Shown here: one piece after another, positions 1 to 64,000 of the stretch
Layout of the letters: each line of letters opens with the position of its first letter
Numbering within the stretch: position 1 is the first letter of the stretch
From: Nostoc carneum NIES-2107
GTDB lineage: Bacteria; Cyanobacteriota; Cyanobacteriia; Cyanobacteriales; Nostocaceae
Length of the DNA: 64,000 bases
Direction of reading: 5' to 3'
Assembly: GCA_002368155.1 (NCBI GenBank)
Contig: AP018180.1
Span: 4,921,007-4,985,006, forward strand
Program-made: the position numbers and the translations under genes
The notes under the pieces: generated by a model
Told to the model about the DNA's origin: nothing
Databases searched by the model: none
The model's input: the letters and a program-made list of their open reading frames with translations, nothing else

Positions 1-2208
1 CACTTGCTCTAGTTGTGGGCGATCGCGTATTTCTATACCTAAGTCCATTAATGCTGGTTGTCCGATCGCAGTTTTTACTTGAGCATAGCGAACGTTAATC
101 CCCTGGTCGCTTAAACGTGACAAAATATCTTTTAAGACTCCGACGCGATCCAGTGCTTCAATTTGCACGTTTACGGGGTAAGTATGAGGACGTGCAGTAT
201 GTTCAGCGGTATTGTTCCAGCCTACTGGTACTAGCCGTTCATATTCCACACTTTCGAGATTATTACACCCTTGGCGATGAATAGAAATTCCGCGTCCGCG
301 GGTAACTACGCCAATAATCGGTTCGCCTGGAATGGGGGTACAACATCCAGCTAGGTGATACACCAAACCTTCTACCCCAACAATTGGCGAATCGCTGGCG
401 CGGGAGTGAGTTGCAGGTACATCTCGCAAAGCTTTGGCGTTGCTGGGTGATTCTTTGGGTAAATATGGCGGTGCTACAACAATGGGTTGTTGTGCTTTCA
501 CAACTTCTCGCCAACGGTTGAGAACTAAATTTAGGGTGATTTCGCCGTAACCCAAACCTGCAAGTAAATCTTCAACGCTGTGGTAGTTACATTTTTCAGA
601 CACGCTGTGCATTGCGTCTGATTTCAAGAGACTCTCAAAACCAGTTTTACCCAGTTCTTTTTCTAATAATTCTCGACCTCGAGCCACGTTTTCTTCCCGG
701 CGCGATCGCTTATACCATTGTTTAATGCGATATTTAGCTGCGGAAGTTCTGACAAAGTTCAACCAATCCAAGCTAGGATGGCTGTTCTTTTGGGTCATCA
801 CTTCTACAATATCGCCATTGTGCAACCGCGTTGACAGTGGTACCATGCGCCCATTGACTTTAGCTCCGGCACAGTGGTTACCTACTTCTGTATGAATGCG
901 ATAGGCAAAATCAACACTGGTAGAACCTGGACTTAAAGGAATTACATCACCTTTGGGAGTGAAAACATAGACATCATCTTCAAATAAATTATCTTTGACG
1001 CTATCAAGATATTCTTGAGCATCCTTTAAATCGCTTTGCCATTCCAGCAGTTGCCGCAACCAAGTAAATTTCTCATCTGTGGCTGTTAAATGGCTATTAT
1101 TAGAATTGCCTGTTTCTTTATATTTCCAGTGGGCAGCAATCCCATACTCAGCAATATGGTGCATTTCCATTGTGCGGATTTGCACTTCTAAGGGACGACC
1201 AGTCAGCCCAATTACGCCAGTATGTAATGACTGATAACGGTTTGGTTTTGGTAGCCCAATATAATCTTTAAATCTACCAGGAATTGGGCGAAAGGCATCA
1301 TGCACTACCGCTAAGGCACGATAGCATTCTTCATTGGTCTCAACAATAATCCGCAGCGCTGCTAAATCATAAATTTCATGAAACTCTTTTTGCTGTCGCT
1401 GCATCTTCTGGTAAATACTATAAAGATGCTTCGGACGACCGCTAATATCGAGACATTTAATCCCAGTTTGTTGGAGGCGATCGCGTAAAGTTGCTGTAGC
1501 CTTCGCTAATTTCTCTTCTCGTGATGTCCGTTTCTCAGAAACATGCTGTTGAATTTCGCGGAAAGCTTCTGGTTCTAAATATTTAAAAGATAAATCTTCT
1601 AATTCCCATTTAAAGTGCCAGATCCCCAAACGATTCGCTAAGGGTGCAAAAATATCTCTGGTTTCTTGAGCAATGCGACGGCGTTTTTCATCTGGCATAA
1701 ATTGCAGAGTTCGCATATTATGTAGACGGTCAGCCAACTTCACCACAATAACGCGAATATCTTGCGCCATTGCTAAAAACATCCGCCGAAAATTTTCTGC
1801 TTGACTTTCGGTTTTGCTTTTGAAATTTATTTTAGAAAGTTTGGTGACACCTTCTACTAATTGCCGTACTTCTGAACCAAATTGCTCTTCTATTTGTTCA
1901 ATTGTAATATCTGTATCTTCAACTACATCATGGAGAAATCCAGCTGCTATCATATCAGCACTACCGCCTAAGTCACGCAGTAATCCTGCCACTGCAACGG
2001 GATGACAAATATACGGTTCTCCCGATTTTCGGTATTGTCCTTGATGCAGTTGATAAGCGAATTGGAATGCCCGAGCAATTAACACTGTATCATTATGCTT
2101 TCGATCGTCTTCCGCTACGCCACCATTTCTGTATGACTCTTTTAAACATTTTTTGAGCCACTCCGGAAGAGGAACATCAATGGAAGAATTGAGAACTATG
2201 GTACTCAT
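1..2208 (-). CDS. spoT: Bifunctional (p)ppGpp synthetase/hydrolase, partial (3' end outside window)
   Basis: Makes and degrades the alarmone (p)ppGpp in the cytoplasm, setting the stringent response. 736 codons are open from the ATG at 2208 to base 1, with no stop, so the C-terminus lies outside. Visible in order: an HD hydrolase domain (FLHDVVEDTD near residue 91-100), the synthetase domain (GRPKHLYSIYQK and the RFKDYIGLPKPN region), a TGS domain (DDVYVFTPKGDVIPL) and the start of an ACT domain (VNVQIEALDRVGVLKDIL). The RxKD form of the synthetase motif (RFKD) and the intact HDxxED motif are those of bifunctional Rel/SpoT enzymes, not of a synthetase-only RelA. A single long Rel of this kind is usual in cyanobacteria. 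Start chosen because residues before it are not conserved. Confidence 0.96.
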   Translation of the reverse strand, partial: MSTIVLNSSIDVPLPEWLKKCLKESYRNGGVAEDDRKHNDTVLIARAFQFAYQLHQGQYRKSGEPYICHPVAVAGLLRDLGGSADMIAAGFLHDVVEDTDITIEQIEEQFGSEVRQLVEGVTKLSKINFKSKTESQAENFRRMFLAMAQDIRVIVVKLADRLHNMRTLQFMPDEKRRRIAQETRDIFAPLANRLGIWHFKWELEDLSFKYLEPEAFREIQQHVSEKRTSREEKLAKATATLRDRLQQTGIKCLDISGRPKHLYSIYQKMQRQQKEFHEIYDLAALRIIVETNEECYRALAVVHDAFRPIPGRFKDYIGLPKPNRYQSLHTGVIGLTGRPLEVQIRTMEMHHIAEYGIAAHWKYKETGNSNNSHLTATDEKFTWLRQLLEWQSDLKDAQEYLDSVKDNLFEDDVYVFTPKGDVIPLSPGSTSVDFAYRIHTEVGNHCAGAKVNGRMVPLSTRLHNGDIVEVMTQKNSHPSLDWLNFVRTSAAKYRIKQWYKRSRREENVARGRELLEKELGKTGFESLLKSDAMHSVSEKCNYHSVEDLLAGLGYGEITLNLVLNRWREVVKAQQPIVVAPPYLPKESPSNAKALRDVPATHSRASDSPIVGVEGLVYHLAGCCTPIPGEPIIGVVTRGRGISIHRQGCNNLESVEYERLVPVGWNNTAEHTARPHTYPVNVQIEALDRVGVLKDILSRLSDQGINVRYAQVKTAIGQPALMDLGIEIRDRPQLEQV

Positions 2209-2495
2209 ACAAAGAGAACTAAAGGTGATCTGTGGATAAGGTTTAGAGAGGAGCAAACTAATAGCATCGCTGCAGGAAAATGCTAATGCCAAAGGCTGGT
2301 AGAAAAACCTTGAGAAGATGATTACTAATTTTGAATGGTAACCATCAATTGAAAGCTTTAAGTTACATAATTCCTATATATTTCTGGCAAATGAAGCCTC
2401 AAAGCATGACTTGAGGCTTCTTGTTCTAAAAAGAGCTGAAGAAAGATTATTGTAGAAAAATTACTTGACATTAATACTATCTTAACTACCACTGG

Positions 2496-2852
2496 ATGTC
2501 TCTAAATCAAGAGAAATATCAGGACTTGGCAAATTTGTTAGAGCAATTCCGCTCCGATGCCAATAAGACCACACTAGATGCAAGCGAACTGCGGCAGCGT
2601 TTAGCCTCCTTAAATCAATTGTTTGGGCAGCAGATTCTACCTTTACCTGAACTGAATTCGCGAGAACAGTCTTATCGGACAGAGATTGGCAAGCAGCTGC
2701 GCCTATTGGAAATTGACATAATGTTTTTCCAAGGAGCAAGGCAGGTATCAACTGCACAAGCCAGGCGGCAAACCATTAGCGATCGCTTGACAACTCTCAT
2801 CCAATATTGTGATGCTATCCTGCGACCAGAAGATACAGAGGAGAAATCATGA
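2496..2852 (+). CDS. Small PatD-like protein (possible heterocyst frequency regulator)
   Basis: 118 aa, hydrophilic and predicted all-helical, with no signal peptide or membrane segment. From memory of the family it resembles the cyanobacterial small proteins annotated as heterocyst frequency control protein PatD (N-terminal MSLNQEKYQDLANLLEQ and a middle LRLLEIDIMFFQGARQ block). PatD is known as a modest negative modulator of heterocyst number in Anabaena. It is divergent from the Rel/SpoT gene, with a 287-bp shared upstream region. I cannot verify the family by search; if wrong, it is a conserved cyanobacterial helical protein of unknown function. No recognisable Shine-Dalgarno precedes the ATG. 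Confidence 0.5.
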   Translation: MSLNQEKYQDLANLLEQFRSDANKTTLDASELRQRLASLNQLFGQQILPLPELNSREQSYRTEIGKQLRLLEIDIMFFQGARQVSTAQARRQTISDRLTTLIQYCDAILRPEDTEEKS

Positions 2853-2959
2853 TCAATTTCCTTGTGATCTAGTTTATTTATCATCCCACCTCTGACTTCC
2901 AGTTGACAGCTATTTTGACAACAAGTTGTAAACTCCGTAAATTTCAGGATTGAGCATTG

Positions 2960-3125
2960 GTATTGGGGAGTGGGGAGTGGGGATTGGGGATTGGGGATTG
3001 GGGACTGGGGACTGGGGACTGGGGTGAGGGAGATGAGGACGCAGGGGGCAGGGAGCAGGGGGAGAATAAATTACCCATTACCCATTACCAATTACCCAAT
3101 GCCCTATGCCCTATGCCCAATTCCT
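2960..3125. repeat. STRR block (heptameric short tandem repeats)
   Basis: Runs of GGGGATT, GGGGACT and GGGGAGT heptamers (2960-3030) are followed by purine-rich GCAGGG units and by TTACCCA/TGCCCTA units (3071-3125). This is the typical degenerate heptamer repeat of heterocystous cyanobacteria. The right end runs into the 3' end of the TetR gene and supplies its stop codon. Confidence 0.85.
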
Positions 3126-3700
3126 TGAAGCAACAGAGTTATAGTGCGATGCATATAGGTCTCTACTGGCTCTGCTGTGGGTTTAAATATCAGTGCATAA
3201 TAGAGTGACCCACTGACGAGGTCGGTGATGAGATCTACATCTGCATCTGGCTGAATTTCGCCTCTAGATTTGGCTCTTTGCAGAATTTTGGCAAAAGCCT
3301 CGCGGCGGGGCATTATATATTTTGTCCAGTAGACTTGGGCAAATTGCGGATTGCTTGAGGCTGTACTGATAATTAAAGCGAGTGTCTGACGACCCAGAGG
3401 ACTCAAGATTTTTTTCGCGGCATTATCAATCAGGATATCCATGTCTCCCCAGAAGGTACCTGTATCTGGGATCGCTACATCTGCTCTTAAGCTTTCGATC
3501 GCATCTGCAACTAGTTCTTCTTTAGAAGTATAACGTCGATAGATAGTTGTCTTGCCAACTCCAGCACGAGATGCGATCGCTTCTATGCTCATGCTTTGAT
3601 ACCCTACTTCCGCCAGTAGGTCAAGAGTTGCCTGCAGAATTGCTTGATTAGCTTGAATACTGCGTGGTCGTCCAGATGGGCTATTAATTCGCTTACTCAT
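3104..3700 (-). CDS. TetR/AcrR-family transcriptional repressor
   Basis: 198 aa from ATG 3700. The N-terminus carries a TetR helix-turn-helix (SIEAIASRAGVGKTTIYRRY, residues about 38-57), followed by a helical ligand-binding/dimerisation domain. An in-frame extension reaches ATG 3778, but that start lies inside the operator palindrome and adds a non-conserved leader, so 3700 is preferred. Divergent from an MFS efflux pump, the classic arrangement for ligand-released local repression. The last codons (GIGHRA and the TAG stop) are made of STRR sequence, so the native C-terminus has been replaced or extended by the repeat. Confidence 0.9.
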   Translation of the reverse strand: MSKRINSPSGRPRSIQANQAILQATLDLLAEVGYQSMSIEAIASRAGVGKTTIYRRYTSKEELVADAIESLRADVAIPDTGTFWGDMDILIDNAAKKILSPLGRQTLALIISTASSNPQFAQVYWTKYIMPRREAFAKILQRAKSRGEIQPDADVDLITDLVSGSLYYALIFKPTAEPVETYMHRTITLLLQGIGHRA

Positions 3701-3772
3701 ACCAACATCTTGACTAAAACCGACCATCTTGGCAATTTTCAGTAAATTTCTTTCCTTTCCGCCGTCTTGAAT

Positions 3773-3808
3773 AATCATATACGATACGCTACCGTAGCGT
3801 ATATGATT
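3773..3808. promoter_or_regulatory. Probable TetR operator between the divergent genes
   Basis: Two nested inverted repeats share this site. The outer arms AATCATATACG (3773-3783) and CGTATATGATT (3798-3808) match perfectly. The inner ATACGCTAC (3784-3792) and GTAGCGTAT (3794-3802) are separated by one base. Size and position between tetR and the MFS gene fit a TetR-dimer operator. Binding is inferred. Confidence 0.6.
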
Positions 3809-3829
3809 GTGTTAGGGGTTTGGTGTTCC

Positions 3830-3876
3830 CATTACCCATTACCCATTACCCATTACCCAATCCCCAATCCCCCAAT
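3830..3876. repeat. STRR block directly before the MFS start codon
   Basis: ATTACCC heptamers (about 3830-3860) then AATCCCC units run up to the ATG at 3877, where a ribosome-binding site would normally lie. An upstream in-frame TTG (3820) would translate the repeat as a peptide. Confidence 0.8.
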
Positions 3877-5463
3877 ATGGCTACCAATATTAAAAGTTCT
3901 AATTTTAACCAAGCTGGTTATGTTCAAGGGCCTCTGAAATGGGCGATCGCTTTTTCTGCGTCTCTGGGTGCGATTTTAGAGGTGATTGACACCAGCATTG
4001 TTAACGTGGCCCTGACTTCCATGCAAGCCAGTTTAGGGGCTACGGTGAGCGAAATTGGCTGGGTAGTCACCGGATATGCGATCGCCAACGTTGTTTTAAT
4101 TCCTTTGTCGGCTTGGTTGGGTGATTATTTTGGTAAAAAAAGTTACTTTATATTTTCGCTAATTGGCTTTACTATCGCCTCAGTTATTTGTGGACTATCA
4201 GTAAATCTGCCCATGCTAATTGTCTCCCGCATTGCTCAAGGATTATTTGGTGGGGGATTGTTAGCAAAAGCTCAAGCTATTTTATTTGAAACCTTTCCTC
4301 CCGCCGAACAAGGTCTAGCGCAAGCAGTGTTTGGAGTGGGAGTGATTTCTGGCCCAGCAATTGGCCCGACTTTGGGAGGCTACCTCACCGATGCTTTGGG
4401 TTGGCGCTGGATTTTCTTTATTAATATTCCCTTTGGGATCTTGGCAGTAGTGATGTCTTCAATGTTTTTACCGCAGGATAAAGGTAAAAGTGAAGCAAAA
4501 AACCAAGCCGTCGATTGGTTGGGGATCGGGTTATTGGTGGTTGCTATTGGTTGTATGCAAACCTTTTTAGAAGAAGGGGAACAAGAGGATTGGTTTTCCT
4601 CCGGTTTTATTACCACCTTAGCGATTGCCAGCATTTTCGGATTGGTGCTGTTTATTTGGCGAGAACTGAAAACGCCTCATCCGGCTGTGGATTTAAGAGT
4701 GCTGCGTCACCGTTCCTTAGCTGCTGGGAGTTTTTTATCTGCAATTGTGGGGATGGGATTGTATGGCGCATTATTTGCTGTACCAATTTTTGCCCAGAGT
4801 ATCCTGCATTTCACCGCTACCCAAACGGGACTATTACTAGCACCTGGGGCGTTAGCATCAGCAATTGTCATGGTGATGTTAGGTAAATTATCTACCAAAA
4901 TCGATGCCAGAATTTTAATTGCGATCGGCGGTGTGGGTACAGCAATGGTGATGTTTGATTTATCAAAACTCACTTCCCAAACCGGAGCCGATGATTTATT
5001 TTGGCCCTTGGTATGGCGCGGAGCCTTTACAGTCTTAATGTTTCTGCCCTTAAGTTTGGCAACTTTAGGCTCACTTCCCAAAAAAGATATTTCCGCCGGA
5101 TCTGGCTTTTACAACCTCACCCGACAACTTGGTGGTAGCATCGGCATTGCTATACTCACTACCCTGCTAGATAAAAGAGAAGCGTTTCATCGCGCTATGC
5201 TTTTATCTCACCTTAGCCCTTACAGTCCAGAAACCAATCAACGCCTTGACTTGCTTACCGCAGCAATGCAGAACCAAGGCATGGATGCAACAACAGCCCA
5301 TCAACAAGCATTAGCTTTACTGAGTCAAACAGTAGATATTCAAGCAGCGGTTTTGTCTTTTGCAGATATCTTTCGAGTTGTGGGAGTGGCATTTCTCTGC
5401 TCATTACCTTTATTACTCTTTTTAGGCAAAGGTGGCGCGGGAGCAAAAGCACCAGTACATTGA
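3877..5463 (+). CDS. MFS multidrug efflux transporter, DHA2/EmrB-QacA family (14 TM)
   Basis: 528 aa from ATG 3877. Inner-membrane proton-driven drug exporter with 14 predicted hydrophobic segments. The motif-A loop WLGDYFGKK follows the second segment, and the antiporter motif C (GVGVISGPAIGPTLGGYL) lies in TM5; both are diagnostic of DHA-type H+ antiporters. It starts right after a divergent TetR gene and is probably its regulatory target. No EmrA-type adaptor gene is adjacent. An upstream TTG at 3820 extends the frame by 19 repeat-encoded residues that have no conserved character. Substrate unknown. Confidence 0.93.
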   Translation: MATNIKSSNFNQAGYVQGPLKWAIAFSASLGAILEVIDTSIVNVALTSMQASLGATVSEIGWVVTGYAIANVVLIPLSAWLGDYFGKKSYFIFSLIGFTIASVICGLSVNLPMLIVSRIAQGLFGGGLLAKAQAILFETFPPAEQGLAQAVFGVGVISGPAIGPTLGGYLTDALGWRWIFFINIPFGILAVVMSSMFLPQDKGKSEAKNQAVDWLGIGLLVVAIGCMQTFLEEGEQEDWFSSGFITTLAIASIFGLVLFIWRELKTPHPAVDLRVLRHRSLAAGSFLSAIVGMGLYGALFAVPIFAQSILHFTATQTGLLLAPGALASAIVMVMLGKLSTKIDARILIAIGGVGTAMVMFDLSKLTSQTGADDLFWPLVWRGAFTVLMFLPLSLATLGSLPKKDISAGSGFYNLTRQLGGSIGIAILTTLLDKREAFHRAMLLSHLSPYSPETNQRLDLLTAAMQNQGMDATTAHQQALALLSQTVDIQAAVLSFADIFRVVGVAFLCSLPLLLFLGKGGAGAKAPVH

Positions 5464-5935
5464 GCGCAAGTTGCTTTGAGAAATAGTAGGTAAGCGCGAA
5501 TTGCTTTGAAAAAGAGTAGGTGAAGACAGCAGAGGAAGCAGGAGGAATAAGTTTCCAATGCCCCATGCCCTATGCCCCATATCAATATAAGTAAATATTA
5601 TAAGCAATATTACTTATTTATATAATTCATCTATTTCCTTACTCAGGTTGAAAGTATATTTTGGATCTTATATGTCAAGGTTTCATGACATTCGCGCTCA
5701 ATTAAATTTTTTTAATCAATGAATTTAAATTTATTACTGCTAAGAATGCTGATTTAGAGCAAAAAATTTCTGTTCATCAGATGGGATTTTAGCTGATAAC
5801 TCTAATTTAAAATTCCACCTCTTGACAGAGTTTAGGTATTTTTTTAGCTAAGTTGCTGACCAAAATTAGCTGAAGCAATAAATACAGGGAATTTTTTTGT
5901 TTTCAGACTGTTAGTTGTAGTTGCTGTAGAGATTT
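5464..5935. other. Intergenic spacer with a tandem duplication
   Basis: 5463-5522 holds an imperfect direct duplication of a 30-bp unit (GCGCAAGTTGCTTTGAGAAA / GCGCGAATTGCTTTGAAAAA, each ending in AGTAGGT). It is followed by AGAGGAAGC-like and TGCCCCA STRR units to about 5580, then AT-rich sequence. No gene is recognised. Confidence 0.6.
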
Positions 5936-6529
5936 ATGAAAGGTTATTTACCCAAAGGGCGGCTTTCTTCGACATATTTAAGCATATTTAATTATGAATA
6001 TGTTCAAGATAAATGGAAAAGTTACTGCTTTAAAATACGTGGAACTAGACGTTCATCTGCTTTAGATAGACCTCACCACAAACACATCTTTTGGAGTTGG
6101 TGCGGCAGTTTTATTGGCATAGCAGCAACAGCTTACCTTTCTATAAAAATGAATTCTCCGTTATTGATGGCTCCTTTTGGTGCAACCAGCGTATTAATCT
6201 TTGGTATACCTGACAGTCCTTTAGCCCAACCCCGAAATGTAATTGGTGGTAATTTTGTAGCAGCATTAGTTAGCCTGACTATTTTGCATCTTTTCGGTTC
6301 AGAACCTTGGGCTATGGGAATGGCTGTAGCTACAGCTATTGGGATGATGCAACTTACTGCAACCTTACATCCTCCTTCGGGTGCTGTGGCATTAGTTGTG
6401 ATGATGACAAAAGCATCCTGGCAATTTCTCTTAACTCCCGCCTTAGAAGGTTCGATAATTTTGGTTCTTTGTGCCGTGGTATTCAATAATTTGGCACATG
6501 AGCGAACATATCCTAAGTATTGGTTCTAA
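5936..6529 (+). CDS. HPP-family membrane protein (nitrite-permease type)
   Basis: 197 aa with four or five hydrophobic segments after a basic, hydrophilic N-terminus of about 50 residues. It carries the family signature HPPSGA (residues about 144-149) and APFGATSVLIFGIPDSPLAQPRNVIGGN. HPP proteins of cyanobacteria and chloroplasts have been reported to move nitrite across membranes. That matches the nitrate-assimilation cluster at the other end of this window, although the two are about 47 kb apart. Length and topology are usual for the family. The substrate assignment is inference from the family. Confidence 0.85.
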   Translation: MKGYLPKGRLSSTYLSIFNYEYVQDKWKSYCFKIRGTRRSSALDRPHHKHIFWSWCGSFIGIAATAYLSIKMNSPLLMAPFGATSVLIFGIPDSPLAQPRNVIGGNFVAALVSLTILHLFGSEPWAMGMAVATAIGMMQLTATLHPPSGAVALVVMMTKASWQFLLTPALEGSIILVLCAVVFNNLAHERTYPKYWF

Positions 6530-6532
6530 ACG

Positions 6533-6575
6533 TTGGCGTTGCTGTCTCTCCATGAGCGAGATTCAGCAACGCCAA
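6533..6575. terminator. Bidirectional terminator hairpin
   Basis: A perfect 12-bp stem, TTGGCGTTGCTG (6533-6544) and CAGCAACGCCAA (6564-6575), lies 4 bp after the HPP stop and before the convergent CAAD gene. No long T-run follows, so it may act as a bidirectional or stabilising hairpin. Confidence 0.65.
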
Positions 6576-6641
6576 ACTTTCTATGTGTAGATTAAAAGAG
6601 CGATCGCAATTAAAATTCAGTGTATTCAGCCTGTGATGCCA

Positions 6642-7085
6642 TTACGAAGCATTGCTATCTGTAATTTGCTCTTTAGCTGAATCAACTTCTCCTGCTAACT
6701 CTTGGCGAGTTGAAGCTTTCAAGAAATAGCGGGAGACAAACCAGATGACATAGCTAAATCCAATCAACTGAAAAAATGAAGCCAGGAATGGAATATCATC
6801 AATGGCATCTGTAATTGCCACTAACATTCTGAGCGCAATTACCGTCGCTACAAGCACAACGAAGCTAATGACAAGAAAATTGTATTCATTGACGAAATTA
6901 GCCACATTTTTCGGCAATGTTTCCAAAAATTCTGCAGTTTTTCTACCTATTTCTGTACCTTGTTTCTCAGATTGAGCCTCGCTAGCTACTGTTGACAAAG
7001 TTTCTGCTGCTGAACTGTCAATTATTGTTTTATCGGTTGTATAAGGAGGCTCAACATATTTGGGTGGTTGTACTTGAGTTTGCAT
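6642..7085 (-). CDS. CAAD-domain protein (CURT1-like thylakoid protein)
   Basis: 147 aa from ATG 7085; a longer frame to 7157 is open but not conserved-looking. A low-complexity N-terminus is followed by two membrane helices (FLVISFVVLVATVIALRML and FFQLIGFSYVIWFVSRYFL) and the ending LKASTRQEL, the signature of the CAAD domain. CAAD occurs fused to some cyanobacterial aminoacyl-tRNA synthetases and as a stand-alone thylakoid membrane protein related to plant CURT1, which curves thylakoid membranes. Here it is stand-alone; the GluRS in this window has no CAAD fusion. Confidence 0.85.
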   Translation of the reverse strand: MQTQVQPPKYVEPPYTTDKTIIDSSAAETLSTVASEAQSEKQGTEIGRKTAEFLETLPKNVANFVNEYNFLVISFVVLVATVIALRMLVAITDAIDDIPFLASFFQLIGFSYVIWFVSRYFLKASTRQELAGEVDSAKEQITDSNAS

Positions 7086-8002
7086 AGTTTTTTTAGAGAA
7101 ATTGTTCATTTTCGGATGTGATATTACCATTCCGGCAGTTTTTAGTCTGTTTTTCATCAGCCAATAGGATATATTTGGCCCCTCAAAAGTTATAAAATTA
7201 TTCTTTAAAATTTATTAGCTAAATCCAAACAGCAGTTTTGCTATTCATAAACTAAAACTAGTATGTGTAGGAATGAATGCACTTGCTTAAGTAAACATTG
7301 CTGCCCAGACCCCCGACTTCTTCAAAAAGTCGGGGGTCTAAATCCCGCTAAAATTAGTGAAATTATTGTGTAGTGACTGTTTACTCTAGTGTTGCAAAAT
7401 CTCTAATTACTAATTATCAACTATTGATTTAAATCTTGATAAAAAAACTCCCACTGTAATAACAGTGGGATAAAACAATCTATTTCGATTCAATTCTGAG
7501 CTTAACACGCTGGATTTCAATGCACATCAAGATGAAATTGAGATGAAATTCTGATACTTCTGTCGATAAAAATATTTATTACCTCATTTATATAGGGCGA
7601 TCGCACCAAACAAATTTCTCTATGTTCTAAATAAAATAAATTTAAAAATTGATTTTATAAATAAATATTTAAATTGTAATCTCTGATAAGTTTGAGCATC
7701 TTATTAGCCCTCATAAGCTAACTGAAATGCCTTACCTGAGTCAGTTAGCAGTATAACTGGGTACATCAATTCTTTGAAATATGCTATATGTCATCTACTG
7801 ATAGATATAAAAATCAGTAGTAACCAATATCTTTATAATTTTCTCGAGAGATTATTTAACTTTATAGTTGCCGACTATGGCTATATGAGATGTCATGCCT
7901 TGAAATTAATACTTACGAGTCTACCTTAGGGTGATGCCTTGGTAGGCAAAAATTCCTTAGCCTAAATTCAGAGTTGAATAAAGGTATTAGGGAAAAATTT
8001 TT
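7086..8002. other. Long intergenic region with two hairpins
   Basis: About 0.9 kb, AT-rich, between divergent genes. It holds the AGACCCCCGACTT hairpin repeat (7307-7339), a terminator-like stem TCCCACTGT/ACAGTGGGA near 7450-7471, and one HIP1 site. No convincing coding region is seen. Confidence 0.5.
7307..7339. repeat. Dispersed hairpin repeat, copy 1
   Basis: A perfect 13-bp stem, AGACCCCCGACTT (7307-7319) and AAGTCGGGGGTCT (7327-7339). It is preceded by TTGCTGCCC, which also precedes the related copy at 43739-43771. It lies far from any stop codon, so it is a repeat more than a gene-specific terminator. Confidence 0.7.
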
Positions 8003-8572
8003 ATGACAGCGAATGTTTCTAGTGATATCAACAAGAGTGATAATAAGTCGCTATTAACCGGCATTCTCTTGATTGTTTTAGGAGTGATTGCGATCGCAGT
8101 ACCTACTGTATCCACAATTTTTGCAGAAACTTGGGTAGCGGTGATTCTGGCTTCTGCAGGATTTGCCAAACTTTTCTATGCATATAACACCCGTCAGTCA
8201 GGTGGCTTTCTTTGGAAACTGCTATTAGGCGTACTCTACATTGCAACAGGTATCATGCTGTTGATTTACCCTTCTACGGGTATTTTCACATTGACTCTAT
8301 TGCTGGGTAGCTTTTTGTTAACCGAAGGTGTTTTCGAGTTAATTCTGGCATTTAAACTGCGTCCCCAACAAAATTGGACATGGGTTTTAGGTGACGGCAT
8401 TATCACATTAGTATTAGGTGCAATGATTTGGTTCCAATGGCCATTTGATGCACCTTGGGTAATTGGCACACTGCTAGGTGTTAGCATTCTATTCACTGGC
8501 GTTTCCCGGCTAATGCTGTCTTGGAATCGTTCTAATTTAAATAACCCTGACCAAGCTGCAGGAGCCGCTTAA
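8003..8572 (+). CDS. HdeD-family (DUF308) membrane protein
   Basis: 189 aa with six evenly spaced hydrophobic segments, the first at about residue 17-37 (LTGILLIVLGVIAIAVPTVS), and internal repeats of the pattern GxxxIxxGxxxLxxP, as in HdeD proteins. In E. coli HdeD contributes to acid resistance. In cyanobacteria the role is not established; related genes are often stress or high-light induced. A GGGAAAAA stretch precedes the ATG. A hairpin follows at 8590-8625. Confidence 0.82.
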   Translation: MTANVSSDINKSDNKSLLTGILLIVLGVIAIAVPTVSTIFAETWVAVILASAGFAKLFYAYNTRQSGGFLWKLLLGVLYIATGIMLLIYPSTGIFTLTLLLGSFLLTEGVFELILAFKLRPQQNWTWVLGDGIITLVLGAMIWFQWPFDAPWVIGTLLGVSILFTGVSRLMLSWNRSNLNNPDQAAGAA

Positions 8573-8589
8573 GTCTGTGATATTTTCTA

Positions 8590-8625
8590 GGGTGAGCATT
8601 ATTGCGCGGAATTTCACACTCACCC
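8590..8625. terminator. Putative terminator after the HdeD-like gene
   Basis: Stem GGGTGAG (8590-8596) / CTCACCC (8619-8625), 18 bp after the stop codon. The loop is long (22 nt) and no U-tract follows. Confidence 0.4.
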
Positions 8626-8688
8626 AAATTAAGCGATCGCACTATTTGCATGATATTAATTGAAGTGAATGCGATCGCTTTTGATTTT

Positions 8689-9750
8689 TCAGACTGGTAA
8701 ATTCGCACTGTTGCCAATTTTATCGCGATTATGTGGTTTCAGTAGATATGCCATATCCGGCCCGGAAGGAATAATCCCACCAGGATTTAGTGGAAAGAGA
8801 TTACCATAATAATCTTGCTTCACACTTTCCAAATTGCAGGTATCAGCCACACCCGGAAGCTGATATATATCGCTGAGGTAAGCCCCTAAATTGGGATAAT
8901 CTTGAATTCTGCGGCGGTTACACTTGAATAATCCATAGTAAGCAACATCAAAGCGGAATAAAGTAGTAAACAAGCGCACATCAGCAAGCGTAACTTGGTT
9001 TCCGCAGAGGTAACGACTTGTTTGTAATGCTGCTTCAATCTCATCTAAAGTTGTAAATAATTCATCACAGGCTTGATTGTAAGCTGGTTGAGTTTGAGCA
9101 AAACCACAGCGATATACACCGTTATTTACACTTTGATAAATCTTTTCATTCCACCAATCAATTTTTTCTTTGAGATTTTCTGGATACAAATCTATAGTTG
9201 GATTCTTAGCGAACTCGTTTAATTCGGAGTTCAGCATCACAATAATTTCTGCACTCTCGTTATTAACGATAGTTTTAGTTTGTTTGTCCCATAATACAGG
9301 AACTGTAGCGCGCCCACTGTAGCCAGGTTGAGCTGCTGCATAAAATTGAGCCAGGCTAGCGCAACCTTCTTCATCTTCATTAAACACCCAACCGCCTGCG
9401 ATGGGGGAAGGATAAACAACAGTGACGGAGATAATATCTTCAAGTTCTTTAAGTGCGCGCACAATCAGGGTACGATGCGCCCAAGGACAACTCATTCCCA
9501 CATAAATATGATAACGTCCGGCTGCTGGTGGGTAGAGGCTATCTTTATCTGTGCTAATAAAATTTCTAAACTGACTATTAGGACGAATATACTCCCCCGA
9601 TTTACTTCGAGGAGCAATCTTTGACATCATCGTATGCCACATTGTTGACCAAACAAACTTACCCAGCTTGATAATTAGCTTGGGTGGTAATGATTTTCCC
9701 TTCTTTTGAGTCCGAGGAAAATCTGTTTGGGAATTTTGTACATCAGTCAT
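8689..9750 (-). CDS. Xi-class glutathione S-transferase / glutathionyl-hydroquinone reductase
   Basis: 353 aa. The N-terminal thioredoxin-like domain carries the Xi-class catalytic motif GMSCPWAHRTLIVRALKEL, with the active cysteine at about residue 88. The C-terminal all-helical GST domain follows (LCGNQVTLADVRLFTTLFRFD). Xi-class enzymes (E. coli YqjG, yeast ECM4 relatives) reduce glutathionyl-hydroquinones with glutathione in the cytosol. Length is in the family range. No operon partner is visible, and the gene is convergent with the HdeD-like gene. Confidence 0.92.
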   Translation of the reverse strand: MTDVQNSQTDFPRTQKKGKSLPPKLIIKLGKFVWSTMWHTMMSKIAPRSKSGEYIRPNSQFRNFISTDKDSLYPPAAGRYHIYVGMSCPWAHRTLIVRALKELEDIISVTVVYPSPIAGGWVFNEDEEGCASLAQFYAAAQPGYSGRATVPVLWDKQTKTIVNNESAEIIVMLNSELNEFAKNPTIDLYPENLKEKIDWWNEKIYQSVNNGVYRCGFAQTQPAYNQACDELFTTLDEIEAALQTSRYLCGNQVTLADVRLFTTLFRFDVAYYGLFKCNRRRIQDYPNLGAYLSDIYQLPGVADTCNLESVKQDYYGNLFPLNPGGIIPSGPDMAYLLKPHNRDKIGNSANLPV

Positions 9751-10125
9751 AGTTAATGATTAAGGTAACCTAAAGGGATTTTATAAAATACCAAGCTTTG
9801 GATTTTCCAGAGTCTACTTGGTTATTTCGGTATTGGTAATTCGTGCATTGCTGAATAACTATATCTATAGCATTGGAGAGATTTCGCTCTTCCTCTAGTC
9901 TTGTGTCGGATTGTATATATATTTAAAACTAATTTTATCACTTTAGCCAGAAGGCAATACCATAGTATTTTTTTAATATAAATGTAATTTGTTTTAATGT
10001 TTTAAGTAAATAAATTTTGATGCTCATGAATTAATACTGTGAGTTTATTTTAACCTCAATAAAATAGCGGTTTTTACAAATATTTGTTTACTGTGTACTT
10101 ATCATCAATGTGAGAGTTTTCCTAT
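9751..10125. other. AT-rich divergent intergenic region
   Basis: 375 bp between the GST gene and a small membrane protein. Strongly AT-rich, with no hairpin, repeat or gene I can support. It presumably carries the two divergent promoters. Confidence 0.4.
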
Positions 10126-10629
10126 ATGAATATACTAAGTAAAGAGCGTTCGGAACGCGATAGTAAAGCCCAAAATACCCCACGTAGTTTGAAGTTCCAG
10201 GATGCAATATTACTATTTTCTTTGGTGCTGATAGCTGGAATGGTGAGATTCGGTAATGTTGATGAGTCAGATACTAATAATGTGAACCGTGTAACCCAAA
10301 CATCAGAAGTACTTAACGATACAGATAAATTTGTGGGAAAAAATGTCACAATTAAAAGCCAACCAGTACAGCAAGTAGGTTTAAGCTCTTTCACCGTTAA
10401 TGATCAGCCAAGAATTATTCAAGAACCGCTTTTAATAGTTAATGCTTCAGGGGTTCCTTTTGATTTACCTGCTAATCGCAATAGAAAAATTCAAGTTACA
10501 GGTCAAGTTCGCAATTTAGAAATTCCTCAAATTGAGCGAGAGTTTAATTTAAATTTACAAGACGAATCCTATACATCATATATAAATAGACCGGCGATTA
10601 TCGCTCAGTCTATAAGAGTTGTGCAATAA
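10126..10629 (+). CDS. Hypothetical membrane-anchored protein, possible OB-fold ectodomain
   Basis: 167 aa, not recognised by name. A basic N-terminus is followed by one hydrophobic segment (about residues 27-42, ILLFSLVLIAGMV), then a soluble domain of about 115 residues. The pattern KFVGKNVTIKSQPVQQVG...SFTVND...LLIVNAS...IQVTGQVRNL looks like the five-strand beta pattern of small OB-fold domains, where a ligand site is set against a final beta strand. It probably faces the periplasm or lumen. No conserved cysteine. The fold is an inference from strand pattern only. Confidence 0.6.
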   Translation: MNILSKERSERDSKAQNTPRSLKFQDAILLFSLVLIAGMVRFGNVDESDTNNVNRVTQTSEVLNDTDKFVGKNVTIKSQPVQQVGLSSFTVNDQPRIIQEPLLIVNASGVPFDLPANRNRKIQVTGQVRNLEIPQIEREFNLNLQDESYTSYINRPAIIAQSIRVVQ

Positions 10630-11151
10630 GGGACTTCTAACTAAAAAATATACTATCGCTTTTTTGGCAGGGAGCAGGGGGGATAATGAAAGTATTCTCG
10701 GAGTATATTTGATAATTCATTTTTTGGAAGCCCATAAAAGTCAAGACTTATGATGGCTGAAAAATTCAAAATCAATCACCACATCTATGAATAGGCTATT
10801 AAATTAGTTTTGATGTTAAGCAAACCTGCGTATCAGAACTGGGTTTGCTTGGTTCAAGGCTGTTTCTGGATTTGAACTCTATACTTATCAACAGCCGATT
10901 GTTCAAAATCATCTACCAATAGATAGATAATAAAAAATCTCTAGTCTAGATATTCAAACTTTACCAGCTTTCTTGCGAATGATGACAGATTCTTCGGAAG
11001 AAAGCAATTTCATTGCAACAAACAGTTCCTCTGACGGATAGACTGAAATCTTTCTCAAGCCTTACAATTTTTTTCAATAGCAGAGATAACCTGCCGCAAA
11101 GCAGATTTTAGTTACCTCTAATTACTGAAAATTAGAAAAACCTGAGGCTTA
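10630..11151. other. Intergenic region, no gene seen
   Basis: 522 bp, AT-rich, with one short GCAGGGAGCAGGGGG STRR fragment near 10668. Nothing else is supported. Confidence 0.4.
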
Positions 11152-11154
11152 ATG

Positions 11155-11874
11155 ATGGATACAATTCGTGTAGTTTTAATTGAAGACCATGATCTAACCC
11201 GTATGGGTATGCGTACTGCTTTAAAACAACAAGAAGGAATAGAAGTAATTGGTGAGGCTAAAAATGCAAATTCAGGTTTGAAGCTACTGAATTCTCTGCA
11301 ACCAGATGTAGCAATAGTAGATGTAGGCTTACCAGATATGAGTGGAGTTGAATTAACGCAAATCTTTAAAGATTCTGAAGATGCAGATTCACCTCTGCCA
11401 ACTAAAATTTTAATTTTAACAATGAATGATAGTGAAGATACTGTTTTAGCTGCCTTTGCAGCTGGTGCAGATTCTTATTATATGAAAGATGCGAGCATTG
11501 AAAAATTAGCTGATGCAATTCGAGTTACTCATGAAGGTAATTCCTGGATTGATCCTGCTATTGCTCGGATTGTTTTACAGCAAAGCAATAGTGCTTATGA
11601 TGAACCAAACGCTGCCTCTAAATCTTCAACTGTGACGATTAACTCTTTATCACCAGAAGAAAGCGAATTTTTACTAGCTTATCCTTTAACTACACGGGAA
11701 TTAGATGTATTAAGGTTAATTGTTGATGGGTGCAGTAATGCTCAAATTGCCGAGCAGCTTTATATTACAGTAGGTACAGTTAAAACTCATGTTCGTAATA
11801 TTTTAAACAAGCTTTCAGTGAGTGATAGAACTCAGGTTGCAGTTCGTGCTTTGCGTGCAGGATTAGTCAGCTAA
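11155..11874 (+). CDS. NarL/FixJ-family response regulator
   Basis: 239 aa. The receiver domain has the acidic pair at E10-D11, the phospho-acceptor aspartate at D56 (VAIVDVGLPDMSG) and the conserved lysine in YYMKDAS. The C-terminal LuxR-type helix-turn-helix spans about residues 180-239 (LTTRELDVLRLIVDGCSNAQIAEQLYI continuing to VGTVKTHVRNIL). It should bind DNA as a phosphorylation-dependent dimer. No sensor kinase is adjacent, so it is an orphan by position. GAGG at 11144-11147 is better spaced from the second ATG (11155) than from the first (11152). Confidence 0.93.
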   Translation: MDTIRVVLIEDHDLTRMGMRTALKQQEGIEVIGEAKNANSGLKLLNSLQPDVAIVDVGLPDMSGVELTQIFKDSEDADSPLPTKILILTMNDSEDTVLAAFAAGADSYYMKDASIEKLADAIRVTHEGNSWIDPAIARIVLQQSNSAYDEPNAASKSSTVTINSLSPEESEFLLAYPLTTRELDVLRLIVDGCSNAQIAEQLYITVGTVKTHVRNILNKLSVSDRTQVAVRALRAGLVS

Positions 11875-12401
11875 CTTTTACTTTGCAATATTTGCTACAA
11901 GTTGTTTAACAAAGTAAGTTTCTCAACCTTAGCCAAGAAACCCCTCCTCTATCAGAACACAGTCAGCAAATTGGGTAAAAGGAAAAACTCCTTTACCCTT
12001 TTTTCTTTGATGAATTAGTTCTGTAATCTAAAATTTAAGTTGACGCTGATGCGTTACGCTGTCGCTAACGCATCCTACGACGTGAGCTTCAAAAATCAAA
12101 TATGAGTTCCATAGATGAGTTCTTCTTGATTTTGGAGCGATAAATCTCGTGTTTGCATAGATAAATTAGAAGTAAAAATAAATTATTATTGGTTTCTATC
12201 TATTTTAGGTGGTTAGCAGATTTGCAAAACAAAATAAATTTTTGATTTAATGTATTGCTTTTATTTAAGATAATTCAAAAATTAATTAATTATTAAGTAT
12301 AGGCGATTACAATTAATTGTAAAGGTTAATTTATAATCAAGCTGAGAATAATATAACGCAGCGAAATTACTAATCAATCTACAAAGAATTGGGGGAAACT
12401 T
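11875..12401. other. Intergenic region with a palindromic repeat
   Basis: 527 bp. A hairpin GATGCGTTA / TAACGCATC at about 12048-12074, with CGCTGTCGC as loop, is a typical small Nostoc dispersed palindrome. The rest is AT-rich, with poly-A/T tracts before the next gene. Confidence 0.45.
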
Positions 12402-12761
12402 ATGAGCGCTAGAATTTTTGCTTTATTGGCAATAATGACAGCTTTTGCAAGCATAGTAAACCCGGTTCAAGCACAATCATCAGGAGCATCAACCCAAAAT
12501 ATAGAAAAATATTCAATAACTGGTGATTCTTTAACCGGAATTAATAATCGAAACGCTCAACAAGACTTTAACAGTTTTTTTGAGCAACAAAATCCCGCAA
12601 CTGTTTCCAATCAAAATCAAGTAAATAATAAACTCTCTGAAGGTTTGCAGCTTCAAGAAGCCTTATCAGCACCTAACAGTTCTGTTTTCTTTGTTCCTGT
12701 TCAGTCTTTTAACGGTAATGACGGAACGCAAGTACAGTTTGATTTTGGTAATAGTCAATAA
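12402..12761 (+). CDS. Small exported protein of unknown function
   Basis: 119 aa. The N-terminus is a clear Sec signal peptide (MSARIFALLAIMTAFASIV, cleavage probably after VQAQ near residue 25). The mature part is rich in Asn, Gln and Ser (NNRNAQQDFNSFFEQQNPATV) with no cysteine and no known motif. It has a strong Shine-Dalgarno, GGGGGAA, 5 nt before the ATG. Such N/Q-rich short exported proteins occur in filamentous cyanobacteria without assigned roles. Not recognised. Confidence 0.65.
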   Translation: MSARIFALLAIMTAFASIVNPVQAQSSGASTQNIEKYSITGDSLTGINNRNAQQDFNSFFEQQNPATVSNQNQVNNKLSEGLQLQEALSAPNSSVFFVPVQSFNGNDGTQVQFDFGNSQ

Positions 12762-12808
12762 GGAGAGTTAAGGGGTAGGGATCAAGGGATAAAATTCAAA
12801 AGTTGCAA

Positions 12809-12828
12809 AGACGCGATGAATCGCGTCT
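12809..12828. repeat. 20-bp palindromic repeat, copy A
   Basis: AGACGCGATGAATCGCGTCT: 9-bp arms around a 2-nt centre. Two further copies lie at 32192-32211 and 59471-59490, the latter a perfect palindrome. Confidence 0.75.
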
Positions 12829-12883
12829 CTACCCAAAATTTATTTTTCTATTTTCCTTGTACCCAATCCCCAACTCCTAATCC

Positions 12884-14059
12884 CTACCCTCGCAACGCCT
12901 CAACTAATTGGTCGATTTCCGATTCTAAAGTAAAGTAATGGACGCAGACGCGTACACAGTTGGGGTCGGCAATTTTGCGGGTAAATATTGTTTGTGATTC
13001 TAAAAATTGCACTACTTGTAAAGTAGTTTGGGGTTGTTGATTAGCTAGTTGAAATGAAATTAAACCGCTTTCAGGTGGAGAAGTCCGCAAACATCTGACA
13101 TTGGGTAACGCTGATAACTTGCGCCACAGATATTCGCTGTTGCGGCAAATTCGCTGGTAACGGTCTTCTGCGGTTCCCCATTGCTGGTGAATGGCGATCG
13201 CTTCCTGTAAGGCAACGTACAATGGATAATCTGATGTTCCTACTTCGTAGCGTTGTCCACCTTTCTCCCAATCTACAGGCTTACTGCGCTCATCAATCAC
13301 AACGCTACGCCACCCTATAAAGGTGGGTTGCAAATTGGCTTGGACTTCTGGACGAACATACAAGCCACCCACACCAGCCGGGCCACATAACCACTTGTGA
13401 CCTGTAAAAGCATAAAAATCTACTCCTAATTGAGTTAAATTTAAAGGCATAGCCCCAACAGACTGGGCAGCATCAACTAAAAGTAAGGAATTGTTATTTC
13501 TGCATAATTCAGCAATTTTGTCTAGGGGTAAAAGCTGACCCGTGTTCCAGAGGATATGGCTTAAAACTACAAGGCGGGTATTTGGGCGTAAATTTTGGGA
13601 AATAACTTCTACAGGGTCGCCTACGTTTAAGGTGTCCATTAAGGGACAAGTGGTAACTTCCACGTTGAATCTACGCCCAATTTCCTGGGCGATCGCAATT
13701 ATACCCTGATGTTCGCAATCAGAAAGCAATATATGGTCGCCAGTCTGCCACTCAATACCCCACATAGCAATATTGCAACCTACAGTGACATTTTCTGTGA
13801 GAGCAATGGTTGATGGTGGTACATTCAACTCAGATGCGATCGCAGCTTTTGTTGCTTGAACAATTTTGCCAATCCACCGCCCAACCTCATTACCAAAGGG
13901 GCCTAGCTGTTGGATGTGCATTTGATTTTCAGAAATCGCCTTGATTGCTGCAAGGGGCATTGGCCCTTGACCGCCATAATTGAAATAAGTCTTATTCGTT
14001 AAAGCAGGAAATTGTTCTCGATGGTGATGCAAACTTTGTTGTAGGTCAGAAAGACTCAT
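12884..14059 (-). CDS. Class V aminotransferase-fold cysteine/cystine C-S lyase (C-DES type)
   Basis: 391 aa. A PLP enzyme with Lys222 in YAFTGHKWLCGPAGVGGLYV as the Schiff-base lysine and the PLP-pocket sequence LLLVDAAQSVGA before it. The whole sequence closely matches what I remember of Synechocystis C-DES (KTYFNYGGQG near the N-terminus, LVVLSHILWNTGQ, and IADPNCVRVCVHY near the C-terminus). C-DES splits cystine or cysteine to pyruvate, ammonia and (per)sulfide and can feed Fe-S cluster assembly in vitro. A TTG at 14065 is a possible alternative start. It is divergent from a nuclease gene that has an Fe-S-type cysteine cluster. Confidence 0.88.
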   Translation of the reverse strand: MSLSDLQQSLHHHREQFPALTNKTYFNYGGQGPMPLAAIKAISENQMHIQQLGPFGNEVGRWIGKIVQATKAAIASELNVPPSTIALTENVTVGCNIAMWGIEWQTGDHILLSDCEHQGIIAIAQEIGRRFNVEVTTCPLMDTLNVGDPVEVISQNLRPNTRLVVLSHILWNTGQLLPLDKIAELCRNNNSLLLVDAAQSVGAMPLNLTQLGVDFYAFTGHKWLCGPAGVGGLYVRPEVQANLQPTFIGWRSVVIDERSKPVDWEKGGQRYEVGTSDYPLYVALQEAIAIHQQWGTAEDRYQRICRNSEYLWRKLSALPNVRCLRTSPPESGLISFQLANQQPQTTLQVVQFLESQTIFTRKIADPNCVRVCVHYFTLESEIDQLVEALRG

Positions 14060-14232
14060 AATCAAGATTTTGGATTAAACTGGCAAAAATAACTGCTTTA
14101 TACTGGGAAGCAACAGATTAGCCTAAGATTTACATACATGATTAATCGTTGTGCATCATTGCACGCCACCCAAAGGAATTATAGTTATTTGACAGACTTA
14201 CAGAAAATAGGAATTCTTGTTAGCTTAAAGGA

Positions 14233-15720
14233 ATGTTAATTAATGCCGATCTTTTACTGCAATATCAACGCTGTAAGCGCCGCCCTTTTTTAGATAGTCA
14301 CGGTGATAAAAGCCAGCGAGATACTCCCAATGAGTTGCTGCTAAAACTCCAACAAGACAAAATCGCTTATCAAAAGAATATTTTGGATAACTTGGCTTAC
14401 CAGCGGCCAGAATATCCTCAAGGAAATTTGAAGGCGGGGCAAGCAGCAACCTTAGAATTGATGCAGCGTGGCGTTGACTACATTCATCGAGGTATATTGT
14501 TAGTCAATTACGACCAGTGGGAAGATACAGAACCCCACAATCAACAATATACCTTGCTCAGTCGCCCAGATTTACTTGTGAAACATCCTGGAGAATCTCG
14601 TTTTGGAGATTGGATGTATGTTCCGGCGAGTATGGAAATGGGTAAGCGCCCAAAGCAGGAATATCAAGTGGGAGTTGCATTTCATGCTCAAGTTTTGGCG
14701 ATGGTGCAGGGAGTTGCACCCCAAATCGGGCTGCTAAAATTACGTACTAAAGAAACTACTTATCCAGTAGATTTACTGAAATGGTCGCCCCAAATGCAGT
14801 TGATTTTGGCGGAGTTAATTCAAGCGCTAGAGTCACCAGAAGGGCCAGAAGTATTTATCTCTCGCCAAAAATGCAATCTTTGCCACTGGCATAGTCAATG
14901 TTATGCGATCGCGCAATCAGAAAAACACCTCTCACTGTTACCAGGGGTTTCACCGCTACGCTATACTCAGCTGCAATCACTTTCCCTGACTACAGTAGAA
15001 TCTTTGGCTAGTACTAGCCCCAGTGTCTTAGAAAATTTGCCTGGTTTTGACAATCAAGTTGCACACAAACTGGTAATTCAAGCCCAATCGGTACTGCAAA
15101 ATCGCCCGTTTATCTTACCTTATACCCTACCAATAGAAAATATTACCTTCACTGCTCCAATTGAAATTTACTTTGATATTGAGGCACAACCAGATTTAAA
15201 TTTAGATTATTTATTAGGGGTATTGGTAGTTAATCGGCAAACTAACACAGAGCAATTTTATTCTTTGTTAGCTACAAAACCAGAAGATGAAGGCTTAGTT
15301 TGGCAGCAGTTTTTAGATTTAGTTGGGCAATATCCCGAAGCCCCAATTTATCATTTTTGTGCCTACGAATTTGATACAGTCAAACGGCTAGCCAAGCTTT
15401 ACCAAACGCCTTATGCCTCAGTACGTCCGGTATTAAATCGGTTTGTGGATCTGTATGAGCAATTAACCCAAAGTGTCGCTTTACCAATTGAAAGCTATGC
15501 TCTAAAAGCAATTGCTCGTTGGTTGGGGTTTGAATGGCGTGATAAAGAAGCTAGCGGGGCTAAGTGTATTTACTGGTATGACCAGTGGCTAGAAACAGGC
15601 GATCGCACTTTTTTGGAAATGATCCAACGCTATAACGAAGATGACTGCCGTGCCACCTATAATGTCAAAGACTGGCTCGTGAAATTCTTTTTAGAAGAAT
15701 ACTATTTGCGTCCAGCTTAA
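14233..15720 (+). CDS. TM0106-type RecB/Cas4-like nuclease with RNase H-like domain
   Basis: 495 aa. The N-terminal part (about 1-225) is a PD-(D/E)xK RecB/Cas4-like nuclease: Cys14 (QYQRCKRR) plus Cys214, Cys217 and Cys223 (KCNLCHWHSQC) form the split four-cysteine pattern used by Cas4 and AddB for a [4Fe-4S] cluster. A helix-hairpin-helix-like stretch follows (VLENLPGFDNQVAHKLV). The C-terminal part (about 310-490) is a YprB-type RNase H-like domain beginning at EIYFDIEAQPDLNLDYLLG and ending with YNEDDCRATYNVKDWL. DNA repair or processing is inferred; no CRISPR genes are near. The start fits the family's usual N-terminus, and AAAGGA abuts the ATG. Confidence 0.85.
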   Translation: MLINADLLLQYQRCKRRPFLDSHGDKSQRDTPNELLLKLQQDKIAYQKNILDNLAYQRPEYPQGNLKAGQAATLELMQRGVDYIHRGILLVNYDQWEDTEPHNQQYTLLSRPDLLVKHPGESRFGDWMYVPASMEMGKRPKQEYQVGVAFHAQVLAMVQGVAPQIGLLKLRTKETTYPVDLLKWSPQMQLILAELIQALESPEGPEVFISRQKCNLCHWHSQCYAIAQSEKHLSLLPGVSPLRYTQLQSLSLTTVESLASTSPSVLENLPGFDNQVAHKLVIQAQSVLQNRPFILPYTLPIENITFTAPIEIYFDIEAQPDLNLDYLLGVLVVNRQTNTEQFYSLLATKPEDEGLVWQQFLDLVGQYPEAPIYHFCAYEFDTVKRLAKLYQTPYASVRPVLNRFVDLYEQLTQSVALPIESYALKAIARWLGFEWRDKEASGAKCIYWYDQWLETGDRTFLEMIQRYNEDDCRATYNVKDWLVKFFLEEYYLRPA

Positions 15721-15900
15721 ATTAAATAATTCGTAATTCGTAATTACAATTTTACTATTTTACCTAGATGATAATATCGCAGTCGTTTAGCTAATACCAA
15801 TTGGAAAAAAGAAGGCGACAGATTGTAGGGGTAAGGCAATGCCGTATCTTCTAGAATATTTTATTATTAATGACGAATTACTCTAATCCTGCCGCTATTC

Positions 15901-17076
15901 ATGAAATTTATCAAAAAGCTCGTAAATTGGCGAAGAATTATTTATTTTACTATTCCTATACTTATCATCAGTTTCTTAGCCAGCAACTTTACATGGGGGG
16001 CTGTCACAGTCAGTAGTATTGAGTTTATTGGAGAAGTCACAATACCAAAAGGATTGCTTGTACAAAATACTCTAGTGGGAGGCTTATCTGGAATTACTTA
16101 TGATGCCAACAATGATGTTTATTATGCTATCTCTGATGACCGAGGAAATAAAGCTCCCGCACGATTCTACACTTTAAAAATTGACCTCAGCCAAGGTTCA
16201 CTCAAAAATAATGGTGTTGCTACTATTAGTGTGACAACTCTATTAAATGAAAGTGGTGAAAAGTTTGCTCCAGGTACTAGCGATACAGAAGGTATTGCTT
16301 TAACTAACAAAAAAACAGTTTTCATCTCTTCTGAAGGGGGTTCTGGAGAATTACCGAATCCTTTTATTCAAGAATTTTCACTATCTAATGGTAAGGCGAT
16401 CGCAACACTACCTATACCAGACAAATTCTTACGTAATAAAAACAGTCAGCATGGTATCCGCAACAATTTGGCTTTTGAAAGCCTCACCATTAGACCAGAT
16501 AAAAATAAACTGTTTACAGCTACCGAAAATGCCCTAATTCAAGATGGGCCAGCGGCTCAACCTAATGTCAGCACTCCCTGCCGGATTTTACAATATAACT
16601 TGCTCACCAAACAGCCAGAAAAAGAATTTTTATATCCTACTGAAGCAGTCTCACCCTTTTTAAATATTACTGGCAAGTTTGCTAGCGGCTTACCTGATTT
16701 AGTTGCTCTCGATAATCAAGGAACATTCCTGAGCTTAGAACGTTCGTTTACAGGCTTAGGATTTTCGATTCTCTTGTTTCAGATTTCTCTAGCAGGCGCT
16801 GATGATATTCATCATCTTGATAGCATTTTGAAGGTTAACCAAAAAATCAAACCAGTGCAGAAAAAACTGCTGTTAGATTTGCGAGGTCTTAATGTGTTGC
16901 TAGACAATATTGAAGGCTTAACCCTTGGCCCCATATTACCTGATGGGCAACGTGCTTTAATCTTGGTTAGCGACAACAATTTTAATGCCCTACAACGTAC
17001 CCAAATATTAGCTTTTAAGCTGAAAATCGAATCACCTCTAATCAGGCTCTTACGGCGGTTTATACCCAATTTCTAG
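15901..17076 (+). CDS. Phytase-like esterase family protein, exported
   Basis: 391 aa. A hydrophobic N-terminal helix at about residues 14-28 (IYFTIPILIISFLASN) looks like a signal anchor. The rest matches the 'esterase-like activity of phytase' family, a beta-propeller: GGLSGITYDANNDVYYAISDDRG, GTSDTEGIAL, NLAFESLTIRPD and NIEGLTLGP are the recurring blades. Members are periplasmic or secreted and may hydrolyse phosphate esters; the substrate is not predictable. It stands alone, with a MITE directly downstream. Confidence 0.85.
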   Translation: MKFIKKLVNWRRIIYFTIPILIISFLASNFTWGAVTVSSIEFIGEVTIPKGLLVQNTLVGGLSGITYDANNDVYYAISDDRGNKAPARFYTLKIDLSQGSLKNNGVATISVTTLLNESGEKFAPGTSDTEGIALTNKKTVFISSEGGSGELPNPFIQEFSLSNGKAIATLPIPDKFLRNKNSQHGIRNNLAFESLTIRPDKNKLFTATENALIQDGPAAQPNVSTPCRILQYNLLTKQPEKEFLYPTEAVSPFLNITGKFASGLPDLVALDNQGTFLSLERSFTGLGFSILLFQISLAGADDIHHLDSILKVNQKIKPVQKKLLLDLRGLNVLLDNIEGLTLGPILPDGQRALILVSDNNFNALQRTQILAFKLKIESPLIRLLRRFIPNF

Positions 17077-17607
17077 CCTTAAATTGAATAAGCTCCAATA
17101 CTACTTGGTTAAGCGTTTTGAACCCAAAATTTAGTTTTGGGGAAAAGGTTAAAGGTTAAGGGTTAAAGGTTTTTTCTTTACCTTTTACCATTCTCTTTTT
17201 TCCCGTTAACCGATCAGTATTAAAGGTCGTGGCTACGAATTTACTCAGCACTCTTGATTGAGGTTTGCAGAAACATCTAATCCTACGCACAATACAAAAA
17301 TTCCATTACTTCCTAAAGATTTTTCGTACCTACGTGTAATTACTGAGGAAGCAATACAAAGCAATCATCACTGTTTGAGGATTCAGTGTAATTTACCATA
17401 CGTTTAGCTTCACAAGTATGTTACACCATGTTTAAGAGTTATTGCACACAGATTTTTCTTAATTTTATTAAAAATTAACCAGATTTTATTGTAAATTTTA
17501 GCTGGCATAATCAACTCTATAAAAATATGAATATCTTTTTAGATAAAATAAAGGCTGAAAAGGCGCTTTATTAATAAGTCTCTGGCTTTTTATTAATAAA
17601 AAATTTT
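17077..17607. other. Intergenic region with a MITE and AT-rich upstream DNA
   Basis: 531 bp between the phytase-like gene and the first kinase. The MITE copy at 17096-17221 is listed separately. The remaining 390 bp is AT-rich and presumably contains the kinase promoter. Confidence 0.45.
17096..17221. mobile_element. MITE, copy 1 (about 126 bp)
   Basis: The left terminus CAATACTACTTGGTTAAG and the right terminus GTTAACCGATCAGTATT are imperfect inverted repeats. The interior is purine-rich (AAAGGTTAAGGG units) turning to pyrimidine-rich (CTTTTACC), so the whole element can fold back on itself. It shares both ends and the interior with the copy at 27747-27871. No coding capacity. Confidence 0.75.
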
Positions 17608-19224
17608 ATGCTAAATCCTATCCCTAATGTCGCTAATGCTAAAACTGAATTAGATGTTTATATTGGTAAACTCCTCAATAATCGCTATCTAATCAGAGAT
17701 TTGATTGGCAAAGGCGGAATGGGTAGGGTTTACCTAGCAGAAGATGTTGCCAAAGGCGGAATGCCAGTAGCCGTAAAAATTCTATCCCTGAGCTTGGGTA
17801 GTCAGCAAATGACTCAACGCTTTGCTAGAGAAATTTTTATCGGCGCTCAATTAGGACGGAAAAGTAAAAATATTGTGAGGATGTTTAGCTATGGTGTAAC
17901 TGAGGAAAATATTCCTTATTATGTGATGGAATATCTTCAAGGAAAAAATCTGAAACGAATTCTCAAAACTCAAACATTTTCTACCACAAAAGTTTTAGAT
18001 ATCTGCGAGCAAATTTGTTTAGGTTTGCAGTGTGCTCATCAAGGTATCATCCTCAAAGGAGAAAATTATCCGATTGTACATCGTGATATTAAGCCAGAAA
18101 ATATTTTCATTATTGAAGATGGTAAAAGAGAGCCTCTGGTTAAAATTTTAGATTTTGGCATTGCTAAATTTTTAACAGAGCGCAGTGGCATGACTCTCAC
18201 TGATTCGTTTATTGGTAGTTTACCTTACTGTTCTCCAGAACACATGGAAGGACGTAAATTACTGGATGTGCGCTCTGATATTTACAGTTTAGGAATCTTG
18301 ATGTTTGAAATGTTGACAGGAAAACATCCATTTCACACAACAAGTAACTCCTTTGGTATTTGGTATCAAGCTCATCACTTTCAAGCACCACCAGCATTTG
18401 CAGAGGTAAATTCGCAAGTCGTCGTACCCGATCAATTACAAAAATTAGTGATGCGTTGTTTAGCGAAAGCAGTTAGCGATCGCCCACAAAATATTAAAGA
18501 AATATTAGAAATTTTAGAACAGGTTAAATCGGAAATTGCTATTACTGCTAATACCACTAATGAGAGCGTAGAAAGTAGTCCAATATTACAGATAGTACCG
18601 CTCACATCATTCACAGAAAAAGAGTGTTTACAGAAAATATGGCCGAAAAATCGACCAATTGCACCCATAGGGTTTCCCAATTTATTACATACATTGCAAG
18701 GAACTGTGCCTACCTTTTGGGCAATGTTACCCCAACAAGAAATTAATAAATTTTTCAATAAATCTCACGGCACTGAATTTATTGCCAAAATCAATGTTTA
18801 TCCCATGATTTTATGGAGTACTTTACTATACAATACTCAAAACTCTCAAGCTAAATGGCTATCGTGTTTTTTAGATATGAAAGATAATAAAGGTCAAAAA
18901 ATCCTGCGTAGTTTAGCAGAAACAGGATTTTACCATTTATTATTCTTTCCGTTAGAAGAACCGCACAAATGCACTAAGGTAATGACTTTGACTCTTAATG
19001 CTAACCAACGTCAGCAATTACTAGATTGGTTAGCGATTAATCAAAACGCCAATGAATTTATTTCTGCTAAACAAGCAAAAATTATTTTAAAGGCAGATTA
19101 TGAACGTCTGAAATCTAGCATTCTTCGTAAAATGGTAGCTAATCTACCAAAGAATGATGATAGCCTTAAATCTAAAATCATGAAATTCTTTTATACCTTT
19201 TTTCAGTTGATATTGCGCCGTTAA
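17608..19224 (+). CDS. Hanks-type serine/threonine protein kinase with novel C-terminal domain
   Basis: 538 aa. A complete kinase domain occupies about residues 25-310: glycine loop GKGGMGRVYLAED (34-46), Lys57 in VAVKIL, catalytic loop VHRDIKPENIF (157-167), DFG at 182-184, and the APE-equivalent YCSPEHMEG. There is no transmembrane helix, so it is soluble. Residues about 330-530 form a second domain that I do not recognise, also present in the next gene (FPNLLHTL, WAMLPQQEI, YPMILWSTLLYN, KWLSCFLDM). An inserted K/G-rich loop precedes HRD. Tandem paralogue 199 bp downstream. Confidence 0.93.
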   Translation: MLNPIPNVANAKTELDVYIGKLLNNRYLIRDLIGKGGMGRVYLAEDVAKGGMPVAVKILSLSLGSQQMTQRFAREIFIGAQLGRKSKNIVRMFSYGVTEENIPYYVMEYLQGKNLKRILKTQTFSTTKVLDICEQICLGLQCAHQGIILKGENYPIVHRDIKPENIFIIEDGKREPLVKILDFGIAKFLTERSGMTLTDSFIGSLPYCSPEHMEGRKLLDVRSDIYSLGILMFEMLTGKHPFHTTSNSFGIWYQAHHFQAPPAFAEVNSQVVVPDQLQKLVMRCLAKAVSDRPQNIKEILEILEQVKSEIAITANTTNESVESSPILQIVPLTSFTEKECLQKIWPKNRPIAPIGFPNLLHTLQGTVPTFWAMLPQQEINKFFNKSHGTEFIAKINVYPMILWSTLLYNTQNSQAKWLSCFLDMKDNKGQKILRSLAETGFYHLLFFPLEEPHKCTKVMTLTLNANQRQQLLDWLAINQNANEFISAKQAKIILKADYERLKSSILRKMVANLPKNDDSLKSKIMKFFYTFFQLILRR

Positions 19225-19423
19225 GTCTGTATTAAAAAAGGGTCGAGGCACTATGGTTATAGAAGAAAATTTCTCCCGTGAGGAATAGATTAAAAACAGA
19301 CGTTATTTTTGACAAGTCAGGTAAAAACCTTGAAGTGTAGACAGGTAAAATTATACATATATTGAAAATTGTTAGTTAAAATGCTCATTATTCATTTTGG
19401 TGAGTATTTAAGAGGTTATAAAA

Positions 19424-20977
19424 GTGAATCAAAGCTCATCATTGTCTCCCGATAGTAAAGGTTTACTTGCCAATCGATATCAACTAATCAAGATAGTTGG
19501 CACAGGAGGTATGGGCAAGGTTTTTTTAGCGAATGATGTTTTGTTAGGAGGAACACCTGTCGCTATCAAGTTTCTATCTCAAACTGTTTTAAACCCAAAG
19601 TTGCAAAAAGATTTTGCCCGTGAAGCCATGATGAGCGCAGCTTTGAGCCAAAAAAGTATACATATCATCAAGGCTTATGATTATGGCGTAAGCGAACAAG
19701 GTTACCCCTTTTACGTCATGGAATATTTATCGGGGAAATCTTTAAAAGAATTCATCCCGATGAATTTGCCAATGTTTATGAATCTGACGCGTCAGATTTG
19801 TTTAGGCTTACAATGCGCCCATCAAGGGATGAATATAGAAGGTAAGATTTATCCACTTGTTCATAGAGATATTAAGCCAGCAAATATTTTAGTAATGCCC
19901 GACCCTATATTAGGTTATTTAGCAAAAATCTTAGATTTTGGCATTGCTAAATTTGTAAATTCTGTATCAACACTGAGTACAAATAAAGGATTTCATGGCA
20001 CTTTACCTTATTGTTCACCAGAGCAATTAGAAGGAGAAGAATTAGATAGTCGCTCTGATATTTATAGTCTGGGTGTGATGATGTTTGAAATGCTCTCAGG
20101 TAAAAAACCTTGGGAACCAGAAACCGATCACTTTGGTGCTTGGTATAAAGCACATCACTTTGAGCCACCCAGAACGATCGCAGCAGTTAAACCAGAACTG
20201 CAATTACCCAAAGAGCTAAATGAGTTAATTATGGCTTGTTTGGCAAAACCACCACGCGATCGCCCTCAAAGTAGTACCCAACTGCTGCAAGTTTTAGAAA
20301 ATATCAATCGCACTTATTATCTCAATTGGCCTGCAAATAAGAGTTCATTAAATATGGGTAGTAGTATTCCATCTGAATCAGTCAATGGCAACAATCCTCA
20401 TATTGCTGCCAAATCTGATTTACCTGTGGCTGTAGAACAAATTTGTTGGAAAGCAATTTGGCCGCCAAAAAAACCGATTCAGGAAATTGTGTTTCCGAGA
20501 CTTTTAGATATCGAAAAAAATCCTGTAGCCTCACTCTGGCTAATGTTACCCAAAGCAGAAATTCAAAAGCGTTCCCATTCTATCCGTTACAACCAGTTTC
20601 TCTTCATCAAACTTCCTCACCCTATGCTGCTGTGGCTGACAGTTTTGTACAACAAGCAACTAGGGCCGAAGTGGCTACCCTGCTACCTCGATATGCAAGA
20701 ACCGCAAAATCAAAAAATGGTGTATTCCTTAGCCAGCAATGAACGCTACCCGTTAATTTTATTTACCCTGGAAGCGCCTAATTCTTGTACTAGCGTTATG
20801 AGCAGTTACATTAATGACACTCAGCGAAAAACGTTGAAAACTTGGCTAGAACAGAGTAAAACCTTACCACCTTCATCTCAAGCGCATTTGAGTAAAAACC
20901 TCTTAAAGCAACAGTACAAGCAAATGCAATCCCAGATTCAGGAGCATTTAGCTTCAATGCCAGCAGCTGTAGGCTGA
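19424..20977 (+). CDS. Hanks-type serine/threonine protein kinase, tandem paralogue
   Basis: 517 aa, GTG start with AAGAGG 8 nt upstream. Kinase motifs are intact: GTGGMGKVFLAND (26-38), Lys49 in VAIKFL, HRDIKPANIL (147-156) and DFG (171-173). The C-terminal domain (about 335-510) matches that of the preceding kinase (FPRLLDIE, WLMLPKAEI, HPMLLWLTVLYN, KWLPCYLDM, FTLEAPNSCTSVM). The two kinases also share the CAHQGM/CAHQGI plus YP(L/I)VHRDIKP arrangement, so they arose by local duplication. Likely separately transcribed given the 199-bp spacer, but cotranscription is possible. Confidence 0.93.
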   Translation: MNQSSSLSPDSKGLLANRYQLIKIVGTGGMGKVFLANDVLLGGTPVAIKFLSQTVLNPKLQKDFAREAMMSAALSQKSIHIIKAYDYGVSEQGYPFYVMEYLSGKSLKEFIPMNLPMFMNLTRQICLGLQCAHQGMNIEGKIYPLVHRDIKPANILVMPDPILGYLAKILDFGIAKFVNSVSTLSTNKGFHGTLPYCSPEQLEGEELDSRSDIYSLGVMMFEMLSGKKPWEPETDHFGAWYKAHHFEPPRTIAAVKPELQLPKELNELIMACLAKPPRDRPQSSTQLLQVLENINRTYYLNWPANKSSLNMGSSIPSESVNGNNPHIAAKSDLPVAVEQICWKAIWPPKKPIQEIVFPRLLDIEKNPVASLWLMLPKAEIQKRSHSIRYNQFLFIKLPHPMLLWLTVLYNKQLGPKWLPCYLDMQEPQNQKMVYSLASNERYPLILFTLEAPNSCTSVMSSYINDTQRKTLKTWLEQSKTLPPSSQAHLSKNLLKQQYKQMQSQIQEHLASMPAAVG

Positions 20978-20989
20978 GGAACTTCCAAA

Positions 20990-21035
20990 AAAATAAGCAG
21001 AGGAAGCAGAGGAAGCAGAGGGAGCAGAGGAGGAA
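20990..21035. repeat. STRR block (AGAGGAAGC units)
   Basis: Purine-rich tandem units GCAGAGGAA/GCAGAGGGA between the second kinase and tRNA-Asp. Confidence 0.7.
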
Positions 21036-21081
21036 GAATACAATTCTGGTCTTCTCTTTGAAATTTCCTCCGCCAAATTGC

Positions 21082-21110
21082 TTGACAACTTAAAAAAAAA
21101 TCTGCATAAT
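21082..21110 (+). promoter_or_regulatory. Sigma-70-type promoter of tRNA-Asp
   Basis: TTGACA (21082-21087) and CATAAT (21105-21110) are separated by 17 bp. Transcription would start near 21117, about 12 nt before the mature tRNA. Confidence 0.7.
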
Positions 21111-21128
21111 AGCAAAGTCGGTAATCAA

Positions 21129-21202
21129 GGGACTGTAGTTCAATTGGTTAGAGCACCGCCCTGTCACGGCGGAAGTTGCGGGTTCGAGCCCCGTCAGTCC
21201 CG
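21129..21202 (+). tRNA. tRNA-Asp (GTC)
   Basis: 74 nt. Acceptor GGGACTG pairs with CAGTCCC, the anticodon loop CTGTCAC gives anticodon GUC, the T-arm has GGTTCGAGCC, and the discriminator is G73, an aspartate identity element. CCA is not encoded, so it must be added by the nucleotidyltransferase also found in this window (30247-31521). Confidence 0.97.
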
Positions 21203-21341
21203 TTCTAACGAAAGATTTATAATTGCTCAACACTTAGTAAATTGAGGTAAAGGTAACTCATTATCGATATTTACCTCCGTAAAGCACTGGTTCCTCAGTG
21301 CTTGTTATAGTGATCATGCTTTGCTAAAGAGAGAAAGAACT

Positions 21342-22784
21342 GTGACTGTTAGAGTCCGTATTGCTCCAAGTCCAACTGGAAATCTACATATCGGTACAGC
21401 AAGAACCGCTGTATTTAACTGGCTATTTGCTCGCCACCACGGTGGGAAATTTATCCTGCGAATTGAAGACACAGACCTAGAGCGATCGCGTCCTGAATAC
21501 ACAGAGAATATTCTTGAAGGGTTGCGCTGGTTAGGCCTGAACTGGGATGAAGGCCCATTTTTTCAATCTCAACGCCTGGATCTCTATAAACAAGCAGTAG
21601 AAAAACTGCTAGCACAAGGTTTAGCCTATCGCTGCTATACCACCAGTGAAGAACTAGAGGCTTTACGGGAAGCCCAAAAAGCCAAAGGGGAAGCACCACG
21701 TTATGACAACCGTCACCGCCATCTCACCCCAGAACAAGAAGCTGCTTTCAAAGCTGAAGGACGTAGCTTTGTCATTCGCTTCAAAATCGAAGATGAGCGA
21801 GAAATTGTTTGGGACGATTTAGTCCGGGGAAAAATGTCTTGGCGCGGTAGCGATTTGGGTGGTGATATGGTGATCGCTCGTGCTTCCGAAGATGGTGTTG
21901 GTCAACCACTGTATAACTTTGTCGTTGTAGTGGATGACATTGATATGCAAATCACCCATGTGATTCGGGGAGAAGACCACATCGCCAACACCGCCAAGCA
22001 AATTCTCCTTTATGAAGCTATGGGGGCAAAAATTCCCCAATTCGCCCACTCACCCCTAATTTTGAATATGGAAGGGCGGAAGCTTTCCAAGCGGGATGGC
22101 GTAACTTCAATTTCCGACTTTAAGCAATTAGGTTTCACTTCCGAAGGCTTAGTGAATTACATGACTTTATTGGGTTGGTCACCACCAGACTCTACTCAAG
22201 AAATCTTCACTTTAGAAGCAGCAGCCAAAGAATTTAGCTTTGAGCGTGTTAATAAAGCCGGTGCAAAGTTTGACTGGGCGAAATTGGATTGGTTAAACAG
22301 CCAGTACATCCATAATATGCCAGTCAGCCAGCTTACAGATTTACTCATCCCTTATTGGGAAATAGCAGGCTTTAACTTTGATGGGGGACGCGATCGCGCT
22401 TGGTTAGAACAACTAGTAGCTTTACTTGGGCCAAGTTTAACTCGCCTCAAAGATGCTGTCGCTCAGAGCCAACTGTTTTTTACTGAAACAGTTGAATTTA
22501 GCGAAGAAGCCAGTAAACAGTTACAACAAGAAGGTTCTGCGGCTGTTCTGCAAGGAATTCTTGCAGCTTTAGAAACTCAAGAATTGCAAGAAGCTACTGC
22601 CCAAGAGATTATTAAGCAAGTGGTAAAAGCCCAAAATGTCAAGAAAGGCTTAGTAATGCGATCGCTCCGCGCTGCTTTAACTGGAGATGTTCATGGCCCA
22701 GACTTGATTCAATCCTGGCTATTACTCCACAAAATTGGTTTAGATCGCCCCCGTTTGAGTAAAGCGATCACCGCAAGCAGTTAG
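21342..22784 (+). CDS. gltX: Glutamyl-tRNA synthetase
   Basis: 480 aa. Charges tRNA-Glu with glutamate for translation and, in cyanobacteria, for tetrapyrrole (chlorophyll) synthesis. Class I motifs: [18 protein letters not shown] at the N-terminus (HIGH equivalent) and KLSKRDG near residue 247. Length equals the family norm, with no CAAD extension. The GTG at 21342 is chosen because the family begins [13 protein letters not shown]; the in-frame TTG at 21321 would add seven unconserved residues. Purine-rich AAAGAGAGAAAG lies just upstream. Confidence 0.97.
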
Positions 22785-22815
22785 CTCACAGTCTTTTGCA
22801 ATATTTTAGATTTTT

Positions 22816-22839
22816 AGAGGCGTACCCTGGTGCGCCTCT
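22816..22839 (+). terminator. gltX terminator hairpin
   Basis: AGAGGCG (22816-22822) pairs with CGCCTCT (22833-22839), with ACC/GGT extending the stem inside. It lies 32 bp after the stop. No clear U-run. Confidence 0.55.
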
Positions 22840-22859
22840 ATTCATAATAGCTACAGGGA

Positions 22860-22920
22860 TTAGGTAAGGGGTAATGAGTAATGGGTAATGGGGACAAACA
22901 CCAAACACCAAACTAGTTAA
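22860..22920. repeat. STRR block (TAATGGG / ACACCAA units)
   Basis: Heptamers such as GTAATGA, GTAATGG and ACACCAA between gltX and the next small exported protein. Confidence 0.6.
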
Positions 22921-22992
22921 TTCTTCTATTTTTGGGAACTTTGCGTGTAAAATTCATGTCATCAACTCCACTTAGACAACCATGTGATTAAA

Positions 22993-23487
22993 ATGCCGAA
23001 AAGAGTTCTTAACAAAGGAATAAGATTATCATTAATGGTGGTTACACTCTTAGTCACATCGGTCACTCATGCTGGAGCAGATGTGCCACAAACACCACCA
23101 ATATTTGGAGATATCTCCATCGGTAAGAATTTTTCTCCTGACCCCTTCAGTGTTAGGGGTATGAGTGGCGGTTCAGTTTCAAGTAACCAAGTGGCAAAGC
23201 GAACTGAAACTGCAACTGGGCCATGTACTGGATTTGTTGATGAAACACCAGACCATAAATTAGAAATCACTACTAAATTGGATTACTTGAAGCTACTAGT
23301 GCAAAGTCCTGAAGATACTACACTCATAGTCAAAGGCCCTGGTGGTACATGGTGCAATGACGAATTTGATGGGAAAAATCCTGGGATGGTTGGTGAATGG
23401 CTCCCAGGAACTTACCAGATTTGGGTAGGTTCCTATGTCAAAGGCAAATATTTTCCTTATACTCTCCAAATTAGCGAAGTTAAATAA
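22993..23487 (+). CDS. Exported protein with PPC-like (pre-peptidase C-terminal) domain
   Basis: 164 aa from ATG 22993; a GTG at 22984 adds three residues. A Sec signal peptide ends near HAGA (about residue 28). The mature protein ends in a beta-rich stretch (KLDYLKLLVQSPEDTTLIVKG, WCNDEFDGKNPG, WLPGTYQIWVGSY) that matches the PPC jelly-roll pattern found on secreted proteases and surface proteins, here standing alone. Two cysteines (GPCTGF and TWCNDE) could form a disulfide. Function unknown. Confidence 0.72.
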   Translation: MPKRVLNKGIRLSLMVVTLLVTSVTHAGADVPQTPPIFGDISIGKNFSPDPFSVRGMSGGSVSSNQVAKRTETATGPCTGFVDETPDHKLEITTKLDYLKLLVQSPEDTTLIVKGPGGTWCNDEFDGKNPGMVGEWLPGTYQIWVGSYVKGKYFPYTLQISEVK

Positions 23488-23742
23488 TAGACTTCTATGG
23501 TAAAAATTAACCAATTTTAAGGGTACAGGGGGAAAATCATACAACTTGCTCTCTTAAGACTAATGCCTAGAAATTAATTCTTTGGAAGTCCCTGCGTCCT
23601 TGATATTTTTCGCTAGTACATTTAACCTAGTAGTTAATTAACTGCGCGTTTAAATATTGGCTACCAATAATTAAAATCACTGAAGAATCAGGCTTAACAA
23701 CTTGGTTGTGAGTTAGTCCTTAACTCCACAGAGCGAATTTGT

Positions 23743-24633
23743 ATGAAAACGCAACAACAGATTCTTGACTTCTATTCACGTCCAACCGTGATGACATCTG
23801 CTGGCAAACATACTGCCCTGTTTGATGAGTTACCGAATGATGTTGCTGAACTGACTTATATTATCCAGGGACTTGGACTATATGAGTATGTGGCATTGGA
23901 CTTTTACGGCTTCGCCATTCCAGACAAGCGCAAAAGTGAAACCCATCTTCGCCCGATTGAGCGGATATTAGATCAGCTTCTGGCCCTTGATGAGCGGCCC
24001 CTTTCTGCTGCTCGGCCTGTTGATAAACGTTTGATAGGAATTTGTCATCACTTCGCGCTGTTGCTCGTTGCTATGTTGCGAGCTAAGGGTATTCCTGCTC
24101 GATATCGTTGCGGGTTCGGCAGTTATTTCAATCCACCTTACTTTGAAGAACACGTGGTCTGTGAGTATTGGAATACTTTACAAGCACGTTGGGTAATTGT
24201 CGATCCGCAGTTTGATGCAGTTTGGCGAGAGAAACTAGAGATTAAGCATGACATTCTCGATGTGCCGCGCGATCGCTTCATCATGGCAGGTGATGCTTGG
24301 GAAAATTGTCGCACGGGAGCTAATGACCCATCAAAGTTTGGCATCTTCAAAGGTGATTTGCGCGGACTCTGGTTTATGGCAGGAGAAATTGTGCGTGATG
24401 TTGCCGCGCTCAACAAAATGGAGATGTTACCCTGGGATGTCTGGGGAGCCATTCCGCAACCTCATGAATCGCTGACTGACGATCAGTTGGCATTTTTTGA
24501 TCAGCTGGCTATGTTCACGCGATCGCCTGATACATCATTCACTGAACTGCTTAAACTCTATGAAAGTGATGATCGCTTACGCGTTCCCGCAACTGTCTTT
24601 AATGGGGTGTTGAACCGTCTAGAAACCATATAA
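23743..24633 (+). CDS. Transglutaminase-like cysteine protease-fold protein
   Basis: 296 aa, cytosolic (no signal). The transglutaminase-like core is at about 95-160: Cys101 in GICHHFALLLVAMLRAKGIPAR, His137 in FEEHVVCEYW and Asp154 in WVIVDPQFDAVW make the Cys-His-Asp triad. The C-terminal half is helical. Members act as proteases or amidases, or are uncharacterised; no partner gene indicates the substrate. Confidence 0.85.
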   Translation: MKTQQQILDFYSRPTVMTSAGKHTALFDELPNDVAELTYIIQGLGLYEYVALDFYGFAIPDKRKSETHLRPIERILDQLLALDERPLSAARPVDKRLIGICHHFALLLVAMLRAKGIPARYRCGFGSYFNPPYFEEHVVCEYWNTLQARWVIVDPQFDAVWREKLEIKHDILDVPRDRFIMAGDAWENCRTGANDPSKFGIFKGDLRGLWFMAGEIVRDVAALNKMEMLPWDVWGAIPQPHESLTDDQLAFFDQLAMFTRSPDTSFTELLKLYESDDRLRVPATVFNGVLNRLETI

Positions 24634-25359
24634 ATTTCCCTGTGAATGACAAATATGCCATCACTGTGTAGGCAAGGAGCAGGGGAGAGAAATAATTGTG
24701 TTCAGTCCAAACATGGGAATAATTTATTTTTTGGCGTTTCCCAAATAAAAAAATAATCATTGCTTTGGCGAGCAGGGGCAGCAGAAATCTGATAATTAAT
24801 TCAATGCCAGAATTTAGTAATTTATTCCTTAGCAGTTTACGATCACAGCCACTTGCAGCCGACAATACATCAGCTTTAGCCAAAGGATTTCATAATCTAA
24901 ATTCGAGCATCCACAATAGTATAGAGGGGTAGAGGGACAGCAATAGCTCAGGGAGTAGGGCTTTGATAAAGCTTCTTGATGCTGATGTTCCTTAAATCTC
25001 GTTTCGCTGTGGAGCTATTATGTATTAAAATTAAGTTAACTTTAATTAAGATTCGTGTTGTCGCTCTAGATTTACTGTAATGACCTTATAGTTCTAGGAC
25101 GCTACACACAAAACATCAAATTCATCAAAGTGGATTTATTAAGAGTCCGTTTCACAGCTAGCTAGCAACCAATAAAGGATGGATGATGAAAAAGAAGTTT
25201 TGAATTCTAGGATGACGCGCCCTCTAGCTATTGCTGCGAGGTCAGTTAGTTTGAAAATTTTTATACTTTTTACTCCCATATCATCCTGATTAAACAGGGT
25301 GATTCATCATTTGGTTGCTAAAGCTGATGAGTTGTATTGGCATTTAGAGGCAGATTAAA
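24634..25359. other. Intergenic region upstream of ftsH2
   Basis: 726 bp. Contains a short GGAGCAGGGGAGAG STRR fragment (about 24676-24689) and AT-rich DNA. Nothing coding is supported. The long 5' region may carry light-responsive promoter elements for ftsH2, but I see no defined site. Confidence 0.4.
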
Positions 25360-27246
25360 ATGAAATTTTCTTGGAAAGTCCTATTACTGTGGACATTGCC
25401 TGCTTTGGTAATTGGCTTCTTTTTCTGGCAAGGAGCATTTGCTGGCACTCCTGCTGACATGACGAAGAATGCAGCTAATACGCGCATGACCTATGGACGC
25501 TTTCTAGAATATTTGGATGCTAATCGCGTCAGTAGTGTAGATCTCTATGAAGGTGGTAGGACAGCGATTATCGAAGCCGTAGATCCAGATATTGAAAATC
25601 GTATTCAACGCTGGCGAGTGGATCTGCCTGTTAACGCACCTGAGTTAATTAGCAAGCTGAAAGAAAAAGGAATTAGTTTTGATGCCCACCCCATGCGGAA
25701 TGATGGGGCTATTTGGGGACTTTTAGGCAATCTTGTTTTTCCCATTATATTGATTGCGGGTCTGTTCTTTTTGTTCCGTCGCTCTAGCAACCTCCCCGGC
25801 GGTCCAGGTCAAGCTATGAACTTCGGCAAATCCAGAGCACGTTTTCAAATGGAAGCCAAAACTGGCGTGAAGTTTGACGATGTAGCAGGTATTGAAGAAG
25901 CCAAAGAAGAACTACAAGAAGTCGTTACCTTCTTAAAACAGCCAGAAAGATTTACTGCTGTAGGCGCACGTATTCCCAAAGGCGTGTTGTTAGTTGGCCC
26001 TCCAGGAACTGGTAAAACTTTACTAGCAAAAGCGATCGCAGGTGAAGCTGGTGTACCTTTCTTCAGTATTTCTGGTTCAGAATTCGTAGAAATGTTTGTG
26101 GGTGTAGGTGCGTCTCGTGTACGTGACCTATTTAAAAAAGCCAAAGACAACGCCCCCTGTATCATCTTTATTGATGAAATTGACGCAGTAGGTAGACAAC
26201 GGGGTGCTGGTATCGGTGGTGGTAACGATGAGAGAGAACAAACCCTCAACCAACTACTCACCGAAATGGATGGTTTTGAAGGTAACACAGGCATCATTAT
26301 TATTGCTGCTACCAACCGTCCTGACGTATTAGACTCAGCATTATTACGTCCCGGACGCTTTGACCGTCAAGTAACCGTCGATGCGCCGGATATTAAAGGA
26401 CGTTTGGAAATCTTACAAGTCCACGCTCGCAATAAGAAACTTGACCCTAGCGTATCCTTAGAAGCGATCGCTCGCCGTACACCTGGATTTACAGGCGCAG
26501 ATTTAGCTAACTTACTTAACGAAGCTGCTATTCTCACCGCCAGAAGACGCAAAGAAGGCATTACCCTCACTGAAATTGATGATGCGGTGGATCGGGTAGT
26601 TGCAGGTATGGAAGGTACTCCTTTAGTTGACAGCAAGAGCAAGCGCTTAATTGCTTATCACGAAGTAGGACACGCCTTGGTGGGAACAGTCCTAAAAGAC
26701 CATGACCCCGTACAGAAAGTCACTCTTATTCCTCGCGGACAAGCACAGGGTTTAACTTGGTTTACTCCCAACGAAGAACAAGGATTAATTTCTCGTTCCC
26801 AACTGAAAGCACGGATTACTGGTGCTTTGGGTGGACGCGCTGCGGAAGAAGTGATTTTTGGTGCTGCAGAAGTTACCACTGGTGCAGGTGGCGACTTACA
26901 ACAGTTGTCTGGAATGGCGAGACAAATGGTAACCAGATTCGGGATGTCAGATTTAGGCCCCTTATCTTTGGAAAGTCAACAGGGAGAAGTATTCTTAGGT
27001 CGTGACTGGACAACTAGATCTGAATATTCCGAAGCGATCGCTTCTCGGATCGATGCTCAAGTAAGAGCGATCGTAGAAGAATGTTACGAACAAGCTAAGA
27101 AAATCATTCGTGAAAATCGTAGCGTCACCGACCGTTTAGTTGATCTGTTGATCGAAAAAGAAACCATTGATGGTGCTGAATTCCGTCAAATCGTGGCTGA
27201 ATACACTGATGTTCCTGAAAAGCCTCAGTATGCACCACAACTATAA
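25360..27246 (+). CDS. ftsH: ATP-dependent zinc metalloprotease FtsH (FtsH2/Slr0228 type)
   Basis: 628 aa thylakoid-membrane AAA protease that degrades damaged D1 during photosystem II repair. Order: N-terminal helix (about 6-24), lumenal domain, second helix (about 119-139, ending [16 protein letters not shown]), AAA domain with Walker A GPPGTGKT (213-220), Walker [12 protein letters not shown] and [20 protein letters not shown], then the Zn protease motif HEVGH (434-438). The near-identical flow of the N-terminus and the C-terminal ending PQL match Synechocystis FtsH2 as I remember it. A strong terminator follows. Confidence 0.96.
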
Positions 27247-27272
27247 TCATTGATTGAAAATTATTGAAATGG

Positions 27273-27308
27273 ATGGGTATGGTGTTGTTACCATACCCAT
27301 TTTTATTT
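27273..27308 (+). terminator. Rho-independent terminator of ftsH
   Basis: A perfect 11-bp stem, ATGGGTATGGT (27273-27283) / ACCATACCCAT (27290-27300), is followed by TTTTATTT, 26 bp after the stop codon. Confidence 0.85.
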
Positions 27309-27327
27309 GCTGAAATAGTTGCAGCTT

Positions 27328-27708
27328 TCAAGCAGATTTTTCCATCAAAGGATAGGGTTGAATTAACACCTCCGCCGGAATGCCTAATTGCTGATACAAA
27401 AGACGAATCATATCCAAAGTCAGAGGCTGTTGTCGGTTCAAAATCTCTGTAACTTTTACCTGAGTACCAATTACTCTTTCTAAATCATGCTCCGACAATC
27501 CACGGGATTCGAGATAATATAAAATCGCCTCAATAGGATCTGGTGCTGCGATTGGGTAATGCCGTTGCTCGTATGCTTCTACAAGTGTAGTTAAAACTTC
27601 TAAGCGGTCATACTCTGGTGTATTTAGGTCTGCATCAAACAATCTTTCAATTTCAGCCAGCGCCGCACGATAATCAGCTTCATTTCGGATGGGATGGAGT
27701 TCAAGCAT
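27328..27708 (-). CDS. HigA-type antitoxin / HTH protein without a visible toxin
   Basis: 126 aa. Belongs to the COG5499-like group of long HigA antitoxins: an N-terminal dimerisation part (MLELHPIRNEADYRAALAEI, ERLFDADLNTPEYDRLEVL) and a C-terminal Xre-like helix-turn-helix (LSEHDLERVIGTQVKVTEIL, NRQQPLTLDMIRLLYQQLGI). HigA genes normally follow a HigB RNase gene; here the upstream 440 bp hold a MITE and a C/G-run repeat and no HigB frame. It is therefore an orphan regulator or the remnant of a toxin-antitoxin pair. Convergent with ftsH. Confidence 0.82.
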   Translation of the reverse strand: MLELHPIRNEADYRAALAEIERLFDADLNTPEYDRLEVLTTLVEAYEQRHYPIAAPDPIEAILYYLESRGLSEHDLERVIGTQVKVTEILNRQQPLTLDMIRLLYQQLGIPAEVLIQPYPLMEKSA

Positions 27709-27746
27709 AATAATATTATTGCCTCAAATAGTTGTCGCATCTACCT

Positions 27747-27871
27747 CAATACTGCTCGGTTAAGGATTTTCAACTCGGAATTTGGTTTGGGGAAAAGGTG
27801 AAAGGGTAAGGGTTAAAGATTTTTCTTGCTCCTTTTTCCCTTCCCCTTTTGCCCTTAACCGACAAGTATTG
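27747..27871. mobile_element. MITE, copy 2 (about 125 bp)
   Basis: The left end CAATACTGCTCGGTTAAGG and the right end CCTTAACCGACAAGTATTG are near-perfect terminal inverted repeats. GCATCTAC occurs directly on both sides (27737-27744 and 27872-27879), a probable 8-bp target-site duplication. The interior resembles copy 1 at 17096-17221. No open frame, so any transposition would need a transposase in trans. Confidence 0.8.
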
Positions 27872-28002
27872 GCATCTACGTTATCGTATTCTTTGTGTGT
27901 AGTTAGCGATTCTGGCAATCATCCATCCAAAATGTTGTAAGGATGTCATCATAGTTAAGAGGATGTTTGAATAGTCTTTAATGATGTAGCAAATTCTGTT
28001 AT

Positions 28003-28077
28003 ATCCCCCTAAATCCCCCTTTTTCAGGGGGACTTTGAGAAGTTTTGCCCCCCTTTCCAAGGGGGGTTGGGGGGATC
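28003..28077. repeat. C-run/G-run nested hairpin repeat
   Basis: ATCCCCCTAAATCCCCC ... GGGGGAC and GCCCCCCTTTCCAAGGGGGG, then TTGGGGGGAT. Several stems can form. Such elements are common dispersed repeats in Nostocales. Confidence 0.6.
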
Positions 28078-28150
28078 AATAAGTGCTTAAAATCACAGCT
28101 AACCACTTTTCAAACAACCTCTAAGGTAAAAACATTCTGGAGATAAAGCC

Positions 28151-28747
28151 ACGGTTTACGCACGTCCTTTAGCACGGTTAATTGAGCAACTGCAACGCCT
28201 ACCGGGAGTTGGCCCCAAGTCTGCCCAACGCTTGGCTTTGCATATTTTGAAGCGACCAGAAACAGAAGTAGAGGCTTTGGCACAAGCTCTGATTGATGCT
28301 AAAAAACAGGTGGGCTTGTGTTCTGTCTGCTTTCATTTATCAGCTGAACCAGTTTGTGAAATCTGCCGCAACCCTAACCGCGAGCAAAATACTATATGTG
28401 TGGTTGCAGATTCCCGTGATGTGATTGCACTAGAAAAAACCCGCGAGTACAAAGGTAAATATCACGTTCTAGGTGGGGTGATTTCGCCAATGGATGGGAT
28501 TGGCCCAGAACAGCTAACTGTCCAGGCTTTGGTGCGGCGAGTCAGTCAACAAAAACCCCAGGAAGTGATTTTAGCAATCAGTCCCAGTGTGGAAGGGGAA
28601 ACCACAACACTATATATTGGTCAGTTATTGAAACCTTTCACGAAGGTGACGCGGATTGCTTTTGGTTTGCCTGTGGGCGGAGATTTGGAGTACGCTGACG
28701 AGGTAACTTTGGCTAGAGCCTTGGAAGGACGCAGAGAGTTAGATTAG
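28151..28747 (+). CDS. recR: Recombination mediator protein RecR, apparent ACG start
   Basis: 198 aa if translation begins at ACG 28151. RecR with RecO loads RecA on gapped DNA. Domains: helix-hairpin-helix [13 protein letters not shown] (about 17-29), Cys4 zinc finger (CSVC...CEIC, residues about 54-73), Toprim ([15 protein letters not shown]) and the C-terminal [26 protein letters not shown]. No ATG, GTG or TTG lies in frame between the upstream TAA (28127-28129) and TTG 28232. Starting at that TTG would delete the HhH. GGAG at 28139-28142 is 8 nt before the ACG, and the resulting 198 aa equals the family length (B. subtilis RecR begins MQYPEP). So either ACG initiates or ATG has mutated. 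Confidence 0.9.
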
Positions 28748-28934
28748 CAGCAGTTTTCGCCAACAAAAATCTACTCTTTTGGGGCTACGCTGTGAACTTT
28801 GGTGGAAAGTGGATCGCCCCCGTAAAATTCCTGTGTTTGCGTTCAGCATCTCGTACAGAGGAAAAATAGAAAATGTAACGGTGCGATCGCTCTGAATAAA
28901 AGCGATCGCACTCACTAATTTTTAGATACAACTT

Positions 28935-29150
28935 ATGAACAACCAAGACAACCCACAAGATTTTACTCCACAAGAACGACCCTGTTGGATCTGTGGGTCG
29001 CAAAATTTTGTTTGGGGTCGCACTGTAGGCGAATCACCAAGTACTTGGGTATATTTCCGTGCGTTAGATGCTGTTTGGGGGGAAGGTGAAAAGCTAAAAG
29101 CCCGTAAATGCCTTAATTGCTATAATGTGCAGCTTTTTATTGATGATTGA
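28935..29150 (+). CDS. Small zinc-ribbon-like protein
   Basis: 71 aa. Two CxxC knuckles (PCWICG at about 17-20 and KCLNCY near 60-63) suggest one structural zinc. The middle carries aromatic residues (WGRTVGESPSTWVYFRALDAVWG). No known function. Conserved-looking and in the same orientation as the flanking genes. A hairpin-rich HIP1 region lies upstream (28880-28915). Confidence 0.65.
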   Translation: MNNQDNPQDFTPQERPCWICGSQNFVWGRTVGESPSTWVYFRALDAVWGEGEKLKARKCLNCYNVQLFIDD

Positions 29151-29221
29151 GCCAAGAGAGTGCGTAAAAGCCAATTCTTAGGATGTATCTATGATCAGTT
29201 CTCCTCTCTGCCACAAAGCCA

Positions 29222-30052
29222 ATGTACAACAACTACAATCAGTCTTCTTTTCCTAACCCTGGTTCGCTGTCAATCTGGCGGGGAAATTATTTCAACTATG
29301 TAGTACCTAATAATTGGCGAGTGGTTGAGGATGGTCAATTTGCCGTTGTTCTGGTTTCTCCAGACAATGCTGCTTTGACGATTATGGTGGGAAATTCGGG
29401 ACTACCTGTAAACTACAATCCTTGGCAGTTTGTTTATGAGAAACTATTAGCACTCCAGCCTTACGACTTGCGGATTGGTCAACCCCGCCCAGCGCAACCA
29501 ATTGCTGGATGTTCAGCTGCTTATGAATTTGATTGCACATACTTCTCCAATGGTATTCCCTGCCAAGGTTTAGCCAAGTGCAGCGTCGCATATAGTTACA
29601 ACATCTGTACAATGGTGATGACTTGTGCTGCATCTCACCAATCACAGTGGGCTAATTATGCTTCATGGTTGCCACAGGTAGCATCTCAGGTTTCAGCAAC
29701 CAATGGGGCAGCTTTTGGAATGCAAGGAATCATGGCGCAAAATCTAGACATTTCGCAGACAGAAGGGCAAAGATATCGAGAATACCGCGAATGGTCTCAG
29801 CGGACGTGGGACGAAGTCAGCCGTCAACGAAATGAATCTATAGACCGTCAAAACTTCCAGTTTCGTGAGAATCTGGGTAATGTTACAACTTGGACAAACT
29901 CTTACGGTTATCCAACCGTCGAGTTACCAAACAACTACAACTACTATTGGATCAATCGTCAAGGTCAAATATATGGTACTAATAACAGTACCGAAAATCC
30001 CAACTTTGGCTCAACTCAAGATTGGGTAAGGATGAATCGTTATTTACCTTAA
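29222..30052 (+). CDS. Conserved cyanobacterial protein of unknown function
   Basis: 276 aa. No signal peptide. The first part (about 15-160) is beta-rich (IWRGNYFNYVVPNNWRVVED, FAVVLVSPDNAALTIMVGNS) and looks like a PsbP/Mog1-like or similar alpha-beta sandwich, with several cysteines (C98, C105, C114 region). The C-terminal part is polar, rich in Arg, Asn and Tyr (SRQRNESIDRQNFQFRENLG), ending in a repeated YGYPTVELPNNYNYYW motif. The Mog1-like reading is a guess from strand pattern. Starts 71 bp after the zinc-ribbon gene. Confidence 0.6.
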   Translation: MYNNYNQSSFPNPGSLSIWRGNYFNYVVPNNWRVVEDGQFAVVLVSPDNAALTIMVGNSGLPVNYNPWQFVYEKLLALQPYDLRIGQPRPAQPIAGCSAAYEFDCTYFSNGIPCQGLAKCSVAYSYNICTMVMTCAASHQSQWANYASWLPQVASQVSATNGAAFGMQGIMAQNLDISQTEGQRYREYREWSQRTWDEVSRQRNESIDRQNFQFRENLGNVTTWTNSYGYPTVELPNNYNYYWINRQGQIYGTNNSTENPNFGSTQDWVRMNRYLP

Positions 30053-30246
30053 AGTTTTAGCCACTACGAATTACGTAAATAAGTCGGCGAAATTAAAGAT
30101 AACTGGCTGAGGCTGTTATTCGTCCTTGGTCATTTGTCATTTGACTTACTCAGACGCGCAGCGGCTACTCTTTGCTAGGCAATGCTAACGCGTAGCTTGC
30201 TGAAGCTTAGGGGTACAGGAACGACTAACAGTTAACCCGCAGGGTC

Positions 30247-31521
30247 TTACGAATTAGTAACTATTTGCTGGGCAAATGCGATCGCCTCTTCTGGTGTAGA
30301 GACTTTTCCCTCGGCTTGAGCGATCGCAATTTCTGTAAGAATTTTCCCAATTAATGGCGAAGGTGAGAGATTTAGTGCTATAATAATCTCCTTCCCACTC
30401 ACGATTGGAGAGGGATGAGCGACCAGGTCATCAGGGTTTAGGTAGCGGCTGATCAAAGGAGCGTAAACGCTAAGTGGTTTATCCCTAGACATCGCCCCTA
30501 CCAGATTATCACAAGCTAGGGACAACGCTACAGCAGTACTAAATACATTGCCTGCTTCCTGAAAGAAAAAATATTGTTCTCTCAAAGACATATTTGTGAC
30601 TTTTAGCCTCGGGAGAAGTCTCAGGGCTGTAATGACAGAGTGAATTTCAGCACGGCTGTAGGTTAGTTGCAATAGCTCAATTTCCGCAGCTTCGGGATTG
30701 GGGTGGACAAGACAAGCAAGTTTGGCGATACCTAAGTGTGTAGTTTTAATGGTGTCGCGGATGTACTCTTGTAGTTCCACCCCTAAAGGCTGCCAATTTT
30801 TTTCTATGTAAGCGGCGGCTTGATCAACAGCGGCGATTTTTGCAAAGCTGTCATCTGTAGCATTTTTAAAGAAAGGTACTAATACACCATCTTTCCACGC
30901 CATAGCGATCGCTTCCGTACCTTGAGGTATTGCCAACAAATAGCCAATTTCTACCCTGACTCGTTCTGCGGCTACTGTATTGATGTGTGCAGCTAAAGAA
31001 CGAATTGCTTGTTGTGTGGCGGGTTCGATAGTAAAACCAAGTTGGGCGGCTTGGCGGTAGGCGCGCATTAATCTTAAGGGATCGTCTTGTAAATTAGCTG
31101 GTGAGATCATGCGTAAAACACGCTTCTGTAAATCAGCCACGCCTTGTAGAGGGTCAATAATTTCTTTGCTATGGGGATCGTAAGCGATCGCATTGACTGT
31201 AAAATCTCTTCTGTGCAGATCGGTTTCTAAGCTAGCTCCTTCCTGTTGGGCAATATCAACGGTAGCGTTGGGAAAGACGACACGGGCAATTTGGCGTTGG
31301 GGATCGAGTAAGACAAAACCAGCTTGATAATGTTGAGCGATCACCCTTGCTACTTTCACCGCATCAGTAGGGATGACAAAATCTAAATCTAGGTATTCAC
31401 GACTTCTACCTAAAAGCGCATCCCTGACCGCACCACCTACCATATATGCTGGCTGTGGCAGTAATGATAGGCTAAAAGGCCAAGTTTCGGGAGCTAGGGT
31501 AGAAGAAACTGAATTATTCAT
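30247..31521 (-). CDS. cca: CCA tRNA nucleotidyltransferase / poly(A) polymerase family
   Basis: 424 aa. Adds CCA to tRNA 3' ends. N-terminal head: GGAVRDALLGRSREYLDLDFVIP with the metal-binding DxD-type aspartates (about 41-43), then the neck RRDFTVNAIAYDP and the nucleotide-recognition region (LRLMRAYRQAAQLGF) of class II enzymes. The C-terminal helical body is longer than in minimal CCA enzymes. Both tRNA genes in this window lack encoded CCA, so the enzyme is required. Convergent neighbours upstream and downstream; single gene. Confidence 0.93.
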   Translation of the reverse strand: MNNSVSSTLAPETWPFSLSLLPQPAYMVGGAVRDALLGRSREYLDLDFVIPTDAVKVARVIAQHYQAGFVLLDPQRQIARVVFPNATVDIAQQEGASLETDLHRRDFTVNAIAYDPHSKEIIDPLQGVADLQKRVLRMISPANLQDDPLRLMRAYRQAAQLGFTIEPATQQAIRSLAAHINTVAAERVRVEIGYLLAIPQGTEAIAMAWKDGVLVPFFKNATDDSFAKIAAVDQAAAYIEKNWQPLGVELQEYIRDTIKTTHLGIAKLACLVHPNPEAAEIELLQLTYSRAEIHSVITALRLLPRLKVTNMSLREQYFFFQEAGNVFSTAVALSLACDNLVGAMSRDKPLSVYAPLISRYLNPDDLVAHPSPIVSGKEIIIALNLSPSPLIGKILTEIAIAQAEGKVSTPEEAIAFAQQIVTNS

Positions 31522-31608
31522 GTTTAATAAAAATCAACCTAGCAACTAATGAATATAAGTTTGCCTTAAGCTAGATTAACAATAAAGGTTCCTGGAGTTG
31601 GTTCTATT

Positions 31609-31857
31609 ATGTGTATTTGCGTCAACTGCCACTATGTAGACCGATGTTTAACATATCATGCCGTCGAAGCGCAGCACCAACAGCCCCATTTGACCGAAAC
31701 ACCCACTTTTGATCCTAATGAGCCTTCAATCAATGTCAACATCCGTACAAAAGAGGATGTGATTGAAATGGAATGGGATGTAGTCGGTTGTCTCAGCTTT
31801 AAGCAAGAAACTGGTAAGTGGGCGAAGTTGCGTCCCGGCGAATTAGTACCCACGTAA
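31609..31857 (+). CDS. ycf34: Ycf34-family iron-sulfur protein
   Basis: 82 aa. Signature MCICVNCHYVDRC with four cysteines near the N-terminus (C2, C4, C7, C13) and VVGCLSFKQETGKWAKLRPGE at the C-terminus. Ycf34 is conserved in cyanobacteria and red-algal plastids; in Synechocystis it binds an Fe-S cluster and affects photosynthetic electron transport. GGAG precedes the start by 13 nt. Divergent from cca. Confidence 0.93.
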   Translation: MCICVNCHYVDRCLTYHAVEAQHQQPHLTETPTFDPNEPSINVNIRTKEDVIEMEWDVVGCLSFKQETGKWAKLRPGELVPT

Positions 31858-32253
31858 TTGGTGCTATGCTCAAATTCAAAAGTTTTGAATCTATAACTTT
31901 TAGAGTTTTCCATAGTAGCTAGAATTTGAGCAGTATTTAAAATTGAATGATCGTAAAAAAGTGTCTTGATATTCTAGCCACTTGCTGTGTATTAAGAATT
32001 AAAATTCAAAATTTGTTGACTTTGCAATACTCTTTTTTCTAAAGTTATAAAACATAGAAATTTCTAAAAGAGTCTAGGGTCAAATTTATGGTAGGGGCGT
32101 AAGTTATTGCACCCCTACTTTTAAATGTGATGATCATTCACATTTAAAATAATTAGTATACTAATGAATTTTTAACCATTAACTCTTGTACAGACGCGAT
32201 TCATCGCGTCTCTCTGTCTCTCCGCCTAACCATTAACCCCAATTAACTTAATT
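31858..32253. other. Intergenic region with hairpin and palindromic repeat
   Basis: 396 bp. Contains a GTAGGGG (32091-32097) / CCCCTAC (32112-32118) hairpin and copy B of the 20-bp palindrome. No gene is seen. Confidence 0.5.
32192..32211. repeat. 20-bp palindromic repeat, copy B
   Basis: AGACGCGATTCATCGCGTCT, 9-bp arms. Sits 43 bp before the tsaB start. Confidence 0.75.
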
Positions 32254-32910
32254 TTGACTACTGAACTAGAAAACCTTGCAGTCACAAAATATGGTTTAGC
32301 ACTGCACACTACAACCCCTGAATTAGGATTAGCAATTAATAATTTTGCTGGTGATAATCGCACTCAAGTATGGAATTTAGGGCGTGATTTGTCCAGCTTT
32401 GTCCATCAATACTTAGTAGAATTTATTCAGCCACAAACTTGGTCAGATATAGGCTTTTTGGCAGTGGCTAAAGGCCCTGGTGGTTTTACAGGAACAAGGA
32501 TTGGTGTAGTTTTAGCACGCACATTAGGACAACAGTTAGAGATTCCTGTATTTGCAGTATCTACTTTAGCCGCAGTTGCTTGGAGTGCAAAAGATAATAT
32601 TGCTAAAACAGATGCGATCGCTATTCAAATGCCAGCCCAGCGAGGTCAAGTTTTTGGTGCTATTTATCAACCTCATGCTGATAATTCAAATCTCACAACA
32701 TTATTAGTAGATAGTGTATTTACACCTGAAGCATGGCAAGATACTTTAGCAAATTTCCAGACAACTTATCAATTAATTGAAGCAAAATCTGCGTTAGCAG
32801 CAACAGTCACTAATATTTTGGAACTAGCTTATCTAGAGTGGGAACAGGGAAAGCGTCCGCATTGGTCTGAGGCTTTACCTTACTATGGACAGCATCCTGT
32901 AGATGTTTAA
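32254..32910 (+). CDS. tsaB: tRNA threonylcarbamoyladenosine biosynthesis protein TsaB
   Basis: 218 aa, TTG start. TsaB partners TsaD in making t6A37 on ANN-decoding tRNAs; it is a non-catalytic member of the ASKHA fold. Visible: the N-terminal KYGLALHTTTPELGLAI strand-loop, the family motif AVAKGPGGFTGTRIGVVLARTLGQQ (about 72-96) and VFAVSTLAAVAW. Length matches the family. The start is a weak call because the TTG has no clear Shine-Dalgarno, but no ATG precedes the conserved strand. Confidence 0.9.
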   Translation: MTTELENLAVTKYGLALHTTTPELGLAINNFAGDNRTQVWNLGRDLSSFVHQYLVEFIQPQTWSDIGFLAVAKGPGGFTGTRIGVVLARTLGQQLEIPVFAVSTLAAVAWSAKDNIAKTDAIAIQMPAQRGQVFGAIYQPHADNSNLTTLLVDSVFTPEAWQDTLANFQTTYQLIEAKSALAATVTNILELAYLEWEQGKRPHWSEALPYYGQHPVDV

Positions 32911-32968
32911 TGAAAAATTAGGGTAATAATTTATCAAAACCCTTAACTCAAGTTTTTAATTGAGGTAG

Positions 32969-32989
32969 GGGTACAGCAGTGCTGTACCC
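32969..32989 (+). terminator. tsaB terminator hairpin
   Basis: GGGTACAGCA / TGCTGTACCC, a perfect 10-bp stem around a single G, 58 bp after the stop. TCTTAAT follows. Confidence 0.6.
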
Positions 32990-33050
32990 TCTTAATAATT
33001 TATCTGTCGCAAACATTGTTTAAATCGAGATAACCGAAATTTATCGCTAA

Positions 33051-33221
33051 CTATCTCACACCTGATGAGTCAGTATAACTAATAGGAGCTTTTTGCGGTG
33101 GCAATGAGTGATATTCCGCTAGTGTAGCTATAGCGAAACATAATGTCAGACTCAAAACAAAAGTTGTGAAAAACTGCATGATAAAAAATCGGTGCAAAAG
33201 CCACTTCATATAATTCATCAT
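33051..33221 (-). CDS. Small single-pass membrane protein (hypothetical)
   Basis: 56 aa from ATG 33221. One hydrophobic helix (FFTTFVLSLTLCFAIATLA, about 16-34), then a polar, proline-containing tail (YHSLPPQKAPISYTDSSGVR). A good Shine-Dalgarno, GGAGG, sits 6 nt before the ATG, which is the main reason to believe it. Not recognised. It could instead be a chance frame. Confidence 0.45.
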   Translation of the reverse strand: MMNYMKWLLHRFFIMQFFTTFVLSLTLCFAIATLAEYHSLPPQKAPISYTDSSGVR

Positions 33222-34144
33222 TGTTAAGCCTCCGGCATTGCACGGGGAAATCATCAAAAAACTTTTGACAAATTATGTATGAATAAGTAGGTTAGCGATC
33301 GCACATGACTATTTTTAGAAGAGTCAAGGGAAAAATGTTCTCCTTTCTCCCTATAAAATTTTACATAGTTGGGTTTAATCGAGCCTACTTATTAACAGTT
33401 CAGCGCTTAATTGCTAAACTTATATCTTTACCTTTAATTTCATGACAATTAACCCAACAATCATTGATCAGTGAAAGCTAGGAATATGGCACTGAATCTG
33501 TATTTGTTAGTAGTTTGCACCCAAAAGGTAATTTTAAAATTGGTAATTTATTAATTCTATTCTCTGATCGAAAAGTACCTAATTGTTATAAATGAACGGA
33601 ATATCTTAATCTTAGAATTTACTCCATCTGTATCCGTGTCAACAATTGGCTTTGCCCGTATGTAGATAGAATTTGGCTTACGCCTATTCAATTGTACATA
33701 TACAAGCAGATAAAAGCATCTATCGTTAGATAGAGAGTTTTTATGTAATAAAATTTAGAGTAGTTCTAAATTATTTTAGGTGAGTGAGTATACAAGCCAT
33801 GATTTAACTAAATTTATATTTAGGGGTAGCAACCAAATTATTTCACATAAATTATACCAGTTCCTCATTGATGTTACTTGCTCAGGACGGAGAAACAAAC
33901 TATATAATTTACAAATATCGAATCATTAAATGCTTCACAGGTGTGTAAACATAAAGGGGAAGTGCTTTTACCGTAGAGACTGTACAGCTAAATTAATAAA
34001 TAAGAAATATAAACTTTAACATCGGGTAATTCGTAACCAGAGTCTTGTATAATATATTTTTAATGTAAAATCTAATACTGTTAATTATTTCTTTTGAGAA
34101 ACTCCAGTTCTCAAACGGGATAAGAGTGATATAAATTTAAATTA
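33222..34144. other. Long AT-rich intergenic region
   Basis: 923 bp between the small membrane protein and the CHASE2 kinase 3' end. One HIP1 site at about 33296. I see no gene, hairpin or repeat of note. Confidence 0.4.
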
Positions 34145-36028
34145 TTAATAGAACCAAAACTTGCTAGCAGGCCAAGAAAGTTCACAAAGGGTACCTCTTG
34201 GAGACAAAGAAACTCTCCGAAATTTGCCCTTAAGTTGTCGAGCTAAATTTCTAAATTGTTGTGTGCCTCTCCCTTCTTTATAAGAACTAATAGCTAATGC
34301 ATCATCTATAATACTTAAAGTGTGCCAGCCTTCAGATGAAGAACAATTAACTTCAAGACGGGTGACTCCGGTGGCGTGTTTGCCAACATTACATAATGCT
34401 TCTTCTAAAAATCGGCAGAGTCCTCTTTTTTGTTCAATATTCAACCCCTTCTCGTCGATAGGTTCAAAGGTGCGGATTTTCACTTTGATGCTTTTAAAGC
34501 AGGGAAAGTCTCGCTCTAAAGTATAGCTGTAAACTTGATAAAGAATTTCGTGAATCGGGTCATGTAAATTGATAACTAACCCTTTTCCTAAATATAAACT
34601 TTTATCTTGATTTACAGGTTCTCGTTGCAAGAATTCATAAATTCCCCGTAGATCGTAATTTAATTTTTCTAATTCTTTTTCAATTTCTGGTAGTAATATA
34701 TCTGCAGGTAAGTTCTGTTCTTTAACTAGTTTCAGAACTTTAGCTAAGGTTTGCAGAGGCCCATTATGAATTGTTTCAAATGTGCGTTCAATCATCGTAT
34801 AATGGGCATTAATTTCTGCTTTTAAAGTTTGTTCATATTGATATAAAGCAGTCAGTCCTAAAGAATTTAAGGTATAAATAATTATTGTTGGTGCTAGAGG
34901 AATCCACCAACCCAAAATCAAAAATATATAACCTACAAGAACGAGAATAAAGCTAGCAAAACCAATGGTCACAAGATTGAGCAAAGGTAATTTAGTTAAC
35001 CTGGCGTGAACGATTCCTAAAAAACCCCAAGCAATAATCCAAATATATTCCCATTCATCTTGCCAAGTCTTTAAGAGGGGTCGAGAATTGAGAACTACAC
35101 TGATCAGTTGGCTAACAGCATGAGCATGAATTTCTACGCCATAAACTTGGCCTGGAGGTGCAAATTTTGCCGACGGAATAGCAGAAGTTGTGGTAAAGTC
35201 TTTGGCGCTAGGGGCCGTCATGCCAATAATGACAATGCGATCGCGTATCCACTCAGACTGGAATCTTCCTGCTTTGATATCGCCAAGGGTCACCGTTCTA
35301 AATCGTTCCTGGCCACTACGAAAGTTGAGTAATAACTGAAATCCCCCCGCATCGGTTCGCACATATCCGCCAGAGTTGCTGTAAACGCGAGGTAGTTGAA
35401 TATTACCAACCCAGATCGGGTTGCGATCGCCAAATCCATATTTTAACTGAATGCCTTCATTAGCTAAATACATCTCTGCTAACTTCAGAGATAAGGCAAA
35501 TTTGTATCCTTTTGGTGTAATTGTTCCTAGTAGGCTGCGTCTTAATTTACCATCTGCATCTGGAATTTGATCTACAAAACCAATTTGTGCATTAGATAAA
35601 TACGGTGGTGGATCAATTGTTACAGGTAATGCTTTTTCAATCCCAATTAAATTTTTATGTTGTTGAAATGTACTTACTAGTTCAGCAGAACCAGGCTCAA
35701 CTGGTATATCCCTAACAACATCAACACCAATGGCTCGAGGAGCGTAAGTCTGCAATTTTTTTAACAAGCTTGCCATTTCTTGATCTGGGATGGGATATCC
35801 AAAATCATGGATATCATCTTCATTAATACCAACAATTACAATTCGTTCATCTACAGATTCCACAGGCCGTAGACGGAGGAAACTATCAAATACTAGCCAC
35901 TCTAAAGATTGCATTGCACCAGTCAGACGAACAATAATCACCAGACAAAGTACTACAATCCCGGGTAGCGTTCCTACACGCCAAATGGAGATTTCCTCTT
36001 TGATTCTTCTCCAAATTCCAGGCTGCAT
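34145..36028 (-). CDS. CHASE2-domain sensor histidine kinase (HisKA_3-like)
   Basis: 627 aa. Order: N-terminal helix (about 18-36), extracytoplasmic CHASE2 sensor (FDSFLRLRPVESVDERIVIV then GINEDDIHDFG), three closely spaced helices (about 325-400), then a transmitter. The phospho-acceptor is probably His421 in TIHNGPLQTL, a variant of the HDGPLQ box of NarX/DesK-type kinases. The ATP domain has an N-box FLEEALCNVGKHATG and a weak G-box (KEGRGTQQFRNLARQLKG). It lies 499 bp downstream of a LuxR-type regulator on the same strand, its likely partner. Shares CHASE2 with the cyclase at 50262-52544. Confidence 0.87.
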   Translation of the reverse strand: MQPGIWRRIKEEISIWRVGTLPGIVVLCLVIIVRLTGAMQSLEWLVFDSFLRLRPVESVDERIVIVGINEDDIHDFGYPIPDQEMASLLKKLQTYAPRAIGVDVVRDIPVEPGSAELVSTFQQHKNLIGIEKALPVTIDPPPYLSNAQIGFVDQIPDADGKLRRSLLGTITPKGYKFALSLKLAEMYLANEGIQLKYGFGDRNPIWVGNIQLPRVYSNSGGYVRTDAGGFQLLLNFRSGQERFRTVTLGDIKAGRFQSEWIRDRIVIIGMTAPSAKDFTTTSAIPSAKFAPPGQVYGVEIHAHAVSQLISVVLNSRPLLKTWQDEWEYIWIIAWGFLGIVHARLTKLPLLNLVTIGFASFILVLVGYIFLILGWWIPLAPTIIIYTLNSLGLTALYQYEQTLKAEINAHYTMIERTFETIHNGPLQTLAKVLKLVKEQNLPADILLPEIEKELEKLNYDLRGIYEFLQREPVNQDKSLYLGKGLVINLHDPIHEILYQVYSYTLERDFPCFKSIKVKIRTFEPIDEKGLNIEQKRGLCRFLEEALCNVGKHATGVTRLEVNCSSSEGWHTLSIIDDALAISSYKEGRGTQQFRNLARQLKGKFRRVSLSPRGTLCELSWPASKFWFY

Positions 36029-36527
36029 AAACCAGTTTCCTAGTCTTTAGTTATCAAATAAAAATCACCGATAATAATTCATCATTATTCAAAATTTAAT
36101 GATTATTAACAAATAAATATTACATTTTTCTAGCCTCAATTTGCTTGTGGTTACAAATAAGACCTAAGCAATAGTCAACCTTAAATATCGGGATTTACTC
36201 AAATCCTGATTTAATTTTATATCTAAGTGTGGGCCCTGATAGCAATGGGTTTGAGCTATAGAAGTAAATAGAAAAAAATATTTACATTGAATGCGATCGC
36301 CTTTGGCCTTCCCAAAGAGTACTAAATATTTGCTGAAAGTATTTTTCTTCAACAAAGCTGCTTACTCTGCGGGAACGCCAAAGGCTAATGGAAAAGTTTG
36401 GTTTTGTTGTATTCGTAATGACATTGTCTCATAAATTATGTGATGAATTTTGCCTTAATACTCGTATCATTACGAACTAAATATTTCATATTGCACAGAA
36501 ACAGCACCTACTAAAGCTTGACTATGA
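36029..36527. other. Intergenic region between regulator and CHASE2 kinase
   Basis: 499 bp, AT-rich, with one HIP1 site (36294-36301) and a short CTGCGGGAACGCCAAAGGC repeat fragment (36367-36385). No gene supported. The length argues against tight cotranscription of the two regulatory genes. Confidence 0.4.
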
Positions 36528-37205
36528 TCAATCAATTAACCCTTCATGTCGAGCTTTCATTTCAGTTTGAATGCGGATATTTTTACCTTCTTCTGGGTAA
36601 ACATCTAAAGCATCTTGTAGCTTATTCCAGTAATGACGCACCATGCGTTCAGACATACACATTCTTTCTGCGATCGTCTTATCTTGTAAACCTTCTTCAA
36701 ATGCTAGAGTTAATACCTTCAGCCACTCTGGTTTTACCTCTAACCCAGAATTGATACCTTTGATATCTTTAGTATGAGTTAATCCTTGTAATGCCCAATC
36801 AACTCTAGTCAACATTTCTTGGGTGGAAAGGCTTTTATCTGCAACAGTAAAGCCACCTTTATGACTATCAATCTCCGGTCTAATTCTGACTAAAGTTCTA
36901 GCATGGGCACTTTGCACAACAATATCTAAATGCGGATAAGATTTCATCAGATTCCTTAGAAGTTGAATTCCTGTATCAGGACGTGCTGTTGCTCCGGGGT
37001 GTTCTGGCATTGATAGATCCATTACTACGAGGTCTGCCTGTGATATCATCATCTGCTCGAGAGCATTCTTAGCATCGATAGCAGTAATAAATTTTGCACT
37101 AGCATATTTTTTTTTCAGTACATCGACTGTTCCCCCTAAAACTGATTCATGGTCGTCAATCACCAAAATTGTGAGCAATTTCTTCTCTGCTGCAAGTTGT
37201 GTCAT
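36528..37205 (-). CDS. Response regulator with LuxR-type HTH output
   Basis: 225 aa from ATG 37205, with GAGG 9 nt upstream. Receiver: acidic pair D17-D18, phospho-acceptor Asp63 (LVVMDLSMPEHPG), lysine in VADKSLST. An inserted loop after Asp63 (EHPGATARPDTGIQLL) is longer than usual. C-terminal helix-turn-helix: LTLAFEEGLQDKTIAERMCM then SERMVRHYWNKLQDAL. The tail is unusual for the LuxR class (ends YPEEGKNIRIQTEMKARHEG). It lies between a degenerate sensor-like gene and the CHASE2 kinase and downstream of a peptide exporter, so regulation of peptide production is an inference. Confidence 0.9.
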   Translation of the reverse strand: MTQLAAEKKLLTILVIDDHESVLGGTVDVLKKKYASAKFITAIDAKNALEQMMISQADLVVMDLSMPEHPGATARPDTGIQLLRNLMKSYPHLDIVVQSAHARTLVRIRPEIDSHKGGFTVADKSLSTQEMLTRVDWALQGLTHTKDIKGINSGLEVKPEWLKVLTLAFEEGLQDKTIAERMCMSERMVRHYWNKLQDALDVYPEEGKNIRIQTEMKARHEGLID

Positions 37206-37591
37206 AATTAACACCTCGTTATCGAACTAAGTAAATACTAATTTTTCATCTACTGCCTAGAGCAAAACAGATGAAAATTGTGCTTTTTTGTCATTTGTTA
37301 TTCTTTTCATCCCTATTCACAGCATTTCCCTGCAAATATTTATAAATTGCAGAAAATCGCCTGATAAAAAGAAAATTAGGGACTAGTATTCCTGACTCTG
37401 TACTTAGCGATCAGTCGAAGTAAAAGCAGCTATTTGAAGCTAGATTGTTGATGTTTATCAGAAAAAACGCTGAATTTATGATTGTATAATTTGTATTATG
37501 TTATTGACAAAGGAAGATGCCCTGAGCAATTATTAAATTGACGATCTAGAGATCTTCAATTAAGACTGCTGATAGTAATATTAACTGATGC
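37206..37591. other. Intergenic region upstream of response regulator
   Basis: 386 bp, AT-rich. No repeat or gene supported. It probably contains the regulator's promoter. Confidence 0.4.
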
Positions 37592-38299
37592 TTACCAGTA
37601 GAAATACCAAGTTAGCATGAGGCTGGTACTACGATAAAAACATTTACCTGAAGTTAATAGGTAAAAGCTATCACACAAATATTGTAATTCTCGTAGATTA
37701 GCGTAAGAAACACGGGTAGATACATCCGGATAAGTAATTTGTACCATTAAATGGCATAAATTTTGGCATTGTTTTAAATTTATATAAATTGATATAGGTG
37801 TTAAAACTTGCGGCAAAGCTATTGTGAGCAATTCTTCTAATAGGCTTAAAATTATTAAGCTTTGTTCAGTTGACTGATGTTGCCAGATCACTGGCATATC
37901 ACGGTGAAAAGATAACTGAGAATTATTCGTCAGCCTAGACTGTAATAAACAATCAATAGCTAACGGCAAGCTATACTGTAGCTGCGATGGAAATAAGCGA
38001 TCGCTCAATTCCACTAAAGATTGATGGAACCTATCAATTTTTTTAACAGATTCTTGAATTTTGTTAACTGATAAATCTAAATTATCTACTGTTAACATTT
38101 CTAGATTGCGCCTGATAATAAAGGATTCCTGCAATAAATCATCCCGAATTTTTTCAGCTTCTAAAAATCTTTTTATCGACTCTTGATAAGACCACCATTT
38201 TAATGCTTGTCGAATTCTTAATTCAGAGCTGATAAACCAGAGGAGGGTTATGAAGCTGGCTATTAACAGTATAACTTGCGTCCACAATAGCAGTTTCAC
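37592..38299 (-). CDS. Membrane-anchored degenerate histidine-kinase-like protein
   Basis: 235 aa, GTG start. One N-terminal helix (about 4-24), a short basic linker, then a helical stretch IRDDLLQESFIIRRNLEML. This aligns with the LHDGLLQ-type dimerisation helix of NarX/LiaS-like kinases but with the phospho-acceptor histidine replaced (RDD in place of HDG). The rest (LLEELLTIALPQVLTPISIYINLKQC) resembles the start of an ATPase domain, yet N- and G-boxes are missing and the protein ends early. It may be a pseudokinase that modulates the adjacent regulator. The family is not named; the reading is an inference. Confidence 0.6.
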   Translation of the reverse strand: MKLLLWTQVILLIASFITLLWFISSELRIRQALKWWSYQESIKRFLEAEKIRDDLLQESFIIRRNLEMLTVDNLDLSVNKIQESVKKIDRFHQSLVELSDRLFPSQLQYSLPLAIDCLLQSRLTNNSQLSFHRDMPVIWQHQSTEQSLIILSLLEELLTIALPQVLTPISIYINLKQCQNLCHLMVQITYPDVSTRVSYANLRELQYLCDSFYLLTSGKCFYRSTSLMLTWYFYW

Positions 38300-38639
38300 A
38301 GGAAGTTTTGATGGGTATTTTATGCCGATTAAATAAAGCTTTAAAGCAAAATATATCAGATTTATCTTTTGTGAAATGTTTAAATTGAATAAGATAACTA
38401 CCCAAAAAATTGATGATAATTAAAAAAATATGCATATTAATTTATAGTTTTCATGAGTAGATGAATATTTGTGTTTTGCAAATAAAAGTCTTGATTGCCT
38501 AGTTTTAGACAATCAACTATGTAAATGCTAAATATAGCTCTATTTTTAAATTTTTGTCCAAATATATGTACGCTTTATGTCTTCTTGTTTTCCGGTTACT
38601 TGCTAGACAGAGAAGTTTGCTGAAATGAAATATACTGAT
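38300..38639. other. Intergenic region after the HlyD gene
   Basis: 340 bp, strongly AT-rich. No hairpin, repeat or gene supported. It separates the exporter genes from the sensory genes. Confidence 0.4.
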
Positions 38640-40049
38640 TTATAAATCAGTAATTAATCTTGCCTTTCGCAACATAAATTGCAGTGCTGTTTCGCGTTTA
38701 GAGATAATATCAGCTTTAGCATCCATACCTGATTGGATATGACACTGATGATTTTGATGACCGAATGATAAACTTTCTGGTGCGATAGTAGCTTCAAAAT
38801 AGCTAGCAGCCAAAATATTAGAACTAGATGTGGGAGAATTTGTACTGTTATTTTGAGATGTAATTACATCTGGAGAAACTGTATTTACAACTCCTTTGAG
38901 AGTCCCATAATCAGGATAAGGACAAGAATCAATTCTTAATTGTACTTCTTGACCAACTTCCACACTTTTAATATCTTGAGTGGGAATCATGGCTTTAATT
39001 ACTAAAGGTGCATTACTAGGTGCAATTTCTGCGATCGCATCACTAGCACCCACCACCTGACCGGGATTGCGTAAATTGAGCTTGAGGATAGTACCTTCAG
39101 TAGTGGCGCGAATTACAGTATTTTGTAGTTGATTGAAAACTTGCTCGAGTTCTTTGTGAGATTGAATTAATTGGGATTGAATTTCCACTCGTCGTTGAAT
39201 TAAAGCTTGTCTTTCTTTATTTAAAGTCGCAATGTTGGCTTTACCTTTAGCAACTTCTTGAGCAATCCGTTCTTTAGCGATTGCGACTGTTGCATCAGTG
39301 GGATTAATCGCAGATTTAGCTGATTCCACTTTAGCCTGAGCTATCTCAACAGCTTTTCTCTCACCTTCAACAACAGCTTTTGTCTGTTCAACTAAGAATT
39401 TTTTCTGCTCAAATTCTCGCTGACCAATCGCACCTTCTTTTGCTAATTGTTCATAGCGATCGCGGTCTAAATTGGCAAAGTCTAAGTCAGCTTGAGCTTT
39501 TTGCAAATCTGTATAGGCTTTTTGCAAATTCGCTTCAGCAACTTGTAAGTCAGTTTGAGTTGTAACTTGACGTTCTTGATACTCTCTTTGGTTACGTAAT
39601 AAATCAGATTCAGCTGCAGAAACAGTCCTATCAATTACTGTTTTTTCTGCTTGCATTTGGTTATCTAAATTAGTGATTTGAGCGTCAATTTGATTTATCT
39701 GTAACCTACCCTGTTGAATATTCCCTTGCAGTTGGCTCTTTTTAATTTGTAATTGTTCATCATCAAGGTAAGCAATAATATCCCCTTGCTTAACAACTTG
39801 ATTTTCTCTCACCAAAATCCGTTTAATAGTTCCTTCCATTTTCGGTTGTGCTAGCCGAATTTCCCCAGTAGGACGGATACTGGCTGGAACTTTAACCGTG
39901 ACATTATATTTCACCCATGAAGAGAGGGCGATCGCAGAACCGACACTACCAACAAGAACTATTCCTGCTAATGATGTCCAAGGGCTGACAGGAGGAATAA
40001 AATCTTCTTGGACTTCAGGTAGGACTTTCTGATTATGGATGAAGAGCAT
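38640..40049 (-). CDS. HlyD-family periplasmic adaptor of peptide exporter
   Basis: 469 aa. One N-terminal helix (about 27-45), a biotinyl-lipoyl-like half-motif (VKVPASIRPTGEIRLAQPKM and IKRILVRENQVVKQGDIIAYLDD), a long coiled coil (about 110-320, with a characteristic DRYEQLAKEGAIGQREFEQK), and the second lipoyl half plus beta barrel (IRATTEGTILKLNLRNPGQVV). It bridges an inner-membrane ABC exporter to a TolC-type outer-membrane channel (no tolC in the window). A strong Shine-Dalgarno, GAGGGG, precedes ATG. Only 29 bp separate it from the ABC transporter gene upstream, so the two form an operon. Confidence 0.93.
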   Translation of the reverse strand: MLFIHNQKVLPEVQEDFIPPVSPWTSLAGIVLVGSVGSAIALSSWVKYNVTVKVPASIRPTGEIRLAQPKMEGTIKRILVRENQVVKQGDIIAYLDDEQLQIKKSQLQGNIQQGRLQINQIDAQITNLDNQMQAEKTVIDRTVSAAESDLLRNQREYQERQVTTQTDLQVAEANLQKAYTDLQKAQADLDFANLDRDRYEQLAKEGAIGQREFEQKKFLVEQTKAVVEGERKAVEIAQAKVESAKSAINPTDATVAIAKERIAQEVAKGKANIATLNKERQALIQRRVEIQSQLIQSHKELEQVFNQLQNTVIRATTEGTILKLNLRNPGQVVGASDAIAEIAPSNAPLVIKAMIPTQDIKSVEVGQEVQLRIDSCPYPDYGTLKGVVNTVSPDVITSQNNSTNSPTSSSNILAASYFEATIAPESLSFGHQNHQCHIQSGMDAKADIISKRETALQFMLRKARLITDL

Positions 40050-40078
40050 ATCATATCCCCTCTGAAAATGAGTGTGAA

Positions 40079-42229
40079 TTAAGGAATGAGAAAATCTAGA
40101 TGGTCACCTGGTTGGGATATCAAATCTTTTAAGGAACCTTGCAGTTTTAATCTGCCGTTTTCTAGTAAAACCACCCAATCAGCACGGTTAATTACTTTGG
40201 GGCGATGTGTAATCAAAATGGTGGTTTTACCTTGACGATGCTCAAACAGCCGATCCAAAACCTGCGCCTCACTCACTGGATCGAGTCCACCAGTGGATTC
40301 ATCCAAAATTAAAACTGGTGGATCTGTGACAATAGCCCGTGCGATCGCTAATCTTTGGCGTTGTCCGCCAGAGATGTTGGCACCAAATTCTCCTAAAATA
40401 GTTTGATATTTTTCTGGGAATTTATTAATAAACTCGTCGGCTCCAGCAATTTGACAAGCTCTCACAATTTGCTCAAAGCTAATATGAGGAGTTCCTAAAC
40501 GGAAGTTTTCTACAATAGAACGATTCCAAAAGTGAGCGTCTTGCGGAACTAGTACAATCTGTTGACGCAAACAATCTAAAGACAGGTCTTGGATATTATA
40601 TATACCAATTTGGATATTACCTGATTGCAGTTGATATAACCCAGCAATTAATTTCGCTAGAGTACTTTTACCACAACCAGATTTACCAATTAATGCGACA
40701 ACTTGTCCACCAGGAATTGTTAACGAAAAATTGTCTAACAAGTCTAGGCGACCAGCATAATGGAAACTGAGATTAGTACAAGTAATATCAGCATCATTGC
40801 CAATATAAGCTAAAGGTTTGCGTCCGTCACCTTCATTTTCTGGAGTAGCATCAATAACTTCTGTTAGGCGTTGTGTGGCAGTTTTAGCCCGCGTAAATTC
40901 TTCTACAAAACTAATAACAGTGGCAATTAACCCCAGAAAATTACCATTCATGGAGTTAAACGCCATTAATTGCCCAATACTAAGATTTTCAGCCGGATTA
41001 ATTACTAAGTTACCACCAAACCATAGCAAAACAACTGCCCCAATCGCAGAAATAAAACCAGAAAAAGTATTATTAATAATTCCTATCTGCATGGTACGAA
41101 AGGTGAGATTACCAAGACGACCAAATCGGTGTTGTAGTTCATCCCAAAATTGCGGAGCAGATGCCGTTGTTTTGAGGGTTAGTGCGCCTTTGAATGTTTC
41201 TACTAAAAGTCCTTGAGTTTCGGCTTCTGTAACTAATAACTCACGAGTTTTTTGCTGCAATGTGGGCTGGAATACTATTGTTGACAGGGTCATAACTATA
41301 GAGATAAATACTGCTACTACAGTTAATTTCCAGCTATAAAAAATCATCAACCCTAAAGAGATGATAGCAATAAAAAACTTGCTAGGTAAGCCAACAACTA
41401 CTTGCGCTACTAATTGATTGATTTGTTCGATATCTTGTAATCTGCTAACTATTTCTCCACTACGACGAGTTTCATAATAGGTTAAAGGTAATCGCAGAAT
41501 TTGCCTGCCAAATTCCATTACCATCCCTAATTGCAGGCGTTGAGCAAAGTTAGCAATTAAATTAGATTGGACAAATGAAAGGCTACTAGAAATAAAATTC
41601 ATTACTACTACAGATATTGCCACAGTAGTTAGTAAGCTAGTATCGCCGCGAACTAGAACATCATCTGTGAGGATTTGTAATAAAAAGGGAGAAGCTAAAG
41701 ATAGTAAGCCCAATATTAAATTCAGTGGTAAAGCTTGTGCTAGAATTGCGCGATAATTCCAAACACGTTTAAAGAAGCGCCAAAAGCCACCAATATTATC
41801 ATCCTTTTGAGCAAAAAATCTGACTGGATCTGGTTCCAGTAATAGCATTAACCAATCTGTCCAACCCTCAGCTAAATCTTTTTTAGAGAGATGGCGAATC
41901 CCTACAGCCGGATCAGCAATTAAACATTTTTTGCCCTTTTTCCCATATAAAACAACCCAATGATTCCCTTTCCAGTGAATAATTGCAGGTAAGGGTGCTT
42001 CATGCATCCTGTTTAACAGTTCTGGTGAAGTTTTAACAGGACGAGTATTAAATCCCAGTGTTTCTGCACCGCGTCTTAACCCTAATAAAGTAGTACCAAA
42101 TTGTCCAGTACCTACAGCTTCTCGGATGTGGGTGAGAGTAAAGTTATGCCCATAATGTTTAGCAATTGTAGCAATGCAAGCAGCCCCGCAATCTTCTTCA
42201 CTATGCTGTTTGACAAATTTATATTTCAT
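40079..42229 (-). CDS. Peptidase-containing ABC transporter (PCAT; C39 peptidase), double-glycine peptide exporter
   Basis: 716 aa. N-terminal C39 peptidase: Gln8, catalytic Cys14 (QHSEEDCGAAC), His90 (GNHWVVLYG) and Asp106 (LIADPAVG). Six transmembrane helices span about 165-430. The nucleotide-binding domain has Walker A GKSGCGKST, signature ISGGQRQRLAIARAI and Walker B VLILDEST. PCATs cut peptides after a Gly-Gly leader and export them. Cotranscribed with the HlyD gene. Two GG-leader peptides are encoded upstream on the same strand, so cognate cargo is at hand. ATG 42229 is chosen over TTG 42235. Confidence 0.95.
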   Translation of the reverse strand: MKYKFVKQHSEEDCGAACIATIAKHYGHNFTLTHIREAVGTGQFGTTLLGLRRGAETLGFNTRPVKTSPELLNRMHEAPLPAIIHWKGNHWVVLYGKKGKKCLIADPAVGIRHLSKKDLAEGWTDWLMLLLEPDPVRFFAQKDDNIGGFWRFFKRVWNYRAILAQALPLNLILGLLSLASPFLLQILTDDVLVRGDTSLLTTVAISVVVMNFISSSLSFVQSNLIANFAQRLQLGMVMEFGRQILRLPLTYYETRRSGEIVSRLQDIEQINQLVAQVVVGLPSKFFIAIISLGLMIFYSWKLTVVAVFISIVMTLSTIVFQPTLQQKTRELLVTEAETQGLLVETFKGALTLKTTASAPQFWDELQHRFGRLGNLTFRTMQIGIINNTFSGFISAIGAVVLLWFGGNLVINPAENLSIGQLMAFNSMNGNFLGLIATVISFVEEFTRAKTATQRLTEVIDATPENEGDGRKPLAYIGNDADITCTNLSFHYAGRLDLLDNFSLTIPGGQVVALIGKSGCGKSTLAKLIAGLYQLQSGNIQIGIYNIQDLSLDCLRQQIVLVPQDAHFWNRSIVENFRLGTPHISFEQIVRACQIAGADEFINKFPEKYQTILGEFGANISGGQRQRLAIARAIVTDPPVLILDESTGGLDPVSEAQVLDRLFEHRQGKTTILITHRPKVINRADWVVLLENGRLKLQGSLKDLISQPGDHLDFLIP

Positions 42230-42361
42230 AAGCAAAGCACTTTACACATCCAGCAATTTAGAAAACCTGTCAATTTATTGGTAAGTGTTTAAAATTAACT
42301 TATAAAAAAATATATAGTATGGTTAATTATGGCTATCAATTTAAATCAATTAAAAATTCGT

Positions 42362-42685
42362 TCAACTCATAATTGACCATAACAATCGTAAGAAGCTATT
42401 AAAGCGTCTGTTTCTGCTCTGAATACTCCCACCTGCAAAAAAAGATGGATTAACACCAATGGTAATTTCTGAAGATATATATGCAGCGTTTGATTGTTGG
42501 TTTAGAGAAAGACTTTGTCCATCTGTAGAAATACTAGCTTGACTTCCAGCTAAAGAAATGATCCGTCTCATTTGAAAGAAGAAAGCAAATTGTGAACTCG
42601 AAATTCCACCAACTATAGTTGCTTGTTCCTCTTCAGGCAAATCTAAAAATAGTTCAGAGTCTGTTAATTTAATATGCTTAGACAC
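42362..42685 (-). CDS. Double-glycine leader peptide precursor 1
   Basis: 107 aa from GTG 42685, with AAGG 7 nt upstream; a TTG at 42709 is an alternative. The 27-residue leader ends ELFLDLPEEEQATIVGG, a typical GG leader with acidic and hydrophobic positions recognised by C39 peptidases. The cargo (about 80 aa) is Ser/Asn/Gln-rich, has no cysteine, and ends in a basic, hydrophobic tail (RNRRFNSFLRLLWSIMS). Located 132 bp upstream of the PCAT gene on the same strand. Bacteriocin or signal peptide is inferred; sequence family not recognised. Confidence 0.8.
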   Translation of the reverse strand: MSKHIKLTDSELFLDLPEEEQATIVGGISSSQFAFFFQMRRIISLAGSQASISTDGQSLSLNQQSNAAYISSEITIGVNPSFFAGGSIQSRNRRFNSFLRLLWSIMS

Positions 42686-42745
42686 AGTGTTGCCTTTTTG
42701 AGTCCTCAATTTATTAACCGAACAGATTGATCAGTTATATGGATA

Positions 42746-42777
42746 ATGAAACGACCCCAAAAGAAGTCGTTTCATTT
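42746..42777. terminator. Hairpin between the two peptide precursor genes
   Basis: An AATGAAACGAC / GTCGTTTCATT 11-bp perfect stem with a 10-nt loop. It lies upstream of precursor 1 and may attenuate or terminate transcripts from precursor 2. No U-run on the minus strand. Confidence 0.5.
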
Positions 42778-42852
42778 GTGTAACCTACTAGGCATTAAAA
42801 TAATTAGGACATCATAGTAGTCCAGGAAAAAAATAGTACCTTAGTAGTTTCA

Positions 42853-42893
42853 AGAAATCCGATCTACTCTATTTGCAAATGCGGATTTCTTGA
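42853..42893 (-). terminator. Terminator of the second peptide precursor gene
   Basis: On the minus strand CAAGAAATCCG and CGGATTTCTTG form an 11-bp stem 18 bp after the stop codon of the precursor, with a TATTTTTTT run a further 17 nt downstream. Confidence 0.6.
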
Positions 42894-42911
42894 TAATAAG
42901 TACAATCTGAT

Positions 42912-43127
42912 TTATGGTACTATCACCTTAAAAGCAGTCAAAGCTGCTGCTAAACTTGTAGCAGATACAGTTCCTGTTGTTGTTGCTCCTCCAGGAAGAG
43001 CAGTAGCACCACCACTACCAGTTAATCCCTGAAAAGATAGAGCACCAGTAAGAAAATCGAGACTAGCACCACCAGTTACGATTTCTTGTTCTTCAACGGA
43101 TACTGCGGTAAATAGTTCGTTAGACAT
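42912..43127 (-). CDS. Double-glycine leader peptide precursor 2
   Basis: 71 aa. A 20-residue leader ends ELFTAVSVEEQEIVTGG and aligns without gaps over the last 17 positions with the leader of the other precursor. The cargo is 51 residues, very rich in Gly, Ala, Thr, Ser and Leu (LTGSGGATALPGGATTTGTV), without cysteine or charge clusters, as in class II microcin-like or small hydrophobic bacteriocins. AGGAG is 9 nt before the ATG. A stem-loop follows the stop, so it can be made as a short, separate, abundant transcript. Confidence 0.82.
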   Translation of the reverse strand: MSNELFTAVSVEEQEIVTGGASLDFLTGALSFQGLTGSGGATALPGGATTTGTVSATSLAAALTAFKVIVP

Positions 43128-43926
43128 GATTAAAGTCTCCTGGGTTTTTATTAGTTTCGCGAGTTGCTTGCCGCTTGTTGGCTTGCTTCTCTCCTCGCTT
43201 GATTAATACGATATAGGCAAGTACCCAGGTGAGTCATTCTCATTTTGTGCAAACTTAATTACCAAAGTTAGAAATTCTCATTTCTTAAATCAGTAAGTGT
43301 AATTACTGAAAAATACATAGCTAAGATTACAACAAATTTTACTAAAAATTATTCAAAAATTAAATAAATTTTATAATAGCTTTACCAAAGTGTTTTATGT
43401 TTGTGGCATGAAAATCCTGGCTTTTCAAGATTTTATCAAAAATATATAGAAAATTATTGCCCTCTTTAAGAAAAAGACTTTGATATATGATAATAAAATA
43501 TTTATGTCAAATTTAATACTTTCTTGTTTTAAAGAATAGACATTATCTAGGCATGGCAAGACAAGTATTTTATTTCTGAAGTGATACAAAATACTCTGGG
43601 GGTAGAGTAATACTGTTTTGGCGCTACACAAGACTCAAATCGCTCTACTTGTAAAGGTAGGCTTGCGCGAGCCTACCTTATGTAAATAGACCACACTTGA
43701 TGGGTGAATAGCACTTACTGAAACAAAAGTTGCTGCCCAGACCCCCGATTTTTCCAAAAAGCTGGGGGTCTAAATTAGCTTATATATCGCTTAAAAAACC
43801 AAAAATCGAGGAATTAGCCTAAATTACTCCTGAAGTTTTTAGTCCAGAGAAGTGATAAGAAATTGACAGGCAATCTCCAACAGGGTATACATATTTGAAC
43901 ATTTATCCTATGCAAGTCTGGATTTT
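43128..43926. other. Long intergenic region upstream of the peptide genes
   Basis: 799 bp between divergent peptide and ccbP genes. Contains the second AGACCCCC hairpin (43739-43771) and AT-rich DNA. It probably contains the promoter of the peptide gene, and I see no further double-glycine leader on either strand. Confidence 0.5.
43739..43771. repeat. Dispersed hairpin repeat, copy 2
   Basis: AGACCCCC and GGGGGTCT arms with the same TTGCTGCCC flank as the copy at 7307-7339. The stem is less perfect in the middle (GATTTTT versus AAAAAGCT). Confidence 0.65.
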
Positions 43927-44310
43927 ATGCCTAATGTCGAAAGGGATGAAACTCGCGAGCAGCGCATTGAAACAGAGATCATTGTCGATGCTGGTAATGA
44001 CAAAGAGGAACGGGCGATGGGTTGGTACTACTACCTAGACGATACTCTTAACGTCCCGTTTTTAGCCAAATGGAAAAAGAAGGTACGCAAAACCGGTGCC
44101 ATCGAAGAAAAAGAAGTTGAAGTTTTAGGAATGGCACCTGATGAAGATTGTTTAAGAGATATGTTTGTCGATGTAGTCTATCCTGGCGGCAACGATGAAG
44201 ATGTGTTTTCGGCAAAGCTATCAGAAATAGAAGCAATAGATGCTGATGAAGAAACCCTAGAAGCACTTGCAGACTGGCAATATTGGCTTGCTAGAGGATA
44301 CAAGTTTTAA
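43927..44310 (+). CDS. ccbP: CcbP-type calcium-binding protein
   Basis: 127 aa, acidic, soluble. From memory it matches Anabaena CcbP: MPNVERDETREQRIETEIIV at the N-terminus, MGWYYYLDDTLNVPFLAKW, a KTGAIEEKEVEVLGMAPDEDC block, and an acidic C-terminal half. CcbP buffers Ca2+ and its loss is needed for heterocyst differentiation (known to be degraded by HetR and repressed by NtcA in Anabaena). Predicted Ca2+ ligands are the Asp/Glu clusters APDEDC, GGNDEDVF and EAIDADEE. I cannot confirm with a search. Divergent from the peptide genes. Confidence 0.8.
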   Translation: MPNVERDETREQRIETEIIVDAGNDKEERAMGWYYYLDDTLNVPFLAKWKKKVRKTGAIEEKEVEVLGMAPDEDCLRDMFVDVVYPGGNDEDVFSAKLSEIEAIDADEETLEALADWQYWLARGYKF

Positions 44311-44337
44311 TAGTTAGTCTTGATAGTGCTGAGTGCT

Positions 44338-44480
44338 GTAGACGCTTCTGCGGCTTCCCGCAGGGTGGAGCCACTGTGTTGTGGTGAGACCAGCGCTGCG
44401 GGAGGGTTTCCCTCCACAGGCGACTGGCGCTCGCGTAGCGTATCCGAAGGATTCACCAGAAGGGGGGTTACCCCGTTGTA
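44338..44480. repeat. Complex palindromic repeat cluster
   Basis: G+C-rich mosaic unlike its AT-rich surroundings: CTTCTGCGGCTTCCCGCAGG, GGAGGGTTTCCCTCC (44401-44415) and GGCGCTCGCGTAGCGTATCC are small stems typical of Nostoc dispersed repeats. It lies between convergent ccbP and the retropepsin gene. Confidence 0.6.
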
Positions 44481-44541
44481 GCAAGTGGCGTTGCTAAGTA
44501 ACAAACTAGCCTCTAGTGCCTAATCCCTAGCCTTTAGCACT

Positions 44542-45096
44542 TTAGCGCTGACGGAATTCCACTTCTTTTTCCAAAATCTTGATGTCGTAGTTGTCAAAAA
44601 AGTCGTGACCTAATAAACCAATAGAAGCTTTGGGTGCGATCGCAACTTCAATATTATTAGCTACAGCTCCACCAACAGCAATATCTTTTATCTGACTCGT
44701 CAAAAATTGCACTACAGTTCCATCTGCAATTTGCGCGTTTACCTTACCTGTGGGTTGGAGTTGCAGAGTGGCAGCCATTTTCAGAGTTATCAGGGTACTA
44801 CTGGCACCTGTATCTAAGATCATCTCAAATGTCTGTCGCTGGTTAAAAGTCACATCAATCACAGGAGTTTTTCCAAGACGGCGTTTGATTGGCACGCGAA
44901 AAACTCCGTTGTCTGGGGGTGTGACACCACAAAGCTTTCCTAAACTGATAGTTCTACCAGAGGAAGTAACCATAAAACAACTTCCCAAATCTTCAGCTGT
45001 GGCACGATGCCAGAATGCTAAAAATAGCAGTGTCGGCACTCCTACCATCACTGCTAAGTTAATAGCCAATAGCCTGATACTTCTAGCATTCTTCAT
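44542..45096 (-). CDS. Retropepsin-like aspartic protease, exported or membrane-anchored
   Basis: 184 aa. N-terminal hydrophobic helix (about 7-28, LLAINLAVMVGVPTLLFLAF), then a clan-AA aspartic protease fold. Active-site Asp95 in FEMILDTGASSTLIT (single DTG, so a homodimer is expected), flap IADGTVVQFL, and the C-terminal IGLLGHDFFDNYDIKI. The substrate is unknown. Bacterial members of this group are poorly characterised. Standalone, near a mobile island. Confidence 0.85.
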   Translation of the reverse strand: MKNARSIRLLAINLAVMVGVPTLLFLAFWHRATAEDLGSCFMVTSSGRTISLGKLCGVTPPDNGVFRVPIKRRLGKTPVIDVTFNQRQTFEMILDTGASSTLITLKMAATLQLQPTGKVNAQIADGTVVQFLTSQIKDIAVGGAVANNIEVAIAPKASIGLLGHDFFDNYDIKILEKEVEFRQR

Positions 45097-45433
45097 CGGA
45101 TTTTGCGCTCCAATTCCTAATTACCCCTTGTTATTAGATTACCCAGAGTTGTTGGCAAATAGGGCAATCACACAACAGCATCATTCATCCACAAAAAGCT
45201 TTTAGTTTAATACGCTTGGGTTAAGCTCATTAGTGATTGATTTGTCACTTATTAAAGAAGCCAACTCAATTGGGGGATTCTCCCCCAAACCCCCGATTGG
45301 GTGACGGTTGCGTCACCCAAACCCACTCCAAAATTATTGTTCTGTTTTTTGTTGAGTAACTAGTAGTCCATCAAGTTTGTGTTGAGGAATAAAAAAGATG
45401 TAATGTGAAGGAGAAAAATGAGAAATATAAAGA
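45097..45433. other. Intergenic region with palindromic repeat, left side of IS relic
   Basis: 337 bp. Holds GGGGGATTCTCCCCC and GGGTGACGGTTGCGTCACCC stems (about 45272-45330), a common Nostoc repeat. The left end of the IS630 relic must lie near 45360-45433, but the right terminal repeat is lost, so I cannot define it. Confidence 0.5.
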
Positions 45434-46350
45434 ATGCCCAAGAAGAAATATATCGTGTCTTTGACAGAGACAGAAAGAGATTTCCTAGAAAAATTGACTA
45501 AGAAAGGAAAAACAGCAGCATATAAGATAAATCATGCCAGAATCTTGCTAAAAGCAGATATGAATCATGAAACTGGGGGATGGACAGATAGTCAGATTAG
45601 CGAGTCGTTAGATATTAGCCATGCCACGATAGAGAGAGTAAGACAAAGATTTGTCGAAGAAGGGATGGAAGTAGCCTGAACTCGGCGAGAGCAAAAAAAG
45701 TGTCGTTCCCAAATAATTCATGGAGAAAAAGAAGCTTATCTAATTGCGATAGCTTGTAGTAAAGCTCCCACAGGAAAGAGTAATTGGACGCTGCAAATGC
45801 TGGCAGATAAAATGGTTGAGCTTAACTATGTTGAACAAGAATCTACCGAAACTATCAGAAAAACATTAAAAAAAACGAACTCAAACCGTGGCTGAATGAA
45901 TCTTGGGTAATTCCACCCGAATCAAATGCAGAATTTGTTTACTGTATGGAAGAGGTTTTAGATGTTTACAAACGTCCTTATGATGAAACAAATCCTTGGG
46001 TCTGCTTTGATGAAAGTTGTAAACAGTTAGTTAAAGAAATTCGTGACCCCATTCCAACAGAACCAGGTCAGTTAGAACGTTATGACTATCAATATGAACG
46101 GAATGGAGTAGCCAATCTGTTTATGTTTTTCGAGCCATTAACAGGTTGGAGACACGTCGAGGTTACTGACCAAAGAACCGCCGTTGACTATGCTCATCAA
46201 ATGAAATATTTGGTAGATGAGCGTTATCCCCAAGCGGACAAAATTGGGGTAATTCAAGACCAATTAAATACTCACGCCAAAGCATCTTTATATAAAGCTT
46301 TTGAACCAAAAGAAGCCAAACGGATTTTGGACAAATTGGAATTTTATTGC
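45434..46350 (+). pseudogene. IS630-family transposase relic
   Basis: Starts MPKKKYIVSLTETERDFLEK, has the N-terminal HTH (LDISHATIERVRQRFVEEGM) and continues with the block KSNWTLQMLADKMVELNYVE and the catalytic-domain start VCFDESCKQLVKEIRDPIP. It is broken in three ways. (1) A premature TGA lies at 45677-45679. (2) A run of eight A at 45868-45875 shifts the frame; nine A would restore TLKKNELKPWLNESW. (3) After DKLEF (about 46349) the expected HYTPKHGSWLN / catalytic Asp-Glu end is missing and unrelated sequence follows. Not functional. Confidence 0.85.
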
Positions 46351-46686
46351 CGACGCTACCACTTGAAGAAACCCAGATCGACACTTCGCAAAGATAAAAT
46401 TACCTACCTAATCACATTTGGTCAAATAGCTATTACTCAATTTAGGCAGGGTAGAGGATTGCGTTCACCTAGCCAAGCAGATATTCAAACGCTATGGAAA
46501 ATTATTGAACAGATGAACACACCTACTAGTGAGCAGAAAGGACTTGTTAACTTCTCACTTGAAGATGATAAAAGAATGGAAGTACAGGACGGACAAGACC
46601 AAGAGGAATTGTTGAGACTTGGTACTGTGCATATCTTGCTTGAAAAGGCTTATAAGTTGTTAACTGGCGAGGTAGAGGATGTATAG
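46350..46686 (+). pseudogene. Foreign 3' gene fragment fused in frame to the IS630 relic
   Basis: About 112 residues (YCRRYHLKKPRSTLRKDKIT ... LLEKAYKLLTGEVEDV) read in the same frame as the upstream IS630 segment, giving a chimeric 246-codon open frame from 45946. The tail is hydrophilic and helical, not part of any transposase I know. It looks like the 3' end of a plasmid or integrative-element gene truncated by the IS insertion. A terminator follows at 46743-46766. Confidence 0.55.
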
Positions 46687-46687
46687 A

Positions 46688-46717
46688 AATTTGTTACACA
46701 AATTTGTGTAACAAATT
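46688..46717. repeat. Perfect 30-bp palindrome
   Basis: Arm AATTTGTTACACAAA (46688-46702) is followed without spacer by its exact reverse complement (46703-46717), starting 2 bp after the stop of the chimeric frame and 97 bp from the integrase stop. It could be a terminator component, a recombinase site or a regulatory operator. Confidence 0.8.
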
Positions 46718-46742
46718 CTAGAAAACAGTTCTAGAGACATAA

Positions 46743-46766
46743 AAAGGGAGTATTTCTACTCCCTTT
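46743..46766. terminator. Bidirectional terminator between island genes
   Basis: AAAGGGAGTA / TACTCCCTTT, a 10-bp stem with a 4-nt loop. It lies between the convergent chimeric frame and the integrase gene; A- and T-tracts at the base suit both directions. Confidence 0.8.
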
Positions 46767-46813
46767 AGTTAATTATGATAGTGAGTAATGCTAGCTTTGC
46801 TTATTTTTCTCAG

Positions 46814-48007
46814 CTAAAACTCTGGAACAAACAAATCTCTTTTATTACCTGCATAGTGTTTATAAATTATCTCAGGAGAATTGCCAACTAATCGAGCAAC
46901 GTCTTTGGCATCTAATCCATTTTCTAGCGCTACAGTAATAAAAGTGTGTCTAGTTTGATAAGGTTTTCTATATTCAATACCTAACCCATCTAAAACAACT
47001 TTCCATGTTCGTTTTCTAAAATTGTCAGTATCAATGTATGTTTTTTCTTGAGGACTAGGGAACAAAATATCATCATTATTTTTACCTTCACATAATTTTT
47101 CAAGTATAGGTTTTAGTTTTTGATTAACAAGAAATCTCCTTTTCTCTTGAGTTTTTAATCCTGATTTTTTAGCCAATCCGTTCTCTGTTAACACAACCGC
47201 GCAATCAAATGTTACATATCTAAAGTCGCTAGAAACATTTTTTCTCTCAAGTGCAATAGCTTCTGAAGGTCTACAGCCAGTTAAGAACAAAAACTCTACA
47301 TAGTCAGCATAACAAGAATGCTTAACTCTAGAATATTTAGAACAAAATTGATTACTCCTAAATGCTTCAATTATTAAATCTCTTTCATGCACACTAAAGG
47401 GGTTTATCTCGCCATCATCATTTTTTTGAGATTTAGGAATTGTGATTTTACTAGACATCCCATGAAAAGGGTTATTAGTAATAATTTGTGAATCAATTGC
47501 CCAATCACAACAAGCGCTCAAACGAACAATAAATCTTCTAGCTGATTCTGGAGGAATATTACTTAAAACCCAATCTCTAATTTCAACTGCTTTCTCTAAA
47601 TCATGAGTGGGCAATTTACGCACATAGTTACTAAAAGTTCTCCATTGAAACCTCATTGTGCTGGGTGATGAGGTTTTTCTTTTATGTTCTATAAACTTTT
47701 CCCAAATATCATGAAGACTAACAGAGTATTCTGGTTGCTCTGTTTCTGCTAATCGAAAGGACTCAGGACGGTATTTATTTAATGTGTAGTCAAAAGTTCC
47801 AGGAACAAGAATATTAGCTTGAATGTCCCTCTCTATCTCTTTAGCCTTAGCTTCTGCTATCTGTCGGTTCCCTGGCGTGTCATCTAGTCCAAGTGTTAAG
47901 TATTTTTGCTTTCCATTAAATAATTGCCGGGGTAACGACAACCGTAAGCGCTTGCGGAAACTTTCAACTACGACGGAACCTTTAGTATTGCGTTTTCCTG
48001 ATTGCAT
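46814..48007 (-). CDS. Tyrosine recombinase (site-specific integrase)
   Basis: 397 aa. Full-length phage/ICE-type integrase: arm-binding N-terminus (SFRKRLRLSLPRQLFNGKQK), core-binding domain (about 100-190) and catalytic domain with Arg in FLFLTGCRPSEAIALE, Lys in the KKSGLKTQEKRR region, YQTRHTFITVALENGL, and the nucleophile in IYKHYAGN. The usual His of HxxR is a Tyr, a variant I recall in cyanobacterial integrases. The gene lies immediately downstream of tRNA-Arg and points away from it, as integrases do in elements inserted in a tRNA 3' end. Confidence 0.92.
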   Translation of the reverse strand: MQSGKRNTKGSVVVESFRKRLRLSLPRQLFNGKQKYLTLGLDDTPGNRQIAEAKAKEIERDIQANILVPGTFDYTLNKYRPESFRLAETEQPEYSVSLHDIWEKFIEHKRKTSSPSTMRFQWRTFSNYVRKLPTHDLEKAVEIRDWVLSNIPPESARRFIVRLSACCDWAIDSQIITNNPFHGMSSKITIPKSQKNDDGEINPFSVHERDLIIEAFRSNQFCSKYSRVKHSCYADYVEFLFLTGCRPSEAIALERKNVSSDFRYVTFDCAVVLTENGLAKKSGLKTQEKRRFLVNQKLKPILEKLCEGKNNDDILFPSPQEKTYIDTDNFRKRTWKVVLDGLGIEYRKPYQTRHTFITVALENGLDAKDVARLVGNSPEIIYKHYAGNKRDLFVPEF

Positions 48008-48134
48008 AATGAATATCTTAGACGCTCAGTCTAACATACCATATTTGTGATAGTCATTTGATAGTCAATTTGGGTTGTTTGACAAATGCTAGACAGTGCT
48101 TATGTACTATATTTCAGCAAATAGGACAAAAAAT

Positions 48135-48175
48135 AAATCCCTAAAACCTTTATCATTCATAGGTTTCAGGGATTT
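48135..48175. terminator. Hairpin between integrase and tRNA-Arg
   Basis: AAATCCCT (48135-48142) pairs with AGGGATTT (48168-48175), with AAACCT/AGGTTT extending the stem. Likely terminates the tRNA transcript. Confidence 0.65.
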
Positions 48176-48184
48176 AGGTGGGTA

Positions 48185-48258
48185 CGGGACTGGTGCGTCT
48201 CGAACGCACGACCTAGCGCTTAGGAGGCGCTCGCTCTATCCAACTGAGCTACAGCCCC
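48185..48258 (-). tRNA. tRNA-Arg (CCT)
   Basis: 74 nt on the minus strand. Acceptor GGGGCTG pairs with CAGTCCC (one G-U), the anticodon loop CTCCTAA gives CCU, which reads AGG. The T-arm has GTTCGAGAC and the discriminator is G. CCA is not encoded. Likely the historical attachment site for the adjacent integrase. Confidence 0.96.
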
Positions 48259-48291
48259 AATGACGAAGCATTTATTATGATAGCAGTAGTT

Positions 48292-49431
<1,140 letters not shown>

Positions 49432-49603
49432 CTATTGACTAGTCTGACTGAGTGATAGCGATTGCTATGGCTGTATCAGGGTTATCACTAGATATTAATG
49501 ACAAATTTATACCAAGATGATGATGTATTTAGCTAAAACCCAAGAAATTTGTAGAAATAGTTAGCATAGATGTATATGGTTAACTTTTTCTTCGGTTTAC
49601 CCG

Positions 49604-50239
49604 ATGTCTAACGACAAGCAGCGAGATCATCTACACCTCGATATTAATAATCCTTTTGAAATTTTGGGGCTGAAACCTGGTGCATCACAAGCACAGGTAA
49701 AACAAGCTTACCGTCAGTTAGTAAAAACTTGGCATCCCGATCGCTTTGGGGATGAAAAACAGAAACAGGAAGCAGAGGAAAAAATTAAACAAATCAATGC
49801 GGCTTATAACCTGATCAAGTCTGAACGGCTAGCTACGACTGTTGAACAGCCAGCTGCGCCAAAAAAATCTCCTCAAGTATCTTCTGTCAATAACTGGAAT
49901 GCGGAAACCTTCTACAATTTGGGAGTAGAGAATGCCAGTCAAGGGCGATATGAAGAAGCGATCGCAGATTTTACACGCGCAATTCGCCTTAATCCTCGCT
50001 ATATTCAGGCCTACAAGTATCGTGGATTAGTTTGCTCTCAATTAGGATTTGAGTATAGAGCGACTTCAGATTTAAATAAAGCCGCGCAGCTAGAATTAGA
50101 TCTGAGGATGCCTAAAACTAATTACAAATCAGAATACTCAAGATGGTCAACACCATATAGGCAAACAGCAAAATCTCAACCACTAGTAAAAAGATGGTGT
50201 CAAAAAATTAGAAGCTTATTTAATTTTAATTGGGGTTAG
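49604..50239 (+). CDS. J-domain (DnaJ-like) protein with TPR repeats
   Basis: 211 aa. J domain at about 15-66: NPFEILGLKPGASQAQVKQA, HPDRFGDEKQKQEAEEKIKQ (HPD motif) and INAAYNLIK. Then a linker and two TPR units (WNAETFYNLGVENASQGRYE, EAIADFTRAIRLNPRYIQAY). No zinc-finger or DnaJ C-terminal domain, so a type III co-chaperone that recruits DnaK to a client bound by the TPRs. The C-terminal 35 residues are basic. Convergent with the adenylate cyclase. Confidence 0.9.
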   Translation: MSNDKQRDHLHLDINNPFEILGLKPGASQAQVKQAYRQLVKTWHPDRFGDEKQKQEAEEKIKQINAAYNLIKSERLATTVEQPAAPKKSPQVSSVNNWNAETFYNLGVENASQGRYEEAIADFTRAIRLNPRYIQAYKYRGLVCSQLGFEYRATSDLNKAAQLELDLRMPKTNYKSEYSRWSTPYRQTAKSQPLVKRWCQKIRSLFNFNWG

Positions 50240-50261
50240 AAATTGATAATTTTTTAACTTT

Positions 50262-52544
50262 TTATATTTTCTGTTGCTCTGATTTATTACTACTAGATTC
50301 CGATTTAAGCCGATTGTCAAATACTTCTTTTGGCTTGGGAGGCATGGCTGTAAAACGAATCAGAAAATAACTGTCATCATCAGGAGCTTTTTTCAACACC
50401 TTGGCATAGACATCGCCTTCACCAGGAGCAATTTCTGGTGCGTTTAATAATCTCATTTTCAGATTAGTTAAAGAATCCAGCGAATTAGGCGATCGCAATA
50501 TCGCACCATGCTCGGATAATTTAACAATTTCGCCCTTAAATATGGTGCCTACTGCGTGTTTCCCTTCCAAAATTGTATATTCTACAGGAATTTCTTCAGA
50601 CAAATTCAGCATATTGTCATCAGATTTCGGCAAGTAAAGATTGTACTTACCACCAATGCCGCCAATGTCATAAATTGTAATCGGAGCTTTAATTCCTTTA
50701 GGTTCTACCCGTAATTGTCCGTCAATTCTAATGTTAATATAGGGGTCGGTATTGGCATCTTTCAAAGTTTCTTCGGAAATCAAAATTTGACCACCAACTG
50801 TATAAGACTCAATCCGAGAAGTTAAGTTAACATGGCTGCCAACAACTGAATATTTAGCACGCTTTTGAGAGCCAACATTACCTGCAACAACTTCACCTGT
50901 ATGAATCCCAATTCCCATTTCGATAATTGGTAAATTCATTTGTTGATTATGTTCATTGACAGGTTTCATTGCTAATTGCATAGCGATCGCACAAGCAATT
51001 GCTCTTTGGGAATCATCTTCGCGACTCACAGGCGCACCAAACATGACAAAGATACCATCACCAATAAATTCATTAATCGTACCGTTGTAATGGTTAATGA
51101 CATCTGCCATTGCTCCCAAATAAACATTGAGAATTGCTACTACTTGTTCGGGTGGTAATCGTTCAGAAACAGCAGAAAATCCTCTTAAGTCAGACATTAA
51201 GACGGTGACTTTTTTCCGTTCTCCTCCTAGCTTAAGACCTGAAGGAGTTTCTAATAAATTAGCAACTACTTCATCTGTGACGTAGCGACCAAAGGTACGG
51301 CGCATTTCCGCAGCACTGCGCGCAATATACTGAGTGACTGCGATCGCAGATCCAGTTAAAGCAAATAGAGGCGGTACAATAGGAATCCACCAAGCAAAAA
51401 GAAAAGCTACATAACTCCCACCAACTAAACAACCAGTTGCTAATACAATACTGCTAGTAGTATTAGTCAGTGAAAATTTCTTGTTTTCATGAATGACATG
51501 TCGATGTTGCCAACACAAAGTTGCACCAACTATCGACCAGAATAAAATCCACAACCATTCTATGGGTTCAGCTAATGTCTTCATTTGTGGGCGACTTTCC
51601 AAAGCTGAACTCAAAATTTGACTAATTAGATTGGCATGAATTGCAACACCAGCCATTCGTACAGGTGCACCAATCAATTTACTACTATATGGTGTCCAAA
51701 ATAGATCATTCAAACTCTCAGCTGTAGCACCAACTAAAACAATTTTTCCTCGCATCAAATCTGGTAAAGTCCGGTTCTCTAAAACATCATTGATAGATAC
51801 CCTTGTGAACCGATCAATTCCCCCTCGGTAGTTTAAAATAATTTGGTAGCTGTTATCATCCGCTCGTAAATAACCACCATCATTACTTTCAAAATTAGGA
51901 AAAACACCTTTACCTAACTGCAAATAGTTAGGATTATTTTGTGCTGGTTTTTCAGTAATTCCTTGTGGTTGCAAATATAATAAGGCTAATTTTAAGCCAA
52001 AACTTTCCAGATTGTTGCCATCAGGCAAACCTGCATACAGTAAAGCTCGGCGTATCCTACCATCTTTATCTAACGGAAAGTCATTCGCTCCTACTTGATT
52101 GAGTTTTTTTAGTTCTGGAGGTGCTTTAACTGCAGAACTATCAGATGTATTAGATAATTTTTCTACTCCTATCAAGTTAGGGGTAGTTTTAAATATATTT
52201 ACTAAGTTTTGATGCCCAGGATTTAAAGGTAAATCTCGATAAATATCAAGACCGATGGCTAGAGGTTTTTGCTGCTTAATATTATTTATAACTTGAGCAA
52301 GTACGTTATCATTTATCGGCCATCCTTTTAATTTCCTGATGTCTGATTCATTAATCTCAACTATGATAATGCGTTCATCAACAGGCTGTTGTGGACGTAA
52401 CAGAAAAAACTGATCTAGTGCGGTCAACTCTAAGAATTCCAGCAATCCCATAAACCGCAGGATAATCACAATAACTGTCACATTAGGCACTGCTAGCAAA
52501 ACTCCGCGCCATTGCCATAATAGCTGTTTTAGCTTGGCCCGCAT
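50262..52544 (-). CDS. CHASE2-domain class III adenylate cyclase with C-terminal PilZ-like domain
   Basis: 760 aa. Synthesises cAMP (inferred). N-terminal helix, extracytoplasmic CHASE2 (FFLLRPQQPVDERIIIVEIN, PLAIGLDIYRDLP), three helices (about 330-420), then the class III catalytic domain (about 440-630): metal-binding Asp452 (VLMSDLRGFS) and Asp496 (GDGIFVMFG), plus GIGIHTGEVVAGNVGS. The last ~110 residues (GTIFKGEIVKLSEHGAILRS, FLIRFTAMP) have a PilZ-like beta-barrel pattern, an unusual extension. CHASE2-cyclases are known in Anabaena. The PilZ call is weaker than the cyclase call. Confidence 0.9.
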   Translation of the reverse strand: MRAKLKQLLWQWRGVLLAVPNVTVIVIILRFMGLLEFLELTALDQFFLLRPQQPVDERIIIVEINESDIRKLKGWPINDNVLAQVINNIKQQKPLAIGLDIYRDLPLNPGHQNLVNIFKTTPNLIGVEKLSNTSDSSAVKAPPELKKLNQVGANDFPLDKDGRIRRALLYAGLPDGNNLESFGLKLALLYLQPQGITEKPAQNNPNYLQLGKGVFPNFESNDGGYLRADDNSYQIILNYRGGIDRFTRVSINDVLENRTLPDLMRGKIVLVGATAESLNDLFWTPYSSKLIGAPVRMAGVAIHANLISQILSSALESRPQMKTLAEPIEWLWILFWSIVGATLCWQHRHVIHENKKFSLTNTTSSIVLATGCLVGGSYVAFLFAWWIPIVPPLFALTGSAIAVTQYIARSAAEMRRTFGRYVTDEVVANLLETPSGLKLGGERKKVTVLMSDLRGFSAVSERLPPEQVVAILNVYLGAMADVINHYNGTINEFIGDGIFVMFGAPVSREDDSQRAIACAIAMQLAMKPVNEHNQQMNLPIIEMGIGIHTGEVVAGNVGSQKRAKYSVVGSHVNLTSRIESYTVGGQILISEETLKDANTDPYINIRIDGQLRVEPKGIKAPITIYDIGGIGGKYNLYLPKSDDNMLNLSEEIPVEYTILEGKHAVGTIFKGEIVKLSEHGAILRSPNSLDSLTNLKMRLLNAPEIAPGEGDVYAKVLKKAPDDDSYFLIRFTAMPPKPKEVFDNRLKSESSSNKSEQQKI

Positions 52545-53068
52545 ACTCTATAAATCCTAAGTTACGAGTTTAAAATATTATTTGCCAATCAAGACCGAGA
52601 AATTATTGACTACTGTCAAAGGTAAATAAAATAATACTGACAAAACTTGAGAACAATATTTTGCATCAAAAAATAGTTCGATTAAGCAAATGTTGCATCT
52701 TCTGTTTTGTTTCTTTGCAAAGCTTATTAAACACCGATTCTGTTTTCAACTGTTTAAACCATATTAATGTTAAGTCACAGCAGTGCTGTGCCTGTAGAGC
52801 TTGGTCTATGTATTTGAAAATACACGTATATTATTTTACTATAACGCAAAGTATCTTCCATGAGTGAGTACAGCATTAGTGAGCAAGATGCTTGCTCGAT
52901 AAGAGTTAGATGATTAATCTTTTAGCTCTTGTACTTAACAATTTGTTGTAATTATATAAACATGTGGATAAGGGTTGAGCAATGCTAAACCCCTACGAAA
53001 AATCTATAATTTATCAGGATTTGCGTGAATTGGAAGTTCAAATAATACTTAGACAGCCAACAATATTT
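52545..53068. other. Intergenic region, no gene supported
   Basis: 524 bp between the cyclase start and the narM 3' end. AT-rich; a frame of 68 codons at 52661-52867 is Cys/Phe-rich with no Shine-Dalgarno and is judged spurious. A short AGCAGTGCTGTGCC stem near 52780 resembles the tsaB terminator core. Confidence 0.45.
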
Positions 53069-53530
53069 TTAAGCGAGATTAAATTCTGCCACTGCTTTAG
53101 GAAAGTTTTTATTTTCATGTCCAGAACGGCTGAGTTTAATGAGAGCAAAACGCTCTAAAGGTGTTAAGGATTCCCACTGTGTTTTTGTTAGTGTGATACC
53201 GATTTCCTGAGCTTGTTCTTGAACACTAGCAGGTAAATTAGTAGAATCCATCCAAGCTGGATGAGATTCAATTGGTAGTTTTGCAGGTGGCGTACCTGTA
53301 CGGGTTAAAATCAACTGTTCAAGATATTGGCTATAAGATTGGATTTCCGCTTCAGTATTACAAGGTAATTCAACTAAAGCTTCACGTTCAGTTTGAGACA
53401 TCTGATTCCAATCAGATAATTTCAGCTTAATACCACAAGTATCTAGGTTGTAGCGCACTTGCATAGGTATACAACGCAGGGATGTCACAAAATCTGCTTC
53501 AAATTCAAAAAAAATTTTGTTATTTGTCAT
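53069..53530 (-). CDS. narM: Nitrate reductase-associated protein NarM
   Basis: 153 aa, small, no membrane segment. Matches cyanobacterial NarM, reported as required for activity of the ferredoxin nitrate reductase NarB: FFEFEADFVTSLRCIPMQVR, YNLDTCGIKLKLSDWNQMSQ, and later a repeat-like LTKTQWESLTPLERFALIKL. Two cysteines (C19 and C31). Located downstream of narB with psiE between, on the same strand. The ATG is embedded in STRR sequence (CAAATGACAAATAAC units, 53521-53570), so its first residues MTNNK are repeat-encoded. No conventional Shine-Dalgarno. Confidence 0.92.
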   Translation of the reverse strand: MTNNKIFFEFEADFVTSLRCIPMQVRYNLDTCGIKLKLSDWNQMSQTEREALVELPCNTEAEIQSYSQYLEQLILTRTGTPPAKLPIESHPAWMDSTNLPASVQEQAQEIGITLTKTQWESLTPLERFALIKLSRSGHENKNFPKAVAEFNLA

Positions 53531-53572
53531 TTGTTATTTGTCATTTGTCATTTGGTGTTTGGTGTTTGGTAA
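53521..53572. repeat. STRR block over the narM start
   Basis: TTGTCAT/TTGTTAT heptamers then TTGGTGT units; these overlap the first codons of narM. Confidence 0.75.
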
Positions 53573-53657
53573 GATTTAAAAGCAAAAATTCAAGGCTATT
53601 TCTGCCTTGATGCCTTTTGCCAATACCCAATTACAAATCATCAATTATGATGGATTT

Positions 53658-54218
53658 TTAATTAGGCCCCCGTGAATTACTAAAGCGAATTATTAAATAA
53701 CTAATTGATAGTGCTAAAACTGCAACTCCTAAACCAATGATATCAATTCCTGTTACTTTTTCTAGGTCAAGGATGATAATTTTTCTGGCGACAGCTATTA
53801 ACGAGGTAACAATAACTAATTCTACTTGAACAACATGCTTCCTGAGATAGGCAGTAATATTTTCTAAAATTTCTAAAGCTATTAAAACATTTAAAAATAA
53901 TCCAAATATTTTAAATAAAGTTGTGTTAAATTTCCCATAGGGTGCCGAAAATAACTCTTTCAGCAGAAACACTGCTAAATCCCAGATAGCAGCCAAAATA
54001 ACCACTACCATAAATAAAGATAGTACTTTAGAAACTAGCACTTCAATGTTTTCAATGAAGTGCATAAACTTCTCATCCTGCATCTTCTCTGGTTTGGGAT
54101 TGCGGATTTTTGATTTGCGATTCTGAAAAATTGATTGATAATCATATTTAGCAATCCATTTCTCGTAATCCTTTTTCAAGTTTGTAGTATCTAATACTTG
54201 TTTGAGAATTTTTTTCAT
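53658..54218 (-). CDS. PsiE-family (phosphate-starvation-inducible) membrane protein
   Basis: 186 aa with four hydrophobic helices (about 61-81, 99-117, 133-150, 157-178), ending LIIRFSNSRGPN. PsiE-like proteins are small inner-membrane proteins of unknown role. About residues 30-45 (QSIFQNRKSKIRNPKPEKM) are encoded by a typical Nostoc spacer repeat (TTGCGGATTTTTGATTTGCG at 54099-54118), apparently inserted in frame. AGGG lies 8 nt before ATG 54218; ATG 54083 is an alternative after the repeat. Located between narB and narM, which is unusual for a nitrate cluster. Confidence 0.78.
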   Translation of the reverse strand: MKKILKQVLDTTNLKKDYEKWIAKYDYQSIFQNRKSKIRNPKPEKMQDEKFMHFIENIEVLVSKVLSLFMVVVILAAIWDLAVFLLKELFSAPYGKFNTTLFKIFGLFLNVLIALEILENITAYLRKHVVQVELVIVTSLIAVARKIIILDLEKVTGIDIIGLGVAVLALSISYLIIRFSNSRGPN

Positions 54219-54498
54219 CTACTACACCCTATTTGTCAATTTACTTTTGAAGCTGCTTAATATTAGGTAGTTGATGTTATAAAACAACTACAAGTTTTGA
54301 TAAAATATTCAGCATTTATTGGCATATATTGGCAGTTAATGACTTTTATCCCCAGCGTATTAGTCCCAAGTTAAAAGTCAAAATATAAAATAAAAATCCT
54401 ATAGATAAATCTACAGGATTAGAAAAAATAATCATAACTATTGACTATTAACTATGGGTTAAATTATCAACTTACCGTTTAGTTATCTATTTAGCAGC

Positions 54499-56742
54499 TT
54501 ACCATTGTGAGGACTGGAGTTGATAATTTTTGAGTGTAATTTCTACAGAAATGGGTGTTAGATCCACAGCACAAGCTTTTAGTTCTGGTTGTAGCGAATC
54601 GGGACAAGATTCTGGATGAGTGAGGGCATTAGCTTCAGCTTCATCGGCCCATAGCGCCCCCCAGTGCATAGGGACAAACACTGTACCAGGGGCGATCGCT
54701 TTGGTAATTTTGGCGGGAAACTTTGCTTTACCCCGACGCGATCGCACTTCTAACCATTGGTGATCGCTAATTCCCAAACCAGCCGCGTCACGGGGATGAA
54801 TCTCAATAAACGGTTCTGGGTGCATAGCGCGAGTTTTTTCTATGCGACCAGTACGAGTTTGGGTGTGCCAATGTCCGTACAACCGCCCAGTAGTCAGCAC
54901 AAAGGGATAATTAGGATCTGGCGGTTCCGCCAAACCCCGTGAATGATATGCACCAAACCGCGCCCTACCATCGGGAGTATGAAAGCGTAAATCAGTGTAA
55001 AGCCTTTTGGAATCAGGAACATGACGGGGATGACGCTGAATTTTTGCCCTCTCATCTTCCTCATCTCCCTCATCTCCTCTACTGCGTATTTCTGGACAGG
55101 GCCATTGGGTGGGGCCTTGTGTTTGCAATAGCTCGTGACTCATACCTGTCATGTCACAGGGGCGATCGCGTGTGAGTTGCACAAATTCGGCGTAGACTTC
55201 GGCGGAGTTAGCAAAAGCGAATTCTTTGGTAAAGCCTAATCTGCGTCCGACTTCCGCAAAAATTTCCCAATCTGCTTTCGCTTCCCACCAAGGAAAGCGG
55301 AATGCTGAACATAAAGTTACTCGGCGTTCAGAATTGGTCATTACGCCAGTTTTTTCGCCCCACTGGGCAGCAGGTAACAGCACATGAGCGTAGGCAGAGG
55401 TTTCTGTGGGATAGTATGCATCTTGGTAAATTGTGAAAGGCGATCGCAATAATGCTTTCTTCGTCCGTTCCAAATCTGGCATACTGACGGCGGGATTAGT
55501 CGCTGCAATCCACAGTAACCCGACTGTGCCATTTTCTAAGCCAGTAATCATATCCCAAGCCGTCATTCCCGGTTCAGGAGAAATCTGTCCTGGCTTCAGT
55601 CCCCAAAAATTTTCTACTTCTGCACGATGCTGGGGATTTTTCACCAAGCGATAACCGGGTAACAAATGCGATAAACCGCCAGCTTCCCTTCCTCCCATTG
55701 CATTTGGCTGACCAGTTAAAGAAAAAGGCCCGGAACCAGGTTTACCAATTTGTCCCGTCATTAGGTGCAGATTAATAATAGTTCTGACCTTAGCTGTACC
55801 TTCGCTTGATTGATTTATTCCCATCGACCACAGAGACAGCACTCTTTGAGATTGTCCCCAGTAGCGTGCTGCGGTTTCTAAATCTGCAACGCTAATTCCG
55901 CAGCGATGGGTCACCACATCTGGAGAATAGTGACGAATCACTTCTGCATAGGCGGGAAAGTTGCTGGTACAGTCGTCAATAAATCCCACATCTATCTGAT
56001 TCCAGCGCATCAACAAGTGGGCGATACCATTTAATAAGTCGATATCTGTACCTGGGCGAATTGCTAAATGTAAATCAGCATTTTCTGCGGTGGGTGTGCG
56101 CCGGGGATCGACCACAATCAATTTAACTTTGCGATTTTTTTTGCGATATTTCTCCAGACGGTTAAAAATTATGGGATGACATTCGGCGGTGTTAGTCCCA
56201 ATTAAAAATGCACAGTCAGTTAACTCCAAATCTTCATAGCAGCAGGGAGGGCCATCTGCGCCAAAGCTTTGAATGTAGCCAGCCACAGCGCTAGACATAC
56301 ATAAACGCGAATTTGCATCAAAATTATTACTGCCCAGACAACCTTTCATGAGTTTCTGAGCAATGTAATAATCTTCAGTTTGAAACTGTCCCGAACCATA
56401 CATACATATAGCTTCTGGCCCCTGAGTGAAGCGTACTGTTTGAATCCGCTTCGCAATTAAATCAAAAGCTTCCTCCCAACTGGCGCGACGAAATTCTTGA
56501 TCCAATGAATCTCTCACCATTGGATATTGCAGGCGATTTTTATCTAGAGACTCAGCAATTGTCGCGCCTTTCACACAAACCATACCTTGACTTGATGGGT
56601 GCGCTTTATCGCCCCGCACCCGCCAAATTGGAGTTCCTTGACTATCCCGATTAGTCGCTTTACCGTGTTGTGCTGGGGGCGAAACTTCCAGCCCGCAGCC
56701 AACACCGCAGTATGGACATAGGGTTTTGGTAAATTCACTCAT
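54499..56742 (-). CDS. narB: Ferredoxin-dependent assimilatory nitrate reductase NarB
   Basis: 747 aa cytosolic molybdopterin (bis-MGD) [4Fe-4S] enzyme reducing nitrate to nitrite with ferredoxin. N-terminal cluster [12 protein letters not shown] plus GMVCVKG. MoCo domains include [27 protein letters not shown] and [21 protein letters not shown]-terminal molydopterin-dinucleotide domain: [20 protein letters not shown]. Around residues 548-574 ([26 protein letters not shown]) a low-complexity stretch coded by CTCATCTCC-type repeats interrupts an otherwise conserved join (QWPCP ... [20 protein letters not shown]). Length is therefore above the usual ~730. Confidence 0.96.
55020..55095. repeat. 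Low-complexity repeat insertion inside narB
   Basis: CTCATCTTCCTCATCTCC CT units flanked by GGGATGACG-type sequence in the coding region, in frame. Encodes about 25 charged residues. Confidence 0.65.
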
Positions 56743-56844
56743 GGTAGTTGTGGGAGGTTAGGATTTAAACGCAAAGGAAGGTGGAGGTTAATGTGATAGA
56801 GATACAAAGTAGCTTAGGGAACTCCAAAAAATAAATTATTCCGT

Positions 56845-56905
56845 TTAAGTCGTTGACTGTTGACGGTTCACAGTTAACAGTCAACGGTCAACCGTGAACA
56901 ATAGC
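56845..56905. repeat. STRR/palindrome between nrtP and narB
   Basis: TTGACTG, TTGACGG and CAGTTAA units form overlapping inverted repeats (ACTGTTGACGGTTCAC ... GTGAAC), with GTTAACAGTCAACGG. It may act as a terminator or processing hairpin between the two genes. Confidence 0.6.
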
Positions 56906-56934
56906 AATGGAATGTTTTTTGACTTGGAAGTCCC

Positions 56935-58437
56935 TTATTCCTCGGCCAAAATTGGTGCGGGTGGTGCTACTGTTTCGGTTGATTCACTTTCATAAGCACC
57001 AGCAAAGGAACCTTGAGGTTCTTTGAGGAAGAAGCCACACATAAAAGCGCAAATTAAGGCGGCGATACCCATTGTGGTAAACAGTGTTGATGCGTCCGTT
57101 AAGCTGAAAATTGTTAGATAGACTACGCCACCAAAATTGCCGTAAGCACCAACATTCCCAGCGATTTGTCCGGTAGCTTCTTTTTTAATCATGGGGACAA
57201 TCCCGTAAGTTGCACCACAGCCAGCTTGAGCAAAGTAAGCAGCAAACATGGTGACTGCGATCGCTAAGGGAATTGGCCAGCTGCTATTAATAAAATGCGC
57301 CATTAAATAGCCAACACCAATACCAGCGCTAATAATTGTCATCGTCCATTTGCGGGAACCAAATTTATCGGAAATTAAACCACCGCTAGGACGGGAAATT
57401 AAGTTTAAGAAGGGATAGGTAGCAGCAATCATTCCAGCTACTACGTGTTCTAAAGCAAAGGTTTTTTCAAAAAATGCCGGTAGCATGGAAACAACTGCTA
57501 ACTCACTACCAAAGTTAGTAATGTAGGTAAATTCCAGTAATGCAACTTGACTAAATTGATAGCGTTGAGCCGCAGGGTAAGTTTTTTTGCCAATCAGTAA
57601 GTCTTTGTTAACTTGGTAAGCTTTGTAGGTTTGGTAAGCAAATAACCCTGCTAACGCTAACCAAGTTAAATACATTTGGGTTTGATTGAGGAAGTGAATA
57701 TTCTTTTGTTCCAATCGCCAAGCTAGTAAACCCAAAGCGAAAATTAAACCAAAATTTGACGCAATCATCGCCCAGAAGCTTTTCACGCTGGTGACTTCCA
57801 AAGCACCATTCTTCTTGGGTTTCTTGTAAACTTTGCCAGTAGGTGTATCTTGAACAGTGTTGTAATAAATTACGCCATAGATAGCGGCAATTATCCCAGT
57901 GAGTGCGATCGCTAATCGCCAGTTGGAACCACCACCAGCTAAAAAGCCAGTCGCCACAGCAATCATTGGTAGGGCGAACTCTGCACCAAAAGCCCCAAAG
58001 TTACCCCAACCGCCATAGATACCTTGAGCACGTCCCATCTCTTTAGGCGGGAACCATTCCGCTACCATGCGGATACCGACGACAAACCCAGAACCAACAA
58101 TTCCCATCAGTAAGCGACTGACAACTAATTGGTGAAAGTCCTGTGATAGCGCTGTTGCTAAACAAGGAACAGCCGCAAACATCAACAGTATTGAGTAGGT
58201 AATTCTCGGGCCAAAACGATCCAGCAACATCCCAATAATTAACCGTGCTGGAATTGTTAAAGCCAGATTACAAATGCCCAAAGTCTTAATTTGCTCAGGT
58301 GCTAAATGTAATTCCTTACCAATCGTGGTTGCAAAGGGAGCAAAGTTGAACCAACAGACAAAGGTAAGAAAAAACGCAAACCACGTCTGATGTAAGATGC
58401 GATAACGATCCCTGAATGAAAATAATCCTTTAAGCAT
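56935..58437 (-). CDS. nrtP: Nitrate/nitrite permease NrtP (MFS, NNP family)
   Basis: 500 aa, about 12 transmembrane segments. Nitrate/nitrite porter family signatures: GNFGAFGAEFALPM (TM5 region) and GNVGAYGNFGGVVYL (TM11 region), plus conserved Arg near GIRMVAEWF (R in TM2/4 of NNP). Matches cyanobacterial NrtP, known as the high-affinity nitrate/nitrite permease of Nostoc punctiforme and marine strains. It sits 115 bp downstream of nrtD and 192 bp upstream of narB on the same strand. So the strain has both ABC and MFS nitrate uptake. Confidence 0.95.
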   Translation of the reverse strand: MLKGLFSFRDRYRILHQTWFAFFLTFVCWFNFAPFATTIGKELHLAPEQIKTLGICNLALTIPARLIIGMLLDRFGPRITYSILLMFAAVPCLATALSQDFHQLVVSRLLMGIVGSGFVVGIRMVAEWFPPKEMGRAQGIYGGWGNFGAFGAEFALPMIAVATGFLAGGGSNWRLAIALTGIIAAIYGVIYYNTVQDTPTGKVYKKPKKNGALEVTSVKSFWAMIASNFGLIFALGLLAWRLEQKNIHFLNQTQMYLTWLALAGLFAYQTYKAYQVNKDLLIGKKTYPAAQRYQFSQVALLEFTYITNFGSELAVVSMLPAFFEKTFALEHVVAGMIAATYPFLNLISRPSGGLISDKFGSRKWTMTIISAGIGVGYLMAHFINSSWPIPLAIAVTMFAAYFAQAGCGATYGIVPMIKKEATGQIAGNVGAYGNFGGVVYLTIFSLTDASTLFTTMGIAALICAFMCGFFLKEPQGSFAGAYESESTETVAPPAPILAEE

Positions 58438-58552
58438 TGCAATCTTCCTTAGTGAAGCGGATAAATGAGTTCGTTGTCAGGACATTTGTCTAGGATTTTG
58501 AAGCACCAGGGGATATTTTTAGAGTAAATAAATACTTGTAATGACCGAGTTT

Positions 58553-59401
58553 TTACTCATCATCATGAGCAAAGCGGCGATAGAGGAAGTCTAGAGCGTA
58601 GTTTCTGAGGTTGTAATATTCGGGGTCTTCCATAATGCGGCGACGATTGCGGGGGCGGGCAAAGGGAACCTCTAAGATTTCGCCAATCTGAGCAGCAGGC
58701 CCGTTAGTCATCATTACTACTCTGTCTGCGAGAAACAGCGCTTCATCAATATCATGGGTAATCATTAATACCGTAACTTGATGTTCTCGCCAAATTTGCA
58801 GCAATTCCTCTTGCAATTCCTCTTTGGTAATTGCGTCTAATGCACCGAAGGGTTCATCGAGAATCAAAACTTGGGGACGAATTGAAAGGGCGCGGGCGAT
58901 CGCAACTCGCTGTTTCATACCGCCAGAAATTTGGCTAGGTTTCTTGTCAGCCGCTTCTGTTAGTCCCACCATTGCTAAATGTTCTCTAGCGATCGCTCTT
59001 TTTTCGGCTTGGGACTTTTTGGGAAATACTGAATCAATCGCCAAGTAAACGTTATCAAATACACTCAACCAAGGTAGGAGACAGTAGTTTTGGAAAACCA
59101 TCATCCTGTCTGGGCCTGGTTCAGTGATTGGTTGGTCTTGCAACAGAACAATACCTTCGCTGGGAGTGTTAAATCCAGCCACCATATTGAGCAGCGTAGA
59201 TTTACCACAACCAGAGTGACCAATAATACAAACAAATTCCCCTTCCCGAACTTTCAGGTCAACGCCATCTAATACGGTGTAGGGGCCTTCGGGAGTAGGA
59301 TAAATTTTGCTGACCCCTTCAATTACCAGAAAATCATCTGCTTTCTGCTTTGGTAATTTATTAACCTGAATTTTATTGTGAGTATTTTTGGCGAGTTGCA
59401 T
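58553..59401 (-). CDS. nrtD: Nitrate ABC transporter ATPase NrtD
   Basis: 282 aa ABC ATPase. Walker A GHSGCGKST, signature ISGGMKQRVAIARAL, Walker B VLILDEPFGALDA and switch His in VLMITHDIDEAL. It has no C-terminal substrate-binding domain, which distinguishes NrtD from NrtC. Together they form the hetero-dimeric ATPase of the nitrate/nitrite importer with NrtB. The 102-bp gap to nrtC contains a STRR and the perfect palindrome AGACGCGATTAATCGCGTCT. Confidence 0.95.
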   Translation of the reverse strand: MQLAKNTHNKIQVNKLPKQKADDFLVIEGVSKIYPTPEGPYTVLDGVDLKVREGEFVCIIGHSGCGKSTLLNMVAGFNTPSEGIVLLQDQPITEPGPDRMMVFQNYCLLPWLSVFDNVYLAIDSVFPKKSQAEKRAIAREHLAMVGLTEAADKKPSQISGGMKQRVAIARALSIRPQVLILDEPFGALDAITKEELQEELLQIWREHQVTVLMITHDIDEALFLADRVVMMTNGPAAQIGEILEVPFARPRNRRRIMEDPEYYNLRNYALDFLYRRFAHDDE

Positions 59402-59404
59402 AAG

Positions 59405-59450
59405 AATTTGGTAATGGGTAATTGGTAATTGGTAATGGGTAAAAGAGGCT
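59405..59450. repeat. STRR between nrtC and nrtD
   Basis: GGTAATT/GGTAATG heptamers. Confidence 0.75.
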
Positions 59451-59470
59451 AATTTATAATTTTTGAGTAC

Positions 59471-59490
59471 AGACGCGATTAATCGCGTCT
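59471..59490. repeat. 20-bp palindromic repeat, copy C (perfect)
   Basis: AGACGCGATTAATCGCGTCT is its own reverse complement. It lies inside the nrtC-nrtD spacer, where it may form a transcript hairpin within the operon. Confidence 0.8.
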
Positions 59491-59503
59491 CTGCAACTCT
59501 TGA

Positions 59504-61492
59504 CTAAATAAACACTTCTTCCACGCGAATTGGTCGCTTGATTTCTAAACCTTTGAGATATTCGATTGGTTCGGAAGAGTTGAAAACTTTCCCATCAAAT
59601 AAATGAATTGGGTCATCTTCACCGATATCGAGTAAGCCTAAATCTCGTGCAGCTGTACCAAAAATATCTGTACGACAGACTCTTTCAATGACTTCGACCC
59701 AGTTTTTCGGGAAGGGTATTAAGCCCCAGCGCGCCATTTGAGTTACCATCCACAACAGTTCGGTGCGGTTGGGATAGTTGGTTTGATGCAGGTAAAACTG
59801 GTTGTAGCCTGTCAGTTCTTGAGGTGCTTTCCCATCGCCGCGATCGTAGGGATCGATAAATCCAGGGCGGATGTATGCAGGGTCAATATTTAAATATTCA
59901 GAACGGCTGAGTAATTCCAGAATTTCTTGGCGGTTGCGAATGTCGTCGCAGTATTGACAAGCTTCTAATAAAGCTTTGATCAAGGCGAGATAGGTTTGGG
60001 GGTGTTTTTGCGCCCACTCTTCCCGCACTCCCAGGACTTTTTTCGGCTGTCCTGACCAAATTTCTAAGGCTGTAGCTGCAACAAAGCCTAAGTCTTGTTC
60101 AACTGCAAGGTAATTCCAAGGTTCTCCCGCACAATAACCGTCAATATTGCCAGCTTTGAGTTGTGAAACCATTTCTGTTGGTGGAATTACAGCCAAACTG
60201 ACATCTTTATCGGGATCTATACCACCCGCAGCCAACCAATAACGCAGCACGAGGTTCTGCATAGAGGTGGGATGAACCACACCCAAGGTCATAATTTGGT
60301 CAGGATTTTGGTTAATTGCCGCTTTTAAGCTAGCTAGGTTGCGAACACCTTGGTTATATAATCTTTTGCTTAAAGTAATGGCGTTAGCATTACGCGAAAG
60401 ATTTAAGGCATTAATTACGGGGATGGGTTTTTGATTCCCAGCGCCCAAAGTTAGGGCTAAAGGCATTCCCGCTACCATTTGGGCTGCATCTAATTTACCC
60501 GTCACTACACCTTTAGCGATTTCTTGCCAGCTACTTGCACGACGGAGGGTGATATTTTCTAAGCCGTATTTAGCAAAGAAGCCTTTTTCTTGAGCAACAA
60601 TTAACGGTGCAGCATCAGTCAGAGGCATAAAGCCGATTTCCAGATTGGCTTTTTCTAAAACTTTCTCGGATGTACTTACGGCTACTGGAGATTGCTGCAT
60701 CCGGCGTTTTTTCGCCTGTTTTTGCTGGTTAAGGAAGTAGATCATCTCATTCCGCAGATTGTAGTAACTGGGATGTTTGACTACTTCCAAACGCTGACGT
60801 GGACGGGGAATTGGGACTTCGAGAATCTGCCCAATATGCGCTTCTGGCCCATTGGTAAGCATAACAACGCGATCGCTTAACAATAGTGCTTCGTCTACAT
60901 CGTGCGTCACCATCACGCAGGTAACGTTGTGTTCGTTGCAGATTTTCATCAGTTGTTCTTGCAAACTGCCTCTGGTTAAGGCATCCAAAGCCCCAAAGGG
61001 TTCGTCAAGCAGTAACAACTTCGGGCGAGTAGCCAAGGCGCGCGCGATCGCTACCCGTTGTTTCATCCCCCCCGATAATTCACTAGGACGTTTATTTGCA
61101 GCTAGGCGCAGTCCTACCATATCAATATGTTCTTCTACAATCCCGCGACGTTCGCCCTTGGGGTGATTCTTATAGACTTCATCCACAGCCAAGGCGATGT
61201 TTTCGCGGACTGTTAACCAAGGAAGCAGGGAGTAATTTTGAAATACCACCATGCGATCGGGGCTTGGTTCTCTGACTTCTCGCCCTTCTAAAGTCACGCC
61301 TCCAATACTGGCTCTATCTAAACCTGCAATGATATTGAGTAAGGTAGATTTACCGCAACCAGAATGTCCAATTAGAGAAACAAATTCTCCTTGTTTAATT
61401 TTTAATTCAATATTTTTCAGAGCAATATATTTATCGCCGTTTGGTAAATCAAAGATGCGGTCAACGTGATCAACTTCCACAAAAGTAGTCAT
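59504..61492 (-). CDS. nrtC: Nitrate ABC transporter ATPase NrtC with fused substrate-binding-like domain
   Basis: 662 aa. Residues 1-255 are an ABC ATPase (Walker A GHSGCGKST, signature LSGGMKQRVAIARAL, Walker B LLLLDEPFGALDA). Residues about 280-662 resemble NrtA (LEIGFMPLTDAAPLIVAQEK, then AAGGIDPDKDVSLAVIPPTE and GYCAGEPWN). In Synechococcus the C-terminal domain is a regulatory nitrate sensor that allows inhibition of uptake by ammonium. This fusion is the hallmark of NrtC and separates it from CmpC only by sequence detail; context supports nitrate. Confidence 0.95.
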   Translation of the reverse strand: MTTFVEVDHVDRIFDLPNGDKYIALKNIELKIKQGEFVSLIGHSGCGKSTLLNIIAGLDRASIGGVTLEGREVREPSPDRMVVFQNYSLLPWLTVRENIALAVDEVYKNHPKGERRGIVEEHIDMVGLRLAANKRPSELSGGMKQRVAIARALATRPKLLLLDEPFGALDALTRGSLQEQLMKICNEHNVTCVMVTHDVDEALLLSDRVVMLTNGPEAHIGQILEVPIPRPRQRLEVVKHPSYYNLRNEMIYFLNQQKQAKKRRMQQSPVAVSTSEKVLEKANLEIGFMPLTDAAPLIVAQEKGFFAKYGLENITLRRASSWQEIAKGVVTGKLDAAQMVAGMPLALTLGAGNQKPIPVINALNLSRNANAITLSKRLYNQGVRNLASLKAAINQNPDQIMTLGVVHPTSMQNLVLRYWLAAGGIDPDKDVSLAVIPPTEMVSQLKAGNIDGYCAGEPWNYLAVEQDLGFVAATALEIWSGQPKKVLGVREEWAQKHPQTYLALIKALLEACQYCDDIRNRQEILELLSRSEYLNIDPAYIRPGFIDPYDRGDGKAPQELTGYNQFYLHQTNYPNRTELLWMVTQMARWGLIPFPKNWVEVIERVCRTDIFGTAARDLGLLDIGEDDPIHLFDGKVFNSSEPIEYLKGLEIKRPIRVEEVFI

Positions 61493-61499
61493 TTGTCTT

Positions 61500-61532
61500 T
61501 AGTCCTTAGTCATTTGTCATTTGTTATTTGTT
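61500..61532. repeat. STRR between nrtB and nrtC
   Basis: TTAGTCCT, TTAGTCAT and TTGTCAT/TTGTTAT heptamers. Confidence 0.65.
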
Positions 61533-61576
61533 AAGAGCCAATAATCTACTTTTGAGTTTTGAATTTGAACTATTGA

Positions 61577-62416
61577 CTACTTTTGTTCTGCAACCACTTT
61601 GCTAGCGATAAATGCTACCAATCTATCCAGCATTAAGCCAACCAAACCGACGTAGATGAGGGCGATAATAATCTCGCTCATATTGGTTTCTGTAGTAGTG
61701 TTGTAGGCATCCCAAATAAACGAACCAATACCCACACCACCCACTAACATTTCAGCCGCAACAATTGCTAACCAAGATAAACCAATCCCAATTCTTAACC
61801 CTGTAAATATATAAGGTACTGTGGCAGGAAAGACGATTTTAAAGAAATACTTTGGCCCTTTTAATTTTAAAACCTTAGCTACATTAATGTAGTCTTGGGG
61901 AATTTGCTGTACGCCAACTGTAGTGTTGATAATAATCGGCCAAATTGATGTAATGAAAATTACGAAAATTGCTGAGGGATTAGCTTGTTGAAATGCTGCC
62001 AGTGAAATAGGAAGCCATGCTAGAGGCGGTACAGTTCGCAATACTTGGAATATAGGATCTACGGCATTATAGACTAATTGATTTGCACCAATTAATATTC
62101 CCAATGTAATGCCGACAATTGTTGCCAGCGAAAATCCTAAACCAACTCTGCCCAAACTACTGAGAATCTGCCAACCTAAACCTTTATCACTTTCGCCATT
62201 ATCAAAAAATGGATTAATGATAAAAGGGTTCCAAGTTTCCGAAACTGTTTCAATTGGCCCCGGTAACTTAAAGTTAGGATTTAAACAAAGTAGTTGCCAA
62301 ATCACCAAAAAAATCGCTAATGCTACCAGTGGCGGTACAATTTTTTTCCAGAATAATTTATTAAGCGCCTTTTGAGACTTTTTTCTGTGAATCCGACTAC
62401 CAGCAATAGCTGTCAT
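61577..62416 (-). CDS. nrtB: Nitrate ABC transporter permease NrtB
   Basis: 279 aa, about six transmembrane helices. Inner-membrane permease of the nitrate/nitrite importer, family of CmpB/SsuC-type permeases. Contains the EAA-like cytoplasmic loop (INVAKVLKLKGPKYFFKIVF) that contacts the ATPases, and IVAAEMLVGGVGIGSFIWDA typical of NrtB. Start follows a 130-bp STRR-bearing spacer after nrtA. Confidence 0.95.
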   Translation of the reverse strand: MTAIAGSRIHRKKSQKALNKLFWKKIVPPLVALAIFLVIWQLLCLNPNFKLPGPIETVSETWNPFIINPFFDNGESDKGLGWQILSSLGRVGLGFSLATIVGITLGILIGANQLVYNAVDPIFQVLRTVPPLAWLPISLAAFQQANPSAIFVIFITSIWPIIINTTVGVQQIPQDYINVAKVLKLKGPKYFFKIVFPATVPYIFTGLRIGIGLSWLAIVAAEMLVGGVGIGSFIWDAYNTTTETNMSEIIIALIYVGLVGLMLDRLVAFIASKVVAEQK

Positions 62417-62472
62417 TTTTTTCTTACTCCTGGGCAGATTTAGTTAATTTCAAAAACAATTTTGTGAAATTT

Positions 62473-62544
62473 CGTAATTCAAAATTACGAACTACGAATT
62501 ACGAATTACGAATTACGAACTACGAATTACGAACTACGAATTAC
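62473..62544. repeat. STRR between nrtA and nrtB
   Basis: ATTACGAACTACGA-type units (ACGAATT and ACGAACT) repeated about nine times, ending just before the nrtA stop codon. Confidence 0.85.
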
Positions 62545-62546
62545 TA

Positions 62547-63872
62547 TCAAACTTTTTTGATTTTCAAACTGCTGAGATATGCTTCTGGTTTTTCTGGATC
62601 AAATTTCACGCCATCAAAGAAAGTCTCAACTCCTCTAGAAGTACTAGTAGGAATCTCCGCATCAGCTACACCAAGTGCTTTAGCTGCTTTTTTCCACAGG
62701 TCTTCTTTATTTACCTGATCGACAATTTCCTTGACTTTGGTATCTTTTGGCAGATAGCCCCAGCGAATTTCTTCAGTTAAGAACCAAGTATCATGGCTCT
62801 TGTAAGGATAAGAGGCATTATCTGCCCAATACTTCATGCGATCGCCAAAATTTTGCTGTGTGCGACCATCACCGTAGTCAATATTGCCCTTAGCCCGTTC
62901 TAAAATATCTGCAGCTGCAACGTTAAAGTATTTGCGATCGGCGCAGATTTTGCACATTTCCTCTTTGTTTTCTGCCTTATCGCACCACTGTTGCGCTTCT
63001 AGAACTGCCATTAACAATGCTTGCGCTGCATTAGGATTTTTATCAACCCACTCTTTCCGCATTGCAAAGGCTTTCTCTGGGTGGTCTTTCCACAACTCAC
63101 CTGTAACGAGGGCTGTATAACCTAATTTTTGGCTCACCAATTGAGCATTCCAAGGTTCTCCCACACAAAAGGCATCAATTGTACCAACTTTCATATTGGC
63201 TACCATTTGTGGTGGTGGTACAGGTTCCAATACCACATCTTGATCGGGATTAATCCCGCCAGCCGCTAGCCAATAGCGCATCCATAAATCATGAGTTCCA
63301 CCAGGGAAAGTCATAGCTACTTTTATGGACTGTTTATCAGCTTTAGCTTTATCCGCAGCAGCTTTCAGCCCTTTACTTTCTAAACCTACTTTCAGGTCTT
63401 TAAGTTTATTAGCCACCGATATAGCCTGACCGTTAGTATTTAAACGCGCCAACAGATACATTGGCACTTTATCGTTAATAGTCATCAGATAAGGCATAGG
63501 GCTGAGGATATGTGCGCCATCAATACCACCACCAGCCGAGCCGATTTTGAGGTTATCGCGGGTAACAGGCCATGATTTTTGCTTGATGACTTCAACATCA
63601 GTCATACCGTACTTAGCAAAGAAACCCTTTTCTTTAGCAATGATCAGAGGTGCAGCATCAGTTAGAGGGATAAATCCTAACTTGGCTTTGGTGGTTTCTA
63701 CTTTTGGTGCATTAGCTACTGTAGAGACGTTAGCCGCAGGTGCAGCCGAAGGTGCGTTATCCCCTGTAGTCGCTGAATTGGAACCATTAGAAGCGCAACC
63801 ATGAGCCAGAATAGAAGCCGCCGCCGCCGCAGTGGAAGTAAAGATAAATTTTCTTCGTGAAAAATTAGTCAT
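62547..63872 (-). CDS. nrtA: Nitrate-binding lipoprotein NrtA
   Basis: 441 aa periplasmic substrate-binding protein of the ABC nitrate importer. N-terminal twin-arginine (SRRKF) and lipobox-like LAHGC (about 22-26) suggest a Tat-exported lipoprotein. A Ala/Ser/Asn-rich linker follows, then two lobes with LGFIPLTDAAPLIIAKEKGF, IDGAHILSPMPY, THDLWMRYWLAAGGINPDQD and IDAFCVGEPWN. First gene of nrtABCD on this strand; a nirA gene, if present, would lie upstream beyond the window. Confidence 0.96.
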   Translation of the reverse strand: MTNFSRRKFIFTSTAAAAASILAHGCASNGSNSATTGDNAPSAAPAANVSTVANAPKVETTKAKLGFIPLTDAAPLIIAKEKGFFAKYGMTDVEVIKQKSWPVTRDNLKIGSAGGGIDGAHILSPMPYLMTINDKVPMYLLARLNTNGQAISVANKLKDLKVGLESKGLKAAADKAKADKQSIKVAMTFPGGTHDLWMRYWLAAGGINPDQDVVLEPVPPPQMVANMKVGTIDAFCVGEPWNAQLVSQKLGYTALVTGELWKDHPEKAFAMRKEWVDKNPNAAQALLMAVLEAQQWCDKAENKEEMCKICADRKYFNVAAADILERAKGNIDYGDGRTQQNFGDRMKYWADNASYPYKSHDTWFLTEEIRWGYLPKDTKVKEIVDQVNKEDLWKKAAKALGVADAEIPTSTSRGVETFFDGVKFDPEKPEAYLSSLKIKKV

Positions 63873-63904
63873 TGTTTGTTGTTAAGCAGATTTGGTATTT
63901 GGCA

Positions 63905-64000
63905 AAAGTCAAGGGTCAAAGGTCAAAGGTTTATTACCCAGTCCCCAATCCCTAATCCCCAGTCCCCAATCCCCAGTCCCCAATCCCCATCAATGAGTCA
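63905..64000. repeat. STRR block upstream of nrtA
   Basis: AGGTCAA, then AATCCCC/AGTCCCC heptamers to the end of the window. The promoter and first gene of the nitrate operon are not visible. Confidence 0.8.

What the first reader, a model, noticed from the sequence alone, without database searches (positions are those of the whole stretch)
34145..43127. Candidate secreted-peptide system: two GG-leader peptides, PCAT exporter, HlyD and a three-gene sensory module
Seven minus-strand genes lie in a row: two small precursors with matched double-glycine leaders, a C39-peptidase ABC exporter, its HlyD adaptor, a kinase-like protein lacking the phospho-acceptor, a LuxR-type response regulator and a CHASE2 histidine kinase. 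Peptide export plus a dedicated sensor in the same neighbourhood is the layout of peptide-pheromone or autoregulated bacteriocin systems. CHASE2 sensors are not known to me in that role. The exporter/precursor link is strong; the link to the sensory genes is inferred from position only, and the spacers of 340-500 bp argue for separate promoters.
Basis: partly seen in the sequence, partly recalled or inferred. Interest (0 to 1): 0.8.

Follow-up and report, generated by a model that had tools for sequence, protein, structure and literature searches.

The report
Exoprotein switch captured by peptide exporter
In Nostoc-like cyanobacteria a three-gene sensing module, which elsewhere sits beside genes for adhesins and other secreted proteins, joined a small-peptide export cluster and appears to switch it on through a conserved DNA operator.

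Summary
The seven genes are real and in the stated order. The exporter-sensor link is conserved: among listed family rows, 102 of 112 regulators with >=67% identity have the exporter 2.0-3.6 kb upstream, against 0 of 38 at 55-66%, and exporter-linked regulators fall in one clade. A rigid promoter element precedes the first peptide gene in 56 of 61 exporter loci, the window included; its operator half also precedes the sensory operon in 15 of 59. In loci without the exporter, de novo search recovers a related palindrome, TTGCA-n-TTTT-n-TGCAA. Its strict form is about tenfold denser in regulator-bearing genomes (34 of 42 sites), intergenic there (31 of 33), and often before exported proteins: TPS adhesins, RTX proteins, an OprB porin, a GG peptide. 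The third sensory protein folds like a histidine pseudokinase. Best reading: an exoprotein two-component switch captured by a group III GG-peptide exporter. Pheromone sensing is not supported. Binding, signal and peptide role are untested, and the window's own kinase and pseudokinase promoter look partly degenerate.

The parts
43292..43317 (-). operator A of the PP1 promoter (TGTATTTTTC.. ..ACTTACT)
   Evidence: conserved before the first precursor gene in 56 of 61 exporter loci
43228..43273 (-). element B of the PP1 promoter
   Evidence: coordinates read off
43208..43237 (-). putative core promoter: ATGACT, 18 bp, TATCGT
   Evidence: conserved columns; assignment as -35/-10 is inference
42912..43127 (-). 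PP1, GG-leader precursor, CTB family
42362..42685 (-). PP2, second GG-leader precursor, last gene before the exporter
   Evidence: GTG start inferred (ORF runs to 42709)
40079..42229 (-). C39-peptidase ABC exporter (PCAT)
38640..40049 (-). HlyD-type adaptor
37592..38299 (-). SM, membrane-anchored histidine pseudokinase
36528..37205 (-). response regulator with LuxR-like C-terminus
34145..36028 (-). CHASE2 histidine kinase (His in IHNGPLQ; G1 box degenerate, DDALA)
33051..33257 (-). remnant of a DUF928-type gene

Best explanation
The sensory module (CHASE2 histidine kinase, response regulator, membrane pseudokinase) is a cyanobacterial two-component switch for exported proteins; in the Nostocaceae lineage one copy joined a GG-peptide exporter cluster. 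The phosphorylated regulator binds operator A (and probably part of B) before the first precursor gene and, in a part of the lineages, before the pseudokinase gene. It thereby turns on the peptides, and by read-through or co-transcription the exporter and adaptor, and tunes itself. The exporter cuts the leaders after GG and, with the adaptor and an outer-membrane channel, releases the cores. The pseudokinase lacks the His, N-box and G-box residues and most likely pairs with the kinase or competes for the regulator instead of carrying phosphate. Shown: gene content, conserved synteny, the regulator clade, the conserved element, co-distribution of operator and regulator, the predicted pseudokinase fold. 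Inferred: binding, direction of control, transcription units, signal, and the peptides' role (probably cell surface, biofilm or colony; less probably killing).
Against: No binding or expression data. With a matrix from exporter loci, other loci show A before the first module gene in only 5 of 35 (reverse strand 2) and before DUF928 in 5 of 20; unrelated genes of at least 90 aa show it in 8 of 204, also above the 1% null. The strict motif was chosen after the de novo motif was seen, and genomes are not independent. Five of 61 exporter loci lack a strong B. In the window the SM promoter has no recognisable A (score -6.0) and the kinase G1 box is DDALA. Several strict sites have no gene start within 450 bp, the one in the window's own genome among them. 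RR-bearing and RR-less genomes have the same raw number of loose sites, 70 and 70 (in 229 and 579 Mb).
Confidence: 0.7

Rival explanations
1. Peptide-pheromone (autoinducer) system: an exported core peptide is sensed by the CHASE2 kinase or the pseudokinase, giving quorum-type feedback on its own operon.
For: Peptides, exporter and sensor are linked in 102 of 112 listed loci and share an operator in some lineages, the wiring of an autoregulated loop. PP2-type cores keep shared positions across genera (the set was picked with a pattern that includes part of them).
Against: The module works without exporter in other cyanobacteria. CHASE2 is missing from 18 of 79 kinase ORFs, 16 of them in loci with the exporter. 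Precursor cores under this one regulator clade fall into at least three classes (by eye). No AgrC/ComD-type receptor domain was found.
Confidence: 0.15
2. The A-B element is read by another transcription factor; the module is a neighbour with a different regulon.
For: No binding data. Eight strict sites occur in genomes without a detected regulator. A is not before SM in 44 of 59 exporter loci.
Against: Site density follows the regulator across 148 genomes; exporter copies without the module lack the element; sites lie before module genes in 7 of the 33 placed strict sites (SM in L040, L069-L071, L074-L076).
Confidence: 0.15
3. Ordinary bacteriocin cluster with an unrelated two-component system next door: peptides kill competitors and the link is chance or hitch-hiking.
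For: PP1 passes the CTB bacteriocin model; group III bacteriocin clusters are described (PMC3140520, section 5 and passages read).
Against: Conserved linkage and the shared operator. No immunity-like gene was recognised by eye in the conserved block; none was searched for.
Confidence: 0.05

Closest known systems
Group III cyanobacterial bacteriocin gene clusters (PMC3140520)
   Same: Short-type C39-ABC exporter, HlyD adaptor and GG precursors; the published example is Nostoc sp. PCC 7120 around alr5148.
   Different: That paper's main text holds no mention of a histidine kinase, response regulator or two-component system; here a conserved sensory trio and operator belong to the cluster.
EbfG1-4 / PteB of Synechococcus elongatus (PMC4997328, abstract and passages)
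   Same: Small GG-motif proteins secreted by a C39-peptidase transporter; functional precedent for a non-killing role (biofilm).
   Different: No CHASE2 module is mentioned there (0 hits for histidine kinase and response regulator); sequence relation was not tested.
DesK/NarL-type two-component systems
   Same: HisKA_3-like IHNGPLQ box, N-box, LuxR-like response regulator; SM and CA domain resemble DesK and DosS in fold.
   Different: Extra membrane pseudokinase in the operon; no Pfam HisKA_3, HATPase or GerE hit at E 0.1.
RetS-GacS type kinase-kinase regulation (recalled; 7n0e appears)
   Same: Possible model for a kinase-like protein that acts by pairing with a true kinase.
   Different: SM lacks His and the ATP-binding motifs; pairing is untested.

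Membership tests
Group III cyanobacterial bacteriocin cluster | short-type exporter: C39 + ABC membrane + ATPase, no N-terminal CAP_ED domain | tested here: met
   definition from PMC3140520 section 5
Group III cyanobacterial bacteriocin cluster | HlyD adaptor and GG precursors beside the exporter | tested here: met
Group III cyanobacterial bacteriocin cluster | sequence match to the named example alr5148 | not tested
   the named genome was not compared
CTB family bacteriocin (NF038167) | score above the curated cut-off | tested here: met
   PP1 36.7 bits against 32; PP2 16.9, not met
NHLP bacteriocin export system | scores above TIGR03796 and TIGR03794 cut-offs | tested here: not met
   435.2 against 853.3; 53.9 against 156.2
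Peptide-pheromone three-component system | receptor kinase that binds the exported peptide | not testable with these tools
   no binding assay
Two-component system | phospho-accepting His in the kinase and Asp in the regulator | tested here: met
   IHNGPLQ in the window; His invariant in 22 aligned kinases; VVMDLSMPE in the regulator
Active histidine kinase (SM) | catalytic His, N-box Asn and G-box glycines | tested here: not met
   Arg at the His position in 34 of 38 (register from the weak match), LEELL in place of the N-box
Histidine-kinase DHp-CA fold (SM) | predicted fold matches solved CA and DHp-CA domains | tested here: met

The most novel reading that the evidence does not exclude
A cyanobacterial two-component switch for the exoproteome (kinase, regulator and membrane pseudokinase with a palindromic TTGCA-n-TTTT-n-TGCAA operator) governs adhesins, RTX proteins, porins and small GG peptides. 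A GG-peptide exporter joined it in Nostocaceae, and its conserved peptides are part of a cell-surface or colony programme that may feed back through the pseudokinase.
Probability: 0.3. Interest if true: 0.85.

Novelty: new variant of a known kind. Interest (0 to 1): 0.7.

Why it matters
Cyanobacterial GG-peptide clusters are abundant and mostly called bacteriocins without tests, and what switches them on is not known to me. A named regulator, an explicit operator and a list of predicted targets make that question testable in laboratory Anabaena or Nostoc strains. A conserved pseudokinase in a two-component operon is also a good case for how degenerate kinases act.

Tried and rejected
Sequence-only tests for homology of SM with the kinase failed (hhalign probability 0.1, E 0.42; no PDB sequence match); only the fold comparison showed it. 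PHROGs gave three families of unknown function over the receiver part of the regulator and none for SM. A small ORF between HlyD and SM looked coding in some loci but not consistently (37 of 60 by a loose pattern that often caught the N-terminus of SM itself); dropped. The likeness of a TTTGGCA stretch before SM to element B was not used, because it overlaps that ORF; B itself passes the 1% null before SM in 6 of 59 with 2 on the reverse strand. Own-genome search with a loose A pattern gave three sites: the PP1 promoter, one close to a ferredoxin-type gene and one before a TPR gene; the last two were read as chance. LexA: PMC3091678 (two passages read) predicts a LexA box for alr5147; not pursued. 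Nodularia (PMC9846622, passages read): one CTB bacteriocin operon is induced by phosphate starvation and a second is not; I could not map either to this cluster. PMC9679502 and PMC12691664 (passages) held nothing on the module.

Rows dropped: one search used the 150 listed regulator rows and 150 listed exporter rows; both lists were cut by the tool. The 61-locus set needs regulator >=67% and exporter >=75%; L130 (an exporter locus just under the cut) was left out and so bears the label trio_only. The loci without strong B are L091, L103, L106 (its stretch seems cut), L136 and L137; L103 and L137 do have A. In one search one of the 20 'short' kinases (L107) is a broken gene. In one search, 33 and not 34 sites are counted, because two tandem sites in L297 have the same flanks. 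In one search, weak A scores near the null maximum (12.3) occur in L147 (12.4) and L150 (12.6), and one of 15.5 in L154 downstream of the exporter. The PP2 relatives were chosen with a pattern, so part of their conservation is built in.
Full report
WHAT IS THERE. The window lies in a 9.36-Mb genome of Nostoc-like cyanobacteria (G000; nearest named regulators are from Nostoc linckia and Calothrix membranacea). Reading along the minus strand: two GG-leader precursors, a C39-ABC exporter, an HlyD adaptor, a 235-aa protein (SM), a response regulator (RR) and a CHASE2 histidine kinase (HK). PP1 passes the curated CTB bacteriocin model and PP2 does not. A 68-aa remnant of a DUF928-type gene follows the kinase.

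IS THE LINK REAL? The regulator was searched in 148 genomes of the order (37 with a match at E <= 1e-20) and 192 of the family (145 at E <= 1e-40); the exporter was searched in the same 192. Among the 150 regulator rows listed, 102 of 112 with at least 67% identity have an exporter ortholog 2.0-3.6 kb upstream on the same strand, and 0 of 38 with 55-66% do; 102 of 125 listed exporters with at least 75% identity have the regulator. The fetched loci share one order: (CobU) - small gene - GG peptides - exporter - HlyD - SM - RR - HK - (DUF928) - (metallo-beta-lactamase). Of 80 named loci 64 have the exporter, among them Nostoc, Fischerella, Scytonema, Tolypothrix, Dolichospermum, Aphanizomenon and Brasilonema. 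In a tree of 108 regulators the exporter-linked ones, with loci that are split, cut by contig ends or have lost the exporter, form one clade of 66 rows (98/89), nested among regulators without the exporter. One further association lies outside that clade: on a Calothrix NIES-4105 plasmid a related exporter (72%) and HlyD follow RR, HK, DUF928 and CHAT genes in another layout. So the block of the window arose once, and a similar pairing at least once more.

WHAT THE MODULE DOES ELSEWHERE. Outside that clade the RR-HK pair, often with SM, stands next to a DUF928 protein, a TPR-CHAT protein and TPS-secreted haemagglutinins, on chromosomes and on plasmids of Aulosira and Calothrix. Several exporter loci keep DUF928 and CHAT genes behind the kinase (L056, L059, L092, L103, L133, L134). 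The window's DUF928 remnant is a trace of the same layout.

THE OPERATOR. Expectation-maximisation on 126 dereplicated precursor upstream regions (of 149) found a conserved element. It lies before the first precursor gene in 56 of 61 exporter loci: A (TGTATTTTTCGGAAAT), B (TTCTaAAtcTGGTAATTAAGTTTGCAGAAAaTGtaAATGACT), then a -10 like TATnGT. In the window A is 43292-43317 and B 43228-43273. The A-B distance is about 43 bp in 36 of 36 loci with a full-length kinase, and 22 bp in 12 of 20 with a short one, about 43 in the other 8; the difference is two helical turns. A also lies before SM in 15 of 59 loci (0.6 expected; reverse strand 1), against 4 of 60 between the last precursor and the exporter, 0 of 60 between exporter and HlyD, 0 of 60 between SM and RR, and 0 of 58 between RR and HK.

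CONTROLS. Seven exporter copies without a module nearby (L146, L147, L149, L150, L154, L155, L156) have no B score above 3. A split locus (L151, B 44) and two loci at contig ends (L152, 61; L153, 54) keep it, as does L148 (30), whose genome has regulators elsewhere; and G094, which has no exporter near its module, keeps A and B (47). With a matrix built only from exporter loci, other loci show A before the first module gene in 5 of 35 (reverse strand 2) and before DUF928 in 5 of 20 (0), against 0 of 20 before HK, 0 of 23 before CHAT (reverse strand 4), 1 of 20 before haemagglutinins and 8 of 204 (reverse strand 5) before other genes. De novo search on 98 upstream regions of loci without exporters gives as its best motif a.ttGcActTTT.tGcaA, the same site as A. 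In 148 genomes TTGCANTTTTNNGCAA occurs 70 times in the 37 regulator-bearing genomes (229 Mb; reversed control 3) and 70 times in the other 111 (579 Mb; control 19); the strict form TTGCASTTTTSNGCAA occurs 34 and 8 times. Of 33 strict sites placed in regulator-bearing genomes 31 are intergenic, of 8 elsewhere 2 (p 1.6e-4). The strict form was chosen after seeing the de novo motif, and genomes are not independent.

TARGETS. Seven placed strict sites lie before SM. Others lie about 110-400 bp before genes for exported proteins: two tandem TPS haemagglutinins (L297), an RTX protein with a metalloprotease domain (L303), an RTX-VWD protein (L295), an SLH-OprB porin (L296), a LysM-CAP protein (L284), a trypsin-like protein with a hydrophobic N-terminus in two genomes (L288, L293), and a GG-leader peptide in a genome whose module has no exporter beside it (L290). 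Two sites lie inside ORFs (L285, L292), and several, the one in the window's own genome (L302) among them, have no gene start within 450 bp.

MECHANISM AND RIVALS. I hold that the regulator turns on the peptide operon, and in some lineages the sensory operon, through A. The signal is unknown. CHASE2 is not essential: 18 of 79 kinase ORFs in the named loci lack most or all of it. Three classes of precursor core occur under one regulator clade (by eye); PP2-type cores keep shared positions across genera (with the selection caveat above), which suits a surface or signal role better than an arms race. A pheromone loop is possible but not supported. Another factor reading the element is the other main rival.

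WINDOW-SPECIFIC CAUTIONS. In this genus the kinase G1 box is DDALA, where the other rows keep the first glycine. In the window and its two nearest named relatives A is not recognisable before SM, though two other congeners keep a form of it. Control of PP1 is therefore better supported here than autoregulation, and the kinase may be weak.

KNOWN OR NEW. The exporter half matches group III cyanobacterial bacteriocin clusters (PMC3140520: section 5 and passages read). That main text does not hold 'histidine kinase', 'response regulator' or 'two-component'. Searches for CHASE2 with bacteriocin, CHASE2 with Nostoc, DUF928, alr5146-alr5151 and related terms showed, in the listings and passages I read, no description of this coupling or operator; most subscription papers are not held. 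EbfG/PteB (PMC4997328, abstract and passages) is the nearest functional precedent: GG proteins that enable biofilm. I file it as a new variant of a known kind.

Noticed in passing
34145-36028 (minus), about residues 575-579: The kinase G1 box is DDALA, glycines lost, in this genus (window, L086, L161, L162, L164, L165), while other rows keep the first glycine.
   Followed up: partly
33051-33257 (minus): 68-aa remnant of a DUF928-type gene, only its N-terminal part.
   Followed up: yes
L062 and other short-kinase loci: The A-B spacing is 22 bp in 12 of 20 loci with a short kinase and about 43 bp in 36 of 36 with a long one, two helical turns apart.
   Followed up: partly
50262-52544 (minus): A second protein that looks by eye like a CHASE2 adenylate cyclase lies in the same window.
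   Followed up: no
45434-48007: A transposase-like gene in pieces and an integrase-like gene lie upstream of the peptide cluster (recognised by eye).
   Followed up: no
L005 15865-18648: Calothrix NIES-4105 plasmid: a related exporter and HlyD stand near the module in a different layout, outside the main clade.
   Followed up: partly
L041, L047, L051: Regulator copies without an adjacent kinase stand downstream of a large protein; the one in L041 is a CHAT-CHASE2 fusion.
   Followed up: no
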